NCBI RefSeq assembly: GCF_014489635.1
Contig: NZ_CP060828.1
Location: 1,302,001 to 1,366,000, forward strand
Direction: 5' to 3'
Source of the DNA: Streptomyces roseirectus
GTDB taxonomy: Bacteria; Actinomycetota; Actinomycetes; Streptomycetales; Streptomycetaceae
Length of the DNA: 64,000 nt
Below are positions 1-64,000 of this stretch, piece by piece. The position numbers were made by a program, and so were the translations under genes. Numbering within the stretch: the first letter of the stretch is position 1; each line of letters starts with the position of its first letter. The notes beneath the pieces were generated by a model, which did not search any database, was not told the origin of the DNA, and saw nothing but the letters and a program-made list of their open reading frames with translations.

Positions 1-610
1 CGACGATCGCGGCCTCGGTCAGCTCGGGGCGGCCGGTCGACTCGCGCGGGGTGCGGCCGGTGACCTTGGTGCCGGTCGCCTTGTCGGAGAAGGTGACGGC
101 AAGGGCCTCGACGGCGCCCGCGGCCGGGGCCGCCTCGACGGCGGCGGAGTTGGGCTTGACGGTGATGACCGGGGTGCCCTTGATGACGCGCGACTTGGTG
201 GTGAAGGACGCGGCGAACACGGACTGCGTGGCGACCGGGCCCTCGTCGCCGGCCTCCAGGTCGGTCGCGTCGGTGATCAGGCCGGACTCGATGCGCAGCG
301 CCAGGCGGGCGGCGATCTCCTTGCCCTCGGCGGAGGAGGAGACCAGCACGGCGACCGGGGAGACGGCGTCGTAGGCGGCCTGGAGGGCGTCGACCTTCGG
401 GACGACGAGGTAGTCGGCGTACTCGGACGCGTCGTGGGTCAGCACGCGCACCGCGCCGTGCTCGGCGAGGACGGCGGCCGTGTCGGCGGCGCCGTTGCCG
501 AGGGCGACCGCGACGGGCTCGCCGATGCGGCGGGCCAGGGTCAGCAGCTCGAGGGTGGGCTTGCGGACGGCGCCGTCCGCGTGGTCGACGTGGACGAGGA
601 CTTCAGCCAT
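1..610 (-). CDS. etfA: Electron transfer flavoprotein alpha subunit (partial)
   Basis: This is the N-terminal 203 residues of ETF alpha; the C-terminal FAD-binding domain lies beyond the left edge. ETF passes electrons from acyl-CoA dehydrogenases and related flavoenzymes toward the respiratory chain. The product begins MAEVLVHVDHADG and runs through the ETF alpha/beta N-terminal fold. The ATG at 610 has GGAGAG seven bases upstream. It sits 58 bp downstream of etfB in the same direction, the usual etfBA order, so the two are very likely co-transcribed. Identification rests on family recognition and the pairing. Confidence 0.93.
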   Translation of the reverse strand, partial: MAEVLVHVDHADGAVRKPTLELLTLARRIGEPVAVALGNGAADTAAVLAEHGAVRVLTHDASEYADYLVVPKVDALQAAYDAVSPVAVLVSSSAEGKEIAARLALRIESGLITDATDLEAGDEGPVATQSVFAASFTTKSRVIKGTPVITVKPNSAAVEAAPAAGAVEALAVTFSDKATGTKVTGRTPRESTGRPELTEAAIV

Positions 611-668
611 GGGATTGCTCTCCTGCGAAACGAAGTTGAGGGGCGGTCAGCGACTGCTGAATGGGGGC

Positions 669-1457
669 TCAGATGAACTTCTGGCCCGCGAGGAACTCAG
701 CGAGCTGCTTGCCGCCCTCGCCCTCGTCCTTGACGATCGTGCCGGCGGTGCGGGCCGGGCGCTCGGTCGCCTCGTCGACCTTGGTCCAGGCGCCGTCCAG
801 GCCGACCTCCTCGGCCTCGATGTCGAGGTCGGACAGGTCCCAGGACTCGACCGGCTTCTTCTTGGCGGCCATGATGCCCTTGAAGGACGGGTAACGCGCC
901 TCGCCCGACTGGTCGGTGACCGAGACGACGGCCGGGAGGGACGCCTCCAGCTGCTCGGAGGCGGCGTCGCCGTCGCGGCGGCCCTTGACGACGCCGTCCT
1001 CGACCTCGACCTGGGAGAGCAGCGTCACCTGCGGGACGCCCAGGCGCTCGGCGAGCAGGGCCGGGACGACGCCGCCCGTGCCGTCCGTGGAGGCCATGCC
1101 GGAGACGACCAGGTCGAAGCCGGCCTTCTCGATGGCCTTGGCGAGGACCAGGGAGGTGCCGATCGCGTCGGTGCCGTGCAGGTCGTCGTCCTCGACGTGG
1201 ATGGCCTTGTCGGCGCCCATGGAGAGGGCCTTGCGCAGGGCGTCCTTGGCGTCCTCGGGGCCGACGGTGAGGACGGTGACCTCGACGTCGTCGTCGGAGT
1301 TCTCGGAGATCTGGAGGGCCTGTTCGACCGCGTACTCGTCGAGTTCGGAGAGCAGACCGTCCACGTCGTCCCGGTCGACGGTCAGGTCATCGGCGAAGTG
1401 CCGGTCGCCAGTGGCGTCGGGCACGTACTTCACAGTGACAACGATCCTCAAGCTCAC
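669..1457 (-). CDS. etfB: Electron transfer flavoprotein beta subunit
   Basis: This is a 262-residue ETF beta subunit, the usual full length. It begins MSLRIVVTVKYVPDATG, and the 'VSGMASTDGTGGVVPALLAE' stretch near residue 118 is the AMP-binding region of the family. Together with EtfA it forms the soluble heterodimer that accepts electrons from flavin dehydrogenases. The start is GTG at 1457 with AGGAG about eight bases upstream. The product is intact and etfA follows directly. The 220 bp upstream (1458-1677) must hold the operon promoter but shows no motif I would name. Confidence 0.95.
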   Translation of the reverse strand: MSLRIVVTVKYVPDATGDRHFADDLTVDRDDVDGLLSELDEYAVEQALQISENSDDDVEVTVLTVGPEDAKDALRKALSMGADKAIHVEDDDLHGTDAIGTSLVLAKAIEKAGFDLVVSGMASTDGTGGVVPALLAERLGVPQVTLLSQVEVEDGVVKGRRDGDAASEQLEASLPAVVSVTDQSGEARYPSFKGIMAAKKKPVESWDLSDLDIEAEEVGLDGAWTKVDEATERPARTAGTIVKDEGEGGKQLAEFLAGQKFI

Positions 1458-1677
1458 GCCGGCTCTCCTACTGCATCGTCAGTTCTCAGCTGCCTACTTG
1501 CAGGCAGCATAGGCGCCTGAAGAGGCCGTTCCCGGATCGGGGGCGGCCCGCCTCCGTCCAGGATATTACTCACCAGTACAACCAGTTCATGCCCGCTAAG
1601 CAAGCGCTTTGAACTGTGACCTTCGCAACGCAGCGTAACCGGAACTCGACGATCCCGCAGAGGGCGAGCGGGACGCC

Positions 1678-2187
1678 TCAGTCACGCAGGGCGTTGAACC
1701 GTCCCTGGTGGTAGAGCAGCGGCCGTCCCGCGCGCGTGGGGTCGCCGAGGACGACCTCCGCGAGCACGATCCGGTGGTCCCCCGCGGGCACGCGCGTGTG
1801 CACGCGGCAGACGAGCCAGGCGAGGACGTCGTCCAGGACGGGCACCCCCTCGGGGCCCTCGCGCCAGGCGGTCGGGGCGCCGAAGCGGTCGGCGCCGCTG
1901 CGGGCGAAGGTGGCCGCCAGGTCGGCCTGGTGCTCGCCGAGTATGTGCACCCCGACGTGTTTCGCGCGCGCGATCGCGGGCCAGCTGGAGGCGCCCACGC
2001 CGATGCCGAACGACAGCAGTGCGGGTTCGGCGGAGACGGAGGTGAGGGAGGTGGCGGTGAAGCCGACGGGGCCGTGCTCCCCGGCGGCGGTGATCACCGC
2101 CACACCGGCGGCGTGCCGGCGGAAGACGGAGCGCAGGAGGTCGGGAGAGGCGAGCTGAGCGGCGGCGAGGTCGGGCGAGGCCGTCAT
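1678..2187 (-). CDS. Flavin reductase family protein
   Basis: This is a 169-residue flavin-reductase-like (FMN-binding split-barrel) protein. The family reduces free FMN or FAD with NAD(P)H, usually for a partner monooxygenase. Recognisable parts are 'RHAAGVAVITA' at residues 24-34, the 'GFTATSLTSVSAEPALLSFGI' strand, and a C-terminal 'GRPLLYHQGRFNAL'. The ATG at 2187 has GAAGGA ahead of it. It lies 44 bp downstream of a short leader peptide on the same strand, which suggests attenuation-type control. No partner monooxygenase is adjacent, so the substrate is unknown. Confidence 0.85.
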   Translation of the reverse strand: MTASPDLAAAQLASPDLLRSVFRRHAAGVAVITAAGEHGPVGFTATSLTSVSAEPALLSFGIGVGASSWPAIARAKHVGVHILGEHQADLAATFARSGADRFGAPTAWREGPEGVPVLDDVLAWLVCRVHTRVPAGDHRIVLAEVVLGDPTRAGRPLLYHQGRFNALRD

Positions 2188-2231
2188 CGGGTTGTCCTTC
2201 GGGAAGAAGTGACGAGCGGGTCCGTGGGTGC

Positions 2232-2315
2232 TCAGCGGCCCGGACAGCGCGCGCTCGCGGTGCTCCGGGCCAGGTCGACATGGACCCGCCCGTAGAGAAG
2301 GAGTTCCTCAGGCAT
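2232..2315 (-). CDS. Putative regulatory leader peptide
   Basis: This is a 27-residue open frame starting at the ATG at 2315 (MPEELLLYGRVHVDLAR...) and ending in CPGR. The core R-V-H-V-D-L-A-R followed by a C-terminal cysteine matches a family of short Streptomyces leader peptides often found before sulfur-metabolism and flavin-reductase genes. A GAAGGAG-like sequence would be expected upstream but is weak here. It ends 44 bp before the flavin reductase start. The likely role is a cis-acting peptide whose translation controls the downstream gene; the ligand is not shown by the sequence. Confidence 0.6.
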   Translation of the reverse strand: MPEELLLYGRVHVDLARSTASARCPGR

Positions 2316-2383
2316 GACGTCAGGCTGACGATAGGTGGCATGTCCAGTCAAGGGCGTTCCGGGATCTGGAAGCTGCCGTTCCG

Positions 2384-2797
2384 TCACACCGCCTCCCCCA
2401 GCGCGGCGATGACGTCCGCCTTGCGCGGCTGGCCGGCGGCGCGCCGCACGACGTGGCCCCCGGCGTCGAGGACCAGCACGGTCGGCGTCTTGAGGATGCC
2501 GAGTTCGCGCACGAGGTCCAGGTGCTGTTCGGCGTCGATCTCGATGTGGGCGACGCCGGGCACCATCGCGGCCACCTCGCCGAGCGTGCGCCTGGTCGCC
2601 CGGCAGGGGGCGCAGAAGGCGCTGGAGAACTGCACGAGCGTGGCCCGTTCGCCGAGTTCGCCGCCGAGCCGGCCGGCGTCCAGTCGTCTGCCGTCGTCGC
2701 GTCCGCGCACGCGTACCCTCCCGCCGTGCCGCTTGCGCAGCACTCCGTAGGCGCTCGCCGTCGCGAGCACCGCCACGCACACCATGAGTCCGGTCAT
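2384..2797 (-). CDS. Membrane-anchored thioredoxin-like protein
   Basis: This is a 137-residue thioredoxin-fold protein with an N-terminal hydrophobic segment (MTGLMVCVAVLATASAYGVL) that probably anchors it in the membrane. The active site reads F-C-A-P-C at about residues 61-65, and 'GILKTPTVLVLDAGG' carries the cis-proline strand. It may reduce disulfides or act in an extracytoplasmic thiol relay; the sidedness is not certain because the N-terminus lacks a strong positive charge pattern. It is divergent from a DUF4395 gene 75 bp away, a pairing seen repeatedly in Streptomyces. Confidence 0.82.
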   Translation of the reverse strand: MTGLMVCVAVLATASAYGVLRKRHGGRVRVRGRDDGRRLDAGRLGGELGERATLVQFSSAFCAPCRATRRTLGEVAAMVPGVAHIEIDAEQHLDLVRELGILKTPTVLVLDAGGHVVRRAAGQPRKADVIAALGEAV

Positions 2798-2872
2798 CGC
2801 CTGCTCAAGCGTTCACGAGACCGCAAACATTCCCGCTTCCGAAGGCGATCTCCGATGCGGAATGCTGGATTC

Positions 2873-3289
2873 ATGGACATCGACGCACGCGGGCCACGCT
2901 TCGGCGCGGCCGTCACGACCGTCGTTCTGGCGGCCGTCCTCATCACCGGCAGCGCCTGGCTGCTCGCCTGGCAGACGCTGGCGTTCGCGCTGGGCGCGGC
3001 GGGCGGGGTGGCCCGCTCGCCCTACGGATGGGTCTTCAAGGCCGCCGTACGGCCCCGTCTCGGCCCGCCGAGCGACTTCGAGGCTCCGGAGCCGCCGAGG
3101 TTCGCGCAGGCCGTCGGACTGCTGTTCGCGGGCGTCGGACTGGCCGGATTCGGGCTGGGCGTCGAGTGGCTGGGGCTCGCGGCGACGGGGCTCGCGCTGG
3201 CGGCGGCCTTCCTCAACGCGGCCTTCGGGTACTGCCTGGGCTGCGAGTTGTACCTGGTGGTCCGGCGCGTCACGGTCCGTGTGGAGTGA
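2873..3289 (+). CDS. DUF4395 family membrane protein
   Basis: This is a 138-residue integral membrane protein with about four hydrophobic segments and a conserved C-terminal 'GYCLGCELY' cysteine pair typical of DUF4395. Function is unknown; the C-x-x-C and the divergent thioredoxin neighbour suggest a thiol or redox role (inference). I place the start at the ATG at 2873 (MDIDARGPRFGA), the usual N-terminus of the family; an in-frame ATG at 2855 would add six residues. Confidence 0.8.
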   Translation: MDIDARGPRFGAAVTTVVLAAVLITGSAWLLAWQTLAFALGAAGGVARSPYGWVFKAAVRPRLGPPSDFEAPEPPRFAQAVGLLFAGVGLAGFGLGVEWLGLAATGLALAAAFLNAAFGYCLGCELYLVVRRVTVRVE

Positions 3290-3547
3290 AGCGGGTGATC
3301 TGGCGCGTGCGCGAGGGCCCGCTCGAAGCAAAGATCGAAGTGAGGCGCGAAGTAAAGAAAGGATCAAAGCCCGAGGTGGATCAAGGTCCGGACGTGACGA
3401 GAATCTCCGACGCGGCCAGGAACCAGGACTGGCCCGCCGCACGTTCTTGGGGCACGATCTGCGACATGCCGTAAACCTACGGCTGCGTAACTTGCCCGCC
3501 GGGAGTTCCCCTTCCCAGGCCGAGTGAAGGAAGGGTCCGCCTCACCC

Positions 3548-4276
3548 ATGGCAGAGCTTGTCTACCGTCCCGCAGTTGGTCTCGCGCAGACCCTGTTCAA
3601 GGTCTGGGACCTCAAGATCGACTGTCGGGGCTCGGAGAACATCCCGCGGTCGGGCGGGGCGGTGCTGGTGAGCAACCACATCAGCTACCTGGACTTCATC
3701 TTCGACGGCCTCGCCGCGCTCCCGCAGAAGCGCCTGGTGCGCTTCATGGCGAAGGAGTCCGTCTTCCGCCACCGGATCTCGGGCCCGCTGATGCGCAACA
3801 TGAAGCACATCCCGGTCGACCGCACCCAGGGCGAGGCCGCCTACCAGCACGCGCTGGACTCCCTGCGCTCCGGTGAGGTCGTCGGGGTCTTCCCCGAGGC
3901 CACCATCTCCCAGTCCTTCACCCTGAAGAGCTTCAAGTCCGGCGCCGCGCGCCTCGCCCAGGAGGCGGGCGTCCCGCTCGTCCCGATGGCCGTCTGGGGC
4001 ACGCAGCGCCTGTGGACGAAGGGCCACCCCCGCAACTTCAAGCGCAGCCACATCCCGATCACGATCCGCGTCGGCGAGGCCATCGAGGCGTCCAAGGACA
4101 AGTACGCGGGCGCCATCACCCGCCAGCTCCGCGAGCGCGTCCAGGAGCTCCTGGAGGCCGCCCAGCGCGCGTACCCGGTCCGGCCGAAGAACGCGAGCGA
4201 CACGTGGTGGATGCCGGCCCACCTCGGCGGCACGGCGCCCACGCCCGAGGAGGTCCGCGCGGCCGAGGCCCGCTGA
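3548..4276 (+). CDS. 1-acyl-glycerol-3-phosphate acyltransferase family (PlsC-like)
   Basis: This is a 242-residue lysophospholipid acyltransferase. The catalytic H-x4-D motif is seen as NHISYLD near residues 45-51, and block III as 'GVFPEAT' followed by 'KSGAARLAQ'. It would transfer an acyl chain onto a lyso-glycerophospholipid at the cytoplasmic membrane. I chose the ATG at 3548 (MAELVYRPAVG), which has AAGGAAGG upstream; a GTG at 3524 would add eight residues. It is monocistronic by its spacing. The 258 bp upstream (3290-3547) holds no gene. Confidence 0.88.
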   Translation: MAELVYRPAVGLAQTLFKVWDLKIDCRGSENIPRSGGAVLVSNHISYLDFIFDGLAALPQKRLVRFMAKESVFRHRISGPLMRNMKHIPVDRTQGEAAYQHALDSLRSGEVVGVFPEATISQSFTLKSFKSGAARLAQEAGVPLVPMAVWGTQRLWTKGHPRNFKRSHIPITIRVGEAIEASKDKYAGAITRQLRERVQELLEAAQRAYPVRPKNASDTWWMPAHLGGTAPTPEEVRAAEAR

Positions 4277-4388
4277 GTCCGTGCGGCGGGCCGGGCGGTA
4301 GGGTCCCGGCAGAAGTCGAGGGCCGCGCCGGGGCCTTGGCGCGCCCCGCCCGGCCGCACACCGCCGAACGCGCCACGGGGGCAGGGAA

Positions 4389-5426
4389 ATGCGGCGCTGG
4401 GTCAAGGTGTCGGTGACGGCCGCGGTGGTGCTGAGCGTGGGCGGCTGGTTCGCCCAGCCGTACGTCAAGGACTGGTGGCTGGTGCGCGACGCCTGCGACG
4501 GAGGGCTACCCGCGGGCGCGGCGCGCGAACTGGCGCCGCACGACGCGCACTTCGCGGGTGAGGAGTCACGGACGCTGCGGGGGTTGGGCGAGTACCGGTG
4601 CGAGGTCACGGTCGAGGGTGACGACGAACCCACGCAGTTGGTGTCGCTGCGGGCGTACACCGGTCGCGACGCGGTGGAGGGCTCGCTGCTCACCTCGGTG
4701 AGATCGGGGTTCCAGAGGATGGCCGCCGTGCCGGAGGGCCTGCCGGGTTTCGTGAGCCGCTACAAGACGGCCGACTTCCTGGTGCCGTGCCCGGACCTGC
4801 CGAAGGACGCCGACGGCCGTTCGCCGAAGATGCTGGCCCACTTCACCTTCGGCGAGAAGACACTGACCGGCCGCCCGGCCGTCTACGAGGCGGCGGTGGC
4901 CCTCGTGAACTCCGCCTCCGACCGCCTCGGCTGCGGCGCGGCGCCACTGAAGGCGCCCACCGGCAAAGACGGCCTGCCCGACCCGGAGGACGAGCAGGAC
5001 CCGGTCTGGCTCGACGAGGCCGGCGACACCGGCTGCGCGTGGGCACGCAAGGCCGGCCTGCCGTCCGCTCCGGCCGCCTGGCGCGTCGTCGACCGCATGA
5101 ACGACGCGGCGCCGATCGGCCGTTGCGCCTTCCAGAACCGCGCCCCCGGCGACGACGAGCCGGGCGCGCCGCTGGCCTTCGAGTCCTGGTACGGCGACTG
5201 GACCGACCGCCTTCTCACCGAGGGGCTGAGCCATGCCCGTTGGCTCACGGCGACGGCCCGCTGCGACGGCGAGGCCGCGCACTTCGTCCTCAGCGCCGAC
5301 GACGAGTTCCCGGGTCTCGGCACGGCGAAACAGCGCGCGCTGCTGAAGGCGTTCGCCGAGGACAAGGTGGAGCGGCGCGGCTGCACGGACCTCCGGATGG
5401 ACGGCGCCGAAGCTCAGTCCGGGTAA
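4389..5426 (+). CDS. Hypothetical membrane-anchored exported protein
   Basis: I do not recognise this 345-residue protein. It starts MRRWVKVSVTAAVVLSVGGW, a basic residue run followed by one hydrophobic segment, so it is probably exported and held by an uncleaved N-terminal anchor. The remainder is soluble and contains spaced cysteines (near CDGG, YRCEV, PCPD, LGCG, TGCAW, GRCAF, ARCDG and RGCTD) that could form disulfides. It overlaps the convergent gene at 5414-6550 by 13 bp. The ATG at 4389 follows a weak GGGGGCAGGG ribosome site. Confidence 0.62.
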   Translation: MRRWVKVSVTAAVVLSVGGWFAQPYVKDWWLVRDACDGGLPAGAARELAPHDAHFAGEESRTLRGLGEYRCEVTVEGDDEPTQLVSLRAYTGRDAVEGSLLTSVRSGFQRMAAVPEGLPGFVSRYKTADFLVPCPDLPKDADGRSPKMLAHFTFGEKTLTGRPAVYEAAVALVNSASDRLGCGAAPLKAPTGKDGLPDPEDEQDPVWLDEAGDTGCAWARKAGLPSAPAAWRVVDRMNDAAPIGRCAFQNRAPGDDEPGAPLAFESWYGDWTDRLLTEGLSHARWLTATARCDGEAAHFVLSADDEFPGLGTAKQRALLKAFAEDKVERRGCTDLRMDGAEAQSG

Positions 5427-6550
5427 ACGAACGACTGCAGGTACTGCTTGTCGATCGACCGCCGCATCTCCACGACCCGTGCCTCGGGCGTCCCGCGCGT
5501 GGCGGCCCACTTCTCCAGCACCGCGTACAACTGGGCCCGGCCGTCCATCAGTTGCCCCTGCACCGGCCCCGACACGGGCCGTGCGGCGATGGTGCCCTGT
5601 GGAGTCCGGCTGGTCACCCGGCGGTCGGCCGCCAGGTAGGCGCCTCGGGTGTGCTTGCGCACGGCGCGGTCGAACTCCGCCACATCGGGGATCGTGCCGT
5701 TCCTCACCAGTTCGGTCCGCATCCCCATCAGGGCACCGAGGCGGTCGCCGAAGCGGCCCAGGTCGCGGTCGACCCAGGAGGTCGAGGACCGGTCGGAGCC
5801 ACCGGGCGCGCGGTCGGGATCCGCGCCGTTGTCGGTCAGCCGCTCCAGGTAGTGCGCGAAGTAGGCGCGTTCGGCGTCGTAGAGGATCGCGAACACCCGG
5901 GGATCCCAGACGGTCCTGGCCCTCACCGCGCCGACGCGCAGGCTGCCGGTCAGGGAGGAGCCGGTGTAGCTGAAGTGGGCGTGGGCCTCACCGGGCGCGA
6001 GGAAGCTGCCGGGGCGGGGGTCGAATGCCTCGGCCTGTTCCGCCGTGACGGCTGGGCGCTCGTCGTCACGGTCGATGTCGAAGTACAGGCTCTGGTCCAC
6101 CACGTACGCGCTGAGGAGTCCGGCCACGGCGGTGGTGAGCCCGGCGGGCAGCGGTTCGCCGGCCCGCCCGAGCACGCGGACGACCCCGTACGCGCTCCGC
6201 GCCTGCTCCAGACTGTGCGCCCGCCCTTCAACCCGCGTGCCCGCGTCCACAACCCGCCCCAGCACCGCACCCCCGTCCCCACAGGGCCGTTCGACGAACA
6301 GGGCGCGGACGGCGGGCAGCCGGGACAGGTCCTCGCCGGGGTCGAGCGCGCGGGTGGCCGCCGCCGGGTCGCCGGCGAGGGCGCGGGTGGACGCCGGGAC
6401 GGCCTGGCAGGGCGGCGCGCCGTCGGAGTCCGCGAGGACCACGGGGACGGTGACGGCGACGGCGGCGAGGGCCGCGGTCACCGCCGAGACGGCCTTCCAG
6501 CGCTTGCGCAGCGGCGCCAGGCGCCCTTGTTCCACTCCCCCGTCGGCCAT
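5414..6550 (-). CDS. Hypothetical exported protein with N-terminal membrane anchor
   Basis: This is a 378-residue protein of unknown function. Residues 1-18 are polar and basic, followed by a hydrophobic stretch (about 20-40, VSAVTAALAAVAVTVPVVLA), so it is probably membrane-anchored with a large outer domain. No catalytic motif is evident. Its 3' end overlaps the convergent gene ending at 5426. The neighbour has a similar architecture (anchor plus soluble domain), so both may act at the cell surface, but nothing more can be said. Confidence 0.6.
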   Translation of the reverse strand: MADGGVEQGRLAPLRKRWKAVSAVTAALAAVAVTVPVVLADSDGAPPCQAVPASTRALAGDPAAATRALDPGEDLSRLPAVRALFVERPCGDGGAVLGRVVDAGTRVEGRAHSLEQARSAYGVVRVLGRAGEPLPAGLTTAVAGLLSAYVVDQSLYFDIDRDDERPAVTAEQAEAFDPRPGSFLAPGEAHAHFSYTGSSLTGSLRVGAVRARTVWDPRVFAILYDAERAYFAHYLERLTDNGADPDRAPGGSDRSSTSWVDRDLGRFGDRLGALMGMRTELVRNGTIPDVAEFDRAVRKHTRGAYLAADRRVTSRTPQGTIAARPVSGPVQGQLMDGRAQLYAVLEKWAATRGTPEARVVEMRRSIDKQYLQSFVYPD

Positions 6551-6597
6551 GCCGGGGAGACTAGCGGGCGCGTTCCCTCAGGTGTGCGGCGGGGGCG

Positions 6598-7191
6598 TCA
6601 CAGGGCGGTCGGGAGGATCGTCCACAGGTGCGGTCGGTCGGTGGCATCCTGGAGCGCGCGCAGGACGGCCGGATGGGGCTCCGCGTAGAGGGTTGGAAAA
6701 TCCAACTCACCCTCCTGGGCGTCGGGGATCCAGGCCAGCCGCTCCCCGGTGAGGGAGAACCGCGCGTCCACGCCGGGTTTGTTGCCGCGGGGGTCCTGGC
6801 GGTGCCAGGCGCCCTTGAAGCGGACGGCGACGAGGCCGTGGACGACGTGGCCGGGGCCGTCGTCGGAGCGCAGGAGCTGGTAGCAGAGGGCGGTGGGGAT
6901 GTCCTCGGCGCGCAGGAGGGCCGTGAGGGCGTGGGCCTTGGCGTAGCAGATGCCGGTGCGCTGTTCCAGGACGTCGGAGGCGCGCCAGGTGACGCGGGGG
7001 TCCTGGGCGTCCTGGGAGTGGGGGATCTCGTCGCGGACGTACTCGAAGGCGGCCTGTGCATAGGCATACGAGTCGGGGACGTCGGCGGCGAGTCGTGCGG
7101 CGGTCTGCCGGACGAGCGGGTGACGGTGGTCGATGACCTCGTCGTCCGCGAGATATGCGGACAGGTCGGGGGTGTTCTGGATCAGCTCCAT
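6598..7191 (-). CDS. Transglutaminase-like domain protein
   Basis: This is a 197-residue transglutaminase/protease-like protein. The cysteine region reads 'VLEQRTGICYAKAHALTALLRA' (catalytic Cys in GICYAK), a histidine lies in 'GHVVHGLVAVRF', and an aspartate follows in 'WHRQDPRGNK', consistent with a Cys-His-Asp triad. The substrate is unknown. I start at the ATG at 7191 (MELIQNTPDL); an upstream in-frame ATG at 7260 would add 23 residues of non-family sequence. Confidence 0.78.
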   Translation of the reverse strand: MELIQNTPDLSAYLADDEVIDHRHPLVRQTAARLAADVPDSYAYAQAAFEYVRDEIPHSQDAQDPRVTWRASDVLEQRTGICYAKAHALTALLRAEDIPTALCYQLLRSDDGPGHVVHGLVAVRFKGAWHRQDPRGNKPGVDARFSLTGERLAWIPDAQEGELDFPTLYAEPHPAVLRALQDATDRPHLWTILPTAL

Positions 7192-7266
7192 GCCCGCTGA
7201 GCATAGGAACGCGACCGCCCGAACGTCAATTCTTTTTCGGACGGTCGCATACTTATGCATGGCTGG

Positions 7267-8337
7267 CTACCGCGCCATCTCCTCCTTCAGCGCCGCCAGG
7301 AACGCGTCCACGTCGTCCTCGGTCGTGTCGAAGGAGCACATCCAGCGCACGACCCCGTCCGCCTCGTCCCAGAAGTAGAACCGGAACCTGTCCTGGAGGC
7401 GGACGCTCACGTCGTGCGGCAGGCGCGCGAAGACGCCGTTGGCCTGGACGGGGTACAGGATCTCGACGCCGTGCACCGCGCGGACGCCCTCGGCGAGGCG
7501 CTGGGCCATCTCGTTGGCGTGCCGGGCGTTGCGCAGCCACAGGTCCTTGGCGAGCAGCGCCTCCAGCTGCACGGAGACGAACCGCATCTTGGAGGCGAGC
7601 TGCATGGACAGCTTGCGCAGGTGCTTCATCTGCCGCACGGCGTCCTGGTCGATCACGACGACGGCCTCGCCGAACAGGGCGCCGTTCTTCGTGCCGCCCA
7701 GGGAGAGGATGTCGACGCCGACGGCGTTGGTGAAGGTCCGCATCGGGACGTCCAGGGAGGCCGCCGCGTTGGCTATCCGGGAGCCGTCGAGGTGGACGCG
7801 CATCCCGCGCGCGTGCGCGTGGTCGCAGATCGCGCGGATCTCGGCGGGCGTGTAGAGGGTGCCGAGTTCGGTGGACTGGGTGATCGAGACGACCTGCGGC
7901 ATCGCGCGGTGCTCGTCCTCCCAGCCGTACGCCTGGCGGTCGATCAGCTCGGGCGTGAGCTTGCCGTCCGGGGTGGGGACGGTGAGCAGCTTCAGGCCGC
8001 CCATGCGCTCGGGCGCGCCGCCCTCGTCGACGTTGATGTGGGCGCTCTCCGCGCAGATCACCGCGCCCCAGCGGTCGGTGACGGCCTGGAGGGCGACGAC
8101 GTTGGCGCCGGTTCCGTTGAAGACGGGGAACGCCTCGGCCGTGGGGCCGAAGTGGCTGCGGACGATTCCCTGGAAGTGCTCGGTGTAGTCGTCCTCGCCG
8201 TAGGCGACCTGGTGGCCGCCGTTGGCGAGCGCGAGGGCGGCCATCACCTCGGGGTGCGCGCCCGCGTAGTTGTCGCTGGCGAAGCCGCGGACCTCGGGGT
8301 CGTGCCGGCGGCGGGCGTCGGTCTTCGGCGGGTTCAC
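7267..8337 (-). CDS. Low-specificity L-threonine aldolase / beta-eliminating lyase family
   Basis: This is a 356-residue fold-type I PLP enzyme that cleaves beta-hydroxy amino acids such as threonine to glycine and an aldehyde. Seen are 'FASDNYAGAHPEVMAAL' near the N-terminus, 'HLDGSRIANAAASL' (the PLP-ring Asp/Arg region) and the Schiff-base lysine in 'LSLGGTKNGALFG'. The start is GTG at 8337 (VNPPKTDAR), whose GTGA overlaps the stop of the upstream SDR gene, so translation is coupled. A longer open frame continues upstream antisense-like through the SDR gene but is not coding. Confidence 0.9.
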   Translation of the reverse strand: MNPPKTDARRRHDPEVRGFASDNYAGAHPEVMAALALANGGHQVAYGEDDYTEHFQGIVRSHFGPTAEAFPVFNGTGANVVALQAVTDRWGAVICAESAHINVDEGGAPERMGGLKLLTVPTPDGKLTPELIDRQAYGWEDEHRAMPQVVSITQSTELGTLYTPAEIRAICDHAHARGMRVHLDGSRIANAAASLDVPMRTFTNAVGVDILSLGGTKNGALFGEAVVVIDQDAVRQMKHLRKLSMQLASKMRFVSVQLEALLAKDLWLRNARHANEMAQRLAEGVRAVHGVEILYPVQANGVFARLPHDVSVRLQDRFRFYFWDEADGVVRWMCSFDTTEDDVDAFLAALKEEMAR

Positions 8338-9080
8338 GGCTGCTTGGTGAGCCACAGGCGCTGTCCGTTCACTTCTGCGGCGGGCCGGTTCCAGACACCG
8401 ACGACGGCCTCGGCGAGTTCCTTGACGTCGGTGAAGCCCGCGAACTTGGCGTTGGGCCGCTCGGCGCGCATCGCGTCGTGCACGAGCGCCTTGACGACCA
8501 GGATCGCGGCGGCGGACGTCGGGCCGCCCTCGCCGCCGGCCTTGCGGAAGTAGTCGGCGAGGGCCAGCGTCCACGCCTCGGCGGCGGCCTTGCCCGCGGC
8601 GTAGGCGGCGTTGCCCGCGGTGGGGGCGCTCGCGCCGGCGGCGCTGATCAGGACGTACCGGCCCCGGTCGCTGCGCTGCAGCGCCTCGTGGAAGGCGAGG
8701 GAGGTGCGCTGCACGGTGCGGATCAGCAGCATCTCCAGGAAGTCCCAGTCGTCCAGGCTGGTCTTGGTGAAGGTCTCGCTGCCGCGCCAGCCGCCGACGA
8801 GGTGGACCAGGCCGTCGACGCGGCCGAACTCCTTCTCCGTGCGGTCGGCCCACGCGCGCGTGGCGTCCAGGTCCAGCAGGTCGACGGGTTCGCCGGTGAC
8901 GGTCGCGCCGCCCGCCGCGTAGCGGGCCGCGTCGACGGCCGCCGCGAGCCGTTCCGGGTCGTTGTCGGCGCCGACGACGGTCGCCCCCGCCTCGGCCAGC
9001 CGGATCAGTGTCGCCCGCCCGGCGGGGCCGCCCGCTCCGGCGACCGCGATCACCGCTCCGCTCAGCGCGCCGTTGCCCAT
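8334..9080 (-). CDS. SDR family oxidoreductase
   Basis: This is a 248-residue short-chain dehydrogenase. The Rossmann glycine motif is 'VAGAGGPAGRAT' near residues 12-23, and the active site has Ser in 'VLISAAGAS' and the Tyr-x3-Lys as 'YAAGKAAAE'. The substrate is unknown. The start is ATG at 9080 with GAGGCGAGGAAC upstream, chosen over an upstream ATG that adds 49 unlikely residues. It overlaps threonine aldolase by 4 bp and lies 106 bp after the DUF6421 gene, so the three probably work together. Confidence 0.88.
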   Translation of the reverse strand: MGNGALSGAVIAVAGAGGPAGRATLIRLAEAGATVVGADNDPERLAAAVDAARYAAGGATVTGEPVDLLDLDATRAWADRTEKEFGRVDGLVHLVGGWRGSETFTKTSLDDWDFLEMLLIRTVQRTSLAFHEALQRSDRGRYVLISAAGASAPTAGNAAYAAGKAAAEAWTLALADYFRKAGGEGGPTSAAAILVVKALVHDAMRAERPNAKFAGFTDVKELAEAVVGVWNRPAAEVNGQRLWLTKQP

Positions 9081-9114
9081 GTTCCTCGCCTCGCTCTTGT
9101 CGTCCGTCCAACGT

Positions 9115-9151
9115 CGGAACGTGACCGTATCGTCGTAACGGTCACGTTCCG
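9115..9151. promoter_or_regulatory. Perfect 14-bp inverted repeat
   Basis: CGGAACGTGACCGT at 9115-9128 is repeated in inverse at 9138-9151 with a 9-bp spacer. It lies between the DUF6421 gene and the SDR gene, 35 bp before the SDR start. Reading on the minus strand, no T-tract follows, so an operator for a dimeric regulator, or a processing/pausing hairpin, is more likely than a simple terminator. Confidence 0.6.
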
Positions 9152-9186
9152 TCGGTACTGTGTCGTCCTTGCCTTGCCCCGACCGC

Positions 9187-10584
9187 TCACGCGGCCGTGC
9201 GCTCCGCGCCGTCCGCGCGGATGCCACGGGTCGAGGCGATCACACTCTTCAGCTTCTTCGCCAGCGCCTCATAGAACATGCTGAGCGGAAACTCGTCCGG
9301 GAGCACGTCGTCGACGAGCTTGCGGGGCGGCTGGGAGAGGTCGAGGGCGTCGGGGCCCTTGGCCCACTTCGAGGCCGGGTGCGGGGAGAGGTAGCGGGCG
9401 ACCAGGTCGTAGCCGGCGAACCAGTGGACGAGCTTCGGGCGGTCGATGCCGTCCTTGTAGAGCTTCTCGATCTCGGCGCACAGGTCGTTGGTGACCTTGG
9501 GGGCGCGGTCCCAGTCGATGTGCAGCTTGTTGTCGGTCCAGCGCACGACTTCGCCCCGGTGCAGGTGGGCGAAGAGGAGCTGCCCGCCGAGGCCGTCGTA
9601 GTTGCGGACGCGGTCGCCGGTGACCGGGAAGCGGAACATGCGGTCGAAGAGGACCGCGTACTGCACGTCGCGGGCCTGCGGGACACCGTCCGCTTCGAGC
9701 TTCACGGCCTCCTTGAAGGCGGTGAGGTCGCAGCGGAGTTCTTCGAGGCCGTACATCCAGAACGGCTGGCGCTGCTTGATCATGAACGGGTCGAAGGGCA
9801 GGTCGCCGTGGCTGTGGGTGCGGTCGTGCACCATGTCCCACAGGACGAACGCCTCCTCGCAGCGCTTCTGGTCGTGGACCATCGCGGCGATGTCCTCGGG
9901 CAGGTCGAGGCCGAGGACGGAGACGGCGGACTCGGTGACCCGGCGGAAGCGGGCGGCCTCGCGGTCGCAGAAGATCCCGCCCCAGGAGAATCGTTCCGGC
10001 GCCTCGCGGACGGCGATGGTCTCCGGGAAGAGGACAGCCGAGTTGGTGTCGTAGCCGGGGGTGAAGTCCTCGAAGGTGATGCCGCAGAACAGCGGGTTGT
10101 CGTACCGGGTGCGCTCCAGCTCGGCCAGCCAGTCGGGCCAGACCATGCGCAGGACGACGGCCTCCAGGTTGCGGTCCGGGTTGCCGTTCTGCGTGTACAT
10201 CGGGAAGACGACGAGGTGCTGGAGGCCGTCACGGCGGTCGGCGGCCGGCTGGAAGGCGAGCAGCGAGTCCAGGAAGTCGGGGACCGGGAAGCCACCCTCG
10301 GACCAGGCGGTGAGGTCCGCGACGAGGGCGCGGTGGTAGGCGGCGTCGTGCGGCAGCAGCGGGCACAGCTCCTCGATCGCCGCGACCACCTCGCCGACGG
10401 CCCGCTCCGCCTCGGCGTGCGTCGGGGCGCCCTCGGCGTCGAAGTCGATCGAGCCGTTGGCGGCCTGCCAGGGGCGGATGCGCTCCACTGCGGCTTTCAG
10501 AACCGGCCACGCGGCCTGTTCGATCACCCGGACTCCGGAAGGAAGCCCCTCTCCCGCCGTCGCCCGCACAAGAATTTCCGTCAT
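9187..10584 (-). CDS. DUF6421 family protein
   Basis: This is a 465-residue cytosolic protein that I recognise only as the DUF6421 family of actinobacteria. It has conserved aromatic and acidic stretches, for example 'WDMVHDRTHSHGDLPFDPFM' around residue 246, with a His/Asp-rich set (H-D-x-T-H-S-H) that could bind metal. The start ATG is at 10584. The conserved grouping with the SDR and threonine aldolase suggests a shared amino-acid or aldehyde-related role, but that is inference. Confidence 0.72.
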   Translation of the reverse strand: MTEILVRATAGEGLPSGVRVIEQAAWPVLKAAVERIRPWQAANGSIDFDAEGAPTHAEAERAVGEVVAAIEELCPLLPHDAAYHRALVADLTAWSEGGFPVPDFLDSLLAFQPAADRRDGLQHLVVFPMYTQNGNPDRNLEAVVLRMVWPDWLAELERTRYDNPLFCGITFEDFTPGYDTNSAVLFPETIAVREAPERFSWGGIFCDREAARFRRVTESAVSVLGLDLPEDIAAMVHDQKRCEEAFVLWDMVHDRTHSHGDLPFDPFMIKQRQPFWMYGLEELRCDLTAFKEAVKLEADGVPQARDVQYAVLFDRMFRFPVTGDRVRNYDGLGGQLLFAHLHRGEVVRWTDNKLHIDWDRAPKVTNDLCAEIEKLYKDGIDRPKLVHWFAGYDLVARYLSPHPASKWAKGPDALDLSQPPRKLVDDVLPDEFPLSMFYEALAKKLKSVIASTRGIRADGAERTAA

Positions 10585-10841
10585 GTCCCATCCTCCACGG
10601 GAGAACCTCGCGTAAGGACACCGTAGGCATATGACGTTTCCGCTAGCAAGAAGGACCTCGGGAAATTATCCTGCCCACCCTCATGGTCACCGCATTTTTT
10701 CCTGCCGTACATGCCAAGCGCGCGGAGTTCGGCACAACGCCTTGATCGCCCCGGCATTCTTCCGGGGATCCCGGGGAAGGCGCGGGCAGGCCGTCGCAGG
10801 CCCTAGGCTGCGGAGCGCACTGGCGTCGACGGAGAGCGAGA

Positions 10842-11516
10842 GTGGCCTTGGAGTTTGTGACCATCGGGCATCGCGGGGTGATGGGAGTCGAGCCCGAGAA
10901 CACGTTGCGGTCGTTCGCGGCGGCGCAGGAGGCGGGGCTGGACGCGATCGAGCTCGACCTGCACCTGACGTCGGACGGCACGCTGGTGGTGATGCACGAC
11001 GCCGACGTGGACCGCACGACGGACGGCTGCGGGCCGGTCGCCGAGCACACGCTGGAGGAGCTGCGGACGCTGGACGCGGGGCGCGGGGAGCGGGTCCCGA
11101 CGTTCGAGGAGGTCCTGGACGCGGTGTCGGTGCCGTTGCAGGCCGAGATCAAGGACACTCACGCCGCGCAGGCGCTCGCCGAGGTCATGCTGAAGCGCGA
11201 CCTCGTCGAGCGCGTCGAGGTGTCCTCGTTCCACGAGCACGCGCTCGCCGAGATCAGCCGGCTCGTGCCGGGCGTGCGGACCGCGCTGATCGGCGGCCGC
11301 TACGGCGTCGACATCGCGGACCGCGCCGTCGACGTGGGAGCGCGCACACTGTGTCTCAACATCCGGCGTCTGACGCTGGAGACGGTCGAGCACGCCCGCA
11401 AGCACGACCTGCGCGTGATCGGCTGGGTGGTGAACACACAGGACCAGCTGCGCCTCGCGCGGGCCTTCGAGCTGACCGGGGTGACGACCGACTACCCGGA
11501 GATCAAACGCAGTTGA
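10842..11516 (+). CDS. Glycerophosphodiester phosphodiesterase
   Basis: This is a 224-residue GDPD TIM-barrel enzyme that hydrolyses glycerophosphodiesters to glycerol-3-phosphate and an alcohol. The N-terminal 'GHRGVMGVEPENTLRSF' contains the His-Arg and Glu-Asn catalytic and metal residues, 'ELDLHLTSDGTLVVMHD' the second His and Asp, and 'QAEIKD' another Glu. It has no signal peptide, so it is cytosolic. The start is GTG at 10842 after GGAGAG. The 257 bp upstream (10585-10841) holds no gene and should contain the promoter. A strong hairpin follows the stop. Confidence 0.92.
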   Translation: MALEFVTIGHRGVMGVEPENTLRSFAAAQEAGLDAIELDLHLTSDGTLVVMHDADVDRTTDGCGPVAEHTLEELRTLDAGRGERVPTFEEVLDAVSVPLQAEIKDTHAAQALAEVMLKRDLVERVEVSSFHEHALAEISRLVPGVRTALIGGRYGVDIADRAVDVGARTLCLNIRRLTLETVEHARKHDLRVIGWVVNTQDQLRLARAFELTGVTTDYPEIKRS

Positions 11517-11521
11517 GGGAC

Positions 11522-11556
11522 CGGCTGATCAGTTCGTTCAGGGTATTGATCAGCCG
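11522..11556. terminator. Bidirectional terminator hairpin
   Basis: CGGCTGATCA at 11522-11531 pairs with TGATCAGCCG at 11547-11556 across a 15-nt loop. It lies between the convergent GDPD and GNAT genes and overlaps the last codons of the GNAT gene. The position and perfect 10-bp stem suit shared termination. Confidence 0.7.
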
Positions 11557-12089
11557 AGTTCCTTGACCAGCAGCTCGAATTCGAGGCCGGCCCGGCGCGG
11601 GATGCCGAAGCGCTCGTCCCCGTACGGGAACGGCGTCGTCCGGCCGGTACGGCGGTAGCCGCGGCGCTCGTACCAGGCGATCAGGTCGTCGCGCAGCGAG
11701 ATCACGGTCATGTGCATCTCGGCGACGCCCCACGTCTCGCGGGCCTGCCGTTCGGCCTCCGCGATGATCCGCTTGCCCAGCCCCTCGCCCTGCAACGCCG
11801 GGCTGACGGCGAACATCCCGAAGTAGGCGTGGTCGCCGCGGTGTTCGAGCTGGCAGCAGGCGACGACGACACCGGCCCGCTCGACGGCGAGCAGCCGGCC
11901 GTCCGGTTTCGCGATGACCTCCCGTACGCCCTCGGGGTCCGTGCGCTGACCGTCCAGGAGGTCCGCCTCGGTGGTCCAGCCCACGCGGCTCGTGTCGCCC
12001 CGGTAGGCCGATTCGATCAGCGTCACCAGGGCCTCGACATCGGCGTCGGTGGCGTCGCGGTAGGTCAGCGCGGTCTCGGCGGTCTCCAT
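11550..12089 (-). CDS. GNAT family N-acetyltransferase
   Basis: This is a 179-residue GNAT protein. Motif A (acetyl-CoA binding) is 'FAVSPALQGEGLGKRIIAEAE' near residue 99, preceded by the 'VACCQLEHRGDHAYFG' strands and followed by 'WYERRGYRRTGRT', the usual C-terminal signature. The acceptor is unknown. The start is ATG at 12089 (METAETALTYRDA); the upstream ATG at 12155 gives a proline/arginine-rich extension unlike the family. Confidence 0.85.
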   Translation of the reverse strand: METAETALTYRDATDADVEALVTLIESAYRGDTSRVGWTTEADLLDGQRTDPEGVREVIAKPDGRLLAVERAGVVVACCQLEHRGDHAYFGMFAVSPALQGEGLGKRIIAEAERQARETWGVAEMHMTVISLRDDLIAWYERRGYRRTGRTTPFPYGDERFGIPRRAGLEFELLVKELG

Positions 12090-12202
12090 GTGCGGTTCTT
12101 CCGTCCTCGGGGTGCGGTGGGGCACGGCCGGGCTCGTGGGCCTGGCGTGATCCATGAGGCCCGGACTTCGCAGAGCCTAACTCTCCCGTAGGCTCCGGCT
12201 GC

Positions 12203-12595
12203 ATGGTGCATGTACTGAGCAGTCGCGTCCTCCTCCACCCCGCCGACCCCGACCGCGCCCGCCGGTTCTACGGCGAACAGCTCGGCCTCGGCGTCTACCG
12301 CGAGTTCGGCACCGGTCCCGAGCGGGGCACGGTGTACTTCCTCGGCGGCGGGTTCCTGGAGATCGCCGGGCGCACGGACGCGCCCCGGGACCCGGAGACC
12401 CGGCTGTGGCTCCAGGTTCCCGACCTGTCGGCGGCCCATGACGAGCTGGTCGCGCAAGGGGTGCCGATCGTGCGGGAGCCCGTGAAGGAGCCCTGGGGGC
12501 TCGTCGAGATGTGGATCGCCGATCCCGACGGGACGCCGATCGTGCTGGTGGAGGTCCCGGCCGACCATCCGATCCGCTACCGGCCCGGTATCTGA
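12203..12595 (+). CDS. VOC family protein (glyoxalase/bleomycin-resistance fold)
   Basis: This is a 130-residue single-domain vicinal-oxygen-chelate protein. The paired beta-alpha-beta modules start 'SSRVLLHPADPDRARRFYGE' and 'RLWLQVPDLSAAHDELVAQG', ending 'WIADPDGTPIVLVEVP', with candidate metal ligands His and Glu. It could be a glyoxalase-like, dioxygenase or antibiotic-binding protein; the sequence does not decide. The short 5' region after the divergent GNAT gene holds its promoter. Confidence 0.82.
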   Translation: MVHVLSSRVLLHPADPDRARRFYGEQLGLGVYREFGTGPERGTVYFLGGGFLEIAGRTDAPRDPETRLWLQVPDLSAAHDELVAQGVPIVREPVKEPWGLVEMWIADPDGTPIVLVEVPADHPIRYRPGI

Positions 12596-12737
12596 GCCCT
12601 CCCGGATGGCCGGGGCGCGGGCACGGGCTTAGCGTGCTGGAAGGGGTCCTTCGACGGTGAGGGCTCACGTCTCGGGTACGCGCGCGCCGGGGCGTACGTC
12701 TGCGGGGCTTACGTCTCGGGGCTTACGGAGGATCGTC

Positions 12738-13490
12738 ATGAAGCTCGACGCGACCGTGCCCGGCGGGCCCTGCTGGACGGAGCTGGGCACCGGTGACCTG
12801 GAGGCGGCGAAACGGTTCTACGGCGGCCTGTTCGGCTGGCGGACCGAGACGGACCCCCGGCCCGAGGCGGGCGGCTACACGATGGCGTACCTCGGCGAGG
12901 ACGCGGCGGCCGCGCTGACGCCGCTGTACCGGACGGGGCAGCCGGTCGCCTGGACCGTCTCGTTCGCCGTGTCGGACGCGGACGTCAGCGCGCGCCTCGC
13001 CGGCGAGGCGGGCGGGACGGTGCTGCTCGGGCCCATGGACGTGTTCGACGCGGGCCGCTTCGCCGTGGCCGCCGATCCGGGCGGCGCCGTCTTCCAGCTC
13101 TGGCAGGGCCGCGGCTTCCCCGGCGCCGGGGTCTTCAACTCCCCCGGCGCGCTCGGCTGGGCCGAACTCCTGACCCGCGACGCCGCGCGCGCCGAGTCCT
13201 TCTACACGGCCGTCTTCGGCTGGACCGTCCGCCCCTCCGCCCGCTACCCCCGACTCGGCGTCGGCGGCGAGGACTTCGGCGGCATGCTCACCATGGACGA
13301 CCGCTTCCCGCCCGAGGTGCCCCCGCACTGGCTGCCGTACTTCGCGACCGACGACGTCGACAACGCCGCCTCCACCGCCGGGAGTTCGGGCGGTACGACG
13401 CTGATGGCGCCGATGACGATGCCCGACGGACCCCGGATCGCCGTGCTCCGGGACCCGCAGGGCGCGGTGTTCGGCGTCTACCGGGCCTGA
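12738..13490 (+). CDS. VOC family protein, two-domain
   Basis: This is a 250-residue protein with two tandem VOC domains: residues about 1-120 ('CWTELGTGDLEAAKRFYGGLFGW') and about 130-250 ('GWAELLTRDAARAESFYTAVFGW'). The two halves are clearly related repeats, each ending 'DPxGAVF'. Such proteins are often annotated as glyoxalase-like or hydroxylase-like in Streptomyces; the ligand is unknown. The ATG at 12738 has a strong GGAGG site, so the longer reading from 12657 is not used. It is probably co-expressed with the upstream VOC gene. Confidence 0.85.
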   Translation: MKLDATVPGGPCWTELGTGDLEAAKRFYGGLFGWRTETDPRPEAGGYTMAYLGEDAAAALTPLYRTGQPVAWTVSFAVSDADVSARLAGEAGGTVLLGPMDVFDAGRFAVAADPGGAVFQLWQGRGFPGAGVFNSPGALGWAELLTRDAARAESFYTAVFGWTVRPSARYPRLGVGGEDFGGMLTMDDRFPPEVPPHWLPYFATDDVDNAASTAGSSGGTTLMAPMTMPDGPRIAVLRDPQGAVFGVYRA

Positions 13491-13497
13491 CGGTCCG

Positions 13498-16086
13498 TCA
13501 CGCCAGGGGCGTCACCGTCACGTTGTCCAACACCGGGGCGAACGCGGACCGTTGCCCGTACGCGTTGTACGACGTCCCGTCGAAGTCGGGGAGTTCGTCG
13601 GCGGTGAAGGTGAGGGTGTTGACGCCCTGACGGAGTGTCACCGGGAGGGACAGGTCGTCGAAGTTGTTGAAGTGGAAGGTGGTCGGGAACAACACGCGCC
13701 AGGGCTCGCCCCCGTTGACCGACAGGTCGGCGTGCCGGCACAGCGGGTCGGGGTTGTAGTGGGTCGAGGGCGCCTGCTCGCCGTTGGAGTACCGCAGGGT
13801 GAGGGCGTGCCGTCCGGCCCGCTCGGCGGTGACCGTGAGGGTGAGCGCGTTCCCTGCTCCCCCGCCGACCCCGTCGACGGCCTTGCCCCCAGTGGCGTAC
13901 GGGTAGACGCCGGTGACCTGGGCGGTGCCGGTGAGGACGCCCTCCTCGGCCGGGTACGTCGCCGTCGGCAGCAGCCCGCGCGAGGGTCCCAGCAGCAGGC
14001 GGTCCACGACGAGCCGGTCCGAGGTCGCCGTGACGGTGACGCGGCTGATGCCGCCGGCCAGGAACAGCGGCACGGCGCCGTCGCGCAGCTCCCCCACGTC
14101 CTCCCCGTCCACCGCGAGCCGGCCCTCGCCCGCGCCGATCCGCTCGACGGTCGCGCTGACCTCGCCCGCGTCCCGCGCGTGCACCCAGAAGGTGACGGCG
14201 GCGCCCCGGCCGAGGACGACGACTCCGGGGCCCGAGGCGCCGGGGCGTGTGAAGTCGGTGCGGGCACCCTCGCCGAGGGAAGCGAACTCGGCGTCGTACA
14301 CGGCGACTTCACCGGCGTCCGTGCCGCGCGGGATCAGGTCGAGGCGGTCGATCACCGCGTCGCCCCTGGTGGTCCCGAGGTCGGGGTCGTGGGCGGCGAG
14401 GGTGAGGGTGTGGCGGCCGGCGGTGAGGGTGACGCGGGTGTCGGTGTGCCCCCACACGGCCCACTGGTATCCCACGGGCAGGAGCACTTCCCGGGGTTGA
14501 CCGCCGTCCACCCTCAAGAACGCGTTGGTGGGCCCGAGTTCACGTACGAGGTCGGCCTTGTTGTACGCGTTGGCGTAGATCCGTACGTCGTACTCGCCAT
14601 CCTGCGGGGCCTCGACGTCGAAGCTCAGCACCAGGTCGGAGCCGGTGCGCAGGCCGCCCACGTGATAGCCCCCGGAGGTGGCGAACTTCCCCACGTCAAA
14701 CGGGGATCCCTCGGGCCCGTTCCTCGTCCAGCTCTCACCGGTGTGCGCCGCGTCCTCGGCCTCGTACGACCTCCGCCGGCCGGCCGACGCGGACGACAGG
14801 GCGGCCCCGTTGCCGCCGGGCGAGAGGGTGAGCCGGTAGGCGGACATCGCGTCGAGACGGGCCAACGGGAGGCTCACCCGGTCGTCCGTGACGGGGAGTT
14901 CGGCCTCCTCGATGAGCAACGGGCGTTCGCTCGCGCCGAGTTGGCCCGTCCAGGGGATCTCCTCCAGGCGGGCGTGGACGACGGTGCCGAAGACGGCGGG
15001 GTCGACGTGCGCGACGGCGACCTCGGCGGCGCCGTCCGCACCGCCGAACAGGACACGGGCCTGGCGGCGTTCGCGGTCGAGGACGGCGACGCCCTGGAGC
15101 GTGTACTGGATGTCGGGGTGGGGCGCGGTGACCTGGACGGTGTCGCCGGTCAGGGTGCCGTAGGCGTGCAGCAGCCACCACTGGCCGTTGGCCCGGTTCG
15201 CGCCCACCGCCGAGTCGTTGAGGTTGCCCGCGATGTTCCAGTACGCCATGTCGGCGTCGACCTTGGACTCCTCGATCGCCGCGATCCACTGGATCATCTG
15301 GCCGGGCACCGAGAGGTGGTAGTTGTGCGCGTACTCGTTGATGTTGACCGGGAGCGGGCCGATGCCCAACTCCCGTTCGAGGGCCCGGTACTTGGCGACG
15401 GCGCCGCGCACCTCGCCGGGCGAGGACAGCTCGTGCCAGGTAATCACGTCGGGCAGGACGTCCGCGTCCCGCGCGAACTCCAGGAAGCCCCGCACCTCGT
15501 CGTACAGGAGGCAGGTGTTGGGACCGGCGACGCGGGCGTCCGGGTCCAACTCCTTGATCAGCGCGTGGACTTCGCGCCAGGCGGCGAAGAAGGCCGCCGG
15601 GTCGGTACGCCAGGAGACGCCGTCGTGACTGAACTCGCCGTCGCCGAACATGTTGCCCTCGGGCTCGTTGAACGGCACATAGACGAGGTGGGAACGCAAC
15701 GCGCCCATACCGAGGGCGAGTTCGACCTGGCGGCGGACGCGGGCCTTGAGGTCGGCGAGGCGTTCGGGGCCGGTCGCGCCGGGCCACTCGTAGGGGAAGC
15801 CGCGGTAGGTGTCCGGGATGTAGACGTAGATCTCCCTGCCGCCCGCCTCGACGAACGACGGCAGGATCTCCAGGGCGTCGGCGCCGGGGTGCTGGACGCC
15901 GTCCTGGGCCTTCGTCGACACCGTGCGCAGCCTGATGCCCTCGATGAGGCTGCGGCTGGGCACGCCGTCGCCGTACACGCCGTACAGCGTGCCGCTGGCG
16001 CCGCCGTGGAACGGGCCGGTGCCGGCGCCGAGGTCGACGAGGAGGGTGTCGGGGGCGGGTCCGTCGGGGGCGGGTTCGGGTGACAC
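13498..16086 (-). CDS. Large GH39-like (clan GH-A) glycosidase with carbohydrate-binding domains
   Basis: This is an 862-residue protein. Residues about 20-350 form a clan GH-A TIM barrel: the general acid/base is the Glu of 'PFNEPEGN' (about residue 141) and the nucleophile the Glu of 'NINEYAHN' (about 251). Two or three beta-sandwich CBM6/35-like regions follow, with 'YEAEDAAHTGESW', 'VYDAEFASLGEG' and 'YPAEEGVLTG' as typical N-terminal strands. No signal peptide is seen, so it may be intracellular. The start is GTG at 16086 with a perfect GGAGG six bases upstream, 13 codons inside the longest frame. The substrate is uncertain: a xylosidase- or arabinosidase-type activity is plausible. Confidence 0.8.
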   Translation of the reverse strand: MSPEPAPDGPAPDTLLVDLGAGTGPFHGGASGTLYGVYGDGVPSRSLIEGIRLRTVSTKAQDGVQHPGADALEILPSFVEAGGREIYVYIPDTYRGFPYEWPGATGPERLADLKARVRRQVELALGMGALRSHLVYVPFNEPEGNMFGDGEFSHDGVSWRTDPAAFFAAWREVHALIKELDPDARVAGPNTCLLYDEVRGFLEFARDADVLPDVITWHELSSPGEVRGAVAKYRALERELGIGPLPVNINEYAHNYHLSVPGQMIQWIAAIEESKVDADMAYWNIAGNLNDSAVGANRANGQWWLLHAYGTLTGDTVQVTAPHPDIQYTLQGVAVLDRERRQARVLFGGADGAAEVAVAHVDPAVFGTVVHARLEEIPWTGQLGASERPLLIEEAELPVTDDRVSLPLARLDAMSAYRLTLSPGGNGAALSSASAGRRRSYEAEDAAHTGESWTRNGPEGSPFDVGKFATSGGYHVGGLRTGSDLVLSFDVEAPQDGEYDVRIYANAYNKADLVRELGPTNAFLRVDGGQPREVLLPVGYQWAVWGHTDTRVTLTAGRHTLTLAAHDPDLGTTRGDAVIDRLDLIPRGTDAGEVAVYDAEFASLGEGARTDFTRPGASGPGVVVLGRGAAVTFWVHARDAGEVSATVERIGAGEGRLAVDGEDVGELRDGAVPLFLAGGISRVTVTATSDRLVVDRLLLGPSRGLLPTATYPAEEGVLTGTAQVTGVYPYATGGKAVDGVGGGAGNALTLTVTAERAGRHALTLRYSNGEQAPSTHYNPDPLCRHADLSVNGGEPWRVLFPTTFHFNNFDDLSLPVTLRQGVNTLTFTADELPDFDGTSYNAYGQRSAFAPVLDNVTVTPLA

Positions 16087-16144
16087 GGGGTGCCTCCAGG
16101 GCGGGGCGGTGCGGTGGACTGTCATGCATCACACCTCGGTGCGG

Positions 16145-16156
16145 CGAACCGTTTCG
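16145..16156. promoter_or_regulatory. LacI-family-type operator candidate
   Basis: CGAACCGTTTCG at 16145-16156 is a 12-bp near-palindrome centred on CG (two internal mismatches), the form typical of LacI-family sites. It lies about 60 bp upstream of the glycosidase GTG, where a repressor would act. No LacI gene is present in the window. Confidence 0.4.
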
Positions 16157-16339
16157 GCAAGCCGTCCGGAGTGTCGAACATCGGTCGGTTCCTCGAATCG
16201 GCCTGGTCGAACGTAAGGAGGGGCGACGGCTCGCGTCAACGGGTGGACGCACGGTTCGCTCCGGCGCGTTCTCGATCCCCTTCACGCCCCCTCGTGCACT
16301 TCTGCGCTCGCGTGCGCGCCGCCCGGCGTGGGCATCGCT

Positions 16340-16395
16340 CCCTTCGTACGGCTCCGTACGGCCCGCACGGCTCGTATGACTCGTACGGCTCGGGA
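16340..16395 (+). repeat. Short CGTACGGCTC tandem repeats in a 337-bp gene-free stretch
   Basis: The gap 16087-16423 between the divergent glycosidase and DUF5134 genes contains about five degenerate 9-11-bp copies of CGTACGGCTC at 16345-16392 just before the DUF5134 gene. Apart from these and the operator candidate at 16145, I see nothing in the gap. Confidence 0.5.
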
Positions 16396-16423
16396 CCGGC
16401 ATACACGGCACGGGGAGGTGCAC

Positions 16424-17029
16424 GTGCACGGACCGGCTTCACTCGGCTGGCTGCTGGTGGCGTTGTGCGCGGCGACGGGGGCCTACTGCCTGCTGCGGAT
16501 GCGCAGCGCGGACGAGGGGCAGCGGCGGGCCGCGGGCGGTGAGGCGGTGATGGGGTTCGGGATGGCCGCGATGGCGGTGCCGGCGGGGGTGTTCACGCCG
16601 CCGGGGTGGGCGTGGCCGGTGTATCTGACGGTGTTCGGGGCGGCGGCGGTGCACGCGCTGTGGGCGGCCCGGGGCAGCGCGCACCATCTGCATCACCTCG
16701 TGGGGGCGCTGGCGATGGTCTACATGGCCGCCGTGATGGCGCTCTCACCGTCGCACGTGCATGCGCACGGCAGTTCGGGCGTGCCGCTGCTCACGGGGGT
16801 GCTGTTGCTGTACTTCGCGGCGTACGTGCTGGCGTCGGGGGCGCGGCTCGTGCCGGTGACGTCGGGCGGGGCGAGCGGCGGAGGAAGCGGTACCGGGGGC
16901 GGGGGCAGCAGCGGTTCCGGTGACGGCGGCAGTGCCGGTCGTCCGGGGTGGGCCGACCGGCCGGAGCTGGCGCGGGCGTGCCGGTTGTCGATGGGCATCG
17001 GGATGCTGGCGATGCTGATCACGATGTGA
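16424..17029 (+). CDS. DUF5134 family membrane protein
   Basis: This is a 201-residue polytopic membrane protein with about five hydrophobic helices. The His-rich loop 'ARGSAHHLHHLVGALAMVYM' and 'SPSHVHAHGSSG' contain several histidines that could bind metal. Between the last two helices is a flexible glycine/serine linker (about residues 145-175). Function is unknown; DUF5134 is common in Streptomyces next to M56 peptidases, as here. The start is GTG at 16424 with GGGGAGG six bases upstream. Confidence 0.72.
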   Translation: MHGPASLGWLLVALCAATGAYCLLRMRSADEGQRRAAGGEAVMGFGMAAMAVPAGVFTPPGWAWPVYLTVFGAAAVHALWAARGSAHHLHHLVGALAMVYMAAVMALSPSHVHAHGSSGVPLLTGVLLLYFAAYVLASGARLVPVTSGGASGGGSGTGGGGSSGSGDGGSAGRPGWADRPELARACRLSMGIGMLAMLITM

Positions 17030-17046
17030 GGCGCGCTCCTCGCGGC

Positions 17047-17196
17047 CGGCCCGGAACGTCCGGCCCCTCGCGCCCGACCCGAGACACCCGGCACCTCGTG
17101 CCCGACTCGAAGCGCCCGACCCCTCGTACTCGGCCCGGAACGCCCGGCGCCTCGTACCCGGCCCGGTGGAGCGCCCAGCGCCTCTTGCCCGACCCC
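17047..17196 (+). repeat. Degenerate ~28-bp tandem repeats
   Basis: About five imperfect copies of a 27-32-bp unit, consensus GCCCGGAACGCCCGGC-CCTCGTACCCG, fill the space between the DUF5134 and M56 genes. The unit lengths differ and no start codon with a ribosome site fits, so I treat it as non-coding. It may have arisen by slippage. Confidence 0.65.
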
Positions 17197-17277
17197 CCTC
17201 GCCTCAATCGTGATCTACGCCACTTTGCCGTGCACGACCGCCCACGCCCCCGCGCCCCGCCTCATAGGCTGCTGCCC

Positions 17278-18213
17278 ATGACGGTCCCCGCGGTCCTCCT
17301 CCTGCTCGGCTTCCTGACCGCCGTCGCGGCCCCTCGGCTGCTGGCCCGCGCGGACTGGCCGGAGCGAGAACCGGTGGTCGCGCTGTGGGTGTGGCAGTGC
17401 GTGGTCGCGGCGGTCCTGCTGTGCTGCGCGCTGTCGATGACACTGAGCGCGGCGGCGGCCTGGCAGGCGGTGCGCGGGCACGTGTTCGCCCCGGCGCCGC
17501 GCGCGGTGGTGGAGGCGTACGCCCTGACGACGGCCGGTCCCTGGGCCGCGGCGACGGCGGTGTCGCTGGCGTGCGCGGGGCTGTGGAGCGGGGCGATGCT
17601 GGTGCGGGAGATCGTCCGCGCGCGGCGCCGGCGCCGGGCCCGGCGTGCGGAACTGCGGCTGCGGGTACCGCTGTTGCCGGGTGAGCGGCCGGGCGGGGAG
17701 CGGCTGGTGGTGCTGGAGGGCGAGCGGGCCGACGCCTGGTTCATGCCCGGCGCGACACCCCAACTCGTCGTCACCACCGCCGCGTTGCGTCGCCTGAAGG
17801 GCCGTCAGCTGGAAGCCGTGCGCGCGCACGAGCAGGGGCACGCGCAGGCGCGGCACGACTGGCTGCTGCACGCCTCGGGCGCGCTCGCGAACGGGTTTCC
17901 GCAGGTCCCGGTGTTCGCGGCGTTCCGCGACGAGATGCACCGGCTGGTCGAACTGGCCGCCGACGACATGGCGTCCCGCCGCTTCGGCCGGCTCACCACG
18001 GCCCTCGCGCTGGTCGAACTCAACGAGGACAGAGGGGTGTTCGGCCCCAGAGGCGACGCCGACGGGCACCTCCCCCAGCGCGTCGACCGCCTCCTCACTC
18101 CCCCGAACCGCCTGCGCCCCTCCCACCGCCTGCGCCTGACGGCCGTCGCGACGCTGGTCCCCGTGGTGCCGGTACTCGTCACGCTGGTACCGGCGTTGCG
18201 CACACTGGGCTGA
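17278..18213 (+). CDS. M56 family membrane metallopeptidase
   Basis: This is a 311-residue BlaR1/MecR1-type peptidase. Two or three N-terminal hydrophobic helices are followed by a cytoplasmic zinc-peptidase domain with HEQGH (H-E-x-x-H) near residue 185 and a downstream 'ELAADDMA' that supplies the third ligand (E-x3-D). A final hydrophobic helix closes the protein. In Streptomyces such genes often accompany BlaI-type repressors; none is adjacent here. The ATG at 17278 fits the family; the long upstream frame through the repeats is not coding. Confidence 0.85.
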   Translation: MTVPAVLLLLGFLTAVAAPRLLARADWPEREPVVALWVWQCVVAAVLLCCALSMTLSAAAAWQAVRGHVFAPAPRAVVEAYALTTAGPWAAATAVSLACAGLWSGAMLVREIVRARRRRRARRAELRLRVPLLPGERPGGERLVVLEGERADAWFMPGATPQLVVTTAALRRLKGRQLEAVRAHEQGHAQARHDWLLHASGALANGFPQVPVFAAFRDEMHRLVELAADDMASRRFGRLTTALALVELNEDRGVFGPRGDADGHLPQRVDRLLTPPNRLRPSHRLRLTAVATLVPVVPVLVTLVPALRTLG

Positions 18214-18249
18214 CGAGCGCTGGGCTGACGAGCGCTGGGCTGACGAGCG
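18205..18249 (+). repeat. Three perfect 15-bp direct repeats
   Basis: CTGGGCTGACGAGCG occurs three times in a row at 18205-18219, 18220-18234 and 18235-18249. The stop codon of the M56 gene lies inside the first copy. It looks like a recent slippage expansion. Confidence 0.85.
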
Positions 18250-18296
18250 CGCGTCCCCGTTCGCCTCCCCCGCCCCTCATCGGCGAGGATCGACCC

Positions 18297-18986
18297 ATGC
18301 ACCCCCCACCCCTCGCTTCCCCGCCCCGCCCCCCGGCCCACCCCGTCGTCACCCGCGCGGCGCTCGCCCTGGGCGTGTCCTTCGCCGTGCTGCTCACCCT
18401 GGTGTGGGCGGAGTGGCCGCCGGTCCTGGACGCCGACGGTGAGGTGTCACGCACCACACACCGCTGGGCCGTCGACTCCCCCGCCCTCTCGCAGGCGGCC
18501 CGGATCCTCACGGACTGGGTGTGGGACCCGCTGACGATGCGCCTGCTGCTGGGCGCGGTGGCCGTCGGGCTGGTGATCCGCCGGCAGGCGTGGGGCACGG
18601 TGGTGTGGCTGGGGGTGACGTCGACCGTCGGGACGCTGGTCCAGCAGGGCCTGAAGAGCGCGGTGGGCCGGGAGCGCCCGGTGTGGCCCGACCCCCTCGA
18701 CTCGGCGCACTACGCGGCCTTCCCCTCGGGCCACGCCCTCACCGCGACGGTCGCGTTCGGTCTTCTGCTCTGGCTCCTGCACGTGCACGGCTGCTCCCGC
18801 GTCGTGTGGCGCACGGCGGTCACGGTCTCCGTCGTCTCCGTGACCGGCGTCGGCCTGACCCGGATCTGGCTGGGCGTCCACTGGCCCACGGACGTCCTCG
18901 GCGGCTGGCTGCTCGGCGCGCTGGTCGTCGTCGCGGCGATCGAGGCCCACCGCCGGCTGCTGCCCGACGGCGGACTGCGGCGCTGA
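18297..18986 (+). CDS. PAP2-family membrane phosphatase
   Basis: This is a 229-residue type 2 phosphatidic acid phosphatase with about six membrane helices. The three signature motifs are present: K-S-A-V-G-R-E-R-P (motif 1), P-S-G-H (motif 2, catalytic His) and T-R-I-W-L-G-V-H-W-P-T-D (motif 3; the usual Ser is Thr). It would dephosphorylate lipid phosphates such as phosphatidate or undecaprenyl pyrophosphate on the outer membrane face. It starts at 18297, 84 bp after the M56 stop. Confidence 0.9.
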   Translation: MHPPPLASPPRPPAHPVVTRAALALGVSFAVLLTLVWAEWPPVLDADGEVSRTTHRWAVDSPALSQAARILTDWVWDPLTMRLLLGAVAVGLVIRRQAWGTVVWLGVTSTVGTLVQQGLKSAVGRERPVWPDPLDSAHYAAFPSGHALTATVAFGLLLWLLHVHGCSRVVWRTAVTVSVVSVTGVGLTRIWLGVHWPTDVLGGWLLGALVVVAAIEAHRRLLPDGGLRR

Positions 18987-19108
18987 CCCTCACAAGCGAA
19001 ACAGGCTAACGCGCGGATTCGGCGGCGCCGGTCGAGCCACCGCCGCCCTCAACTCACGCCCAGCTCAGGCGCCCTGCGCCGGACACACCCCCGGGTAGAG
19101 TCCAGCGC

Positions 19109-19798
19109 ATGAGCGCCGTGCTGTTCGACTTCTCCGGAACCCTCTTCCGCATCGAATCCACCGACTCCTGGCTCCGCGCCGTCCTCAAGGACGCCGGACT
19201 CGCCCTGCCAGAGCCCGAGTTGACCGCGTACGCGCGCGCCCTGGAGGACGTGGGCGCGCTGCCGGGCGGCGCCGGGAACGTACGCGTGCCCGAGGAGCTG
19301 GCGGAGGTGTGGCGGGTGCGGGACGAGACCGCCGAGGCGCACCGCGCCGCGTACACCGGCCTGTCCCGGCTGGTCCCGCTGCCCGATCCCGCGCTGCACG
19401 ACGCCCTGTACGAGCGGCACATGGCGCCGGACGCCTGGGCGCCGTACCCGGACGCGGTCGAGGTGCTGACCGCGCTACGCGAGCGGGACGTCCGGGTGGG
19501 GGTGGTGAGCAACATCGGGTGGGATCTGCGTCCGGTGTTCCGCGCGCACGGGCTGGACCGGCTGGTCGACGCGTACATCCTGTCGTTCGAACACGGCGTC
19601 CAGAAGCCCGAGTCGAAGCTGTTCGCGATCGCCTGCGGGGCGCTCGGGGTGGAGCCGCGCGAGGCGCTGATGGTCGGGGACGACCGGCGCGCGGACGGCG
19701 GCGCGGCGGCGCTGGGCTGCCGGGTGCACTTCGTCGACCACCTGCCGGTGTCCGAACGCCCGGACGGGCTGCGGCCGTTGCTCAACTTCGTGGGCTGA
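19109..19798 (+). CDS. HAD family hydrolase
   Basis: This is a 229-residue haloacid-dehalogenase-fold hydrolase. Motif I is D-F-S-G-T (residues 7-11): the nucleophile Asp is present but the second Asp of most phosphatases is Ser. Motif II is 'VGVVSNIGWD', motif III the Lys in 'GVQKPESKLF' and motif IV 'MVGDDRRADGG'. Lack of the second Asp is normal for dehalogenase- and some phosphonatase-type members, so the phosphatase assignment is open. Confidence 0.85.
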   Translation: MSAVLFDFSGTLFRIESTDSWLRAVLKDAGLALPEPELTAYARALEDVGALPGGAGNVRVPEELAEVWRVRDETAEAHRAAYTGLSRLVPLPDPALHDALYERHMAPDAWAPYPDAVEVLTALRERDVRVGVVSNIGWDLRPVFRAHGLDRLVDAYILSFEHGVQKPESKLFAIACGALGVEPREALMVGDDRRADGGAAALGCRVHFVDHLPVSERPDGLRPLLNFVG

Positions 19799-19938
19799 GA
19801 CCCGCGCCCCCGGCGGCGAACACAGCCGGGCGGTACCGATTCAGGCGATCCCCCGCATCGCCCGAACCAGGACCGCCCGGCCGGTCGTACCGCGTCGACT
19901 ATAGTTGGCTGCCGACCAGTCAACGCAGGAGTTACAGG

Positions 19939-20631
19939 ATGTCCCCGCGCAGCGCATCGGTCAATGAGGAATTGCGGCGGCGTTCGCGTGAGCGGCTGCT
20001 GCGGGCGGCGCTGGAACTGGTCGGGGAGCGCGGGTACGAGGCGACGACGCTCGGGGACATCGCGGACCGGGCCGGGTCTGCGCGCGGGCTGGTGTCGTAC
20101 TACTTCCCGGGCAAGCGTCAGCTCGTGCAGTCGGCCGTGCACCGGCTCATGCACCGGACGTTGCAGGAGGCGCTGGAGTACGAGCCGCGCGCCGAGGAGG
20201 GCCCGGAGCGGATGGCGCGGGCCATCGACGCGGTGCTCTGGCTGGCCCGGGACCGTACCGTGCTGATGCGCCAGCACATGGCCGGGCTGCTGGACGTGGA
20301 CGGGTTCGTGCAGTGTCCCGAGCAGCGGCGGCTGGCGGAGCTGCTGCGGGACACGGTCGTCCGGCACGGTTCGCACGACGTCGACGCCGACTACCCGATG
20401 CTGCGGGCGCAGCTCATGGGCGCCGTCTACGGGATGGTCCTGCCGAACGTGCCGCTGTCCCTGGAGACGCTGCGGGCCGAGCTGTTCACCCGCTACGGGC
20501 TCGACTGGGGGCTGGGGTTCCCGCCGGACGCCGAGGCGCCCGGCGGGCTGCGTGACCTGGACCTGTCACGCTTCTTCGAGACGGCTCACCAAGAGACGGA
20601 TCACCAGGGTCCGGCTCACCAGCCGAAATAG
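19939..20631 (+). CDS. TetR family transcriptional regulator
   Basis: This is a 230-residue TetR regulator. The helix-turn-helix lies at about residues 28-62 ('GYEATTLGDIADRAGSARGLVSYYF'), followed by a ligand-binding domain. The ATG at 19939 has AGGAG upstream. The stop overlaps the convergent LVIVD gene by 16 bp. Its target is unknown: likely its own promoter and perhaps the neighbouring HAD or LVIVD genes. No clear palindrome was recognised in the 140 bp upstream. Confidence 0.88.
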   Translation: MSPRSASVNEELRRRSRERLLRAALELVGERGYEATTLGDIADRAGSARGLVSYYFPGKRQLVQSAVHRLMHRTLQEALEYEPRAEEGPERMARAIDAVLWLARDRTVLMRQHMAGLLDVDGFVQCPEQRRLAELLRDTVVRHGSHDVDADYPMLRAQLMGAVYGMVLPNVPLSLETLRAELFTRYGLDWGLGFPPDAEAPGGLRDLDLSRFFETAHQETDHQGPAHQPK

Positions 20632-22121
20632 TCCGGCTGCGTCTGGACGTTCAGCTCGCTCAGCCGCACCCACTTCGCCGGATCCGTGCGCCGGTCGTCG
20701 ATCTTCAGGACGTCGAAGCCGTTGCTGATGTCGTTCGAGTAGATGTAGCCGTTGTAGTAGTACGCCGACCACGAGCCACCGCTGGTGAGGTCGGTCGCGC
20801 TGTCCGGGCCGCGCTCGAAGAACGCGATCTCCCGGGGCCGGCTGGAGTCGGTGAACTCCCAGACGGAGACGCCACCCTGGTACCACGCCTGGACCATGAG
20901 GTCGCGGCCCTTGACCGGGATCAGCGAGCCGTTGTGGGCGACGCAGTTCTCGGTGCTCGCCTGATGGCGGGGGATCTTGAAGTAGCTGCGGAAGACGAGC
21001 TTGCGGTGGTCGCCCTTGCCGACGATGTCGTAGATGCCGTCGGCGCCGCGGTTCGGTCCGATCTCCGCGTTGCAGGTGGCCGCGCCGCCGCCGCCCAACT
21101 CGTCCGTGAAGACGACCTTGTCGGCCTTCTGGTTGAACGTCGCCGAGTGCCAGAACGCGAAGTTCACGTTGTCCTGGACCTGGTCGATGATCTTCGGGTG
21201 CTCCGGGTCCTTGATGGACATCAGGATGCCGTCGCCCATGCACGCGCCGGCCGCGAGGTCCAGCTCGGGCAGGACGGTGATGTCGTGGCAGCCGGTGGTC
21301 TTGGAGACGCCCGGGTTGGTCGGGCCGCCCGGGTTGCCGCCGCCGTCGGGGCCCTCACCGGGGAACAGCACCGGGAAGCCGACGACGGCCGCCTTCTCGG
21401 GCGCGTGGCGCGGCACCTTGATGATCGAGATGCCGTCGTGCGGGGGCTGGCAGTCGGGGTAGTTGGCGTTCGGGGAGTACGAGGAGACGTACAGGTAGAC
21501 GTTCCTGCGCTCCGGCACCAGCGTGTGCGTGTGCGAGCCGCAGGCGGTCTCCACGGCGGCCACGTACTTCGGGTTGCGCTTGTCGCTGATGTCGAAGATC
21601 TTCATGCCCTCCCAGGACGACTTCTCGCTCGCCGGCTGGGTGGTGCTGTTGCAACTGCTGTCGCTGCGCGAGGAGTCGGTGGACAGGAACAGCAGGTTCC
21701 CGTCGACGGTGACGTCGTTCTGCGAGCCGGGGCAGAGCACCTGGACGACGGTCTTCGGGGCCCTCGGGTTGCTGATGTCGTAGATGCGGAAGCCGTCGTA
21801 GTTGCCGGCGAACGCGTACCTGCCCTGGAACGCCAGGTCGGAGTTCTTGTCGCGCAGGACGTCCTTGGGGACGTTCGCCAGGTGCTTGATGTTGGCCGAG
21901 TGCACGACCTCGCCCACGCCGGGTATCTCCCCGGCGGCGATGGCCTCGGCGACGTCGGCCCGGTCGCTCCGCGAGAGTTGGCGTTCCACGGCGGGCGTGT
22001 CCCCGGGGTCGGGGATGGCCAGCGCCGGGGTCGCGGTGAGCAGCGCGGCGAGCAGTCCCGTCACGCCGGCCACGACTCCGAGACGTCTGCGCCGCGTTCG
22101 GGGGTCCTTCAACAGGGTCAC
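20616..22121 (-). CDS. Secreted LVIVD-repeat beta-propeller protein
   Basis: This is a 501-residue exported protein. The signal peptide is 'RRRRLGVVAGVTGLLAALLTATPALA' (cleavage after about residue 35, ALA). The body holds repeated 'I(Y/F)DIS-(N/D)(P/K)-R' units (for example 'FRIYDISNPRAPK', 'MKIFDISDKRNPK', 'SIKDPEHPK'), the LVIVD signature of a beta-propeller. Function is not known; it may bind ligands at the cell surface. It is divergent from a DUF305 lipoprotein, and the pair looks like a functional unit. Confidence 0.83.
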   Translation of the reverse strand: MTLLKDPRTRRRRLGVVAGVTGLLAALLTATPALAIPDPGDTPAVERQLSRSDRADVAEAIAAGEIPGVGEVVHSANIKHLANVPKDVLRDKNSDLAFQGRYAFAGNYDGFRIYDISNPRAPKTVVQVLCPGSQNDVTVDGNLLFLSTDSSRSDSSCNSTTQPASEKSSWEGMKIFDISDKRNPKYVAAVETACGSHTHTLVPERRNVYLYVSSYSPNANYPDCQPPHDGISIIKVPRHAPEKAAVVGFPVLFPGEGPDGGGNPGGPTNPGVSKTTGCHDITVLPELDLAAGACMGDGILMSIKDPEHPKIIDQVQDNVNFAFWHSATFNQKADKVVFTDELGGGGAATCNAEIGPNRGADGIYDIVGKGDHRKLVFRSYFKIPRHQASTENCVAHNGSLIPVKGRDLMVQAWYQGGVSVWEFTDSSRPREIAFFERGPDSATDLTSGGSWSAYYYNGYIYSNDISNGFDVLKIDDRRTDPAKWVRLSELNVQTQPDYFGW

Positions 22122-22302
22122 TGTGTCCTCCCTCGTCGCCGTTCCTCGCGGAACGGGTCACGGTCTCCCGAAGTATCGTCTTAGTCATGGTCATATCAAC
22201 AGACGGCAACAAGCTCGTCACATAACTTTTCGATCGACAGGGCACAGATCCGTGCTAGGACGGTCACAGCAGTGCCGAACTCATACGCAACAGGAGGTCG
22301 TT

Positions 22303-22962
22303 GTGCGCTCTCGCCGCACCTGGGTGGTCACCGCCGCGCTGTTCGCGCTCGCCCTGACCGGCTGCGACTCGGGGGCGGACGACGCCTCGAAGGGCGCGTC
22401 GAAGAGTGCGGGCAGCGGCGGGCCGACGGTAGTGGTGCCGGGGAAGCCGGGCGAGGAGAACCGCACGATGTCCGCCGAGGAGGCGGCCGGGCACCGGGCG
22501 CAGGACGACTCGCCGAACTCGGCGGACGTCGAGTACGCGCAGATGATGATCGTCCACCACGAGCAGGCGCTGAAGATGACCGAACTCGTCCCGCAGCGCG
22601 CGCAGTCGACGGCCGTGAAGGGGCTCGCCGACCGGATATCGGCCGCGCAGGCACCCGAGATCGAGGTCATGCGGGACTGGCTGAAGGTGAACAAGAAGCC
22701 CGTGGAGGCGCGGGGTCACGCGGCGCACGGCGCGATGCCGGGGATGGCGACGGACGCCCAACTCGCCGAACTGCGCGGGGCGAAGGGCAAGGCGTTCGAC
22801 ACACTCTTCCTCACCCTGATGATCACCCACCACGAGGGGGCGATCACCATGGCGACGGACGTCAAGTCGCAGGGGAACAACATCCAGGTCGAGGAGATGG
22901 CGGACGACGTGGTCGCCCAGCAGACCAGCGAGATCTCCAGGATGCGCGCGATGCTGCGGTGA
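22303..22962 (+). CDS. DUF305 family lipoprotein
   Basis: This is a 219-residue exported lipoprotein. The N-terminal basic/hydrophobic signal ends in L-T-G-C (about residues 19-22), a lipobox. The DUF305 domain is histidine-rich: 'MMIVHHEQALKMTEL' and 'LMITHHEGAITMA' are the paired HH motifs, suggesting metal (perhaps copper) binding. The start is GTG at 22303 with AGGAGG upstream. The 181 bp shared with the divergent LVIVD gene hold both promoters. Confidence 0.87.
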   Translation: MRSRRTWVVTAALFALALTGCDSGADDASKGASKSAGSGGPTVVVPGKPGEENRTMSAEEAAGHRAQDDSPNSADVEYAQMMIVHHEQALKMTELVPQRAQSTAVKGLADRISAAQAPEIEVMRDWLKVNKKPVEARGHAAHGAMPGMATDAQLAELRGAKGKAFDTLFLTLMITHHEGAITMATDVKSQGNNIQVEEMADDVVAQQTSEISRMRAMLR

Positions 22963-23017
22963 ACGCCGTCAACAGCCGTGCACAGCACGCGACTTGACGA
23001 CCCCTCAATCCCCTTGC

Positions 23018-23518
23018 TCAGCCCCGGGAGTGACGCGCCGTCAGCAAACCGGCGTCCCTCGCCTGCGCGATGAGCATCAGCGACCGGCGCCTGCTGTGCC
23101 CGGTCGCCGCCATCACCGCGAGGACCGGGTCGCCGCCCGCCTCCTGCGCGGCCCGGTACTCCTGGGCGACGAGCCGGGCCCCCTCGGTCCCGCCCGGCCA
23201 CGACGGACGGGATCGGCGCGAGCCCTCCTCGCCCTGACGCCCGCCGCACACCTCGAACAGCGGCCCCTCGATCCAGTCGGCGAGCACCGTGAGGTCGATC
23301 AGGGACAGCGGGGGTTCGGCCTTGACGTCCTCGATGCAGACGCCACCGGCCCCGACGACCGCCAGGACCTCGACGCGGGCGCGGTCGGGGAAGGCCAGGC
23401 GGACGGTGTACCAGGCGGTCGCGGCGCCGCTCTCCCGCACTTCCCACGCGGGCCGCACCGCGACCTCGGCGTCCTCGGCGCGACGATCGGAAAGATTAAG
23501 AAACGATGTTTCTAGCAC
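23018..23518 (-). CDS. Hypothetical Streptomyces protein (DUF6214-like)
   Basis: This is a 166-residue cytosolic protein. It begins MLETSFLNLSDRRAEDAEV, contains 'ADWIEGPLFEVCGGRQGEEG' in the middle and ends in a helical region 'GHSRRRSLMLIAQARDAGLL'. It resembles a small actinobacterial family that I would tentatively call DUF6214, but I cannot verify this. It could be a regulator given the C-terminal basic helix pair. It stands alone between the DUF305 gene and the divergent reductase. Confidence 0.6.
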   Translation of the reverse strand: MLETSFLNLSDRRAEDAEVAVRPAWEVRESGAATAWYTVRLAFPDRARVEVLAVVGAGGVCIEDVKAEPPLSLIDLTVLADWIEGPLFEVCGGRQGEEGSRRSRPSWPGGTEGARLVAQEYRAAQEAGGDPVLAVMAATGHSRRRSLMLIAQARDAGLLTARHSRG

Positions 23519-23642
23519 ACACGCAACGTAACCGCATCATCACATTCCATACGAACTGACACGCACACCGGTACCGCCCCGCACCCTGACAGCGCAGCCC
23601 GCCCGGTGTCATCCTGGAACCCCTCCGAGTGAGGAGTCCGCC

Positions 23643-24974
23643 GTGCCGCGTGTCGCCGTCGTCGGGTCAGGACCGAGCGGGGTCTACACCGCCCAGTGCC
23701 TGGTGGAACGCGATCCGGACGTGCTCGTGGACGTCCTGGACCGGCTGCCGTGCCCCTACGGACTCGTCCGCTACGGCGTCGCCCCGGACCACGAGAAGAT
23801 CAAGTCCCTCCAGAACAACCTGCGGACGGTCCTGGAGCACGACCGGGTCCGCTTCCTCGGCGGCGTCGAGGTCGGCCCGTCCTGTGTGACGGTCGTACGA
23901 CTGCGCCAGTTGTACGACGCCGTCGTGTACTGCGTCGGCGCGGCCGGTGACCGCAGGCTCGGGATCGACGGCGAGCGGCTGCCGGGCAGCTGGTCGGCGA
24001 CGGAGTTCGTGTCCTGGTACAGCGCACACCCCGACGCCGGCGCGGACGGCTTCCTGACCGGCGTCCGCTCGGCCGTCGTGATCGGCGTCGGCAACGTCGC
24101 GGTGGACGTGGCGCGGATCCTGGCCCGCGCCGAGGCCGAGCTGAGCCCCACCGACATCCCGCAGGCGGCGCTGCTCGCGCTGGCGGCGAGCGGGGTGCGC
24201 GAGGTGCACATGGTGGGCCGGCGGGGTCCCTCGCAGGCCCGGTTCACGACGAAGGAGCTGCGCGAGCTGGGCGGTCTGCCGGGCGTCGATGTCACCACGG
24301 ACGCACGGGAGTTGGCGCTCGATCCGGGGTACGCCGACCCGTCGGGGCTCCCTGCGGCGCAGCGGCGCAACGTGGAGGTGCTGCGGGGCTGGGCGCGTCC
24401 AGAGACCGACAGCGCGGGCCGCCGTATCCACGTGCGTTTCTTCCTCCGGCCCGTCGCGCTGCTGCCCGGCGAGCGGGGGCGGGTGGGTGCCGTCCGGTTC
24501 GAGCGAACCGTGCCCGACGGCGTCGGCGGCGTCGTGGGGACGGGTGAATTCGAGGAGATCCGGGCGGAGTTGGTGCTGCGGTCGGTCGGTTATCGCGGGG
24601 TGCCGCTGGAGGGGCTGCCGTTCGACGCGGCGCTCGGCACGGTGCCGCACACGGCCGGGCGGGTGCTGCGGAACGGTGTGGTGGCGCCCGGCGAGTACGT
24701 GGCCGGGTGGATCAAGCGCGGGCCGACGGGCGTCATCGGGACGAACCGGCCGTGCGCGAAGGAGACGGCGGCCTCACTGCTGGCTGACCTGACCGACCGT
24801 CAACTCACGGATCCTCTGCCACTGTTGCGGTCGTCCGGGGTGGAGCCGGTCGGCTGGGAGGGGTGGCGGGCGATCGAGCGGGCCGAGGCGGTGTGGGGCG
24901 CGTCGCTCGGGCGGGGTGTGGTGAAGCTGCCGGACTGGGCGGCGCTGCGGGCGGCGGTCGGTCCGGGCGCCTGA
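23643..24974 (+). CDS. FAD-dependent ferredoxin-NADP+ reductase (FprA/adrenodoxin-reductase type)
   Basis: This is a 443-residue flavoprotein of the adrenodoxin-reductase class, which transfers electrons between NADPH and ferredoxin, often for cytochromes P450. The FAD motif is 'VVGSGPSGVYTAQCL' at residues 6-20, 'CPYGLVRYGVAPDH' (about 38-51) is class-specific, and the NADP motif is 'VVIGVGNVAVDVARIL' about residues 142-157. The family C-terminal 'AGWIKRGPTGVIGTNR' is present. The start is GTG at 23643. No ferredoxin or P450 gene is adjacent, so its redox partner is elsewhere. Confidence 0.92.
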   Translation: MPRVAVVGSGPSGVYTAQCLVERDPDVLVDVLDRLPCPYGLVRYGVAPDHEKIKSLQNNLRTVLEHDRVRFLGGVEVGPSCVTVVRLRQLYDAVVYCVGAAGDRRLGIDGERLPGSWSATEFVSWYSAHPDAGADGFLTGVRSAVVIGVGNVAVDVARILARAEAELSPTDIPQAALLALAASGVREVHMVGRRGPSQARFTTKELRELGGLPGVDVTTDARELALDPGYADPSGLPAAQRRNVEVLRGWARPETDSAGRRIHVRFFLRPVALLPGERGRVGAVRFERTVPDGVGGVVGTGEFEEIRAELVLRSVGYRGVPLEGLPFDAALGTVPHTAGRVLRNGVVAPGEYVAGWIKRGPTGVIGTNRPCAKETAASLLADLTDRQLTDPLPLLRSSGVEPVGWEGWRAIERAEAVWGASLGRGVVKLPDWAALRAAVGPGA

Positions 24975-25106
24975 GGAGCAAGGCGGCGACCGTCCGGCGG
25001 GATCGAGAGGGATACAGAGCGGCAACACCCCGGAAATCAACAATCTGTTCAACCGTTTTACGGTCACGTGCTGTCGTTTCCCGTCCCCTTCCGCTCAGGA
25101 GCGCAC

Positions 25107-26432
25107 ATGACCGTCCATCCCGTCGACGAGGTGCCGCCGATACGCCACCTCGCCGCCTTCGGCCTCCAGCACGTGCTCGCGATGTACGCGGGCGCGGTGG
25201 CCGTCCCGCTGATCGTGGGCGGGGCGATGAAGCTGTCGGCGGCCGACCTGGCGTACCTGATCACGGCGGATCTGCTGGTGTGCGGGATCGCCACGCTGAT
25301 CCAGTGCGTGGGGTTCTGGCGGTTCGGGGTGCGGCTGCCGATCATGCAGGGCTGCACGTTCGCGGCGGTGTCGCCGATGGTGCTGATCGGCACGACGGGC
25401 GGTGGACTCCCCGCGATCTACGGGTCGGTGATCGTGGCGGGGCTCGCGATCGTGCTGCTGGCACCGGTGTTCGGGAAGCTGCTGCGGTTCTTCCCGCCGC
25501 TGGTGACCGGGACGGTGATCCTGGTGATCGGTCTGTCGCTGCTGCCGGTCGCCGGCAACTGGGCTGCGGGCGGGGTCGGTTCGGCGGACTTCGGGGCGCC
25601 GAAGAACGTCGGGCTCGCCGCGTTCGTCCTCGCCGTCGTCCTGGCCGTGCAGCGGTTCGGGCCGCCGTTCCTGTCGCGGGTCGCGGTGCTCGCGGGGATT
25701 CTCGTGGGGCTCGCGGTGGCGATCCCTCTCGGGTTCACGGACTTCGGCGGGGTCGGGGACGCGGACTGGGTGGGGGTCAGCACGCCGTTCCACTTCGGGG
25801 CGCCGGTGTTCGAGGCGTCGGCGATCATCTCGATGCTGGTCGTCGCGCTGGTGACGATGACCGAGACGACGGGTGACCTGATCGCGGTCGGCGAGCTCAC
25901 CGGCCGCGAGGTGAAGGAGGGCCCGCTCGCGGACGGGCTGCGCGCGGACGGGCTGTCGACCGTGCTGGGCGGGGTGTTCAACACGTTCCCGTACACGGCG
26001 TACGCGCAGAACGTGGGGCTCGTCGGGATGACGCGGGTGAAGAGCCGGTGGGTCGTCGCGGCGGCGGGCGGCATCCTCGTCGTCCTCGGGCTGCTGCCGA
26101 AGCTCGGCGCGGTGGTCGCGGCCGTGCCGGCGCCCGTGCTGGGCGGGGCGGGGCTCGCGATGTTCGGGACGGTCGCGGCGAGCGGCCTGCGCACGCTCGC
26201 CGGGGTCGACTTCCGGGACAACCACAATCTGACGGTCGTCGCCGTGTCGGTCGCGGTCGGGCTGCTGCCGGTCGGGGTGCCGACCGTGTACGAGAAGTTC
26301 CCCGACTGGTTCCAGACGGTGATGAACAGCGGGATCAGCGCGGGCTGCCTCACCGCGATCGTCCTCAATCTGCTCTTCAACCACCTTCCGGCCGGGGCGG
26401 GTTCACCGGTGGCCGCGCGAACGGACGGCTGA
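25107..26432 (+). CDS. NCS2 family nucleobase (uracil/xanthine) permease
   Basis: This is a 441-residue membrane permease with about 12-14 hydrophobic helices, cation-coupled in this family. Seen are 'QHVLAMYAGAVAVPLIVG' at the N-terminus, 'QGCTFAAVSPM', and the signature 'MTETTGDLIAVGELTG' followed by 'NTFPYTAYAQNVGLVGMT', typical of xanthine/urate-type members. I use the ATG at 25107 with AGGAG upstream; an ATG-type start at 25068 would add 13 residues. The exact nucleobase cannot be read from the sequence. Confidence 0.9.
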   Translation: MTVHPVDEVPPIRHLAAFGLQHVLAMYAGAVAVPLIVGGAMKLSAADLAYLITADLLVCGIATLIQCVGFWRFGVRLPIMQGCTFAAVSPMVLIGTTGGGLPAIYGSVIVAGLAIVLLAPVFGKLLRFFPPLVTGTVILVIGLSLLPVAGNWAAGGVGSADFGAPKNVGLAAFVLAVVLAVQRFGPPFLSRVAVLAGILVGLAVAIPLGFTDFGGVGDADWVGVSTPFHFGAPVFEASAIISMLVVALVTMTETTGDLIAVGELTGREVKEGPLADGLRADGLSTVLGGVFNTFPYTAYAQNVGLVGMTRVKSRWVVAAAGGILVVLGLLPKLGAVVAAVPAPVLGGAGLAMFGTVAASGLRTLAGVDFRDNHNLTVVAVSVAVGLLPVGVPTVYEKFPDWFQTVMNSGISAGCLTAIVLNLLFNHLPAGAGSPVAARTDG

Positions 26433-26487
26433 CGCGCCGTGGTCGGGGTGCCGTCCGGCACCCCGACCACTTGATGACCCGTCAGTT

Positions 26488-27771
26488 CTACGCGCAGGCC
26501 GTGCCGTTGAGGGAGAAGGCGCTCGGCGCGGCCGCGTTGCCGGTGTGGCTCGCCTGGTAGCCGACGGTCACGGACGCGCCGGGTGCGAGGGCCGCGTTGT
26601 AGGCCGCGTTCGTGGCCGTCACCGCGCCGGACGCGGGCGCGTAGGTGGCGCCCCAGCCGTTGGTGATGGTCTGGCCGGCGGGGAGGGTGAAGGTGAGGCG
26701 CCAGCCGCTGAGCGCGGCGGTGCCGGTGTTGGTGAGGGTGACGGAGTTGGTCAGGCCGGTGTTCCAGGCGCTGACGCTGGACGTCACCTTGCAGGGGCCC
26801 GTGGGGTTGGGGTTGCCGGGGCCGGGGTCGGGGGTGAGGCCGAAGAAGGTGAGGACGCGGGCGCCCATGCCGCTCGCGTACACGTTGTGCCCGGTCTGGA
26901 TGCTGATCGCCTCGACGGGGGCCTGGTCACCCGTGCCGCCGTAGCGCGTGCGCGTCCAGCCGTTGGGTGAGTCGGTGGCGGACGGCGTCTGCGTCAGGCC
27001 GTGGACGTCGGTCCACTGCTTGATCTCCTCGCCGAAGTTGGGGTAGCGCAGGACGTCGTCCTGGGTGCCGTGCCAGACCTGCATGCGCGGCCGGGGGCCG
27101 GTGTAGCCGGGGTAGGCGCCCCGGACGAGGTCGCCCCACGCCTGCGGGGTGCGGATGATCGTGCCGTTCGCGCAGTCGCTGTTCCACTCGGAGCCGTTCG
27201 TGGTGGCGAAGCAGGCGAAGGGCACGCCCGCGAAGGCGGCGCCGGCGGCGAAGACGTCGGGGTAGTCGCCGAGCAGGACGTTCGTCATCATCGCGCCGGA
27301 CGACATGCCGGTGACGAAGATCTTGCCGGTGTCCGCCGCGTAGTTGGTGACGGCCCAGTCGACCATCGACTTGATGCCGACCGGGTCGCTGCCGCCGCCG
27401 CGCTTGAGGGCCTGCGGGGAGGCGACGTCCCAGCACTTGCTGGCGCGGGTCACCGACGGGTACACGACGACGAAGCCGTACCGGTCGGCGAGGGACTTGT
27501 ACTCGCTGCCGTTGTACATGTCGGTCGCGGAGCCGCCACACCAGTGGACGGCGACGAGGACGGCCGGGCGGGCACTGACGTTGGCCGGCGCGTACGCCCA
27601 CATGCGCAGGTTGCTGGGGTTGGCGCCGAAGCCGGTGACCTCGGTGAAGGTCGCGGGCGGCACGGGGGCGGCGGAGGCCGGCGGCGGGGCGAGGAACAGC
27701 GCCGCGAGCAGCACGGCGAGCGCGGTGAGCGCCGAACGCAGCGCCGTGCGCGGGGGGTTGGGGGTGGACAC
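26488..27771 (-). CDS. Secreted PHB-depolymerase-type (CE1-like) esterase with CBM2
   Basis: This is a 427-residue secreted enzyme. The signal peptide is about residues 1-33 (LTALAVLLAALFLAPPPASA). An alpha/beta-hydrolase domain (about 35-310) carries 'VAVHWCGGSATDMYN' (oxyanion region) and the nucleophile in G-M-S-S-G. A Pro/Gly linker at about 315-325 leads to a cellulose-binding CBM2 (about 328-427) with 'SSVSAWNTGLTNSVTLTNTG' and paired end cysteines. This architecture suits feruloyl or acetyl-xylan esterase activity on plant cell walls. The start is GTG at 27771. A CebR-type box lies about 100 bp upstream. Confidence 0.88.
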   Translation of the reverse strand: MSTPNPPRTALRSALTALAVLLAALFLAPPPASAAPVPPATFTEVTGFGANPSNLRMWAYAPANVSARPAVLVAVHWCGGSATDMYNGSEYKSLADRYGFVVVYPSVTRASKCWDVASPQALKRGGGSDPVGIKSMVDWAVTNYAADTGKIFVTGMSSGAMMTNVLLGDYPDVFAAGAAFAGVPFACFATTNGSEWNSDCANGTIIRTPQAWGDLVRGAYPGYTGPRPRMQVWHGTQDDVLRYPNFGEEIKQWTDVHGLTQTPSATDSPNGWTRTRYGGTGDQAPVEAISIQTGHNVYASGMGARVLTFFGLTPDPGPGNPNPTGPCKVTSSVSAWNTGLTNSVTLTNTGTAALSGWRLTFTLPAGQTITNGWGATYAPASGAVTATNAAYNAALAPGASVTVGYQASHTGNAAAPSAFSLNGTACA

Positions 27772-27866
27772 GGGTCGGTCCCTTCTGTCACGGCTCACGG
27801 CTCGGGGACGCGTGCGGGGAGCCTGGGGGCACCCGGTCCGCATGGTGACATGGGCACGGCATCCCA

Positions 27867-27880
27867 TGGAAGCGCTCCCA
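27867..27880. promoter_or_regulatory. CebR-type operator
   Basis: TGGAAGCGCTCCCA at 27867-27880 matches the established Streptomyces CebR box (TGGGAGCGCTCCCA) at 13 of 14 positions. CebR is the cellobiose-responsive LacI-family repressor of cellulolytic genes. The site is in the promoter region of the esterase-CBM2 gene, so cello-oligosaccharides probably induce it. Confidence 0.7.
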
Positions 27881-27936
27881 CACCTCTTTCCGGAGTTTCA
27901 CAGGTGGCTGGATCCGTTCTGCGCGAACCGTTGACC

Positions 27937-27950
27937 AGAAAGCGCTTACC
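27937..27950. promoter_or_regulatory. Second LacI-family-type site upstream of pectate lyase
   Basis: AGAAAGCGCTTACC has the AAGCGCTT palindrome core of LacI-family operators but lacks the CebR flanks. It lies about 140 bp before the pectate lyase start, so a different repressor may act here. Confidence 0.45.
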
Positions 27951-28089
27951 CCCTACGTTCCGTTCAGCGATGTGATCGAGCCGCTCCCCAGTTGCCCATA
28001 AAGGTCGCCTCGCGCATGCACCAGCGTTCAACATCACGTTTTCTGTTCACGGATATGTGCTACATGTCCTCGTGAAGGGACGCCCCCAC

Positions 28090-28917
28090 ATGCGTACACA
28101 TCCCCTCGCCCGCAGAGCCGCGCCGGCCTCGCCGGTCGGGTTCGGCGCCGGGACGACCGGTGGCGGCGGCGCCTCGGCGGTGACCGTCTCGACCTTGGCC
28201 GCGTTCACGTCGGCGGTGACGGACGCCGGTTCGAAGGTCGTGCGGGTCAACGGCCTGATCACGCTGGACGGTCAGGTCGACGTCGGGTCCAACACGACGG
28301 TCCTGGGCGTCGGTTCGTCGTCCGGGTTCAAGGGTGGCGGGCTGCGGCTGAAGAACGTCACGAACGTCGTGATCCGCAACCTCGACATCAGCAAGCCGCC
28401 GGCGCCCGCCGACGGCGTCGAGGTGCAGCGCTCGACGAAGGTGTGGATCGACCACAACTCCTTCTCCGCCGACCGCAGTCACGACCAGGACCACTTCAAG
28501 GGGTCGCTCGTCGGGCACAGCGACAAGAACTCCGCCGAGGACACCGGGCACTTGAGGGTGACGTACCACCACAACCTGTTCAGCGACGTGTACTCGCGCA
28601 TCCCCAGCCTGCGGTTCGGGACCGGGCACTTCTACGACAACCACGTGACCGGCGCGGAGACCGCCGTGCACTCGCGGATGGGCGCGCAGATGCTCGTCGA
28701 GAACAACGTCTTCCGGAACACGAAGGTCGCGGTGACGACGAGTCGGAGCAGTGACGTCGACGGGTTCGCGAACCTGCGCGGGAGCGATCTCGGGGGAGCC
28801 GCCACCGAGATCTCGCGGACCGGGTCGTTCACGTCGCCGCCGTACGGGTACACGGCCGAGCCGGCGTCGACGGTCGTCGCGTCGGTGGCGGCGGGGGCGG
28901 GGGCCGGGAAGCTCTGA
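28090..28917 (+). CDS. PL1-family pectate lyase with damaged signal peptide and core
   Basis: This is 275 residues of a PL1 parallel beta-helix: 'NTTVLGVGSS', 'VVIRNLDIS', 'KVWIDHNSF', 'HLRVTYHHNLFSDVYSRIPSLRFG' and 'SRMGAQMLVENNVFRN' are all present. Two things are odd. The N-terminus (MRTHPLARRAAPASPVGFG) goes straight from the basic region to the mature protein, without the hydrophobic core of a signal peptide. And where the family normally has a 'YYDGLLDIT...VTVSWN...FHDHYK' segment after the 'DRxHD' motif, this protein reads 'DRSHDQDHFKGSLVGHSDK', a loss of roughly 25-28 residues that include calcium-binding acidic residues. It is probably inactive or not exported, unless the assembly is wrong. 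Confidence 0.75.
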   Translation: MRTHPLARRAAPASPVGFGAGTTGGGGASAVTVSTLAAFTSAVTDAGSKVVRVNGLITLDGQVDVGSNTTVLGVGSSSGFKGGGLRLKNVTNVVIRNLDISKPPAPADGVEVQRSTKVWIDHNSFSADRSHDQDHFKGSLVGHSDKNSAEDTGHLRVTYHHNLFSDVYSRIPSLRFGTGHFYDNHVTGAETAVHSRMGAQMLVENNVFRNTKVAVTTSRSSDVDGFANLRGSDLGGAATEISRTGSFTSPPYGYTAEPASTVVASVAAGAGAGKL

Positions 28918-29015
28918 GTTTCCCTCAGCCCCGGCATCTCTCCAACAGGCGTTTCTCCAGCGGGTGTTCCTCCCGCAGGTGTTTCACTCCCCAACTGAAA
29001 GAAGGCGTACGGGAC

Positions 29016-29804
29016 ATGACTTCTTTAGCGCGCGCGGCCGGCGGTGGGCTCGCCGCACTCTCGCTCTCGATTGGCATGATCATGACTAGCGGGGCGGCGT
29101 CTCCCGCGCAGGCGGCGACCTGGCCGTCCGCCAACGGGAGCCAGGGCGTCTCCTCGACCATCCCGGTCTCCGGCACCAAGGACTACGGGATGAAGCGGCT
29201 CTACGGCACCGGGGCGCTCGGCACCGACAACCAGGGCGAGGACCAGGGGCCGATCCTCGAACTCGCCGCCGGGGCCGTCCTCAAGAACGTCATCCTCGGC
29301 GCGCCCGCCGCCGACGGGATCCACTGCAAGGGCAGTTGCACGCTCCAGAACGTCTGGTGGGAGGACGTCGGCGAGGACGCCGCGACCTTCCGGGGCTCGT
29401 CCTCCTCGAACGTCTACACCGTCTCAGGCGGGGGCGCCCGCGCCGCCAGCGACAAGGTGTTCCAGTTCAACGGCGCCGGGACGCTCAACGTGTCCAACTT
29501 CGCCGTCCAGAACTTCGGGACGTTCGTGCGGTCCTGCGGGAACTGCTCCACGCAGTACAAGCGGACCATCAACCTCAACACGATCGAGGCGACGTACTCC
29601 GGCGGGAAGCTCGTCGGCATCAACACCAACTACGGCGACAGCGCGACCCTGCGGCGCGTCACCATCGTCGGCGACAGCGGGCGCAAGATCGTGCCCTGCC
29701 AGAAGTACATCGGCAACAACTCCGGCAAGGAGCCGTCCACCAACGGGTCCGGGCCCGACGGGACGTACTGCAAGTACGCGACGTCGGACGTCACCTACCG
29801 GTAG
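29016..29804 (+). CDS. Secreted PL3-family pectate lyase
   Basis: This is a 262-residue pectate lyase of family 3. The signal peptide is about residues 1-33 (LSIGMIMTSGAASPAQA). The family motifs 'AADGIHCKGSCTLQNVWWEDVGEDAATF' and 'VQNFGTFVRSCGNCS' are present, with cysteines typical of PL3. It cleaves de-esterified pectin by beta-elimination outside the cell. The start is ATG at 29016 with GAAAGAAGG upstream. It lies 98 bp after the PL1 gene and is probably in the same pectin-degradation unit; unlike PL1 it looks intact. Confidence 0.9.
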   Translation: MTSLARAAGGGLAALSLSIGMIMTSGAASPAQAATWPSANGSQGVSSTIPVSGTKDYGMKRLYGTGALGTDNQGEDQGPILELAAGAVLKNVILGAPAADGIHCKGSCTLQNVWWEDVGEDAATFRGSSSSNVYTVSGGGARAASDKVFQFNGAGTLNVSNFAVQNFGTFVRSCGNCSTQYKRTINLNTIEATYSGGKLVGINTNYGDSATLRRVTIVGDSGRKIVPCQKYIGNNSGKEPSTNGSGPDGTYCKYATSDVTYR

Positions 29805-29866
29805 CTCCCCCCACGGGGCCCCGGCCGCACGCAGCGCACCCGCACGGTGTTGCGCGCGGCCGGGTG

Positions 29867-30595
29867 TTGGGGGTTGGGGGTTGGGGGTTGGGGGGAGCCG
29901 GGCCGGTCGGGAATCGGACGTCGGTGCCGGGCGGGCCGTCACCCTCGCCCTCCCGGCGCGGGCCGTCGCAACTCACCTTCCCCGCGCGGGCTCTCACTCT
30001 CGCCTTCCCTGCGCGGGCCGGCGCCCTCGCCCTGCCTGCGCGGGCCGGCGCCCTCGCTCTCGCCCTCCCCGCGCGGACCGCCGCCCTCGCCCTGCCTGCG
30101 CGGGCCGTCGCCCTCGCTCTCATCCTCCCCGCGCAGGCCGTCGCAACTCGCTGGCGCGCAGCCCTGTTCGACCCGCCGCCCTCACCGGCCGCCGCCCTCC
30201 CGGGCTTTGTCACCGCCCCGACGGGCACCCCGCCCACCCCTCAACCCCGGCGGGCCCCCCGCCCACCCCCTCGGCTCCGGCGAGCATCCCGTCCCCCTCG
30301 GCCCAACCACGGATCTCACCCCGTCCGCCCCTCGCCCCCGGCGGCACCCCATCCACCTCCTCGGCCCCGGCGCGGATCTCAGCCCGGCCGCCCCTCGCCC
30401 CCAGCGGGCACCCCGCCCGCCCCCGGCAGGCATCCCGTCCCCCTCGGCCCAACCACGGATCTCAGCCCATCCACCCCCTCGCCTCCGGCGGGCATCCCGC
30501 CCACCCCTCGGCCCCGGCGCGGATCTCACCCCGTCCACCCCCTCGCCCCCCCGGCGCGGACCTCAGCCCGGCCGGTCCCCGGCCCCCTCGCGCGG
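29867..30595. repeat. Repeat-rich gene-free island
   Basis: This roughly 750-bp stretch contains no supportable gene. It starts with four TTGGGGG copies (29867-29895), a potential G-quadruplex. About 29930-30160 holds alternating 27- and 33-bp units built on CGCGGGCCGGCGCCCTCGCC. About 30180-30595 holds longer C-rich repeats, including an identical 35-bp block at 30284 and 30430. Reading frames through it are low-complexity PARA/ALAL or PRPP strings without a start context. Confidence 0.7.
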
Positions 30596-31315
30596 TCGGC
30601 TCGTGAACTCCTCGCGGTAGGCGGCGTAGGCCGTGCGCAGGGAGTCGGCGGGCCAGGTGGGGGGCAGGAGGGCGGTGGGGAGGGCGGGGTCGGTGCGGAG
30701 GTGGCGGACGATGGCGGTGTAGGTGGTGAAGCGGGCGGCGGGGGTGGTGGCGTGGGTGGCGTGGTGGAGGAGGGTTTCGGCGGTGGCCTGCCATGTCGTC
30801 AACGGCCAGAGGGTGGCCGCGAGTTCCAGGGGCGGGGTGGCCGGCCGGGAGGTGAAGCGGGTGACGTCGTGGAGGTGGGGCGGCCACGGGCGGCACAGGT
30901 TCGCCGGGCGGAGCCAGACGCCCTCGCGGAGTTCCGCGAGCCGCAGGGACGTCAACTCGGCTCGGAGGTCGGCGCGTTGGGCAGCGGGGCGGCCCGTCGT
31001 GGTGATGACGGCCATCTCCCAGTCGCCGGTCCAGGGGCGGGTCTCGGGGTGCAGCGCGGCGTCCTGGCGCCGGCGGCGTTCCAGGAGGCGGTCGCTGAGG
31101 CCGTAGACGGCGCCGGTGCGGCGGAGGTCGCCGGCGGTGGTCATCCGGCTGAGGGCGGCCCGCAGGGTGGACCCGCCGATGCCGAACGGCTCGACGAGGC
31201 GGACGAGTTCGCGCACCGGCAGCTCCGGCGGTTGCGCCCCGAGCAGCAGGCTCAGGACGACCGACCGCGCGGACAGCGGTCGCAGCCCCGTCTCCTCCGT
31301 CACATCCCTGCGCAT
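30563..31315 (-). CDS. PaaX family transcriptional regulator
   Basis: This is a 250-residue PaaX-type regulator. The N-terminal winged helix reads 'RPLSARSVVLSLLLGAQPPELPVRELVRLVEPFGIGGSTLRAALSRM', followed by 'GAVYGLSDRLLERRRRQD', the family signature, and a C-terminal effector domain. PaaX proteins bind phenylacetyl-CoA or related thioesters and repress aromatic or acyl-CoA catabolism. The start is ATG at 31315; the upstream codons to 31393 run into the divergent promoter. It is divergent from an acyl-CoA dehydrogenase gene, its likely target. The 3' end enters the repeat island. Confidence 0.85.
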   Translation of the reverse strand: MRRDVTEETGLRPLSARSVVLSLLLGAQPPELPVRELVRLVEPFGIGGSTLRAALSRMTTAGDLRRTGAVYGLSDRLLERRRRQDAALHPETRPWTGDWEMAVITTTGRPAAQRADLRAELTSLRLAELREGVWLRPANLCRPWPPHLHDVTRFTSRPATPPLELAATLWPLTTWQATAETLLHHATHATTPAARFTTYTAIVRHLRTDPALPTALLPPTWPADSLRTAYAAYREEFTSRPREGAGDRPG

Positions 31316-31340
31316 GGGGACGTACTCTACGACCACTCCT

Positions 31341-31358
31341 TGTTGCGCTATTGCTACA
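31341..31358. promoter_or_regulatory. Operator palindrome between paaX-like and aidB-like genes
   Basis: TGTTGC at 31341-31346 and GCTACA at 31353-31358 form an 18-bp imperfect palindrome, TGTNGC-N6-GCNACA. It sits in the 62-bp space between the divergent regulator and acyl-CoA dehydrogenase genes. It is the obvious candidate site for the PaaX-type regulator. Confidence 0.55.
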
Positions 31359-31377
31359 GCCGCAGCACGAGCGCAAC

Positions 31378-33036
31378 ATGAAGGCCATGACACCGACTCC
31401 GGCGCCGCAGACGACCCACGACGTCACGAACCAGCCACCGCCCCTCGCCCCCTACGACGCCTCCGCCGATCCCGCCCTCCTGGAGGGCCTGCGCCGCGAG
31501 GGCGCCGGGTGGGCCGAGGCGGACGTCCGCGCGCTGGGCCGGCGCGCCGGGAGCGTGGCGGCGCAGGAGTGGGGCGACCTGGCCAACCGCCACGAACCCG
31601 AACTGCGCACGCACGACCGCTACGGCCACCGCGTGGACGAGGTCGACTTCCACCCGAGCTGGCACTCCCTGATGGACGTCGCCGTCACCGAGGGCCTGGC
31701 GGGCGCCGCGTGGGCGGACGACCGTCCCGGCGCGCACGTCGCGCGTACGGCGGGCGGTCTGGTGTGGAACCACACGGAGGCGGGCCACGGCTGCCCGGTG
31801 TCGATGACGTACGCCGCCGTCCCGGCCCTGCGCCACCAGCCGGACCTCGCGAAGGTGTACGAGCCGCTGCTCACCGCGCGCGTGTACGACCCCGGCCTGC
31901 GCGCGCCCGCCGAGAAGCGCGGGATCCTCGCCGGGATGGGCATGACGGAGAAGCAGGGCGGTTCGGACGTCCGGACGAACACGACGTCCGCCGTGCCGTC
32001 CGCCGAGCCCGGCGTGTACGTCCTGCGGGGCCACAAGTGGTTCACGTCGGCTCCGATGTGCGACGTGTTCCTGGTGCTCGCGCAGGCCCCCGGCGGGCTG
32101 TCCTGCTTCCTCGTGCCGCGCGTGCTGCCCGACGGCACCCGCAACCCGTTCCGGATCCAGCGCCTCAAGGACAAGCTCGGCAACCGCTCCAACGCGTCGT
32201 CCGAGCCGGAGTTCGACGGCACGCACGCGTGGCTGGTCGGGGCGGAGGGGCAGGGCGTCAAGACGATCATCGACATGGTCAACTGCACGCGTCTGGACTG
32301 CGTGATGGCGACGGCGACCCTGATGCGCAGGACCCTCGTCGAGGCGGGCCACCACGTCCGGCACCGCACCGCCTTCCGCGCGCGCCTGATCGACCAGCCC
32401 CTCATGCGCAACGTCCTGGCCGACCTGGCGCTGGAGTCCGAGGCCGCGACGACGCTCACCCTGCGGCTCGCGGGCGCGGCCGACCGCGCCGCGCGCGGGG
32501 ACGCCGGGGAGCGGGCCTTCCGGCGCATCGCCACGGCCGTCGGCAAGTACTGGGTGACCAAGCGGGGCCCGGCCTTCACCGCCGAGGCCCTGGAGTGCCT
32601 GGGCGGCAACGGGTACGTCGAGGACTCCGGGATGCCCCGGCACTACCGGGAGGCGCCCCTGCTGTCGATCTGGGAGGGCTCGGGCAACGTCAACGCGCTC
32701 GACGTCCTGCGCGCGCTGGCCCGGGACGCGGACACCCGGGACGCGTACGTCGCGGAACTCGCGCTCGCGCGCGGGGCGGACGCCCGTCTCGACGCGGCCC
32801 ACGCGCGCGTGGAGCGTCTGCTGGCCGGGGCGTCCGAGACGCAGGCGCGTCGTGTCGTCGAGTCGATGGCGCTCACCCTCCAGGCGTCCCTGCTGGTGCG
32901 GCACGCGCCCGCTGCCGTCGCCGACGCGTTCTGCGCGACCCGGCTCGACGGCGACTGGGGGCACTCCTTCGGCACGCTGCCCGACTCTGCGGACCTCGGC
33001 ACGATCCTCGACCGGGCGCTGCCCGAGACGGTCTGA
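31378..33036 (+). CDS. AidB-like acyl-CoA dehydrogenase
   Basis: This is a 552-residue flavoprotein of the acyl-CoA dehydrogenase superfamily, AidB / long form. Seen are 'GMGMTEKQGGSDVRTN' (flavin-binding segment), 'HKWFTSAPMCD', 'RLKDKLGNRSNAS' and 'ECLGGNGYVEDSGMPR', all diagnostic of the AidB/isovaleryl-type branch. It might oxidise an acyl-CoA or act in the alkylation response; the divergent PaaX regulator favours acyl-CoA catabolism. I start at the ATG at 31378; an ATG at 31387 is also possible. Confidence 0.88.
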   Translation: MKAMTPTPAPQTTHDVTNQPPPLAPYDASADPALLEGLRREGAGWAEADVRALGRRAGSVAAQEWGDLANRHEPELRTHDRYGHRVDEVDFHPSWHSLMDVAVTEGLAGAAWADDRPGAHVARTAGGLVWNHTEAGHGCPVSMTYAAVPALRHQPDLAKVYEPLLTARVYDPGLRAPAEKRGILAGMGMTEKQGGSDVRTNTTSAVPSAEPGVYVLRGHKWFTSAPMCDVFLVLAQAPGGLSCFLVPRVLPDGTRNPFRIQRLKDKLGNRSNASSEPEFDGTHAWLVGAEGQGVKTIIDMVNCTRLDCVMATATLMRRTLVEAGHHVRHRTAFRARLIDQPLMRNVLADLALESEAATTLTLRLAGAADRAARGDAGERAFRRIATAVGKYWVTKRGPAFTAEALECLGGNGYVEDSGMPRHYREAPLLSIWEGSGNVNALDVLRALARDADTRDAYVAELALARGADARLDAAHARVERLLAGASETQARRVVESMALTLQASLLVRHAPAAVADAFCATRLDGDWGHSFGTLPDSADLGTILDRALPETV

Positions 33037-33103
33037 CGTCCCGTTTCCGATAAGTCACCCTCCGCCGCTGCCACCCCGGCCCGCTACCCGCCCCGTCTGC
33101 CCC

Positions 33104-33721
33104 TCACCCCGTCTGCCGCCGCCCCCACAGCGGGTCGAAGCGGGCCCACTCCACCCCCCACTGCTCCACCCGGCGCCGCTCCAGCCGGCCCCGGAGCAGG
33201 CGGCCGGTGACGAAGGGGATCGCGGCGGAGGTCGCGCCGGCGAGGGTGCCGACGAGGGTGGAGCGCAGGCGGGCCTGCGCGGGGGTGGTCGGCTCGGTGA
33301 CGAGGCGCCCCCGCGCGTCGGTCCAGACGTCGACGTGGGTCCCGGCGGGGCTGCCCGCGGCGACGCGGACCTGCCCGGTGCGGGGCGTGCCGTCGGGGCC
33401 GGGCCAGGTGACCCTGGTCCAGAGGTGTTCCGTCCGGGCGGGGCTCTCCGGCTCGGCGGCGGGCGGCGGTGCCGACTCCGTGAGGGTCCCCTCGACCGTG
33501 TGCCACTCGGCGCGCTCGCGCGCGAGCCCCCGTTCCATGCTGCTCGCGGCGGCCCACCCGGCGAGGACGCCGGCGCATACGGCGAACGTCCAGGCGCCCA
33601 GCAGCACCCACGCCTCGACGACGTCGGAGCGCCGCTTGAGCGGATTGCGCCGCCAGCGCCAGAGCAGCACCGGCGGACGCCCGCCGCGCCCCAGCCACAT
33701 CCCCGGACCACGGAACGCCAT
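33104..33721 (-). CDS. Rv1733c-like membrane protein
   Basis: This is a 205-residue membrane protein of the Rv1733c-like group. It has an N-terminal 'WRWRRNPLKRRSDVVEAWVLLGAWTFAVCAGVLAGWAAA' (basic region then membrane helix), a central soluble stretch 'TRVTWPGPDGTPRTGQVRV', and a second helix near residue 160. Function is unknown; it probably resides in the membrane with a large outer loop. The start is ATG at 33721 with GAGGAGGAAGG upstream. The 272 bp to the next gene hold both divergent promoters. Confidence 0.75.
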   Translation of the reverse strand: MAFRGPGMWLGRGGRPPVLLWRWRRNPLKRRSDVVEAWVLLGAWTFAVCAGVLAGWAAASSMERGLARERAEWHTVEGTLTESAPPPAAEPESPARTEHLWTRVTWPGPDGTPRTGQVRVAAGSPAGTHVDVWTDARGRLVTEPTTPAQARLRSTLVGTLAGATSAAIPFVTGRLLRGRLERRRVEQWGVEWARFDPLWGRRQTG

Positions 33722-33993
33722 CGAAGCCTTCCTCCTCATGAGCACGCGAACATCCCCCGACCGCACTCCCATACGAAGCGGGCCGCCCGGATGCTCAGGG
33801 CGAGACCTGTGACCCGACGTTCCCACGCACCCCGCCACCCGCGCAGGCGACCGTGGAAATGTGGTCCACGACGCATGCTCGAAACTCTGTCCGACGCCGC
33901 TGACCTGCGGCGACGCGGGCTCCGGAGGTCAGTGTCAGTGGTGGGGTGCAGACTGGCCGAGCTGGGACAAGGACGTCGCGGAGGTGACCGGAA

Positions 33994-35082
33994 ATGACCG
34001 AGGTGCTGCTCGCCGTGGGGACCCGCAAGGGGCTGTTCATCGGGCGCGGGAGAAACGGCGCGGACTGGGAGTTCGACGAGAGTCCGTACTTCAACGCGCA
34101 GGCGATCTACTCGGTCGCCATCGACACGAGGGGCCCGTCCCCGCGTCTGCTGGCGGGCGGCGACAGCGCGCACTGGGGCCCGTCGGTCTTCCACTCGGAC
34201 GACCTGGGGCGGACGTGGACGGAGCCGGCCAGGCCCGCGGTGAAGTTCCCGCAGGACACGGAGGCGTCGCTGGAGCGGGTGTGGCAGCTGCACCCGGCGG
34301 CGGCCGAGCCGGGCGTGGTGTACGCGGGTACGGAACCGGCGGCGCTGTACCGCTCGGAGGACCGCGGCGAGAGCTTCGAACTGGTCCGGCCCCTGTGGGA
34401 GCACCCGACGCGTTCGAAGTGGGTGCCGGGCGGCGGCGGGGAGGGCCTGCACACGGTGCTGACGGACGCCAGGGACCCGCGCGTGGTGACGGTCGCGGTC
34501 TCGGCGGCGGGCGTGTTCCGCACGACGGACGGCGGCGCGAGCTGGGCGCCGTCCAACTCGGGCGTCTCGGCGGTGTTCCTGCCGGACCCGGACCCGGAGT
34601 TCGGCCAGTGCGTGCACAAGGTGTCGCGGGACGCGGCGGACCCGGACCGGCTGTACCTCCAGAACCACTGGGGCGTGTACCGCAGTGACGATGGGGGCGC
34701 GCACTGGAAGGACATCGGCGCGGGCCTTCCGTCGACGTTCGGCTTCGCGGTCGCCGCGCACCCGCACCGGGGCGGCACGGCGTACGTCTTCCCGATCACC
34801 GCCGACGCCGACCGCGTCCCCGCCGACCGCCGCTGCCGGGTGTTCCGTACGACGGACGCGGGCGAGACGTGGGAGCCGCTGTCCGCCGGCCTGCCCCAGG
34901 ACGCGCACTACGGCACGGTGCTGCGGGACGCGCTGTGCACGGACGACGCGGACCCGGCGGGCGTCTACTTCGGCAACCGCAACGGCGAGGTGTTCGCCTC
35001 CGCCGACGACGGGGACACCTGGCGGCAGCTCGCCTCACACCTGCCGGACGTCCTGTGCGTACGCGCGGCGGTCGTCGGCTGA
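33994..35082 (+). CDS. Asp-box repeat (BNR/sortilin-type) beta-propeller protein
   Basis: This is a 362-residue cytosolic protein with at least six Asp-box repeats: 'HSDDLGRTW', 'RSEDRGESF', 'RTTDGGASW', 'RSDDGGAHW', 'RTTDAGETW' and 'ASADDGDTW'. Such repeats form sialidase-like or sortilin-like propellers, but the catalytic residues of sialidases are not evident and no signal peptide is seen. It is therefore not safely called a sialidase. The ATG at 33994 follows GGAGGTGACCGGAA. Function is unknown. Confidence 0.82.
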   Translation: MTEVLLAVGTRKGLFIGRGRNGADWEFDESPYFNAQAIYSVAIDTRGPSPRLLAGGDSAHWGPSVFHSDDLGRTWTEPARPAVKFPQDTEASLERVWQLHPAAAEPGVVYAGTEPAALYRSEDRGESFELVRPLWEHPTRSKWVPGGGGEGLHTVLTDARDPRVVTVAVSAAGVFRTTDGGASWAPSNSGVSAVFLPDPDPEFGQCVHKVSRDAADPDRLYLQNHWGVYRSDDGGAHWKDIGAGLPSTFGFAVAAHPHRGGTAYVFPITADADRVPADRRCRVFRTTDAGETWEPLSAGLPQDAHYGTVLRDALCTDDADPAGVYFGNRNGEVFASADDGDTWRQLASHLPDVLCVRAAVVG

Positions 35083-35106
35083 CGCACACCGGGCAACGCC
35101 ACCACA

Positions 35107-35122
35107 TGTGACGTGCGTCACA
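35107..35122. promoter_or_regulatory. Crp-type binding site
   Basis: TGTGACGTGCGTCACA is an exact TGTGA-N6-TCACA palindrome, the consensus of Crp/Fnr-family sites. It lies 320 bp upstream of the SARP start and 20-40 bp downstream of the preceding gene. Streptomyces Crp is known to act on antibiotic cluster activators, so control of the SARP by Crp is plausible. Confidence 0.6.
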
Positions 35123-35275
35123 ATTAACACCCCTGGTGGTGACTCTCGGTGAGCGGATGAGGATCAGCCGCTTTCGGTGCCCGCCAGGGGCCTTTGCCGC
35201 TCATTGACTCTTTGTGGAGCGGGGTGATCCGTCGATTCACAGGTTCCGACGCCCCGTCGGCCCGGGGTCGGTGCA

Positions 35276-35305
35276 TTGACCACCCCCAGGTGAGGGCATT
35301 ACTGT
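35276..35305 (+). promoter_or_regulatory. Predicted promoter of the SARP gene
   Basis: TTGACC at 35276-35281 and TACTGT at 35300-35305 are separated by 18 bp, giving a good housekeeping-type promoter. It predicts a transcript starting near 35312 with an approximately 130-nt leader. The 358-bp stretch between the Asp-box gene and the SARP otherwise holds the Crp site and a leader inverted repeat. Confidence 0.6.
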
Positions 35306-35320
35306 TCGAGAGATGGTAGC

Positions 35321-35396
35321 CACGGGGGAAGTCGCTTCCATATGCAGTCTTTCATGTGCGGTCATCTCCTTCACTTCGATCCGCCATTCCCCCGTG
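35321..35396 (+). promoter_or_regulatory. Inverted repeat in the SARP leader
   Basis: CACGGGGGAA at 35321-35330 pairs perfectly with TTCCCCCGTG at 35387-35396, 56 nt apart. In the predicted SARP mRNA leader this would form a long-range stem ending 44 nt before the start codon, with room for an internal structured loop. It may be a regulatory RNA element. Confidence 0.5.
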
Positions 35397-35440
35397 TCTC
35401 CTCGCGTTTTCGCGCAGCACACTCGGATGTTGGAGTGAGA

Positions 35441-36214
35441 ATGGAGATTCGCCTGCTGGGCTCGTTGGAGATGAGCGACGAGCATATTTCGCTGAACATT
35501 CCCGGGGAGAAGTTACGCGCCATCGTCGCGACTCTGGCCCTGACTCCCCGTCACCCCGTCTCCCGCAATTCCCTCGTCGACGAGCTCTGGGGAGAGAACC
35601 CACCCCGGCACGCCGAGAACTCGCTCCACGGGCACATCGCGCGGCTGCGCCGCATCATCGCGGCCCGCACCGGCACGGGCAGCCTCCGGGACCTGATCAC
35701 GACCTCGACCTTCGGCTACGCGCTCGCGGTGCCGGACCGCGCCGTCGACGCGCTGCACTTCTGCGACCTGGTCCGCAGGGCGGCGCTCCTCCAGGACTCG
35801 GCCCCCGAGGACGCCGTCCGGTTGCTCACCGAGGGGCTGGCGCTGTGGCGCGGCCCCGCGCTGCTCGACACCGGCCACGGCATGCTGTGCCGGATGGCCT
35901 CCACCCGCTTCACGGAGACCCGGCTGACGGCCTACGAGCAGCTTTTCGACGCCCAGTTCGCGCTGGGCAGGTACCGCGGCGCGGTCACCGAACTGGAGCA
36001 ACTGCACGCCCAGTACCCGTTGCGGGAACGCTTCTGCGAGCAGTTGATCACCGCGCTGTACCGTTCCGGCCGGCAGGCCGAAGCGCTCGACGCGTACCAC
36101 CGCACCAGGCAGCGCCTCTCCCAGGGCCTCGGCCTGGAACCGGGCCACGCCCTGCGCACCCGCTTCCAGCAGATCCTCCGCCAGGAACCCCTGACCGGAG
36201 CGGCCGGCTTCTGA
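35441..36214 (+). CDS. SARP family transcriptional activator
   Basis: This is a 257-residue Streptomyces antibiotic regulatory protein. The N-terminal OmpR-type winged helix (about 1-92: 'LRAIVATLALTPRHPVSRNSLVDELWGENPP') is followed by a bacterial transcriptional activation domain (about 95-245, 'LDAYHRTRQRLSQGLGLEPG'). It has no ATPase or sensor domain. Codon 25 (35513-35515) is TTA, so translation should depend on the rare leucyl-tRNA bldA and come on late. The ATG at 35441 has TTGGAG ahead. Two arrays of SARP-like heptamers, at 37481 and 53905, are its likely binding sites. Confidence 0.92.
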   Translation: MEIRLLGSLEMSDEHISLNIPGEKLRAIVATLALTPRHPVSRNSLVDELWGENPPRHAENSLHGHIARLRRIIAARTGTGSLRDLITTSTFGYALAVPDRAVDALHFCDLVRRAALLQDSAPEDAVRLLTEGLALWRGPALLDTGHGMLCRMASTRFTETRLTAYEQLFDAQFALGRYRGAVTELEQLHAQYPLRERFCEQLITALYRSGRQAEALDAYHRTRQRLSQGLGLEPGHALRTRFQQILRQEPLTGAAGF

Positions 36215-36386
36215 CACACCCCGGGCACACGACGGGCGCACACCGGGCACGCACCAGGCACCCGCCGAACACCCGCGACCCGGCGCCCCCGACCCACCAC
36301 CGGGCCAGGGGCGCCGGCCGACACCCCCACCCCGAGCACCGCCCCACAAGCACCACCCCGCAAGCCCCCACACACAAGCCCCCCCC

Positions 36387-37385
36387 TCAGATCGACCTGG
36401 TCACCCGCAGAATCTGCCAGATCGCCCCGAACCGAGCCCGCCCGTGAAACGCCAGATACTCGGGCAGCACCAGCTGGGGCCCCCACTTCTCCTTGTACGC
36501 GAGCTGACTGGCCGCCGGATAGACCTTCTCCCCGTGCCCGGCGAGAAACCGCATGAACCGCGCCGTCACCGCACTCGCACCCCCCACCTCGACCGCCGGA
36601 TCGAGCCCCGTGAACGGCGTGAATCCAAAGTGCAGCCACTCGACCCCCTCCGCCCGGAACACCCCGATGGCGTGCGCGTTGACCGCCTCCATCACCCCCG
36701 GCGGCACCGCGCTGTCGCGTCGGCTGAGGTCGTGCAGCCACCCGGGCCGGGCCCCGTACGCGGGCGAATAGGAGATGTACGCGACGACGGCCCCCTCGAC
36801 GCGGCCGACGAACAGCCGCCGCTCCCCCTGCGCGGGCCCGCCGCACTGCCCGACAAGGAACTCGATCTCCTTGACGTGCCGGCCCTTGCCGCGCAGCCAG
36901 CGCCGGTCGAGCGCCGCGATCTCACCGGCGACGTCGGCGTAGGCGACCTCCTCGACCCGCAGCCCGCTGCGCCCCGCCCGGGAGATCTTGTTGCGCAGCT
37001 TCATGAACCGCGTGCCCTTCAGCGTGAACTCGGGCAGCCGCAGCGAGAACGACGACCCCACCTGGTTCACGGTGAATCCGCAGCGGGCGTAGAGCTCGGC
37101 GTCGGTGCGCTGGAGCTGGATCGCGCAGACCCTTTTCCGCGCCCCCCGCGCGAATTCCAGAAAGGCGCGCAGCACGTCCTCCTGTTCCTCCTCGGGACCG
37201 AAAGCCCCGCCGAACTGCACCAGATAACGGCCCGCTGTCCGATAGGCGACGAACCCTTCCGTGCCCGGCCGGGAGAAATACTCGGTCCCGGTGTTCAGCG
37301 CGAGGAAAGCGCTCGGATTGTCGGCGTGTTTCCGCAGCGACCGCGCGACGGAGTCGAAGGCCACCGAATCCTCAGTCGTGGACAT
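36387..37385 (-). CDS. DUF2156 aminoacyl-tRNA-transferase-type GNAT protein
   Basis: This is a 332-residue soluble protein matching the DUF2156 domain, the dual-GNAT fold that in MprF moves amino acids from aminoacyl-tRNA to lipids. Seen are 'FLALNTGTEYF', 'GFVAYRTAGRYLVQFGG', 'TLKGTRFMKLRNKISRAGRSGL' and 'GWLHDLSRRDSAVPPGVMEAVN'. No membrane part is present, so this is a free transferase. In the cluster it is the natural candidate for the VlmA-like step: coupling serine from seryl-tRNA to an alkylhydroxylamine (inference). The start is ATG at 37385 with AGGGGGACGAG upstream. It is divergent from the main operon. Confidence 0.85.
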   Translation of the reverse strand: MSTTEDSVAFDSVARSLRKHADNPSAFLALNTGTEYFSRPGTEGFVAYRTAGRYLVQFGGAFGPEEEQEDVLRAFLEFARGARKRVCAIQLQRTDAELYARCGFTVNQVGSSFSLRLPEFTLKGTRFMKLRNKISRAGRSGLRVEEVAYADVAGEIAALDRRWLRGKGRHVKEIEFLVGQCGGPAQGERRLFVGRVEGAVVAYISYSPAYGARPGWLHDLSRRDSAVPPGVMEAVNAHAIGVFRAEGVEWLHFGFTPFTGLDPAVEVGGASAVTARFMRFLAGHGEKVYPAASQLAYKEKWGPQLVLPEYLAFHGRARFGAIWQILRVTRSI

Positions 37386-37469
37386 CTCGTCCCCCTGTCG
37401 TCCGGCAGGGCACGGATTCACCCGCGCGCCCGTTTTCCGCAGATTCTCGGACGCCCGGCTTCGATATCC

Positions 37470-37509
37470 CTGAAACGGCCGTCTCAGTCCCGTCTCAGGG
37501 CCTTCTCAG
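37470..37509 (+). promoter_or_regulatory. Composite SARP-type operator, site 1 (main operon)
   Basis: GTCTCAG (37481-37487), GTCTCAG (37492-37498) and TTCTCAG (37503-37509) are three 7-bp direct repeats with 4-bp spacers, the spacing known for SARP sites. An inverted heptamer CTGAAAC lies 4 bp upstream (37470-37476). The site is followed by AAGATT (37520-37525), a plausible -10 element 10 bp past the last repeat. It precedes the aldehyde dehydrogenase gene by about 100 bp. Confidence 0.8.
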
Positions 37510-37602
37510 CCCTCGCTGGAAGATTACGCAGCGCAGCCGGAGCCGACATGCCGACTGCCCGGAATGCCGACTGCTCGGCACGCTGACGAAAGCGGGGGAC
37601 GT

Positions 37603-39291
37603 GTGAACGGCACGCGCAGGACGGGAGGTGCGCCGCCCGCCCAGGAGGAGGTCCGCCTCGCGCCGGGGACCCCGACGTATCTCTCCTACGTCGACGGCAA
37701 GAACATCCCGAGCACGGAGTGGATCTACGTCCTGGACGCGGCGGCGCTGCTCGACGACGCGTTCGCGAGTCTGACCCTGAAACGGAAGCTGGAGCGCGGC
37801 CGGTGGCCGGCGGACCGGGCGGCCGGGAGCACCCTGCCGGCCACGATCGTCGGCCGGGTCGCGAAGGCGGGCCGCGACACGGTCGTCCAGGCGCTGGAGG
37901 CCGCCGCGCGGGCCGGCCGGGTCTGGTCCGCGGTGCCGCTGGACGTCCGTCTCGACCAGCTCGGCACACTGCTGCGGGAGCGGCTGGCGGAGCGGGCCGG
38001 GGAGATCACGGACATCCTGGTGAAGGAGGGCCACCCGCTGGCGCTGGCCCGCTGGCAGGTCTCCGGCATGCTGGAGTGCTTCGGGCCGGAGTCGCTCGGC
38101 TTCTACCGCGCACAACTGCTCCAGGAGTTCCGGCACGGGGTCCGGGAGATCTCCGTGCGCCGGCAGCCCGACGGCGTCGTCTGTCTCAGCCCGCCGCAGA
38201 ACGCTCCGCTGTCGAGCGCGCTCCTCGGGGTGACCTCGCTGTTCGCGGGCAACACCCTGGTCGTGCGGGCCCCGCGCAGTGCGCCGCTCGGGGTGATGTA
38301 CGTGCTGCACGAGGTGGTCGTGCCGACGCTGGAGGAGGTCGGGGCGCCGCCCGGCACCCTCGGTGTGGTGTGCGGGGATCCGGCGCCGATGCTGAACGCC
38401 TGGCTGGACAGCCCGTACGTCGACGACGTCATGTACTTCGGCAGCAGCGAGAACGGCCTCAGGTTCCAGGAGCGCTGTGTCGCCGCCGGGAAGAAGCCGG
38501 TCCTCGAACTCGCCGGCAACGACGTGGTGGTGGTCTGGAAGGACGCCGACGTCGAGCTGGCCGCCGAAGCGCTCACCGAGAGCTTCTACGGCTCGGGCCA
38601 GCTGTGCATGATCCCCAACCAGGTGCTCGTCCACCCGGACGTCGCCGAGCCGCTGACCGCCGAACTCGCCCGCCAGAGCGCCCTGGTGAGGCCGGGGTAC
38701 GCCGGTGAGGAGGGCGTGCTGCTCACCCCGGTGCTGCGCAACGAGAAGTTCTTCTCGTGTCTCGCGGACGCGCTCGACCGGGGCGCGGAGCTGGTGTGCG
38801 GCGGCCACGCCATGCAGCTCGACGGGGTGCGGGACACCGGCGGCATCTTCCTCGAACCGACCGTCGTCGTGGTGCGCGGCCTCGACGGGGCGCGCGAGGT
38901 GCGGGCGGTGGCGCACGAGACGTTCTTCCCGCTGCTCCCGCTGATCGTCGCGGAGCGCTGCGACGGCGACGACGACGAGCTGCTGGAGCGGTTCATCGAC
39001 TGGGTCAACAGCAACGACTACGGGCTGCGCAACTCCCTGTGGACGGGCGACCGCGCGGTGATCGACCGGTTCACCGCCCGGGTCACCAAGGGCGGCCTGC
39101 TGAAGGTGAACGACTCGCACATCGGTTTCCTGCCCTACCTGCCCACGCACGGCGGCACGGGCCTGACCGGCGGCGTGTTCGGCGAGGCCAACTACCCGGC
39201 CCTGCGCACCTCCCACGTCCAGGGAGTCAGCGTCAGCGGCCGTCCGCTGCGCCCCCGCGAGGCCGTCTTCGGCACCGACCGCGCCCGCTGA
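37603..39291 (+). CDS. Aldehyde dehydrogenase / acyl-thioester reductase family protein
   Basis: This is a 562-residue ALDH-superfamily enzyme, longer than usual because of an N-terminal extension of about 70 residues. The catalytic Cys is in 'YGSGQLCMIPNQ' (about residue 335), and the general-base Glu in 'LELAGND' (about 302). As first gene of the biosynthetic operon it could reduce the acyl thioester on the ACP or CoA to an aldehyde, or oxidise it; supplying an aldehyde to the aminotransferase is the more sensible reading (inference). The start is GTG at 37603 with GGGGGA upstream. Confidence 0.85.
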   Translation: MNGTRRTGGAPPAQEEVRLAPGTPTYLSYVDGKNIPSTEWIYVLDAAALLDDAFASLTLKRKLERGRWPADRAAGSTLPATIVGRVAKAGRDTVVQALEAAARAGRVWSAVPLDVRLDQLGTLLRERLAERAGEITDILVKEGHPLALARWQVSGMLECFGPESLGFYRAQLLQEFRHGVREISVRRQPDGVVCLSPPQNAPLSSALLGVTSLFAGNTLVVRAPRSAPLGVMYVLHEVVVPTLEEVGAPPGTLGVVCGDPAPMLNAWLDSPYVDDVMYFGSSENGLRFQERCVAAGKKPVLELAGNDVVVVWKDADVELAAEALTESFYGSGQLCMIPNQVLVHPDVAEPLTAELARQSALVRPGYAGEEGVLLTPVLRNEKFFSCLADALDRGAELVCGGHAMQLDGVRDTGGIFLEPTVVVVRGLDGAREVRAVAHETFFPLLPLIVAERCDGDDDELLERFIDWVNSNDYGLRNSLWTGDRAVIDRFTARVTKGGLLKVNDSHIGFLPYLPTHGGTGLTGGVFGEANYPALRTSHVQGVSVSGRPLRPREAVFGTDRAR

Positions 39292-39344
39292 CCCCGCCAC
39301 CCCGTCCGAACGTCCCGTATCCACCACCGACCCTGAGGAAGCCC

Positions 39345-40481
39345 ATGCGTGCCCTGGACGCGGCCCGGGAGACCTGCGAGAGCTGTCTGCCCGGCCTGCT
39401 GAAGAAACTCGACGACATCCCGCTCGCCGACCTGGAGCGCCCCGAGAGCCCGGGGCTCGGCCACTTCCGGGCCGCCGGGGGCCCGGCGCTGGTGATCCCG
39501 AAGGAGTACCGGGGCATCGGCGCGACCCCGTTGCAGGCGCTCGCCGTCGTGCGGGCGATCGGCGCCGTGTCGCCGTCGCTCGCCGTCGCGACGACGATGC
39601 ACCACTTCTCCGTGGCCACCCTGTTCACCCTGGCCGACTCGATCAAGAGCAGCGGCATGGAGTGGGCGCTCCTCGAAGGGATCGCCGAGCAGAACCTGCT
39701 GGTCGCCTCCGGGTTCGCGGAGGGCAGGCCGGCGCAGGGCATCCTCGCGCCGACCATGCGGGCGACGGCCGTCGAGGGCGGCTACGTCGTCAACGGCGCG
39801 AAGAAGCCGTGCAGCCTCTCGCGGTCCATGGACCTGCTGACGGCGAGCGTCGCGCTGCCCGCGCCCGACGGGGGCGGGGACATGGCGGTGCTGCTGGTGC
39901 CGCGCGCCACCGAGGGCATCACCAGCCACCCGTTCTGGCGGAGTTGGGCGCTGGCGGGCGCGGAGAGCGACGAGGTGCGGCTGACGGACGTGTTCGTCGA
40001 CGAACAGCTGATCATGCGGACCGAGTTCGGGGCGGCCGGTGAGCTGGACCAGTTGCAGACCGTCGGGTTCATCTGGTTCGAACTGCTCATCTCCGCCTCC
40101 TACCTGGGGATGGTCTCGGCCCTGGTGGAGCGCGTGTACCGGGCGGGGCGCGGCGGCGACGCGGACCGGGCGGACCTGATCGCGCGGCTGGAGGGGGCGA
40201 ACCTGCTCCTCGAAGGCGTCGCCCGGATGCTGGCGGACGGCGAGCGCGACGACGAGGCGCTGGCGAAGACCCTGGTGGCGCGGTACGCGGTGCAGGACGC
40301 GCTCGGCGAGAGCGTGAACCGGGCCGTGGAGACGCTGGGCGGCATGGCGTTCATCGGCGCGTCCGACGTGGCGTATCTGGCGGCCGTCTCGCACGGCCTG
40401 ACCTTCCATCCGCCGTCCCGGGCGAGTTTCCGGGCCCCGTTCCTCGCGCACGTGGCGGGCGAGCCGCTGCGGCTGGCCTGA
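39345..40481 (+). CDS. Acyl-CoA-dehydrogenase-fold flavoenzyme (VlmH-like N-hydroxylase candidate)
   Basis: This is a 378-residue member of the acyl-CoA dehydrogenase superfamily. Seen are 'VIPKEYRGIGATPLQALAVVRAIG', 'VAGEPLRL' at the end and the 'GGYVVNGAKKPCSLSR' flavin region. With the flavin reductase three genes on, it resembles two-component flavin monooxygenases such as the isobutylamine N-hydroxylase VlmH of valanimycin. It may hydroxylate an alkylamine made by the next gene's aminotransferase. It could also be a true dehydrogenase; the sequence alone does not exclude this. ATG at 39345 after GAGGAAG. Confidence 0.82.
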   Translation: MRALDAARETCESCLPGLLKKLDDIPLADLERPESPGLGHFRAAGGPALVIPKEYRGIGATPLQALAVVRAIGAVSPSLAVATTMHHFSVATLFTLADSIKSSGMEWALLEGIAEQNLLVASGFAEGRPAQGILAPTMRATAVEGGYVVNGAKKPCSLSRSMDLLTASVALPAPDGGGDMAVLLVPRATEGITSHPFWRSWALAGAESDEVRLTDVFVDEQLIMRTEFGAAGELDQLQTVGFIWFELLISASYLGMVSALVERVYRAGRGGDADRADLIARLEGANLLLEGVARMLADGERDDEALAKTLVARYAVQDALGESVNRAVETLGGMAFIGASDVAYLAAVSHGLTFHPPSRASFRAPFLAHVAGEPLRLA

Positions 40482-40490
40482 GGAGGCGCC

Positions 40491-41765
40491 GTGACCGTGC
40501 CGGACGTCCTGCCCGACCGCCATGAGCTGGGCCGCCTCTACCGGGGCCGGCTCAGCAAGGGCCGCGCCACCCTCGGTGAGCTGTTCGGCGGCCATGTCGA
40601 GGTCGCCTCCGAGGGCGCCCACGTCTTCACCGCCGACGGCCGCAGGTTCCTCAACTGCGGCGGCTACGGCGTCTTCCTCACCGGGGCGCGCCACCCCGCC
40701 GTCGTGCGCCGGGTGGCGGCGCAGTTGCACGCCCACCCCGTCGCCACCCGTATCTTCCTGGAGCCGCAGGCCGCGCTGGCCGCCGACGCCCTGGTGTCCG
40801 TCGCGCCCGAGGGGCTGAGCCGGGTGCACTTCGCGGGGTCGGGCGCCGAGGCGGTGGAGACGGCCATCAAGCTGGCCCGTACCCGGGGCCGCACGCGGCT
40901 GGTCGCCACCGACGGCGGCTATCACGGCAAGACGATGGGCGCCCTGTCCCTCACCGGCAAGAGCCTCTTCCAGGACCCGTTCCGCCCCCTGCTGCCCGGC
41001 ACGGCGCACGTCCCCTACGGCGACGCCGGCGCCCTGCGGGACGTCCTCGCGCGGATCCCGGGCGAGGGCTGCGTGTTCGTGGAGCCGGTGCAGGGCGAGG
41101 CCGGCGTGGTGATCCCGCCGCCCGGCTACCTGACTCAAGTGGCGGCGCTGTGCCGGGAGTTCGGCGCCCTCCTGGTCCTGGACGAGATCCAGACGGGGCT
41201 CGGCCGGCTGGGCACCTGGTGGGGCGCGGACGCGGAGGGCGTCGTCCCGGACATGCTGCTCGTCGGCAAGGGGCTCAGCGGCGGGGTCGTCCCCGTGTCC
41301 GCGGTCGTCGCCACCCCGGAGACCTTCGCGGCCTTCGACCGGGACCCCTATCTGCACACCTCGACCTTCTCCGGCGCGCCCCTGGCCATGGCCGCCGCGC
41401 GCGGGGCGATCGAGGCGATCCGGGACGACGACCTCGTCGCCCGCGCGCGGACGCTCGGGGCGCGGCTGCTGGCCGACCTGCGGGCGATCGTCACCGGCCA
41501 CTTCGGCGGGGCGGTGCGCGAGGTGCGCGGGCGCGGGCTGATGCTCGGTGTGGAGTTCGCCGAGCCCGGCCCCGCCGGGGACCTGCTGATCGAGCTGATC
41601 CAGCACGGCGTCATCGCCAACCACTCCCTCAACTCCCATCTCGTCCTGCGGCTGACGCCGCCCGCCGTGCTCGACGACGCGGACGTGGACGTCCTCCGCA
41701 CGGCGATGGACCGCGCCTGCCGGATCCAGGCCGCCCGCTACACACCGACCCCTGGAGGTGTCTGA
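40491..41765 (+). CDS. Class III PLP aminotransferase
   Basis: This is a 424-residue class III (omega-type) aminotransferase. The PLP lysine is Lys260 in 'LLVGKGLSGG', the phosphate/ring regions are 'GSGAEAVETAIKLAR' and 'LVLDEIQTGLGR', and 'GGYHGKTMGALS' is present. It transfers an amino group to an aldehyde or ketone; here the likely product is a long-chain amine (inference). The start is GTG at 40491, nine bases after the previous stop. Translational coupling in the operon is likely. Confidence 0.9.
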   Translation: MTVPDVLPDRHELGRLYRGRLSKGRATLGELFGGHVEVASEGAHVFTADGRRFLNCGGYGVFLTGARHPAVVRRVAAQLHAHPVATRIFLEPQAALAADALVSVAPEGLSRVHFAGSGAEAVETAIKLARTRGRTRLVATDGGYHGKTMGALSLTGKSLFQDPFRPLLPGTAHVPYGDAGALRDVLARIPGEGCVFVEPVQGEAGVVIPPPGYLTQVAALCREFGALLVLDEIQTGLGRLGTWWGADAEGVVPDMLLVGKGLSGGVVPVSAVVATPETFAAFDRDPYLHTSTFSGAPLAMAAARGAIEAIRDDDLVARARTLGARLLADLRAIVTGHFGGAVREVRGRGLMLGVEFAEPGPAGDLLIELIQHGVIANHSLNSHLVLRLTPPAVLDDADVDVLRTAMDRACRIQAARYTPTPGGV

Positions 41766-41767
41766 CC

Positions 41768-42268
41768 ATGCGCAGCGCACAGGTCACGATCCGCGCGGTC
41801 GCCGTCGCCCCCGCCGACGCGTTCGACCGGGTGAAGGACTTCGCCGCCTATCCCGCGCTCTCCCCCGTCGTCCGGTCCGTACGGGTGACCCGGGCGGACG
41901 CGGGCACGGAGCACAGCGAGTGGGAGGTGTACTTCCGCAACGGCGTCCTGCGCTGGAGCGAGACCGACACCTTCGACCGCGCCGGCCTGACCATCGCCTT
42001 CGCGCAGGACGACGGCGACTTCGCCGAGTTCTCGGGCGTCTGGCGGATCCGCGGCGACGGCGAGGACAGCCTGATCGACTTCTTCACCGAGTTCGACTTC
42101 GGCATCCCGAGCCTGGCCGGGATCCTCGACCCGGTCGCCGAGCGCGTGTTCCGCGAGACGATCGGCCTGGTCGTCACGGGCCTGTTCGCGAAGGCCGAGA
42201 TCGTGGGCGACGAAGCGCTCGTGCGGGCCGTGGAGCTGGCCCGCGAGCGGACGGCGGGGGCGCGCTGA
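41768..42268 (+). CDS. SRPBCC family protein (1)
   Basis: This is a 166-residue START/SRPBCC helix-grip protein ('QVTIRAVAVAPADAFDRVKDFAAYPALSPVVRSVRVT'). These bind hydrophobic ligands in an open cavity and include cyclases, aromatases and carriers. No catalytic residues can be assigned. In the operon it might bind the alkyl chain. The ATG at 41768 has GGAGGTG ahead, and its stop overlaps the next start (TGATG). A second SRPBCC protein closes the operon. Confidence 0.82.
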   Translation: MRSAQVTIRAVAVAPADAFDRVKDFAAYPALSPVVRSVRVTRADAGTEHSEWEVYFRNGVLRWSETDTFDRAGLTIAFAQDDGDFAEFSGVWRIRGDGEDSLIDFFTEFDFGIPSLAGILDPVAERVFRETIGLVVTGLFAKAEIVGDEALVRAVELARERTAGAR

Positions 42269-42732
42269 TGGACGCCAGGAACACCTTCGACACGCCCGTC
42301 ACCCACCGGCTGATCCGCGCCGAGTACGCGGTGGGCCTCGCGGTCGCGGCCGGCTTCTTCCTCGCGCACCTCTCCGAGGTGCGGTGGCTGCCCGCCGTGG
42401 CCCTGTTCCTCTACATCGACCTGATCGGCTACATCCCGGGCGCGATCGCCTATCACCGCAGCCGGGACAAGAAGATCTCCAAGGTCTACTACGTCCTCTA
42501 CAACACGATGCACAGTCTGGCCACGCAGACGGTCGTCGCGCTCGTCTGGATCTGGCTGGCGGGCGCGGAGTGGGCGCTGCTGGCCCTGCCCCTCCACCTC
42601 TTCGGCGACCGGGCCCTGTTCGGCAACTTCCTCAAGCCGTTCGCCCTGGACTTCGAGCCGGTGGCGCACCCCGCGTTCCAGCGTTTCCGGTCCGAGTACG
42701 CCGGCCGGCTCGACGCGAGGCCGGCGCCGTGA
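42268..42732 (+). CDS. Small membrane protein (DUF4260-like)
   Basis: This is a 154-residue integral membrane protein with about four hydrophobic segments. It resembles the DUF4260 pattern: 'FLYIDLIGYIPGAIAYHR', then 'YYVLYNTMHSLATQTVV', 'LPLHLFGDRALFGNFLKPFALDF'. Function is unknown. Its tight coupling (TGATG before, GTGA after) shows that it belongs to the pathway, perhaps acting on the lipophilic intermediate in the membrane. Confidence 0.7.
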   Translation: MDARNTFDTPVTHRLIRAEYAVGLAVAAGFFLAHLSEVRWLPAVALFLYIDLIGYIPGAIAYHRSRDKKISKVYYVLYNTMHSLATQTVVALVWIWLAGAEWALLALPLHLFGDRALFGNFLKPFALDFEPVAHPAFQRFRSEYAGRLDARPAP

Positions 42733-43277
42733 CCGCCCCGATCGCCTCGTCCCCGGTCGCCCGCTGGCCGGAAGGCAGCCGCACCGCCTCCGCCCGTGCC
42801 ACCGCGCACCGGCTCGCGACCGGCGTGACCGTCCTGACGTGCGGCCGCGACGAGGGCACCCACGGGGTCACCGTCAGCACCCTGAGCCTCGCCTCGACGA
42901 GGCCGCCGATGGTGTCGGTGGCCCTGCGCCGGGGCAGCCGGGGCCTCGGCGCGCTGCTTGCGGCCGGCGCCTTCGCCGTCAACGTCCTGGGCAGCCGGCA
43001 GGACCCGCTGGCCCGGCACTTCGCCCGCGCCGACCGGGGTGACGGGCTCGCCCGGCCCGGCCGCGAGGTGTGGGCGGGGCACACCGCCGACGGGGTGCCG
43101 CTGCTGGGCGGCGCCGTCGGCTGGCTCCAGTGCCGGGTGACGCGCACCGTGCCGGCCGGCGACCACGAACTGGTCCTCGGCCTGGTGACCGGCGCCCGGC
43201 TCGGCACCGCCGAGAGCCCGCTGCTCACCTTCGCGAAAACCCTCCACCGGCTGCCCGACGACACGAACCGGAGCTGA
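42729..43277 (+). CDS. Flavin reductase, likely partner of the N-hydroxylase
   Basis: This is a 182-residue flavin-reductase-like protein. The N-terminal 'HRLATGVTVLTCGRDEGTHGVTVSTLSLASTRPPMVSVALR' is the family core, and 'RRGSRGLGALLAAGAFAVNVLG' follows. It would supply reduced flavin to a two-component monooxygenase, here most likely the acyl-CoA-dehydrogenase-like enzyme (VlmR/VlmH-type pairing). The start is GTG at 42729 overlapping the previous stop. Confidence 0.87.
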   Translation: MTAPIASSPVARWPEGSRTASARATAHRLATGVTVLTCGRDEGTHGVTVSTLSLASTRPPMVSVALRRGSRGLGALLAAGAFAVNVLGSRQDPLARHFARADRGDGLARPGREVWAGHTADGVPLLGGAVGWLQCRVTRTVPAGDHELVLGLVTGARLGTAESPLLTFAKTLHRLPDDTNRS

Positions 43278-43279
43278 CC

Positions 43280-44239
43280 ATGACCGACTCCACCGTCCCG
43301 CCCGAGGCCGACTGGGACCGCGCGCCGTCCCTGGTCGACGGCGCGGGCTCGCTCGAACTGACCGCCGCCGGCTGCGACCTGCGGTACTGGCTGCGCGCCG
43401 TCCCCCAGGGCACCCTGCGCGGCAAGGTCCTCGGCCACGACGAGGACGTCCGCCCCCACGAGGTGACCCGGCGTCCCGGGCCGCTGAACGACGCGCTCAC
43501 CCAGGAACTCGCGTTCCGCTCCGTCGCCGAGGACAAGGCGACCCGCGCGCTCGGGTACCTGGTGGCGCTCGCGCCCGACACCGCGACGCTGGAGTTCTAC
43601 ACGACCCAGCTGATGGACGAGGCCCGGCACGCGATGGTGTTCCGCCGCCACCTGCTGAGCCTGGGCGTCGCCGAGCACGACCTCTGCACAGCCGTCGACC
43701 GGCTCGCCGGCGCCGACCGGGACGCCGTCCTCGTCCCGCTGGAGAACCTGGGCCTGGACGTGCTGCGCGAGCGGCGGGACTTCATCGGCGGGGTGGTCGT
43801 GCTGACGATCCTCGTCGAGGGGGTCCTCGCGCCGGCCGCGCAGCTGTCCGAGCTGAAGTGGCGGGTGTTCGACCCGGCCGCCGCCGACGTCGAGCGGGGC
43901 GCCGGCATCGACGAGATCCGCCATCTCACCGTGGGCAGCTCCATCGCCCGCGAGCACCTGCTCGCCCGCCCCGAGGACCGGGAACGCCTCCTCGAACTGA
44001 TCACCCACGGCCGGGCGCTGTGGGAGAAGCTGCCCGTCACGGACATGGTGCTGCGCCGCGAGACCCTGTTCCAGCAGGGCCTGGACGCGCACCGCGACCT
44101 CGTGGGCGACCACGAGATCTGGCCCGGCCGCCGCCTCGCCGACACCACGGTCGAGGAACGGCTGGAGACCGCCCACGCCTGGGCCGAGTCGATGCAGCGC
44201 AAGCGGCTCGCGTACATGGGTCTGGAGGAGGCGATATGA
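43280..44239 (+). CDS. Ferritin-like diiron oxygenase (VlmB-like)
   Basis: This is a 319-residue protein with ferritin-like di-metal motifs. Glu76 or Glu84 (QELAFRSVAED), Glu114 and His117 (DEARH), Glu180 (LTILVEG), and Glu212 and His215 (DEIRH) fit the E...ExxH...E...ExxH pattern. Such enzymes (ribonucleotide-reductase-like R2, AurF-type) oxidise amines and form N-O or N-N bonds. In this cluster it is the natural candidate for hydrazine/azoxy formation, similar to VlmB as I recall it. ATG at 43280; ATGA overlap with the next gene. Confidence 0.85.
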   Translation: MTDSTVPPEADWDRAPSLVDGAGSLELTAAGCDLRYWLRAVPQGTLRGKVLGHDEDVRPHEVTRRPGPLNDALTQELAFRSVAEDKATRALGYLVALAPDTATLEFYTTQLMDEARHAMVFRRHLLSLGVAEHDLCTAVDRLAGADRDAVLVPLENLGLDVLRERRDFIGGVVVLTILVEGVLAPAAQLSELKWRVFDPAAADVERGAGIDEIRHLTVGSSIAREHLLARPEDRERLLELITHGRALWEKLPVTDMVLRRETLFQQGLDAHRDLVGDHEIWPGRRLADTTVEERLETAHAWAESMQRKRLAYMGLEEAI

Positions 44240-45291
44240 CCACCGCCGACACCACGGACGTCCGGGGCGCGGGCGGCTCCGGCACTCTGGAGGAGATCAC
44301 CCGGATCGTGCGGGACGCCGGGCTGATGGACGTCAGGCCCCGCTGGTACGTCTACAAGATCGCGGCCAACTTCCTGCTCCTGACGGCCGGCTGGACGGCG
44401 TTCGCGCTGCTCGGCGACACCTGGTGGCAACTGGCCGTGGCCGGGTACCTGGGGCTGATGTTCGGGCAGACCGACCTGATCGGCCACGACGCGGGCCACC
44501 GGCAGATCGTCCGCACCCGCAGGGCGGGCAACGCCATCGGCTACGTGCACGGCAACCTGCTGACCGGCGTCAGCTTCGGCTGGTGGGTCAGGCACCACAC
44601 GGCCCACCACAACTACCCCAACCACCTCTCGATGGACCCGGACATCCTGCGCCGGCAGGTCATCTTCGAGGCGGGCGACCGGGTCAAGCGCACGACGCGG
44701 TTCCAGCGGTTCGTGGTGCGCCACCAGTCGTGGATGTTCTTCGTGCTGATCACCCTGGAGGGCGTGCGCCTGCACCTGTCGGGCTACGTGGCCGCGCGCC
44801 GGGGCGCGCTCACCAGGTACCGCACGGCCGAGCTCACCGTCATCACCCTGCACCTGGTGGCGTACACCGCCGCGCTGTTCGCCGTCCTGCCGCCCGGCAA
44901 GGCGGTCGCGTTCCTCGTCCTGCACCAGGCCGTGTTCGGGTTCTACATGGGGCTGATGTTCGCGCCCAACCACAAGGGCATGCCGGTGCGCGACGGCGCG
45001 CAGGAGGAGCTGGACTGGCTGACCCGGCAGGTCGTCACCTCCCGCAACCTCAGGCCGAGCCGGCTGGGCGACTTCTTCTACGGCGGCCTCAACTACCAGA
45101 TCGAGCACCACCTGTTCCCGTCGATGCCGCGCACCAACCTGCGCCGGGCGCAGCCCCTGGTGAAGGCGTTCTGCCTGCGCAGCGGACTGCCCTACGAGGA
45201 GGTGTCGGTCCTCGCGTCCTACCGTGCGGTGGCCGGTCACCTCGACGAGGTCAGCGGCCAGGTGGCCCGGCTGGAGAGCGGGGTCTCGTGA
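44236..45291 (+). CDS. Membrane fatty-acid desaturase
   Basis: This is a 351-residue integral-membrane diiron desaturase. The three histidine boxes are HDAGH (about 84-88), HHTAHH (about 120-125) and QIEHH near the C-terminus, and the protein has four or more hydrophobic stretches. It would introduce a double bond into the alkyl chain, either on a lipid or on the pathway ACP substrate. An alkenyl chain is common in azoxy products such as elaiomycin. ATG at 44236 overlaps the upstream stop. Confidence 0.92.
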   Translation: MTTADTTDVRGAGGSGTLEEITRIVRDAGLMDVRPRWYVYKIAANFLLLTAGWTAFALLGDTWWQLAVAGYLGLMFGQTDLIGHDAGHRQIVRTRRAGNAIGYVHGNLLTGVSFGWWVRHHTAHHNYPNHLSMDPDILRRQVIFEAGDRVKRTTRFQRFVVRHQSWMFFVLITLEGVRLHLSGYVAARRGALTRYRTAELTVITLHLVAYTAALFAVLPPGKAVAFLVLHQAVFGFYMGLMFAPNHKGMPVRDGAQEELDWLTRQVVTSRNLRPSRLGDFFYGGLNYQIEHHLFPSMPRTNLRRAQPLVKAFCLRSGLPYEEVSVLASYRAVAGHLDEVSGQVARLESGVS

Positions 45292-46298
45292 GCGGCCCGG
45301 CGGCCGTCGTGTGCGGGCTCGGCACCTGGGTGCCCCCGTACGCGCTGACCAACGAGGAGCTGTCGGCGCTCGTCGACACGTCCGACGCGTGGATCCGCAG
45401 CCGCACCGGCATCGGCCGGCGGCACATCGCGGACGCGGCGACGGCGACCAGCGACCTCGCCGTCGAGGCGGGTGGCCGGGCCCTGAAGTCGGCCCGCGCG
45501 CACGCCGGTCCGGGGGTGGACGCGGTCGTCGTGGCGACGACCACCCCCGACCGGCCCTGTCCGGCGACCGCCCCGCTGGTCGCGGCCCGGCTGGGGCTCG
45601 GCACGGTGGCTGCGTTCGACGTGGCGGCCGTGTGCACCGGCTTCCTGTACGGGCTCGCCGCCGGCGCGGGACTCATCGCCGCGGGCACCGCAGGGCGCGT
45701 CCTGGTGATCGGCGCCGAGACGTTCTCCCGCATCCTCGACCCCGCCGACCGGGCCGGGCGGGCGATCTTCGGCGACGGCGCCGGGGCGGTGGTGCTGCGC
45801 GCCGGTGAGGCGGCCGAGCCCGGCGCGCTGGGCTCCTTCGACCTGGGCAGCGACGGCACCGGCAGCGATCTGATCGCCGTGCGCACCGGCGGCTCGCGGC
45901 AGCCGTACCCGGCGGCCGGGCAGGCGGCGGACCCGTACTTCCGGATGAACGGCAAGGCCGTCTTCCGGGGCGCCGTCGAGCGGATGACCGCGTCCTCGCG
46001 CCGGGTGCTGGCCCGCACCGGCTGGGCCGGGCAGCGGCCCGACCTGGTCGTCGCGCACCAGGCCAACCTGCGGATCCTGCACGCCGTCGCCGACCGGCTG
46101 GGGGTCGCGCGCGCGGACTGCTACGTCAACCTCGACCGGGTCGGCAACACCGCCGCCGCGTCCCTCCCGCTCGCCCTGGGCGACGCCGGGCGCGACGGCG
46201 TCCTGAACGCGGGCCACCGGGTGCTGCTGACCGCCTTCGGCGGCGGCCTCACCTGGGGCGCCTGCACCGTGACCTGGCCGGACATCGAACCGGCCTGA
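45288..46298 (+). CDS. Beta-ketoacyl-ACP synthase III (FabH-like)
   Basis: This is a 336-residue ketoacyl-ACP synthase III. The triad is Cys116 in 'AAVCTGFLYG', His in 'VVAHQANLRI' and Asn in 'DRVGNTAAASL'. It starts the acyl chain from an acyl-CoA and malonyl-ACP. It is separate from the genome's housekeeping fatty-acid locus and next to its own ACP and KAS II, showing a dedicated chain-building system. GTG start at 45288, coupled to the desaturase stop. Confidence 0.93.
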   Translation: MSGPAAVVCGLGTWVPPYALTNEELSALVDTSDAWIRSRTGIGRRHIADAATATSDLAVEAGGRALKSARAHAGPGVDAVVVATTTPDRPCPATAPLVAARLGLGTVAAFDVAAVCTGFLYGLAAGAGLIAAGTAGRVLVIGAETFSRILDPADRAGRAIFGDGAGAVVLRAGEAAEPGALGSFDLGSDGTGSDLIAVRTGGSRQPYPAAGQAADPYFRMNGKAVFRGAVERMTASSRRVLARTGWAGQRPDLVVAHQANLRILHAVADRLGVARADCYVNLDRVGNTAAASLPLALGDAGRDGVLNAGHRVLLTAFGGGLTWGACTVTWPDIEPA

Positions 46299-46340
46299 AC
46301 CCGAACCCACGCATCACCACGACCGACAGGAGTTCCCGTC

Positions 46341-46580
46341 ATGAGCGACGTCTACCACCGCATGGTCCGCCTGCTGCAGACCGGCTTCGGCCTGGAGCCC
46401 GACGAGATCAGCCCCGACCAGACCTTCGACGACCTGGAGCTGGACTCGCTGGCCATGGTCGAACTCTCCCTGGCCGCGCAGGAGGAGTTCGGGGTGCCGG
46501 TCGACGACGAGGACATCAGCCCGCAGGACACCGTCTCGCGCGCGGCGGAGGTCATCGAGGCGAAGGGCGTGACCGTCTGA
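46341..46580 (+). CDS. Acyl carrier protein
   Basis: This is a 79-residue acidic acyl carrier protein. The phosphopantetheine attachment Ser36 is in 'LELDSLAMVEL'. It carries the growing chain for the neighbouring KAS III and KAS II. The ATG at 46341 has AGGAG upstream, and its stop overlaps the KAS II start (TGATG). Confidence 0.94.
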   Translation: MSDVYHRMVRLLQTGFGLEPDEISPDQTFDDLELDSLAMVELSLAAQEEFGVPVDDEDISPQDTVSRAAEVIEAKGVTV

Positions 46581-47815
46581 TGGCGGCTGCCGCCCGCTTC
46601 GACGCGGCCGTCACCGGCGTCGGGATGGTGAGCTGCGCCGGGATCGGCGTCCCGGCGTCCTGGGCCCGGATCCGGGAGGGCCGGGGCACGGCGGCGGGGC
46701 CGGTCCCCGCCCTCGACGGCACCCCCGCCGACTTCGGCTGCGCCGTGCCCGGCTTCGACCCGGCCGCCGCGGTCGGCCGGCGCCGGGCCTGGCGCCTGGA
46801 CCGGTGCGGTCAGCTCGCGCTCGCCGCCGCGGCGGAGGCGGTCGCGGACGCCGGTCTCGACCCGGCCGGCTGGGACGGCGCCCGGGTCGGCGTCGTCCTC
46901 GGCAACGGCATCGGGGGCGCCGCCACCTGGGAGAAGCAGCACGACGTCCTGCGCGACGCCGGGCCGCTCAAGGTGTCGCCGCTGCTCATCCCGATGCTGT
47001 CGGTCAACATGTCGGCCGGGTACCTGGCCATGGAGTACGGGGCGCGCGGCCCCAACTTCGTGACCGCCACCGCCTGCGCCTCCGGGACCACGGCCATCGG
47101 CATGGCCCGCGAGCTGCTGCGGACCGGACGGTGCGACGTCGTGCTGACCGGCGGCACCGAGGCGCCCCTCGTGCCGTCGATCGTCTCCGGCTTCAGCCAG
47201 ATGGGCGCGCTCTCCAAACGCCGCGCCGACCCGGCCGCGGCCTCCCGGCCCTTCGACGCGGACCGCGACGGCTTCGTCCCTGCGGAGGGCGCCGCCGTCC
47301 TCGTCCTCGAACGCGCCGAGCACGCGCGGGCCCGGGGTGCCCGGATCAGGGCCCTGGTCAGCGGGTACGGGGCGTCCGCCGACGCGCACCACGCGACGGC
47401 GCCCGATCCGCGGGGCGCGGGCGCCGAACTCGCCGTGCGCGCGGCCCTGTCGGACGCGGGCGTCACCGGCGCGGACGTCGGCCACGTCAACGCGCACGGC
47501 ACCGCCACACCGCTCAACGACGTGTCCGAGGCGCGGCTGATCCGCCGGGCCGTCGGGCCGCATCCGGCGGTAACCTCCACCAAGGGCGTGGTCGGTCACG
47601 CGCTCGGCGCCGCGGGGGCGATCGAGGCCGTGGCCACGGTCCTCACCGTCGAGGAGGGCCACGTCCCGCCCACCGCGAACCTGGACAGCCTGGATCCGGA
47701 GGTCGAGCTGGACGTGGTGGCCAAGACGGGCCGTGACCTGGCGGTCGAGGTCGCGGTGAGCAATTCCTTCGGGTTCGGCGGCCAGAACGCCGTCCTCGTG
47801 TTCAGCAGGGCCTGA
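46580..47815 (+). CDS. Beta-ketoacyl-ACP synthase II (FabF-like)
   Basis: This is a 411-residue condensing enzyme. The Cys-His-His set is Cys166 in 'TACASGTTA', His in 'NAHGTATPLND' and His in 'KGVVGHALGAAG'. It elongates the acyl chain on the pathway ACP. It is not a polyketide KS-alpha pair: there is no chain-length factor beside it. This supports a short fatty-acid-type chain. Confidence 0.93.
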   Translation: MAAAARFDAAVTGVGMVSCAGIGVPASWARIREGRGTAAGPVPALDGTPADFGCAVPGFDPAAAVGRRRAWRLDRCGQLALAAAAEAVADAGLDPAGWDGARVGVVLGNGIGGAATWEKQHDVLRDAGPLKVSPLLIPMLSVNMSAGYLAMEYGARGPNFVTATACASGTTAIGMARELLRTGRCDVVLTGGTEAPLVPSIVSGFSQMGALSKRRADPAAASRPFDADRDGFVPAEGAAVLVLERAEHARARGARIRALVSGYGASADAHHATAPDPRGAGAELAVRAALSDAGVTGADVGHVNAHGTATPLNDVSEARLIRRAVGPHPAVTSTKGVVGHALGAAGAIEAVATVLTVEEGHVPPTANLDSLDPEVELDVVAKTGRDLAVEVAVSNSFGFGGQNAVLVFSRA

Positions 47816-47835
47816 CGACGGAGGGGAGCCGGGGC

Positions 47836-48318
47836 GTGGGCGGGGAACGCAGGTGGCGGGTCGAGGAGAGCGTGCTGGTGCGGGCCACGCCCGAGCGGGC
47901 CTACCGGGCGATCAGCGACGTACGGAGGATGGGCGCGTTCTCGCCCGAGTGCGTCGGGGTCTGGGTGCGCCGGCGCGGGCCCGTCACCCTCGGCACCCGG
48001 TTCACCGGCTTCAACCGCAAGGGGCCCTGGCTCTGGTTCACCGACTGCCGCGTCGTGCGCGCCGACCCCGCCCGCGACTTCGCCTTCCGCGTCACCAGCT
48101 TCGGCCTGCCGATCGCCCTGTGGGGCTACCGCTTCACGCCCGAGCAGGACGGCACCCTGGTCACCGAGTACTGGGAAGACCTCCGCACCGGCCGCAAGGG
48201 CCGGCCCGCCGAACTCCTCGGCTTCTTCACGGGCACCAGGCCGGAGGTACGGCACCGGGTGAACGCGGAGGGGATGCGGGCGACGCTGGGGAGGCTGAAG
48301 GCGGAGCTGGAGGGGTGA
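47836..48318 (+). CDS. SRPBCC family protein (2)
   Basis: This is a 160-residue helix-grip protein ('RWRVEESVLVRATPERAYRAISDVRRMGAFSPECVG'). It is a second and distinct START-fold protein in the operon, about 20 bp after KAS II and the last gene of the main operon. It might bind or process the alkyl intermediate. A hairpin terminator follows. Confidence 0.8.
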   Translation: MGGERRWRVEESVLVRATPERAYRAISDVRRMGAFSPECVGVWVRRRGPVTLGTRFTGFNRKGPWLWFTDCRVVRADPARDFAFRVTSFGLPIALWGYRFTPEQDGTLVTEYWEDLRTGRKGRPAELLGFFTGTRPEVRHRVNAEGMRATLGRLKAELEG

Positions 48319-48379
48319 GGGCCGCTTCGGGGGCGGTTTCGCAGGAGTGCGGGGCGCTGTGCAGGCAGGTCAGGTGGAC

Positions 48380-48410
48380 GGGCCGGTCGTTCCTGGTGGA
48401 CGGCCGGCCC
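48380..48410. terminator. Terminator between convergent operons
   Basis: GGGCCGG at 48380-48386 pairs with CCGGCCC at 48404-48410. It lies between the end of the 12-gene operon and the convergent SGNH gene, so it could end both transcripts. Confidence 0.5.
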
Positions 48411-48419
48411 GCCCTCTGC

Positions 48420-49163
48420 TCAGCTCCCCGGTGAGCCGCCCAGTGTCCGGACGACGGCCGCCGCCGTCAGCGCGTGGCCCCGGCTGTTCAGCCGCCAGGG
48501 GTGCGCGCTCCACGGGTCGGTGCCGGACGCGTCCGGGTACGTGCGCGCGTACGCGTCCGCGTAGGCGGCCAGGTCGACCTGGACGCAGCCGTGCCGCAGG
48601 GTCACCGCCTCGACCCGTTCGGCCAGCAGGCGCCGGCGGGCGCGCAGGACGGCGTGCCGCTGCGCCGGGACCCGGGCGGAGCGCGTCAGGTCGAACGGCG
48701 TGATCACGACGACCGTCCGGCAGCCCGCGCCGCGCAGCGCGGCCAGGATCCTGCTCAACTCCAGCTCCAGGGCGTCCGGTTCGAAGGACCGCGCCCTCGA
48801 CTCCGGCCCGCCGCAGGCCAGGAGCGCCAGGTCGGCGCCGAACCCGAGGGCGTCCGCGAGCTGGCAGGACCGCACCTCGGACAGCGACAGCTCCCGCCTC
48901 GCCCGCAGTTGAAGGCACGCGGCTCCCGCGTCCCCCTCCCGCAGCGCCCCGGCCACCCGGTCGCTCCACGCGGTCCGCGCGTACCCCGGCACGACGGCCA
49001 TCCCGGCGGAGTCGGCCACGCTGTCCCCCAGCACGACGGCCCGCCGCCATCCGGCACCGGCCAGCAGCACGCCGGCTTCTCCGGGGGCCAGGCAGCGGGG
49101 GTCGGTGTGTTCGTCCGGCATCGGGCGCACCCCCCTTGTCGGTCGGAGCCCCTGTGTCGTCAT
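48420..49163 (-). CDS. SGNH/GDSL-type hydrolase
   Basis: This is a 247-residue SGNH-fold hydrolase. Block I has Ser48 in 'VVLGDSVADS', block III the 'LACGGPES' and block V the Asp and His of 'TDPWSAHPWRLNSRGH'. It would hydrolyse an ester or amide. I start at the ATG at 49163 because its ATGA overlaps the PrpD stop; an ATG at 49121 is also possible. It is the last gene of the MFS-PrpD-SGNH operon. It could release or modify the product. Confidence 0.8.
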   Translation of the reverse strand: MTTQGLRPTRGVRPMPDEHTDPRCLAPGEAGVLLAGAGWRRAVVLGDSVADSAGMAVVPGYARTAWSDRVAGALREGDAGAACLQLRARRELSLSEVRSCQLADALGFGADLALLACGGPESRARSFEPDALELELSRILAALRGAGCRTVVVITPFDLTRSARVPAQRHAVLRARRRLLAERVEAVTLRHGCVQVDLAAYADAYARTYPDASGTDPWSAHPWRLNSRGHALTAAAVVRTLGGSPGS

Positions 49164-51505
49164 GACTCCCGGGGCAGCCGGCGGATACGTGCCGTGTGGC
49201 CGGGGAGGTGTTCCTCGGCGCGCATCCGGACGATCTCTCCCCACGGCACGGACCCGCTGAACACCTCCTCGCCCTTCTCGCCGACGAGGCGTACGGCGAC
49301 CGGGGTGGAGTGCCGCTCCTGGGGCGTGCGGGCGAGCAGGCCGACGAACTCGGCGGCGTTGCGGCGGACCAGGTCGACGAGGACGTCGTGGTCGGCGCGG
49401 GACGTCAGCTCCTCGATCGCCTTCGGGTCCATCGCGGGGCCGTTGTCCAGCCGGGGCGCGGTACCGGCGAGGATCTGCCGTGCCGTGGTGGCCAACAGGC
49501 GGTCGCTGAGGGCGATGTGGGCGAGGGCCCGGTCGATGCCGGGTTCGGCCGGCGAGGGCTCGCCCGGTGCGGTCTCGGCCGATGCGGGCTCGGCCGGCGA
49601 GGACTTGGACGGTTCGGCCTCGGCCAGTGCGGGCTCGACCAACGAGGGCTCGCCCAGTGCGGTCTCGGCCGATGCGGGCTCGGCCGGCGAGGACTTGGAC
49701 GGTTCGGCCTCGGCCGGTGCGGGTTCGGCCGGCCGGCTGTCGCGCGCGGCGGCGATGAGGGCCGCGTAGGCGTCCTCCAGGGGGGCGGTGTCCATGACGG
49801 GGCCTTTCCGGGCGGCTCGGGTGTCTCGCGCGGCTGCGGTGTCTCGGGCAGCCGGTGCGACCGCGGTGGCTGGGGTGACTGCGGTGCCTGGGATGCCTGG
49901 GGTGTCGTCCCCGGCGCCATGAGCGGCACGGGCGTCGGGCGCGGCGAGGGCGAGTTCCAGCAGGTGCCGGACCTCCCCGGGACCCAGCTGTTCGAGCCGG
50001 TCCACCAGATCGGCGGCGTACGGATCACCGCCGCACGCGAGGAACTTGGCGCGCGCGAGCGCCAGATGACCGGCCCCGTCCACGCCCCCCGCACCCCCCG
50101 CCGCCCCCACCGCGCCCCGCCTCTCCGCGCACACCTCACGCCCGTCCCGCAGCCGTACGGTCACCCGGGCGCCGAGTTCCTTGGTGGCCCACCGGAAATC
50201 GGCCTCCGGCTCCAGCCGGTCCGGCGGCAGACTGTCGGCGGCCCGCGCGTCGACAGCCCGTACCCACGCCTCGGCCCGCTCCCCCGCGCGCCGCAGCGCC
50301 TGCCCGAGCGGGGCGGTGGCGAGCAGAGCCCGGCGGCTGAACTCCGGGGCGTGCTCGGTGCGCACGCGTGCGGCCAGGGCCCAGCGGTCGGGCCGGTCGA
50401 CCGCCGGAGGCGCGAGGTCGGCGGGGAGCAGGGAGCCGGTGAGGAGGGCGGTGGCGACGTTGTAGGGGAGGGAGAAGTTGAGGGCGGCCACGCTGGAGCC
50501 GGGACCGATGCGGTGCCGGCGCGCGATGCGGTCGAGTCCGGCGGTGAAGATCGACCCCTCGACGACGACCTCGTCGATGTCCTCCACCCCGGCCCCCGCG
50601 AGCGCGTGGTGCAGTTCGGCCGCGCAGTCGACGGCGGCGCTGGTGTAGGCGCTGCCCGGGTGGACCTTGTAGGAGAAGGTCTCCGTGTGCCAGAGGGTGC
50701 CGAACCCGGCCAGCGCCTCTTCGGGCAGGGGGAGGTCGGCGAACCGGCTGAGGAACCCCTCCGGGTGTTCGAGGACGTCCTCGGGTCCGGTGAGTCCGCA
50801 CCGGGCCCCGTCGCAGGCGCTCAGTCCGATCAGCACCGGCGCCGCCGCGACCAGCAGTTTCGCGTCCGTGCTGAAGAACCCGCGCGAGAGGGTCCAGGTC
50901 GGTACGGAGAACGCCATGGCGAGCGCGTGCGTCCAGGTGCCGGCGTCCGCGTCCTCGGCGCGCAGCCGGCCGGCGACGGCGCCCGCGAGGTGGGTGTGGC
51001 CCGCCGTCTGGCCCCGGAAGGGGCCCAGTGTCGCGGCGGCGGTGATCCGGGCGGCGGTCTCGTTGGCGGCGAGGACGGACGTCAGCAGGCGCCGTCCGTC
51101 GAGGCCGAGGGGCCCGGCGTGGGCGAGCGGGACGTTGACCGTGGAGTGCGACAGGTGTCCGGCGTACGCGGTGTCGTCGAAGTCCAGGCAGACGGTCGCC
51201 GTGCACAGGGACCGCGCGGCGTGCTGCGGGTCGTCCTGGAGCGGGCCGCCGTAGGCCCGGACGATGCGGGCGCCGAGGGGGTGCGCGTATCCGGCGCGGG
51301 CGGCGCCGAGCTGGCTGAGGAGCTGGCTCTTGAGGTGGCCGACGACCCGCTCGGGGGCGTCGTCGAGGTCGAGCCGGGCGGCCCAGCGGGCGAGGCGACG
51401 CAGGATGCCGGGGTCGGCGGGCTGCGGCTCGGGCGCGCCAGGGTCGGTGGGCCGAGGCTCGGGCGCGCCGGGTCCGGTGGGCTGCGGCTCGGGTGTGCCG
51501 GGCAT
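49160..51505 (-). CDS. MmgE/PrpD family protein with repeat linker and extra C-terminal domain
   Basis: This is a 781-residue protein. After an N-terminal run of ten-residue PGAPEPQPTD repeats, residues about 35-500 form a MmgE/PrpD fold (2-methylcitrate-dehydratase type: 'SKLLVAAAPVLIGLSACDG', 'VVVEGSIFTAGLDRI', 'LNFSLPYNVATALLTG'). A long low-complexity linker with two 30-residue repeats follows, then a unique C-terminal domain (about 660-781). In valanimycin, the PrpD homolog VlmK with the kinase VlmJ dehydrates the azoxy hydrate; this is the likely parallel. ATGA overlaps with both neighbours. An internal ATG at 49795 with GGAAAGG upstream could yield a separate 211-residue protein. Confidence 0.8.
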   Translation of the reverse strand: MPGTPEPQPTGPGAPEPRPTDPGAPEPQPADPGILRRLARWAARLDLDDAPERVVGHLKSQLLSQLGAARAGYAHPLGARIVRAYGGPLQDDPQHAARSLCTATVCLDFDDTAYAGHLSHSTVNVPLAHAGPLGLDGRRLLTSVLAANETAARITAAATLGPFRGQTAGHTHLAGAVAGRLRAEDADAGTWTHALAMAFSVPTWTLSRGFFSTDAKLLVAAAPVLIGLSACDGARCGLTGPEDVLEHPEGFLSRFADLPLPEEALAGFGTLWHTETFSYKVHPGSAYTSAAVDCAAELHHALAGAGVEDIDEVVVEGSIFTAGLDRIARRHRIGPGSSVAALNFSLPYNVATALLTGSLLPADLAPPAVDRPDRWALAARVRTEHAPEFSRRALLATAPLGQALRRAGERAEAWVRAVDARAADSLPPDRLEPEADFRWATKELGARVTVRLRDGREVCAERRGAVGAAGGAGGVDGAGHLALARAKFLACGGDPYAADLVDRLEQLGPGEVRHLLELALAAPDARAAHGAGDDTPGIPGTAVTPATAVAPAARDTAAARDTRAARKGPVMDTAPLEDAYAALIAAARDSRPAEPAPAEAEPSKSSPAEPASAETALGEPSLVEPALAEAEPSKSSPAEPASAETAPGEPSPAEPGIDRALAHIALSDRLLATTARQILAGTAPRLDNGPAMDPKAIEELTSRADHDVLVDLVRRNAAEFVGLLARTPQERHSTPVAVRLVGEKGEEVFSGSVPWGEIVRMRAEEHLPGHTARIRRLPRES
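49561..49740 (-). repeat. Two 90-bp tandem repeats in the PrpD gene
   Basis: Positions 49561-49650 and 49651-49740 are near-identical 90-bp units. They encode two copies of a 30-residue Ala/Glu/Pro/Ser linker and keep the frame. They probably vary in copy number between strains. Confidence 0.85.
51421..51505 (-). repeat. 30-bp repeats at the PrpD N-terminus
   Basis: Three copies of a 30-bp unit (51421-51450, 51451-51480 and a partial 51481-51505) encode the PGAPEPQPTD-like start of the PrpD protein. They are in frame and give a flexible leader. Confidence 0.8.
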
Positions 51506-53082
51506 CAGGAGCGCTGTCCCGCGGTGTCCGCCGGGACGCTGTCCGGGCCGGCGGCGGGTTCGGCGGCGGGCCCCGTGCCCTTGAGGAAGACCAGCGCGCA
51601 CAGGCCGCCGAGGAGGGCGCCCGCGCCGGCGATCTGGAAGGCGAGGTCCATGCCCTGGACGTAGACCGGGCCGACCGCGTCCAGCACCGTGCCCCGGACG
51701 TCCGGCGGGAGGGCGGCGGCGCGGGACAGGTCGCCGTCGCCGAGGAGTTCGACGGCCTTGGCCTGTGCCTGGGCGGGGAGGCCGGTGCGGGCGAGCGCGT
51801 CGGGCATGCCGTCGCGCAGGTGCCGCAGGAGCAGGGCGCCGGCGAGGGCGACGCCGAAGACGGTGCCGACCTGGCGGAAGGTGTTGGAGACGCCGGAGGC
51901 GGTGCCGGCCTGCTCGTTCGGCACGGAGCCGAGGAGGGCGACGGTGGCGGGCGCGCCGGTGAAGGAGACGCCGACGCCGAGGAGGATCAGCGACCACCAG
52001 TAGCCGCCGAAGCCGGAGCCGGCCTCCAGCGCCGTGAGCCCGACGAGGCCGCCCGCGCTGAACAGGGAGCCGATGAAGATCGGCAGCCGTGGCCCGGCCT
52101 TCGCCGCGACCACGCTCGCGGCGAACGAGGCGATCATGATCGGCACGGTGAGCGCGAGGAACCGGACGCCGGTCTCGACGGAGCTGAGCCCGTTGACGCT
52201 CTGGAGGTACAGCGTGAACAGGAAGATCACCGCGAACAGGCCGAACAGGCTGAGGAAGTTGACGATCCCGGCGACGACCACGATCGGGCTGCGGAAGAAG
52301 CCCATCGGCAGCATCGGGTCGGGCCGGCGCAGCTCCCACAGCACGAACAGCAGCAGCGTCACGGCCGACGCGGCGAACGCCCCGAGGATCACGCCGGACG
52401 TCCAGCCCTCGCCGTTGCCCTCGATCAGGCCGTACGCCAGGGCCGCGATCGCCGTGATGAACAGCAGTTGCCCGAGCGGGTCGAGCCGGCGCCCGCGCGC
52501 GGAGCGGTTCTCGGTGAGGAGCCGGGCGAGGACGAGGGTGGCGACGACGCCGACGGGGGCGTTGACCCAGAAGATGCTCTGCCAGCCGTAGTGGTCGACG
52601 AGGAACCCGCCGAGGACGGGGCCGGTGGACAGCGCGATGCCGCCGACGCCGGCCCAGACACCGATCGCCTTGGCGCGGGCGGCGGGGTCGGCGTAGGCGG
52701 CGGAGACCAGGGCGAGCGAGACCGGGATCATGACGGAGCCGCAGATGCCCTGGAGGGTGCGGCCGACGAGCAGCACCCCGATCGAGCCGGACAGCGCGCA
52801 CAGCACGGAGGTGAGGGTGAAGCCGACCAGGCCCGCGAGGAAGATCTTCTTGCGGCCGAGGATGTCGCCCAGGGTGCCGGCGGTCAGCAGCAGGCAGGCG
52901 AAGGTCAGCGTGTAGGCGTCGATGATCCACTGGAGCTGTGTGATGTCCGTGGAGAGGTCTTCCTGGATGTCGGGCAGCGCCACGTTCACGATCGTGGCGT
53001 CGAGGTAGACCATGAACACGCCGAAGCACAGGAAGGCGAGCAGGAGCCCCTTCCGCTGGTTCGGTGCGGTGGTGTCGCTCAT
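51505..53082 (-). CDS. MFS exporter (DHA2, 14-TM type)
   Basis: This is a 525-residue major facilitator of the DHA2 family. The N-terminal 'FLCFGVFMVYLDATIVNVALPDI' and 'GDILGRKKIFLAGLVGFTL' loop motif are diagnostic; about 14 hydrophobic helices are present. It would expel the cluster product, conferring self-resistance, as VlmF does for valanimycin. It is divergent from the TetR gene, with two operators between. The start is ATG at 53082 and its stop overlaps PrpD (ATGA). Confidence 0.9.
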   Translation of the reverse strand: MSDTTAPNQRKGLLLAFLCFGVFMVYLDATIVNVALPDIQEDLSTDITQLQWIIDAYTLTFACLLLTAGTLGDILGRKKIFLAGLVGFTLTSVLCALSGSIGVLLVGRTLQGICGSVMIPVSLALVSAAYADPAARAKAIGVWAGVGGIALSTGPVLGGFLVDHYGWQSIFWVNAPVGVVATLVLARLLTENRSARGRRLDPLGQLLFITAIAALAYGLIEGNGEGWTSGVILGAFAASAVTLLLFVLWELRRPDPMLPMGFFRSPIVVVAGIVNFLSLFGLFAVIFLFTLYLQSVNGLSSVETGVRFLALTVPIMIASFAASVVAAKAGPRLPIFIGSLFSAGGLVGLTALEAGSGFGGYWWSLILLGVGVSFTGAPATVALLGSVPNEQAGTASGVSNTFRQVGTVFGVALAGALLLRHLRDGMPDALARTGLPAQAQAKAVELLGDGDLSRAAALPPDVRGTVLDAVGPVYVQGMDLAFQIAGAGALLGGLCALVFLKGTGPAAEPAAGPDSVPADTAGQRS

Positions 53083-53162
53083 CGGGATTCCCTCGTGTCA
53101 GAGGTCGCGGGCAGGTCCCGGGGACGCCGGGGCGGAGCGGAGCCGGTGCGCCTCAACGCTAA

Positions 53163-53179
53163 TGACCGACGGTCAGTCA
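53163..53179. promoter_or_regulatory. TetR operator, distal copy
   Basis: TGACCGACGGTCAGTCA is an almost perfect 17-bp palindrome (TGACCGAC-G-GTCAGTCA). It is the first of two related sites between the divergent MFS and TetR genes. Confidence 0.8.
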
Positions 53180-53185
53180 GTCAAC

Positions 53186-53202
53186 TGACCGACGGTCGGT
53201 CA
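53186..53202. promoter_or_regulatory. TetR operator, proximal copy
   Basis: TGACCGACGGTCGGTCA is a perfect palindrome (TGACCGAC-G-GTCGGTCA), 60 bp before the tetR start and 104 bp before the MFS start. TetR probably represses both until the product or an intermediate is bound. Confidence 0.85.
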
Positions 53203-53261
53203 GGTAGATTGGGAGGGATCCCCGGCACCTCGCGGCGGGTCCACGGACAGGAGACGCGCCC

Positions 53262-53897
53262 ATGGCAACGGCAGCACAGGCAGACCCCGGCAGGCCCGCG
53301 CGCCGCAAGCGCCGCACCATGAGCCCGGACGACCGCCGCGCGGCACTGCTCAAGGGCGCCACCGAGGTCTTCCGCCGCAAGGGCATCGCGGCGGCCACGG
53401 TCGCCGAACTGGCCGAGGCGGGCGAGGTCGCCAAGGGCACCTTCTACCTCTACTTCGACTCCAAGGACCACCTGCTCGGCGCGCTGTGGGAGGAGTACGT
53501 CGACGGGTTCCTGCGCGACACCCGCGCCATGCTCGACGAGGGCGGCGCCTGGTGGCCGAGCCTGGACCGGCTGATCCGCAGCATGATCGAGCACGCCGTG
53601 CGCAACGCCGACCTGCACCGCCTCGTCTACCGCTCCGCCAACGCCAAGGCGCTGGAGCTGTGCCACGCCTCCAACCAGCGCGTCGTGGACCTGATGAGCG
53701 ACTTCGTCGCGCGCGGCACGCTGGTCGGGGCCTTCCACGCGCGCGACACGCGCCTCGCCTGCCGCATGATCTTCCACGCCGCCGACGGCCTCCTCGACGA
53801 CCTGATCAGCCTGGACGAGCCGATCGACCTCGAAGAGGTCACCGCGGCCGTACTGGAACTGGCCCACCGCGGCCTAGGCGCCCCTCACCTCGACTGA
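53262..53897 (+). CDS. TetR family regulator of the exporter operon
   Basis: This is a 211-residue TetR regulator with a basic N-terminal tail (RPARRKRRTMSPDDRR) and a helix-turn-helix at about residues 35-68 ('GIAAATVAELAEAGEVAKGTFYLYF'). The tandem operators between it and the MFS gene point to autoregulation and control of the exporter. The stop overlaps the start of the second SARP site. Confidence 0.9.
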   Translation: MATAAQADPGRPARRKRRTMSPDDRRAALLKGATEVFRRKGIAAATVAELAEAGEVAKGTFYLYFDSKDHLLGALWEEYVDGFLRDTRAMLDEGGAWWPSLDRLIRSMIEHAVRNADLHRLVYRSANAKALELCHASNQRVVDLMSDFVARGTLVGAFHARDTRLACRMIFHAADGLLDDLISLDEPIDLEEVTAAVLELAHRGLGAPHLD

Positions 53898-53933
53898 GAC
53901 AGCCGTCTCAGCGCCGTCTCAGCGGGATGTCAG
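53894..53933 (+). promoter_or_regulatory. Composite SARP-type operator, site 2 (tRNA-like RNA/kinase)
   Basis: GTCTCAG (53905-53911), GTCTCAG (53916-53922) and ATGTCAG (53927-53933) have 4-bp spacers, with an inverted CTGAGAC at 53894-53900, exactly the same layout as site 1. AAGAGT (53944-53949) lies at the same distance as the AAGATT of site 1 and is the probable -10. The predicted transcript begins just before the tRNA-like RNA at 53995. Confidence 0.8.
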
Positions 53934-53994
53934 GGGCGTGCGGAAGAGTCCGGGGTGCACCGGGAGGCGGGCACGGGTCCGCCGGCCGGGGCGA

Positions 53995-54081
53995 GGAGAG
54001 GTACCCGAAGCGGCCCAACGGGGTACCGAGGCGACTCGGTTCGGGTCTCGGCCCGCGCAGGTTCGAATCCTGCCCTCTCCG
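53995..54081 (+). tRNA. Serine-type tRNA-like RNA with no anticodon
   Basis: This is an 87-nt RNA with class II tRNA architecture. The acceptor stem is GGAGAGG/CCTCTCC (7 bp), followed by discriminator G (as in tRNA-Ser) and no encoded CCA. The T-arm is perfect: GCAGG-TTCGAAT-CCTGC. T8 is present, and the D-arm is CCC...GGG with the conserved GG in its loop. The variable arm is long (CGGG/CCCG, 6-nt loop), as in serine tRNAs. The anticodon arm is replaced by a 6-bp hairpin ACCGAG/CTCGGT with a GCGA tetraloop (GNRA): no T33 and no anticodon. It lies 48 nt before the kinase gene and after SARP site 2. It should be serylatable (SerRS reads the variable arm, not the anticodon) but unable to decode; this is inference. 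Confidence 0.75.
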
Positions 54082-54129
54082 CACCTGCACTTTCCGTAGT
54101 CGCCGACCCGGCTTGGAGCGTCCGCCGCC

Positions 54130-55101
54130 ATGAGCGACCCGTTCACCTCGGCCCTGGTGATAGCCAACCCCGCCTCGGGCACCTACCCGCCCGGGGCGGC
54201 CGAGACGGTACGCCGCCGGCTCGCGGACGCGGGACTCGCCGCCGCCCTCGCCCTCACCGAGCACCCCGGCCACGCCCGCGCACTGGCCGCCGGCGCGCTG
54301 ACCCCCGGCGGGCCCGACCTGGTGGTCGCGGTCGGGGGCGACGGAACGGCCCACGAGGTGGCCTGCGGCCTGCTGACGGACGCCGACACCGGCACGACGG
54401 CCGGCAGCGGCCCCGGCCCCCTCCCTCACTCCGGCCGGTCCCCCGCCCTGCTGACCCTCCCCACCGGTACCGGCAACTCCTTCCACCGCGAGATCTGGGC
54501 GGACCTCCCCTGGCGCGCCTCCCTCGAACGCGCCGCGACGGCACCGCACGTGCGCGCGATCGACCTGGCGCGGGTCGCGGAGAACGGCGTGCCGGCCGTG
54601 CTGGGCGCCTCCACCGGCGTCGTCGCCCAGTCCCTCGTCACCGCCCGGGGCATCGCCGAGGCCGGCCGCGACCGGTACGAGAAGGCCGTCGCCGCGGCCC
54701 TGCACGCGTTCACGCCGTACCCGGGCCGGGTGCTGGTCGACGGCGAGGTCGTGCAGCAGGGCCCGACCGTCTTCGTCGACGTCGGCGGCGGCCGGTACCG
54801 GGGCGGCCGGTTCCGGCTGCTGCCGCACTCCGTCATGGACGACGGCCTGCTCGACGTCTGCGTCGTCGGCACCGCCCTGCCCCTGCGCGACCTGCCGGCG
54901 CTGGCCCGCGACGGCTCCCACGTCGGCCGGGAGGGCGTCGTCTACGCGCGCGGGCGCAGCGTGGTCGTGGAGCGCACCGACGGCCGGCCGCTCGTCTTCG
55001 AGTGCGACGGCGACGTCCTGGCGCCCGCGCGCGAGCGGTTCACGCTGGACGTGCTGCCGGGGGCGCTGCGGGTCGTGGGCCCGCCGCCGGGCGGACACTG
55101 A
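54130..55101 (+). CDS. Diacylglycerol-kinase-like enzyme (VlmJ-like)
   Basis: This is a 323-residue lipid kinase of the DAGK catalytic family. The ATP motif is 'VVAVGGDGTAHEVACGL', with 'NPASGTYPPG' at the N-terminus and 'LTLPTGTGNSFHREI' next. In valanimycin the homolog VlmJ phosphorylates the hydroxyl of the hydrate before VlmK removes it; a similar role fits here with the PrpD gene. It is probably co-transcribed with the tRNA-like RNA from SARP site 2. A generic membrane lipid kinase is the alternative. Confidence 0.85.
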   Translation: MSDPFTSALVIANPASGTYPPGAAETVRRRLADAGLAAALALTEHPGHARALAAGALTPGGPDLVVAVGGDGTAHEVACGLLTDADTGTTAGSGPGPLPHSGRSPALLTLPTGTGNSFHREIWADLPWRASLERAATAPHVRAIDLARVAENGVPAVLGASTGVVAQSLVTARGIAEAGRDRYEKAVAAALHAFTPYPGRVLVDGEVVQQGPTVFVDVGGGRYRGGRFRLLPHSVMDDGLLDVCVVGTALPLRDLPALARDGSHVGREGVVYARGRSVVVERTDGRPLVFECDGDVLAPARERFTLDVLPGALRVVGPPPGGH

Positions 55102-55156
55102 CCGGCTCACGCCGCCGGCTACTGCCCGCACCGCTGGCTCCGGCCCGCACCGCCGG

Positions 55157-55834
55157 CTACGGCAGGCGCCAGTCCACCGGCTCGGCGCCCTGGCCGGCGA
55201 GGAGTTCGTTGGCGCGGCTGAACGGGCGGGAGCCGAAGAAGCCGCGGTCGGCGGACATCGGCGAGGGGTGCGCGGACTCGATCGCCGGCAGTTGGCCGAG
55301 CAGCGGGCGCAGGTTGCGGGCGTCCCGTCCCCACAGGATGGACACGAGCGGCTTGCCACGGGCGGCGAGCGCCCGGATCGCCTGCTCGGTGACCTCTTCC
55401 CACCCCTGGCCCCGGTGCGCGGCGGGCTTGCGCGGCGCGGTCGTGAGCGCCCTGTTCAGCAGCAGCACCCCCTGCCGCGTCCACGGTGTCAGATCGCCGT
55501 TGGACGGCCTGGGCAGCCCCAGGTCGGTGTGCAGCTCCCGGAAGATGTTCTCCAGGCTCCCGGGCAGCGAGCGCACCTCCGGCGAGACCGCGAAGCTCAG
55601 CCCGATCGCCATCCCCGGCGTCGGATAGGGGTCCTGGCCGACGATCAGGACGCGCACGTCGTCGAAGGGCTGCTGGAAGGCCCGCAGGACGTTCGCCCCG
55701 GACGGCAGGTACGTCCGCCCGGCCGCTATCTCGGCGCGCAGGAAGTCCCCCATCGCGGCGATGCGTCCGGCCGCGGGTTCCAGGGCCTTCGCCCAGCCCG
55801 CTTCGACAAGTTCATGCAGAGGTCGTGGTGCCAC
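55157..55834 (-). CDS. ung: Uracil-DNA glycosylase
   Basis: This is a 225-residue family 1 uracil-DNA glycosylase, which removes uracil from DNA. The water-activating loop is 'VGQDPYP' (Asp68) and the minor-groove loop 'HPSP'. It is complete and of normal length. The start is GTG at 55834 (VAPRPLHEL). It marks the right border of the cluster and looks like conserved chromosome. Confidence 0.95.
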
Positions 55835-56042
55835 AGCCCGTCACCCTACTGCCACACGCCGGCACCCCGCACAGCTACGGAAACCCATGCCCCCAGGAAC
55901 GCCCCGATCGGGACAACTCACCCGCAACGCACGCCGATCACGTCTGATCCGCACGTAACTCAGCAGACAAAACCGGACGGATACCGTTCACCCGCACCCT
56001 CCCCGAACGGGGGAACCCGGGAAACCAGTAACATGCGGCGCC

Positions 56043-56960
56043 ATGAGCTCCCCCACCGGTCCCGCGTCCGGCCTGCCAGTACGAATGCCGCGCCCCCGTC
56101 AGCCCGGGAGGCACCGCCGACCCGAGCCCCTGGCGGCTCCCGAGGGCGCGCCCGCGCTCGTCCTCGCGGTGCCGGGCACGCCCAGCGATGCCACCCGGGG
56201 TCTCGCCGAGGAGATCGTGAGCATCGCCCGCTCCGAACTGCCCGGCCTCGACGCGCGCATCGGCTACCTGGACGGGGACGACACCGAGTTCCCGACCCTC
56301 CAGGCGATCCTCGCCCACGCCGCCGACGAGCGCACCGCCCGCTACGAGCAGGCGCTCGCCGCGGGGCTGGACGTCAAGCAGCCCGACGGCCCCGTCGCCG
56401 TCGTCGTGCCGCTGCTGGCCGGTCCGGACAGCGCGCTGCTGCGGCAGGTGCGGCAGGCCGTGATGGAGAGCAAGGTCGCGGCCGACCTGACCGACGTCCT
56501 CGGCCCGCACCCGCTGCTCGCGGAGGCGCTGCACGTGCGCCTGTCCGAGGCGGGGCTCGCGCGCGCCGACCGGGCCCGGCTGTTCACCGTCGCCACCGCG
56601 GCGGACGGGATCATCCTCGCGTCCGTCGGCGGGGACGAGGCCGTACAGGCCGCCGGGATCACCGGGATGCTGCTCGCCGCGCGGCTCGCCGTGCCGGTGA
56701 TGGCCGCGGCGCTCGACCAGGAGGGGTCCATCGCCTCCGTCGCCGAGCAGCTGCGGAACTCCGGGTCCCAGCAGCTCGCGCTCGCGCCGTACCTCATCGG
56801 GCCCGAGATCGACTCCGTCGTGGTCGAGGAGGCCGCGAAGGAGGTCGACTGCGCCGCCGCCGAGGCGCTGGGTCCCTACCCGGCGATCGGGAAGCTGGCG
56901 CTGGCCAAGTACACGACGGCGCTGGGGATCGCGCCCCAGCAGACACCTGCGGTGCGGTAG
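56043..56960 (+). CDS. CbiX/sirohydrochlorin-chelatase-like protein
   Basis: This is a 305-residue protein with the chelatase fold in two halves: 'ALVLAVPGTPSDATRGLAEEIVSIAR' near residue 39 and 'LFTVATAADGIILASVGGDEAVQAAG' further on, with 'VVVPLLAGPD'. The family catalytic histidines (usually HGS at the start of strand 1) are not obvious here (VPGT instead), so ferro- or cobalt-chelatase activity is doubtful. The first 30 residues are a proline/arginine-rich extension. Confidence 0.75.
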   Translation: MSSPTGPASGLPVRMPRPRQPGRHRRPEPLAAPEGAPALVLAVPGTPSDATRGLAEEIVSIARSELPGLDARIGYLDGDDTEFPTLQAILAHAADERTARYEQALAAGLDVKQPDGPVAVVVPLLAGPDSALLRQVRQAVMESKVAADLTDVLGPHPLLAEALHVRLSEAGLARADRARLFTVATAADGIILASVGGDEAVQAAGITGMLLAARLAVPVMAAALDQEGSIASVAEQLRNSGSQQLALAPYLIGPEIDSVVVEEAAKEVDCAAAEALGPYPAIGKLALAKYTTALGIAPQQTPAVR

Positions 56961-57053
56961 CCGTTTCGCCTACTGGGGTGCCGGGGGCTGTGCTGTGGCG
57001 AGTGCGGGCTCGTCGTGGTTGGTCGCGCCCACGCGGCGGTAGCCGCACATCGA

Positions 57054-58286
57054 TTACAGCCCCGCGCCCCTGACTTGCGCTACGCGCTCGTCCAGGGTCG
57101 CCAGCACCTCGTGTGCTCGCTGCTTTCGGTCCCTCATCGGGTTCAGCGGGTGCAGCAACGGGGCCACTGCCAGGCGGACCCGGGGCAGCAGTGTCTCCAG
57201 TTCCGCCGCCCTCGCCGCCGGGTTCGCCTTCGGGTCGCGTTCCCAGGCTTCGAGGACCTGGACGGTGTGGCCGATCCAGGCGTCCGTGACCTTGTCGGTG
57301 GTGATGGGGAGGACGAGGAGGACGGCGAGGGTCGCGGCGAGGGCGCCCAGGCCCGTCTCCGCGAGGCGCAGGGCGAGGAGCTGGGGGCTGAGGACGCCCA
57401 GGACGCCGTAGAGGAGTTCCACCAGCAGCGTCACCCACAGCATCATCCACGTGTAGGAGACGGCGGCCGTGTAGAAGATGCCGAAGACGGCGGCCGCGAG
57501 CCCGAGCGCCGTCGGGACGGGCGCGCCGTTCACGGGGACGGCGATCAGCAGGCCGAGGGCGATGCCGACGACCGTGCCGGCGACCCGGCGGAAGCCCCGC
57601 ACCAGGGTCTCGCCGCGCGACGTCGTGTTGACGAAGATCCACCAGGTCGCCCCGACCGCCCAGTACCACCGCTCGGCGGAGAGCGCCTGGCCCGCGACGA
57701 GGGCGAGCGCGGCGGCGGTCGTCGCCTGGACGGCCTGCCGCGAGGTCACGCGGGCCAGCCCGGGGACGGTCACGGCGGGCGGCGCCGGCCGTCCGCGCTC
57801 GTAGCACCAGACGCCGAAGCGGACGGCGGACGCGACCGCGAGGGCGAGCAGGACGGCCGCGTACAGCTCCGGCAGGTGCGCCGGGGTCGTCCCGAGGACC
57901 AGGGTCACGAAGAACGCCATGAACGCGAAGACGCCGAGCGCGTGCCCGCGCGGACCCCACCGGCGCGCGTACACGCCCGCGCCGATGATCGCCAGGAAGG
58001 CGAGTGCGCGGGCGAGCGGACGGTCGTGGACCTCCGCCGCGAGCGCGAAGACGGGAAGGCCGACGACGGGCAGGAGCGCGGTCGTGACGGCCTGCCCGCG
58101 CACGGTCGTGTCCGTCACGGTGAACAGGGCGAGCAGCGCCGCGAGGCCCCCGGTGACGGCGGCCACGAGCGAGTGCCCGGCGACGGCGCAGGCCACGACC
58201 GCGAGCCCGATGCCGAGCACGGCCCGGGACGCGGCGCGCAGCCGCATCCGCCCCGGATCCGGAGCCGTGAACACCTTCCTCAGCAC
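57054..58286 (-). CDS. FUSC-family (aromatic-acid exporter-like) membrane protein
   Basis: This is a 410-residue membrane protein with two sets of about five or six hydrophobic helices separated by a soluble region, as in FUSC/AaeB-type proteins. 'RWYWAVGATWWIFVNTTSRGETLVRGFRRVAGTVVGIALG' is a typical second-half signature. It may export aromatic acids or other organic anions. The ATG at 58286 is preceded by a hairpin with a T-rich tail. Confidence 0.82.
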   Translation of the reverse strand: MLRKVFTAPDPGRMRLRAASRAVLGIGLAVVACAVAGHSLVAAVTGGLAALLALFTVTDTTVRGQAVTTALLPVVGLPVFALAAEVHDRPLARALAFLAIIGAGVYARRWGPRGHALGVFAFMAFFVTLVLGTTPAHLPELYAAVLLALAVASAVRFGVWCYERGRPAPPAVTVPGLARVTSRQAVQATTAAALALVAGQALSAERWYWAVGATWWIFVNTTSRGETLVRGFRRVAGTVVGIALGLLIAVPVNGAPVPTALGLAAAVFGIFYTAAVSYTWMMLWVTLLVELLYGVLGVLSPQLLALRLAETGLGALAATLAVLLVLPITTDKVTDAWIGHTVQVLEAWERDPKANPAARAAELETLLPRVRLAVAPLLHPLNPMRDRKQRAHEVLATLDERVAQVRGAGL

Positions 58287-58342
58287 GTGACGCCCACCCC
58301 TTCGGACCTGAGACCCTGATCATGCGATTCGGACATGAGAAA

Positions 58343-58366
58343 GGCGCCGCGGGTCTCCGCAGCGCC
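58343..58366 (-). promoter_or_regulatory. Hairpin upstream of the FUSC gene
   Basis: GGCGC at 58343-58347 and GCGCC at 58362-58366 pair, with an inner GCGG/CCGC stem and one mismatch. On the minus strand the hairpin is followed by TTTCTC, so it looks like an attenuator or terminator in the FUSC leader. The 265 bp between FUSC and prcB hold this, the palindrome at 58424 and no gene I can support. Confidence 0.45.
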
Positions 58367-58423
58367 ATCGACCCGACCATGAGACCACCACCGGCCCCAC
58401 TGGCTCAAGTGACGTCGTTCCGA

Positions 58424-58440
58424 GTGGGCCATTGGCCCAC
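58424..58440. promoter_or_regulatory. Palindromic operator upstream of prcB-like gene
   Basis: GTGGGCC-ATT-GGCCCAC is a perfect 7-bp inverted repeat. Its core TGGGCCATTGG occurs again, identically, at 59410-59420 before the Lrp gene. Confidence 0.6.
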
Positions 58441-58551
58441 CTGGACGGCGCTCGGCTGGTCCAGTGCCGGGCCAACGGACCACGCGGCTCGTGGGGCATA
58501 CGGGGGCGCCGGGTCGGGTAGGCCGATCCCGACCCGACAGAAAGGGACCCC

Positions 58552-59382
58552 ATGAACCACGCGCTGCCGCCCTCGTTCACGGCCACCGGTTCGTCGTCCT
58601 TCCTGGACTTCCTCGCCGCGCAGGCCCCGGAGATGCTGCCCTCCCGCCGCACGCTGCCGCAGGTCGAAGGCGGTTTCGAGGCGCCGCACGGGACGACGAT
58701 CGTCGCGGCGACGTACGCGGACGGCGTGCTGGTGGCGGGTGACCGGCGGGCCACGATGGGCAACGTGATCGCGAACCGCGAGGTCGACAAGGTGTTCCCG
58801 GCCGACGAGTACTCGGCGGTCGCCATCGCCGGCACGCTCGGCTTCGCGGTGGAGCTGGTGCGGCTGTTCCAGCTGGAGCTGGAGCACTACGAGAAGATCG
58901 AGGGCACCGCGCTCTCCCTCGACGGCAAGGCGAACCGGCTGACGACGATGGTGCGCGGCAACCTCGGCATGGCCATGCAGGGCCTCGCGGTCGTCCCGGT
59001 CTTCGCGGGGTACGACGTCGACCTGGGCGTGGGCCGCATCTTCACCTACGACGTGACCGGCGGCCGGTCCGAGGAGTCCGCCGGGTTCACCGCGACCGGC
59101 TCCGGCTCGGTGTACGCGCGCGGCTCGCTGAAGAAGTTGTACCGGCCCGGGATGAGCGAGTCGGACATCGTCACGGCGGTCGTGCAGGCGCTGTACGACG
59201 CGGCCGACGACGACTCCGCGACCGGCGGTCCCGACCTCTCCCGTCGGCTGTTCCCGCTGGTCAGCCTGGTGACGGCGGACGGGTTCCGGCTGCTGGGGGC
59301 GGAGGAGGTCGCGGAGGTGTCGCGGACGGTCGTCGACGGGCGCAGGAACGCGCCGGACGGGCCCCGGGCGCCGGTGCTGTGA
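58552..59382 (+). CDS. prcB: Stand-alone proteasome beta subunit
   Basis: This is a 276-residue proteasome beta subunit. A 47-residue propeptide is followed by the mature N-terminal Thr48 in '[14 protein letters not shown]', and '[23 protein letters not shown]' has the conserved Lys and Asp. It would be a 20S core peptidase. Unusually, no prcA, pup, dop or pafA gene is nearby; the neighbours are FUSC and an Lrp regulator. It is probably a second, paralogous copy. ATG after AAAGGGA. Confidence 0.88.
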
Positions 59383-59409
59383 GGTAGCGCGGCCCGCGGG
59401 CCGTCCGAC

Positions 59410-59420
59410 TGGGCCATTGG
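59410..59420. promoter_or_regulatory. Shared promoter motif upstream of the Lrp gene
   Basis: TGGGCCATTGG is identical to the core of the palindrome before prcB and lies 36 bp upstream of the Lrp start. It is a likely site for the Lrp protein itself. Confidence 0.55.
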
Positions 59421-59455
59421 TACAGTCGGCGGTGATCATCAGGGAGGCCGGTCGT

Positions 59456-59932
59456 ATGGCGGTGGACGAGCTCGACACCCGCATCCTGCGCCTGCTCCTG
59501 GAGCAGCCCCGGACCAGTGTGCGCGAGTACGCGCGGATCCTGGGCGTCGCCCGGGGCACCCTCCAGGCGCGCCTCGACCGGCTTGAGCGCGACGGCGTCA
59601 TCACCGGCACCGGCCCGTCCCTCTCCCCCGCCGCCCTCGGCCACCCGGTCCTCGCGTTCGTGCACATCGAGGTCACCCAGGGCCACCTCGACGACGTCGG
59701 CGAGGCGCTGGCCGCCGTGCCGGAGATCGTGGAGGCGTTCTCGATCACGGGCGGCGGCGATCTGCTCACCCGGGTCGTGGCCCGCGACAACCTCCACCTG
59801 GAGGACGTCATCCAGAAGCTGATCAGCATGCCGGGCGTGGTCCGCACGCGCACGGAGGTCGCACTGCGCGAGCGGGTGCCGCACCGGCTGCTGCCGCTGG
59901 TGGAGTCGGTGGGGCGGGCGGCGGCGAAGTAG
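59456..59932 (+). CDS. Lrp/AsnC family regulator
   Basis: This is a 158-residue Lrp/AsnC regulator. The N-terminal helix-turn-helix is 'TSVREYARILGVARGTLQARLDRLERDG', followed by a RAM ligand-binding domain ('VLAFVHIEVTQGHLDDVGEALAAVPEIVEAFSITGGGDLLTRV'). The start is ATG at 59456 with AGGGAGG upstream. It follows prcB by 73 bp and shares its promoter motif, so it may control both. The effector is unknown. Confidence 0.88.
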   Translation: MAVDELDTRILRLLLEQPRTSVREYARILGVARGTLQARLDRLERDGVITGTGPSLSPAALGHPVLAFVHIEVTQGHLDDVGEALAAVPEIVEAFSITGGGDLLTRVVARDNLHLEDVIQKLISMPGVVRTRTEVALRERVPHRLLPLVESVGRAAAK

Positions 59933-60044
59933 GCGTCCGGAGCCGGCCACCTGGGGTTCCGATGTCGAAACTTCCGCACCCGTCACACCCGTTGACGCGT
60001 CACGGTGCCGTGCCTATCTTCTGGACGATCTTCCGAACAGTTAC

Positions 60045-60054
60045 CGATATATCG
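60045..60054. promoter_or_regulatory. Palindrome upstream of the GH127 gene
   Basis: CGATATATCG is a perfect 10-bp palindrome within an AT-richer patch, 60 bp before the GH127 start; the flanks also partly match. It is a candidate operator for a sugar-responsive regulator. Confidence 0.4.
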
Positions 60055-60113
60055 AACGCTCCACCCGCCTCGCACACCCCCCACACGCAGGACCCTTCAG
60101 AATCGAGGAGCAC

Positions 60114-62885
60114 ATGGCCCCGCCCCTCTCCCGACGCACCCTCCTGAGGAGCGCGATGATCGCCGCCGCAGCATCCGGGCTCACCGGCACGGGCACGGCC
60201 GGCGCCTCGGCCGCGCCCGCCGCCTGGTCGCTGCTCCCCCTCCCGCTGGACAAGGTGTCCCTGGGACCCGGACTCTTCGCGGACAAGCGGCAGTTGATGC
60301 TCGACCACGCGCGCGGGTACGACGTGAACCGGCTGGTGCAGGTGTTCCGCGCCAACGCCGGTCTCTCGACGCGCGGCGCGGTCGCCCCCGGCGGCTGGGA
60401 GGGCCTGGACGGCGAGGCCAACGGCAACCTGCGCGGCCACTACACCGGCCACTTCCTCACGATGCTGGCGCAGGCGTACGCGAGCACCGGCGACGCGGTG
60501 TACGCGGAGAAGATCCGCACGATCGTCGCGGCCCTGCACGACTCCCGCGAGGCACTGCGGCGAGCGCCCCAAGTCCTCAGCGTTCCGGGCAAGTTCGGGA
60601 CGGCCGCCGAGAACGTGCGGGGTTCGTACCAGTACGTCGAGCTGCCCGCCCAACTCCTGGGCGGCGCACCGGCGATCACCCTCGCGGCGTGGATCAGACC
60701 CACGCACGACGGGAGTTGGGCCCGCGTCTTCGACTTCGGCGACGACACGACCCGCTACCTCTACCTGACGGCCCGCAACGCGAGTGGTGTGCCCCGGTTC
60801 GCGATCACCACGAGCGGGGCCGGCGGCGAGCAGGGCATCAACGGGACGGCCGCGCTGCCGCTGGACCAGTGGAGCCACCTCGCGGTGACGATCGGCGGCG
60901 GGGTCGGCACGCTGTACGTCAACGGGCAGGCGGTGGGCCGCAATCCGGGCATGACACTGACCCCGGCCGCGCTCGGGACGCTCACCCACCACTGGCTGGG
61001 GCGGTCGAACTACTCCGGCGACCCGGTGTTCGCGGGGGCGTACGACGGGTTCGACGTCTGGTCGCGGGCGCTGACCGCCGCCGAGATCACGGGACTCCAG
61101 AGCCGCAAGGGCTCAGGAGACCTCGCCTCGTACGGTTTTGACGAGACGTCAGGCGGTACCTTCGCCGACTCCTCCGGGCGCGGGCTCACCGCGACGCTGC
61201 GCCGGACCTGGGGCGCCCCGAGCCACGCCGGGTTCCTCGCGGCCTATCCGGAGACGCAGTTCATCCAGCTGGAGTCGATGACCGCGAGCGACTACTCGAA
61301 GGTGTGGGCGCCCTACTACACGGCGCACAAAATCCTGCGCGGGCTGCTGGACGCGTACCTCGCGACCGGCGACGCACGCGCCCTCGACCTCGCGTCGGGC
61401 ATGGCCGACTGGATGCACGCCCGCCTCTCGAAGCTGCCCGCGGCGACGCTCCAGCGGATGTGGGGGCTGTTCTCCAGCGGCGAGTTCGGCGGGATCGTCG
61501 AGGCGCTGTGCGATCTGCACGACCTCACGGGAAAGGCCGAACACCTCGCGCTGGCGCGGCTGTTCGACCTCGACCGGCTCATCGACGCGTGCGCCGCGAA
61601 CACGGACGTCCTCGACGGGCTGCACGCCAACCAGCACATCCCGATCTTCACGGGGTACCTGCGGCTGTACGACGCGACCGGCGAGCGGCGCTACCTCGAC
61701 GCCGCGCGCAACTTCTGGGACATGGTCGTCCCGCACCGCATGTACGCGGTCGGCGGGACCAGCAACGCGGAGTTCTGGCGGGCGCGGGACGTCGTCGCCG
61801 GGGTCATCAGCGGCGCGTCGGCGGAGACGTGCTGCGCGTACAACATGCTGAAGCTGAGCCGGGCGCTGTTCCTGCACGCGCAGGAGCCGAAGTACATGGA
61901 CTACTACGAGCGGGCGCTGTTCAACCAGGTGCTCGGGTCCAAGCGGGACGCCCCCGACGCGGAGAAGCCGCTCGTCACGTACTTCCTCGGGCTGGACCCC
62001 GGTCATGTGCGGGACTACACGCCCAAACAGGGGACGACCTGCTGCGAGGGGACGGGGCTGGAGAGCGCCACGAAGTACCAGGACACCGTGTACTTCGTCG
62101 CCGCCGACGGGGGCGCGCTGTACGTCAACCTCTTCAGCCCGTCGACGCTGGAGTGGTCCGGCAAGGGTGTCACCGTCACGCAGTCCACCGGGTTCCCCTT
62201 CGAGCAGGGGACCACGCTCACCGTGCGCGGCGACGCGCGGTTCGAGTTGCGGGTGCGGGTGCCCGCGTGGGCGACCGCCGGGTTCCGGGTGCGGGTCAAC
62301 GGGCAGGCGGTGAGCGGGAGTCCGGTGCCGGGGAGCTACTTCGCCGTGGCGCGCGACTGGCGGGACGGGGACGTGGTGCGGGTGGACACGCCGTTCCGGA
62401 TGCGGGCGGAGCGGACGCCGGACGAGCCCTCGGTCCAGGCAGTGTTCTACGGTCCGCTGAACCTCGCCGCCCGCAGCGCGTCCACCTCCTATCTGCCGGT
62501 CTCGCTCTACCGCAACGCCGCGCTCTCCGGCGATCTGGTCTCCTCCTTCACGGCGGTTGACGGGAAGCCGCTGCATTTCTCCCTGGGCGGCGTGGAGTTC
62601 GCGCCGTTCTTCGAGGGGACCGAGGATCCGACGCACGTCTACGTGCGCCGGGCGGAGCCTTGGGTGGTGTTCGGGGGCGTGGACTCCGGGGTGGCCAACC
62701 CCGTGAAGACGAACGGGAGTTCACTGCTCGACGAGGTGTGGGCGGGGGCGCCGTTCGCCGACAGGGCGGCGCTCGTGGCGCGGGTGCGGACGGTCGTCGC
62801 GTCGTGGGTCGCCGGCGGGCTGCTGGGCGCCTCGGACGGGGACGCCGTCGTCGCCACGGCCCAGCGGGCGGTGTACGTGTCCTGA
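60114..62885 (+). CDS. GH127 beta-L-arabinofuranosidase with inserted LamG domain
   Basis: This is a 923-residue secreted enzyme. A twin-arginine signal (SRRTLLRSAMIAAAASGLTG) leads to a GH127 (alpha/alpha)6 domain that begins 'LPLDKVSLGPGLFADKRQ'. It is interrupted by a LamG/concanavalin domain (about 160-350, 'LAAWIRPTHDGSWARVFDFG'). The GH127 metal/catalytic set is present: Glu and Cys in 'AETCCAYNMLKL' and the Cys pair in 'TTCCEGTG'. It cleaves terminal beta-L-arabinofuranose from plant glycans. It adds to the plant-polymer genes at 26488-29804. Confidence 0.9.
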   Translation: MAPPLSRRTLLRSAMIAAAASGLTGTGTAGASAAPAAWSLLPLPLDKVSLGPGLFADKRQLMLDHARGYDVNRLVQVFRANAGLSTRGAVAPGGWEGLDGEANGNLRGHYTGHFLTMLAQAYASTGDAVYAEKIRTIVAALHDSREALRRAPQVLSVPGKFGTAAENVRGSYQYVELPAQLLGGAPAITLAAWIRPTHDGSWARVFDFGDDTTRYLYLTARNASGVPRFAITTSGAGGEQGINGTAALPLDQWSHLAVTIGGGVGTLYVNGQAVGRNPGMTLTPAALGTLTHHWLGRSNYSGDPVFAGAYDGFDVWSRALTAAEITGLQSRKGSGDLASYGFDETSGGTFADSSGRGLTATLRRTWGAPSHAGFLAAYPETQFIQLESMTASDYSKVWAPYYTAHKILRGLLDAYLATGDARALDLASGMADWMHARLSKLPAATLQRMWGLFSSGEFGGIVEALCDLHDLTGKAEHLALARLFDLDRLIDACAANTDVLDGLHANQHIPIFTGYLRLYDATGERRYLDAARNFWDMVVPHRMYAVGGTSNAEFWRARDVVAGVISGASAETCCAYNMLKLSRALFLHAQEPKYMDYYERALFNQVLGSKRDAPDAEKPLVTYFLGLDPGHVRDYTPKQGTTCCEGTGLESATKYQDTVYFVAADGGALYVNLFSPSTLEWSGKGVTVTQSTGFPFEQGTTLTVRGDARFELRVRVPAWATAGFRVRVNGQAVSGSPVPGSYFAVARDWRDGDVVRVDTPFRMRAERTPDEPSVQAVFYGPLNLAARSASTSYLPVSLYRNAALSGDLVSSFTAVDGKPLHFSLGGVEFAPFFEGTEDPTHVYVRRAEPWVVFGGVDSGVANPVKTNGSSLLDEVWAGAPFADRAALVARVRTVVASWVAGGLLGASDGDAVVATAQRAVYVS

Positions 62886-62892
62886 GGCCGGT

Positions 62893-63660
62893 CTACTTGT
62901 GGCGGCGGGGTTTGGGGCTCGCGGTCTTGCGGGCGGGCTTCTTCCCCGTCGCCTTCCCTGCCGTCGCCGCCTTCCCCGTCGTCGCCTTGCGCACAGGTGC
63001 CTTCTTCGCCGGGGACTTCTTCGCGGCGGGCTTCGGCTGCTCCTGCTTCGTCCTGCCCCGCGTGCTGTTCGCCGTCCGGCCGCGCACCACGCCGATGAAG
63101 TCGTCGACCAGGTCCGTCGTCGCGTCCGTCGGCCAGGAGAGGGCGACGGCGGACTGGGGGGCGTCGGTGACCGGGCGGTAGGTGAGGTCGCGGCGGTGGT
63201 GGAGGCGGGCCAGCGACTGGGGGGTGAGGAGGACGCCGATGCCGGCGGCCACGAGGTCGATCGCGTCGGCCGTCGTCTCCGGGCGCTCGAAGGCCGGTTC
63301 CCCGGGCGGCTGCTCCCACGCGAAGACGTCGTCCAGCGGGTGCAGGACCGTCTCCTCGGCGAGGTCGGCCAGGGTGATCTCCTCGGCCGCCGTGATCAGG
63401 TGGTCCTTGGGGACCACCGCGACGGTCGTCTCCGTGTAGAGGGGGATCGCGCTGAACGTCTCGCGGTCGACGGGCAGCCGGACCAGACCGGCGTCGGCGC
63501 CGCCGGAACGCAAGACGTCGGATGCCTCGGCGGCGCCCGCCTGGAGCAGTTCCAGCCGCACCCGCGGGTAGCGCTCGGTCCAGATCCGCGCCCACTTGGC
63601 GGGGGTCGCGCCGGGTACGTAGGCGAGCCGGAACGTGGGGGAATCCGCCGAGTCAGTCAC
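62893..63660 (-). CDS. LysR effector-domain protein with histone-like tail
   Basis: This is a 255-residue protein. Residues about 8-190 match the LysR substrate-binding domain ('FRLAYVPGATPAKWARIWTERYP', 'VPKDHLITAAEEITLADLAEE'), but there is no N-terminal helix-turn-helix. The C-terminal 60 residues are Lys/Ala/Pro-rich (AAKKSPAKKAPVRK...), like histone H1 or HU tails. It may bind DNA non-specifically with a ligand-sensing head. The start is ATG at 63660 and DUF5997 is divergent, a pairing I have seen in other Streptomyces. Confidence 0.8.
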   Translation of the reverse strand: MTDSADSPTFRLAYVPGATPAKWARIWTERYPRVRLELLQAGAAEASDVLRSGGADAGLVRLPVDRETFSAIPLYTETTVAVVPKDHLITAAEEITLADLAEETVLHPLDDVFAWEQPPGEPAFERPETTADAIDLVAAGIGVLLTPQSLARLHHRRDLTYRPVTDAPQSAVALSWPTDATTDLVDDFIGVVRGRTANSTRGRTKQEQPKPAAKKSPAKKAPVRKATTGKAATAGKATGKKPARKTASPKPRRHK

Positions 63661-63717
63661 GTCGCCAGGTTACCCGCTGTGGTCGGAGGTCTGTCCGGTG
63701 GCGGATAGTCTGGGGCC

Positions 63718-64000
63718 ATGAAGTCGCACCAGACCGCCCAGACGATGAAGCCCGCCACCGCGGCGAAGAAGCTGGGCGTGTACCTCCCCGCCACCCCTGC
63801 CGAGTTCCAGGAGGGTGTCGTCTCCCGTGCCGAGCTGACCGAGCTCCAGGAGAACCCTCCGCAGTGGCTTCAGGACCTGCGACTGAGCGGTCCGCACCCG
63901 CGTCCGGTGGTCGCGGCGCGGCTCGGTGTGTCCATCGCGGGTCTCGCCCGCGGGGGTGTGACCGACGCGCTGACCACCGCCGAGATCGAGGCCCTGCGCG
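63718..64000 (+). CDS. DUF5997 family protein (partial)
   Basis: These are the first 94 codons of a gene running off the right edge. It starts MKSHQTAQTMKPATAAKKLGVYLPATPAEFQ and contains 'ENPPQWLQDLRLSGPHPRPVVAARLGVSIAGLARGG', the DUF5997 signature. Function is unknown. The ATG is at 63718, 57 bp from the divergent LysR-type gene. Confidence 0.8.
   Translation, partial: MKSHQTAQTMKPATAAKKLGVYLPATPAEFQEGVVSRAELTELQENPPQWLQDLRLSGPHPRPVVAARLGVSIAGLARGGVTDALTTAEIEALR

Follow-up and report, generated by a model that had tools for sequence, protein, structure and literature searches.

How can a serine-type tRNA that offers no anticodon be of use to a cell, and why is it encoded within a biosynthetic gene cluster? 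This question is raised by an 87-nt RNA located at positions 53995 to 54081 (plus strand) of the window, i.e., the whole 64-kb stretch of DNA analyzed here, and identified on the basis of ARAGORN, Rfam, covariation among relatives and its predicted fold. The initial annotation had proposed a dedicated serine-carrying RNA for a DUF2156 transferase of the same cluster, that is, a private seryl carrier.

The RNA and its gene neighborhood

The acceptor stem of the RNA (53995-54001 paired with 54074-54080, plus strand; GGAGAGG/CCUCUCC) comprises 7 bp and is followed by G73 at 54081, while the T-arm reads GCAGG-UUCGAAU-CCUGC. Together with a 4-bp D-stem and a variable-arm stem, the predicted fold is a class-II tRNA cloverleaf with exactly this structure. 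At the anticodon position, the hairpin ACCGAG-GCGA-CUCGGU (54025-54040, plus strand), a 6-bp stem capped by a GNRA tetraloop, stands in place of the 7-nt loop with U33 and a triplet that a decoding tRNA would possess, and ARAGORN reports a tRNA-??? with a two-letter "anticodon". SerRS recognizes G73 and a long variable arm. Both are present, which assigns the RNA to the tRNA-Ser type, and the four canonical tRNA-Ser encoded elsewhere in the genome all end with G73, whereas the tRNA genes for Leu (five) and Tyr (one) that were read in the same genome have A73 at their end. Owing to the 7-bp acceptor stem and the 5-bp T-stem, the RNA belongs neither to the allo-tRNAs nor to tRNA-Sec. With the Rfam tRNA model (RF00005), the region scanned alone scores 31.4 bits, above the gathering cut-off of 29, and thus qualifies as tRNA; a default scan of the whole 64-kb window at gathering threshold listed nothing. 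The RNA ranks last by score among the 69 tRNA matches of its genome, and its single-sequence stability is unremarkable (z -1.38, with 20 of 200 shuffles folding equally well).

Directly upstream, a SARP-type array of three TCAG repeats at 11-bp spacing (53908-53933, plus strand) ends 61 bp before the RNA, and the next gene after it (54130-55101, plus strand) encodes a VlmJ-like kinase of the YegS/DAGK type (PF19279/PF00781). Hence, the description in the initial annotation of an 87-nt RNA with a 7-bp acceptor stem, G73, D-arm, variable arm and T-arm, with a 6-bp stem and GCGA loop instead of a readable triplet, and with a SARP site and a kinase gene as neighbors is borne out by sequence, fold and ARAGORN, and the covariance-model check it had suggested was passed by the region scanned alone.

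The proposed user of the seryl-RNA is a VlmA-type aminoacyl-tRNA-dependent transferase (36387-37421, minus strand; PF09924, 220 bits), classified as such by its PF09924 domain and the proximity of VlmH-, VlmR- and VlmB-type genes. A DUF2156 transferase had already been recognized in the cluster, whereas the end previously given for it, 37385, has to be corrected as the ORF is slightly longer. Encoded around it on the plus strand are a SARP-type regulator with BTAD and Trans_reg_C domains (35342-36214), an aldehyde dehydrogenase family protein (ALDH, 37564-39291), an acyl-CoA-dehydrogenase-like flavoprotein that is VlmH-like by position (39345-40481; 52% identity to a pSA3239 protein, its Pfam match being slightly under the cut-off), a class-III aminotransferase (40491-41765), a small protein (42268-42672) for which the pSA3239 cluster encodes a hypothetical counterpart with 62% identity, a VlmR-like flavin reductase (42789-43277) and a VlmB-like protein (43295-44239; 52% identity to the pSA3239 protein annotated as VlmB-like). 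VlmK-like MmgE/PrpD domains are found on the minus strand (domain matches at 50327-51400). The window also holds ketosynthases and an ACP. As the gene families match those given in the accessible text of PMC9379638, from which the VlmJ/VlmK family pairing is taken as well, the cluster is regarded as being of the aliphatic-azoxy type.

In the valanimycin system, as far as covered by the available parts of the publications, VlmA transfers serine from seryl-tRNA to a hydroxylamine (PMC12945691, PMC4052509), specifically isobutylhydroxylamine, alongside the seryl-tRNA synthetase VlmL and the SARP VlmI. Like this system, the window has a VlmA-type transferase, a flavoprotein and a flavin reductase, VlmB-like and VlmJ/VlmK-like proteins and a SARP, while a cluster SerRS as in valanimycin biosynthesis is found in relatives such as pSA3239 but not in the window cluster. 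A cluster tRNA does not figure in the valanimycin descriptions in the accessible text of PMC9379638, PMC12945691 and PMC4052509, the last of which states that it is unknown how seryl-tRNA is diverted into valanimycin.

Conservation and covariation of the RNA family

Among 392 genomes of the same genus, the RNA is present in 51, own genome included, with BLAST and a covariance model giving identical lists. The model and the MAFFT pairing alignment are based on 48 distinct relatives out of 55 copies, and the model scores family members at 71-99 bits and the own canonical tRNA-Ser at 46-54 bits. In a class-level sample of 345 genomes, four possess the RNA, namely the own genome, two more of the same genus and one of another family. 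A pattern scan of named contigs gave at least 120 stretches, and the 80 matches listed are mostly from Streptomyces, but also include Kitasatospora, Streptacidiphilus, Embleya, Salinispora, Micromonospora, Actinokineospora, Saccharothrix and a Streptosporangiaceae MAG. Overall, 291 copies in 239 partly overlapping loci correspond to 190 distinct RNAs (84 were found in loci of sampled genomes and 130 in contigs with a name, with an overlap of 24). Judged by these sequence comparisons, the RNA at 53995-54081 is a member of a widespread actinobacterial family.

Across the 48 distinct relatives, the structure described above is paired in 94.3% of the alignment cells, as compared to 38-59% in controls with slid partners, and changes on both sides of a pair occur in 82 cells versus 26.9 in shuffles. 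The variable-arm stem is paired in 97.9% of the cells. Acceptor stem, G73 and T-arm are near-invariant among the 190 distinct RNAs, with G73 in all of them, a constancy that is partly due to the search patterns and the selection they imply. The result for the anticodon arm is not imposed in this way. Here, all seven pairs of the helix vary, six of them with changes on both sides, and 79.5% of the cells are paired; the roughly 20% unpaired helix cells in the MAFFT alignment count against the RNA being a private carrier. In addition, the helix varies in length among family members. Taking the constant acceptor and T-arms together with the free anticodon arm, the half directed towards SerRS, CCA addition and processing is kept, while the half directed towards the codon is given up.

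The conservation and compensatory changes in relatives which the initial annotation had asked for are thus found, and decay of the tRNA gene, which it had argued against, is not seen in relatives, where the stems are intact. That the RNA is a decayed tRNA-Ser pseudogene residing in the cluster by chance might be suspected from its bottom rank among the tRNA scores of the genome and from the triplet missing in the ARAGORN assignment. Nevertheless, this has a practically negligible probability in view of the both-sided changes in six of seven anticodon-arm pairs, of the unbroken other stems, of the occurrence in 51 genomes, with tandem copies in several relatives, and of its own promoter array and lasting linkage to VlmA (see below).

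Would the odd anticodon arm rather serve translation, by a programmed misreading that places serine at non-serine codons as for allo-tRNAs? Running ARAGORN on the 190 RNAs, each flanked by artificial A runs and with CCA added, resulted in a triplet anticodon for 94, belonging to many isotypes, and in no triplet for the other 96, the RNA at 53995-54081 among them. Allo-tRNAs likewise combine a serine-type body with a varied anticodon region, and the tested ones put serine into protein; their acceptor domain is 8/4 or 9/3, according to the accessible text of PMC7609411, whereas that of the RNA described here is 7/5. Moreover, the supposed anticodon varies among relatives, and a 7-nt loop is predicted for three of the 190 distinct RNAs, none of these three having U33, although the same method yields a 7-nt loop for three of the four own canonical tRNA-Ser. 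A decoding role might also be suspected from Streptomyces SPC6, for which a tRNA-Asp-AUC with an odd anticodon stem has been reported as constitutive and as decoding GAU (PMC9262613, available in part). As four of the 190 family members are called Asp(atc) by ARAGORN (e.g., in loci L068, L057 and L295), this tRNA could be related to them, a kinship that is only conjectural. Bases 32-33 of the SPC6 tRNA, known from its description, match none of the three Asp(atc) arms compared by eye. Its membership in the family, if real, would argue against a role entirely outside decoding, and the confidence in a private carrier is very slightly reduced on account of this tRNA. Altogether, a misreading tRNA is considered very improbable.

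Linkage to VlmA, promoter arrays and a second SerRS

A VlmA homologue is encoded in 82 of the 392 same-genus genomes, and these comprise all 51 genomes with the RNA, which is thus found in none of the 310 VlmA-minus genomes. Similarly, all four RNA genomes of the class-level sample are among the eight of 345 with VlmA. The two genes lie within 35 kb of each other (start to start) in 43 of the 51 genomes and within 1.5 kb in 24, while in the remaining eight the VlmA contig is without RNA. In the window, the distance is 17.6 kb, which counts against the private-carrier interpretation. A tree of VlmA sequences with 84 rows places all 51 rows from RNA genomes together in a single clade of 54 (support 100/99); the other 30 rows, without RNA, make up a second VlmA clade (loci L159-L190), and the RNA label changes only three times on the tree versus 26.2 times when shuffled. 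Three VlmA in the RNA clade come from genomes in which the RNA was not detected, again counting against a private carrier.

Two possible explanations for the RNA-minus VlmA loci, 32 loci from 31 genomes, were not supported. A search for a more diverged RNA hidden there gave a best model match of 21.9 bits with an E-value of 0.074, i.e., at chance level, and no relative of the RNA. As for another cluster tRNA, only two ordinary tRNAs occur in these loci.

Besides the array upstream of the RNA, the window contains exactly one more site with three TCAG repeats at 11-bp spacing (0.00 such sites expected in 64 kb), and this is located at 37484-37509 (plus strand) in the divergent promoter region between the VlmA gene on the minus and the ALDH gene on the plus strand. 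At least two repeats precede the RNA in 163 of 176 upstream regions and three in 119, against 0.2 and 0.0 in shuffles that preserve base composition only; as the genomes are related, such raw upstream counts and the Fisher p-values overstate the evidence. The 176 were taken from 206 distinct upstream regions after dropping the 30 behind another copy, and RNAs with less than 130 nt upstream were skipped. As a control, two such repeats were found in none of 30 canonical tRNA upstream regions of the own genome, these being the best-scoring 30 of the 69 tRNA matches. For the transferase gene, at least two TCAG repeats precede VlmA in 47 of 49 cases in RNA genomes (two of the 51 with short contigs left out) versus two of 33 VlmA genes without RNA, the latter comprising the 32 loci of the 31 RNA-minus genomes and an additional VlmA gene from one of the RNA genomes. 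With tandem repeats at 11-bp spacing upstream and a SARP gene in the cluster, the RNA has the hallmarks of a SARP-regulated gene, and it shares with the VlmA gene a SARP-type promoter array to which the regulator is predicted to bind. The arrays extend beyond the VlmA and RNA genes, as 141 double and 49 triple ones were counted in a total of 794 kb from 40 cluster loci of relatives. Arrays at further cluster genes are as expected for a regulon; nevertheless, they count against a carrier reserved for VlmA.

Tandem arrays of two to four RNA copies adjoin VlmA in several relatives, and six genomes (G003, G033, G282, G327, G365 and G388; loci L199-L222) have 8-13 copies each. Of the 24 copies read in these multi-copy genomes, two adjoin VlmA, and their upstream sequences are alike. 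Among ten genes beside ten such copies, a Pfam search of the ten proteins did not reveal a common theme. The simplest reading of so many copies is gene dosage, although those away from VlmA and beside unrelated genes are not needed by a model of one cluster and speak against the private carrier. With up to 13 copies per genome, and with further GNAT-type genes in some clusters, for example, in that of pSA3239, the RNA might also be a seryl carrier for another cluster transferase or for several pathways, its linkage to VlmA being indirect. This is quite unlikely, however, given a VlmA-type gene in 51 of 51 RNA genomes and the promoter array that both genes have in common.

A further association concerns the charging enzyme. 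A strongly diverged second SerRS is encoded in 26 of the 51 RNA genomes versus none of 29 RNA-minus VlmA genomes, and in 23 of the 26 it resides on the VlmA contig at a distance of 5.4-27.8 kb. This search covered 80 of the 82 VlmA genomes, leaving out the two least complete ones, both without RNA. Second SerRS hits of the ordinary type or with intermediate scores, found in RNA genomes as well as in four of the 29 RNA-minus ones, were not counted as diverged. Among the 26 diverged enzymes, two are under the Pfam cut-off and 17 were confirmed as full-length by tblastn. Five were tested with the serS equivalog model (cut-off 302), namely four of the 26 and one from an S. tendae contig, and all of them passed with 392-423 bits. 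The diverged enzymes share 55-92% identity with a reference sequence from within their group, compared to 36-38% with SerRS of the ordinary type. On pSA3239 of S. lavendulae CCM 3239, genes for DUF2156, VlmB-like protein and SerRS are found together with the RNA within one region, where the RNA occupies positions 84265-84349 and serS positions 98440-99717. In the genome of the window, a second serS near VlmA was not found, the single PF02403 match being located outside the window at 5.01 Mb. With only one SerRS, the housekeeping enzyme would therefore have to charge the RNA in this strain, and the absence of a private SerRS from the own cluster counts against the private-carrier interpretation. 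In genome G373, a SerRS gene lies only about 0.26 kb from the RNA (G373:C38:196 and 455); unlike the diverged cluster SerRS, this one is of the ordinary type.

The second SerRS is also relevant for the idea that the RNA does not carry serine at all, but is a regulatory RNA or an uncharged tRNA mimic tuning the cluster or the SerRS. The copies next to unrelated genes away from VlmA would fit such a role, as would the precedent of tRNA-Other from Bacillus cereus, likewise a tRNA-like RNA outside translation, which has been proposed to form part of a larger regulatory RNA (PMC3399842, accessible in part). According to the same source, tRNA-Other differs from the RNA described here in having a Trp anticodon and in being poorly charged. 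What is conserved here, however, is the half needed for charging (acceptor, G73 and T-arm) and not a segment for pairing with a target. In addition, a bona fide type of SerRS is encoded alongside in 26 of 51 genomes and the link to an enzyme predicted to use seryl-tRNA is constant, which leaves a regulatory role with a slim chance.

Proposed function and relation to known systems

The evidence is best explained if the RNA is a seryl carrier private to an azoxy-type pathway and used by the VlmA-type transferase, a reading to which a probability of roughly 0.84 is assigned on comparative sequence evidence. The dedicated serine-carrying RNA suggested by the initial annotation for the DUF2156 transferase thereby gains support from the covariation, the co-occurrence with VlmA in 51 of 51 genomes and the shared array, and also from the diverged SerRS in 26 of these, 23 of them with the enzyme on the VlmA contig. 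In this pathway, a seryl-tRNA synthetase, either housekeeping or private, would charge the anticodon-free RNA, whose use by the ribosome would not be expected. The VlmA-type transferase of the cluster would then pass the seryl group of the RNA to a hydroxylamine, leading to an azoxy-type product. Under SARP control, the RNA would be made together with VlmA, and the likely gain is a serine supply for the pathway that is turned on along with the transferase and avoids competition with translation. We infer that the RNA is transcribed, provided with CCA, serylated and rejected by the ribosome, that VlmA uses it and that the SARP binds. More generally, many actinomycetes are likely to maintain a private serine circuit for VlmA, consisting of a tRNA without anticodon, often its own SerRS and several SARP-switched copies.

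If correct, this would represent a natural, evolved orthogonal pair of tRNA and synthetase outside the genetic code, and a separate tRNA that is not read by the ribosome would be a testable answer to how seryl-tRNA is diverted. The RNAs would form a tRNA class defined by the loss of decoding, to which a tRNA finder assigns many isotypes or none. They could supply natural orthogonal SerRS/tRNA pairs and serve as markers for azoxy-type clusters. In the open-access literature searched, a scope outside of which most subscription papers and bioRxiv fall, the available texts gave no description of an anticodon-free tRNA of such a pathway, and for this reason the family is rated as a new kind whose function is still predicted.

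Several elements of this proposal have precedents. Natural-product enzymes depending on aminoacyl-tRNA are already known (PMC12945691, available in part), as are tRNAs outside translation and pairs of synthetase and tRNA, judging from the accessible accounts of tRNA-Other, ProRSx/tRNA-ProA and allo-tRNA. Streptomyces ProRSx and tRNA-ProA likewise combine a duplicated synthetase with its own variant tRNA; according to the part of PMC9437257 available, tRNA-ProA bears an Ala anticodon and mistranslates alanine codons, whereas no anticodon can be read in the RNA family described here, and its association is with a small-molecule pathway.

In staphylococci, a non-proteinogenic tRNA-Gly for cell-wall synthesis is an isoacceptor reserved for non-ribosomal transfer by Fem-type enzymes; unlike the RNA described here, it retains a normal anticodon arm. 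Bacterial tRNA-Sec has an acceptor domain of the 8/5 type, as compared to 7/5 in the present RNA. A tRNA-like match of 99 nt (G000:C1:8280520-8280618) with an Rfam score of 48.9 bits, a long anticodon arm and no ARAGORN call was additionally observed, and is possibly a tRNA-Sec or another variant.
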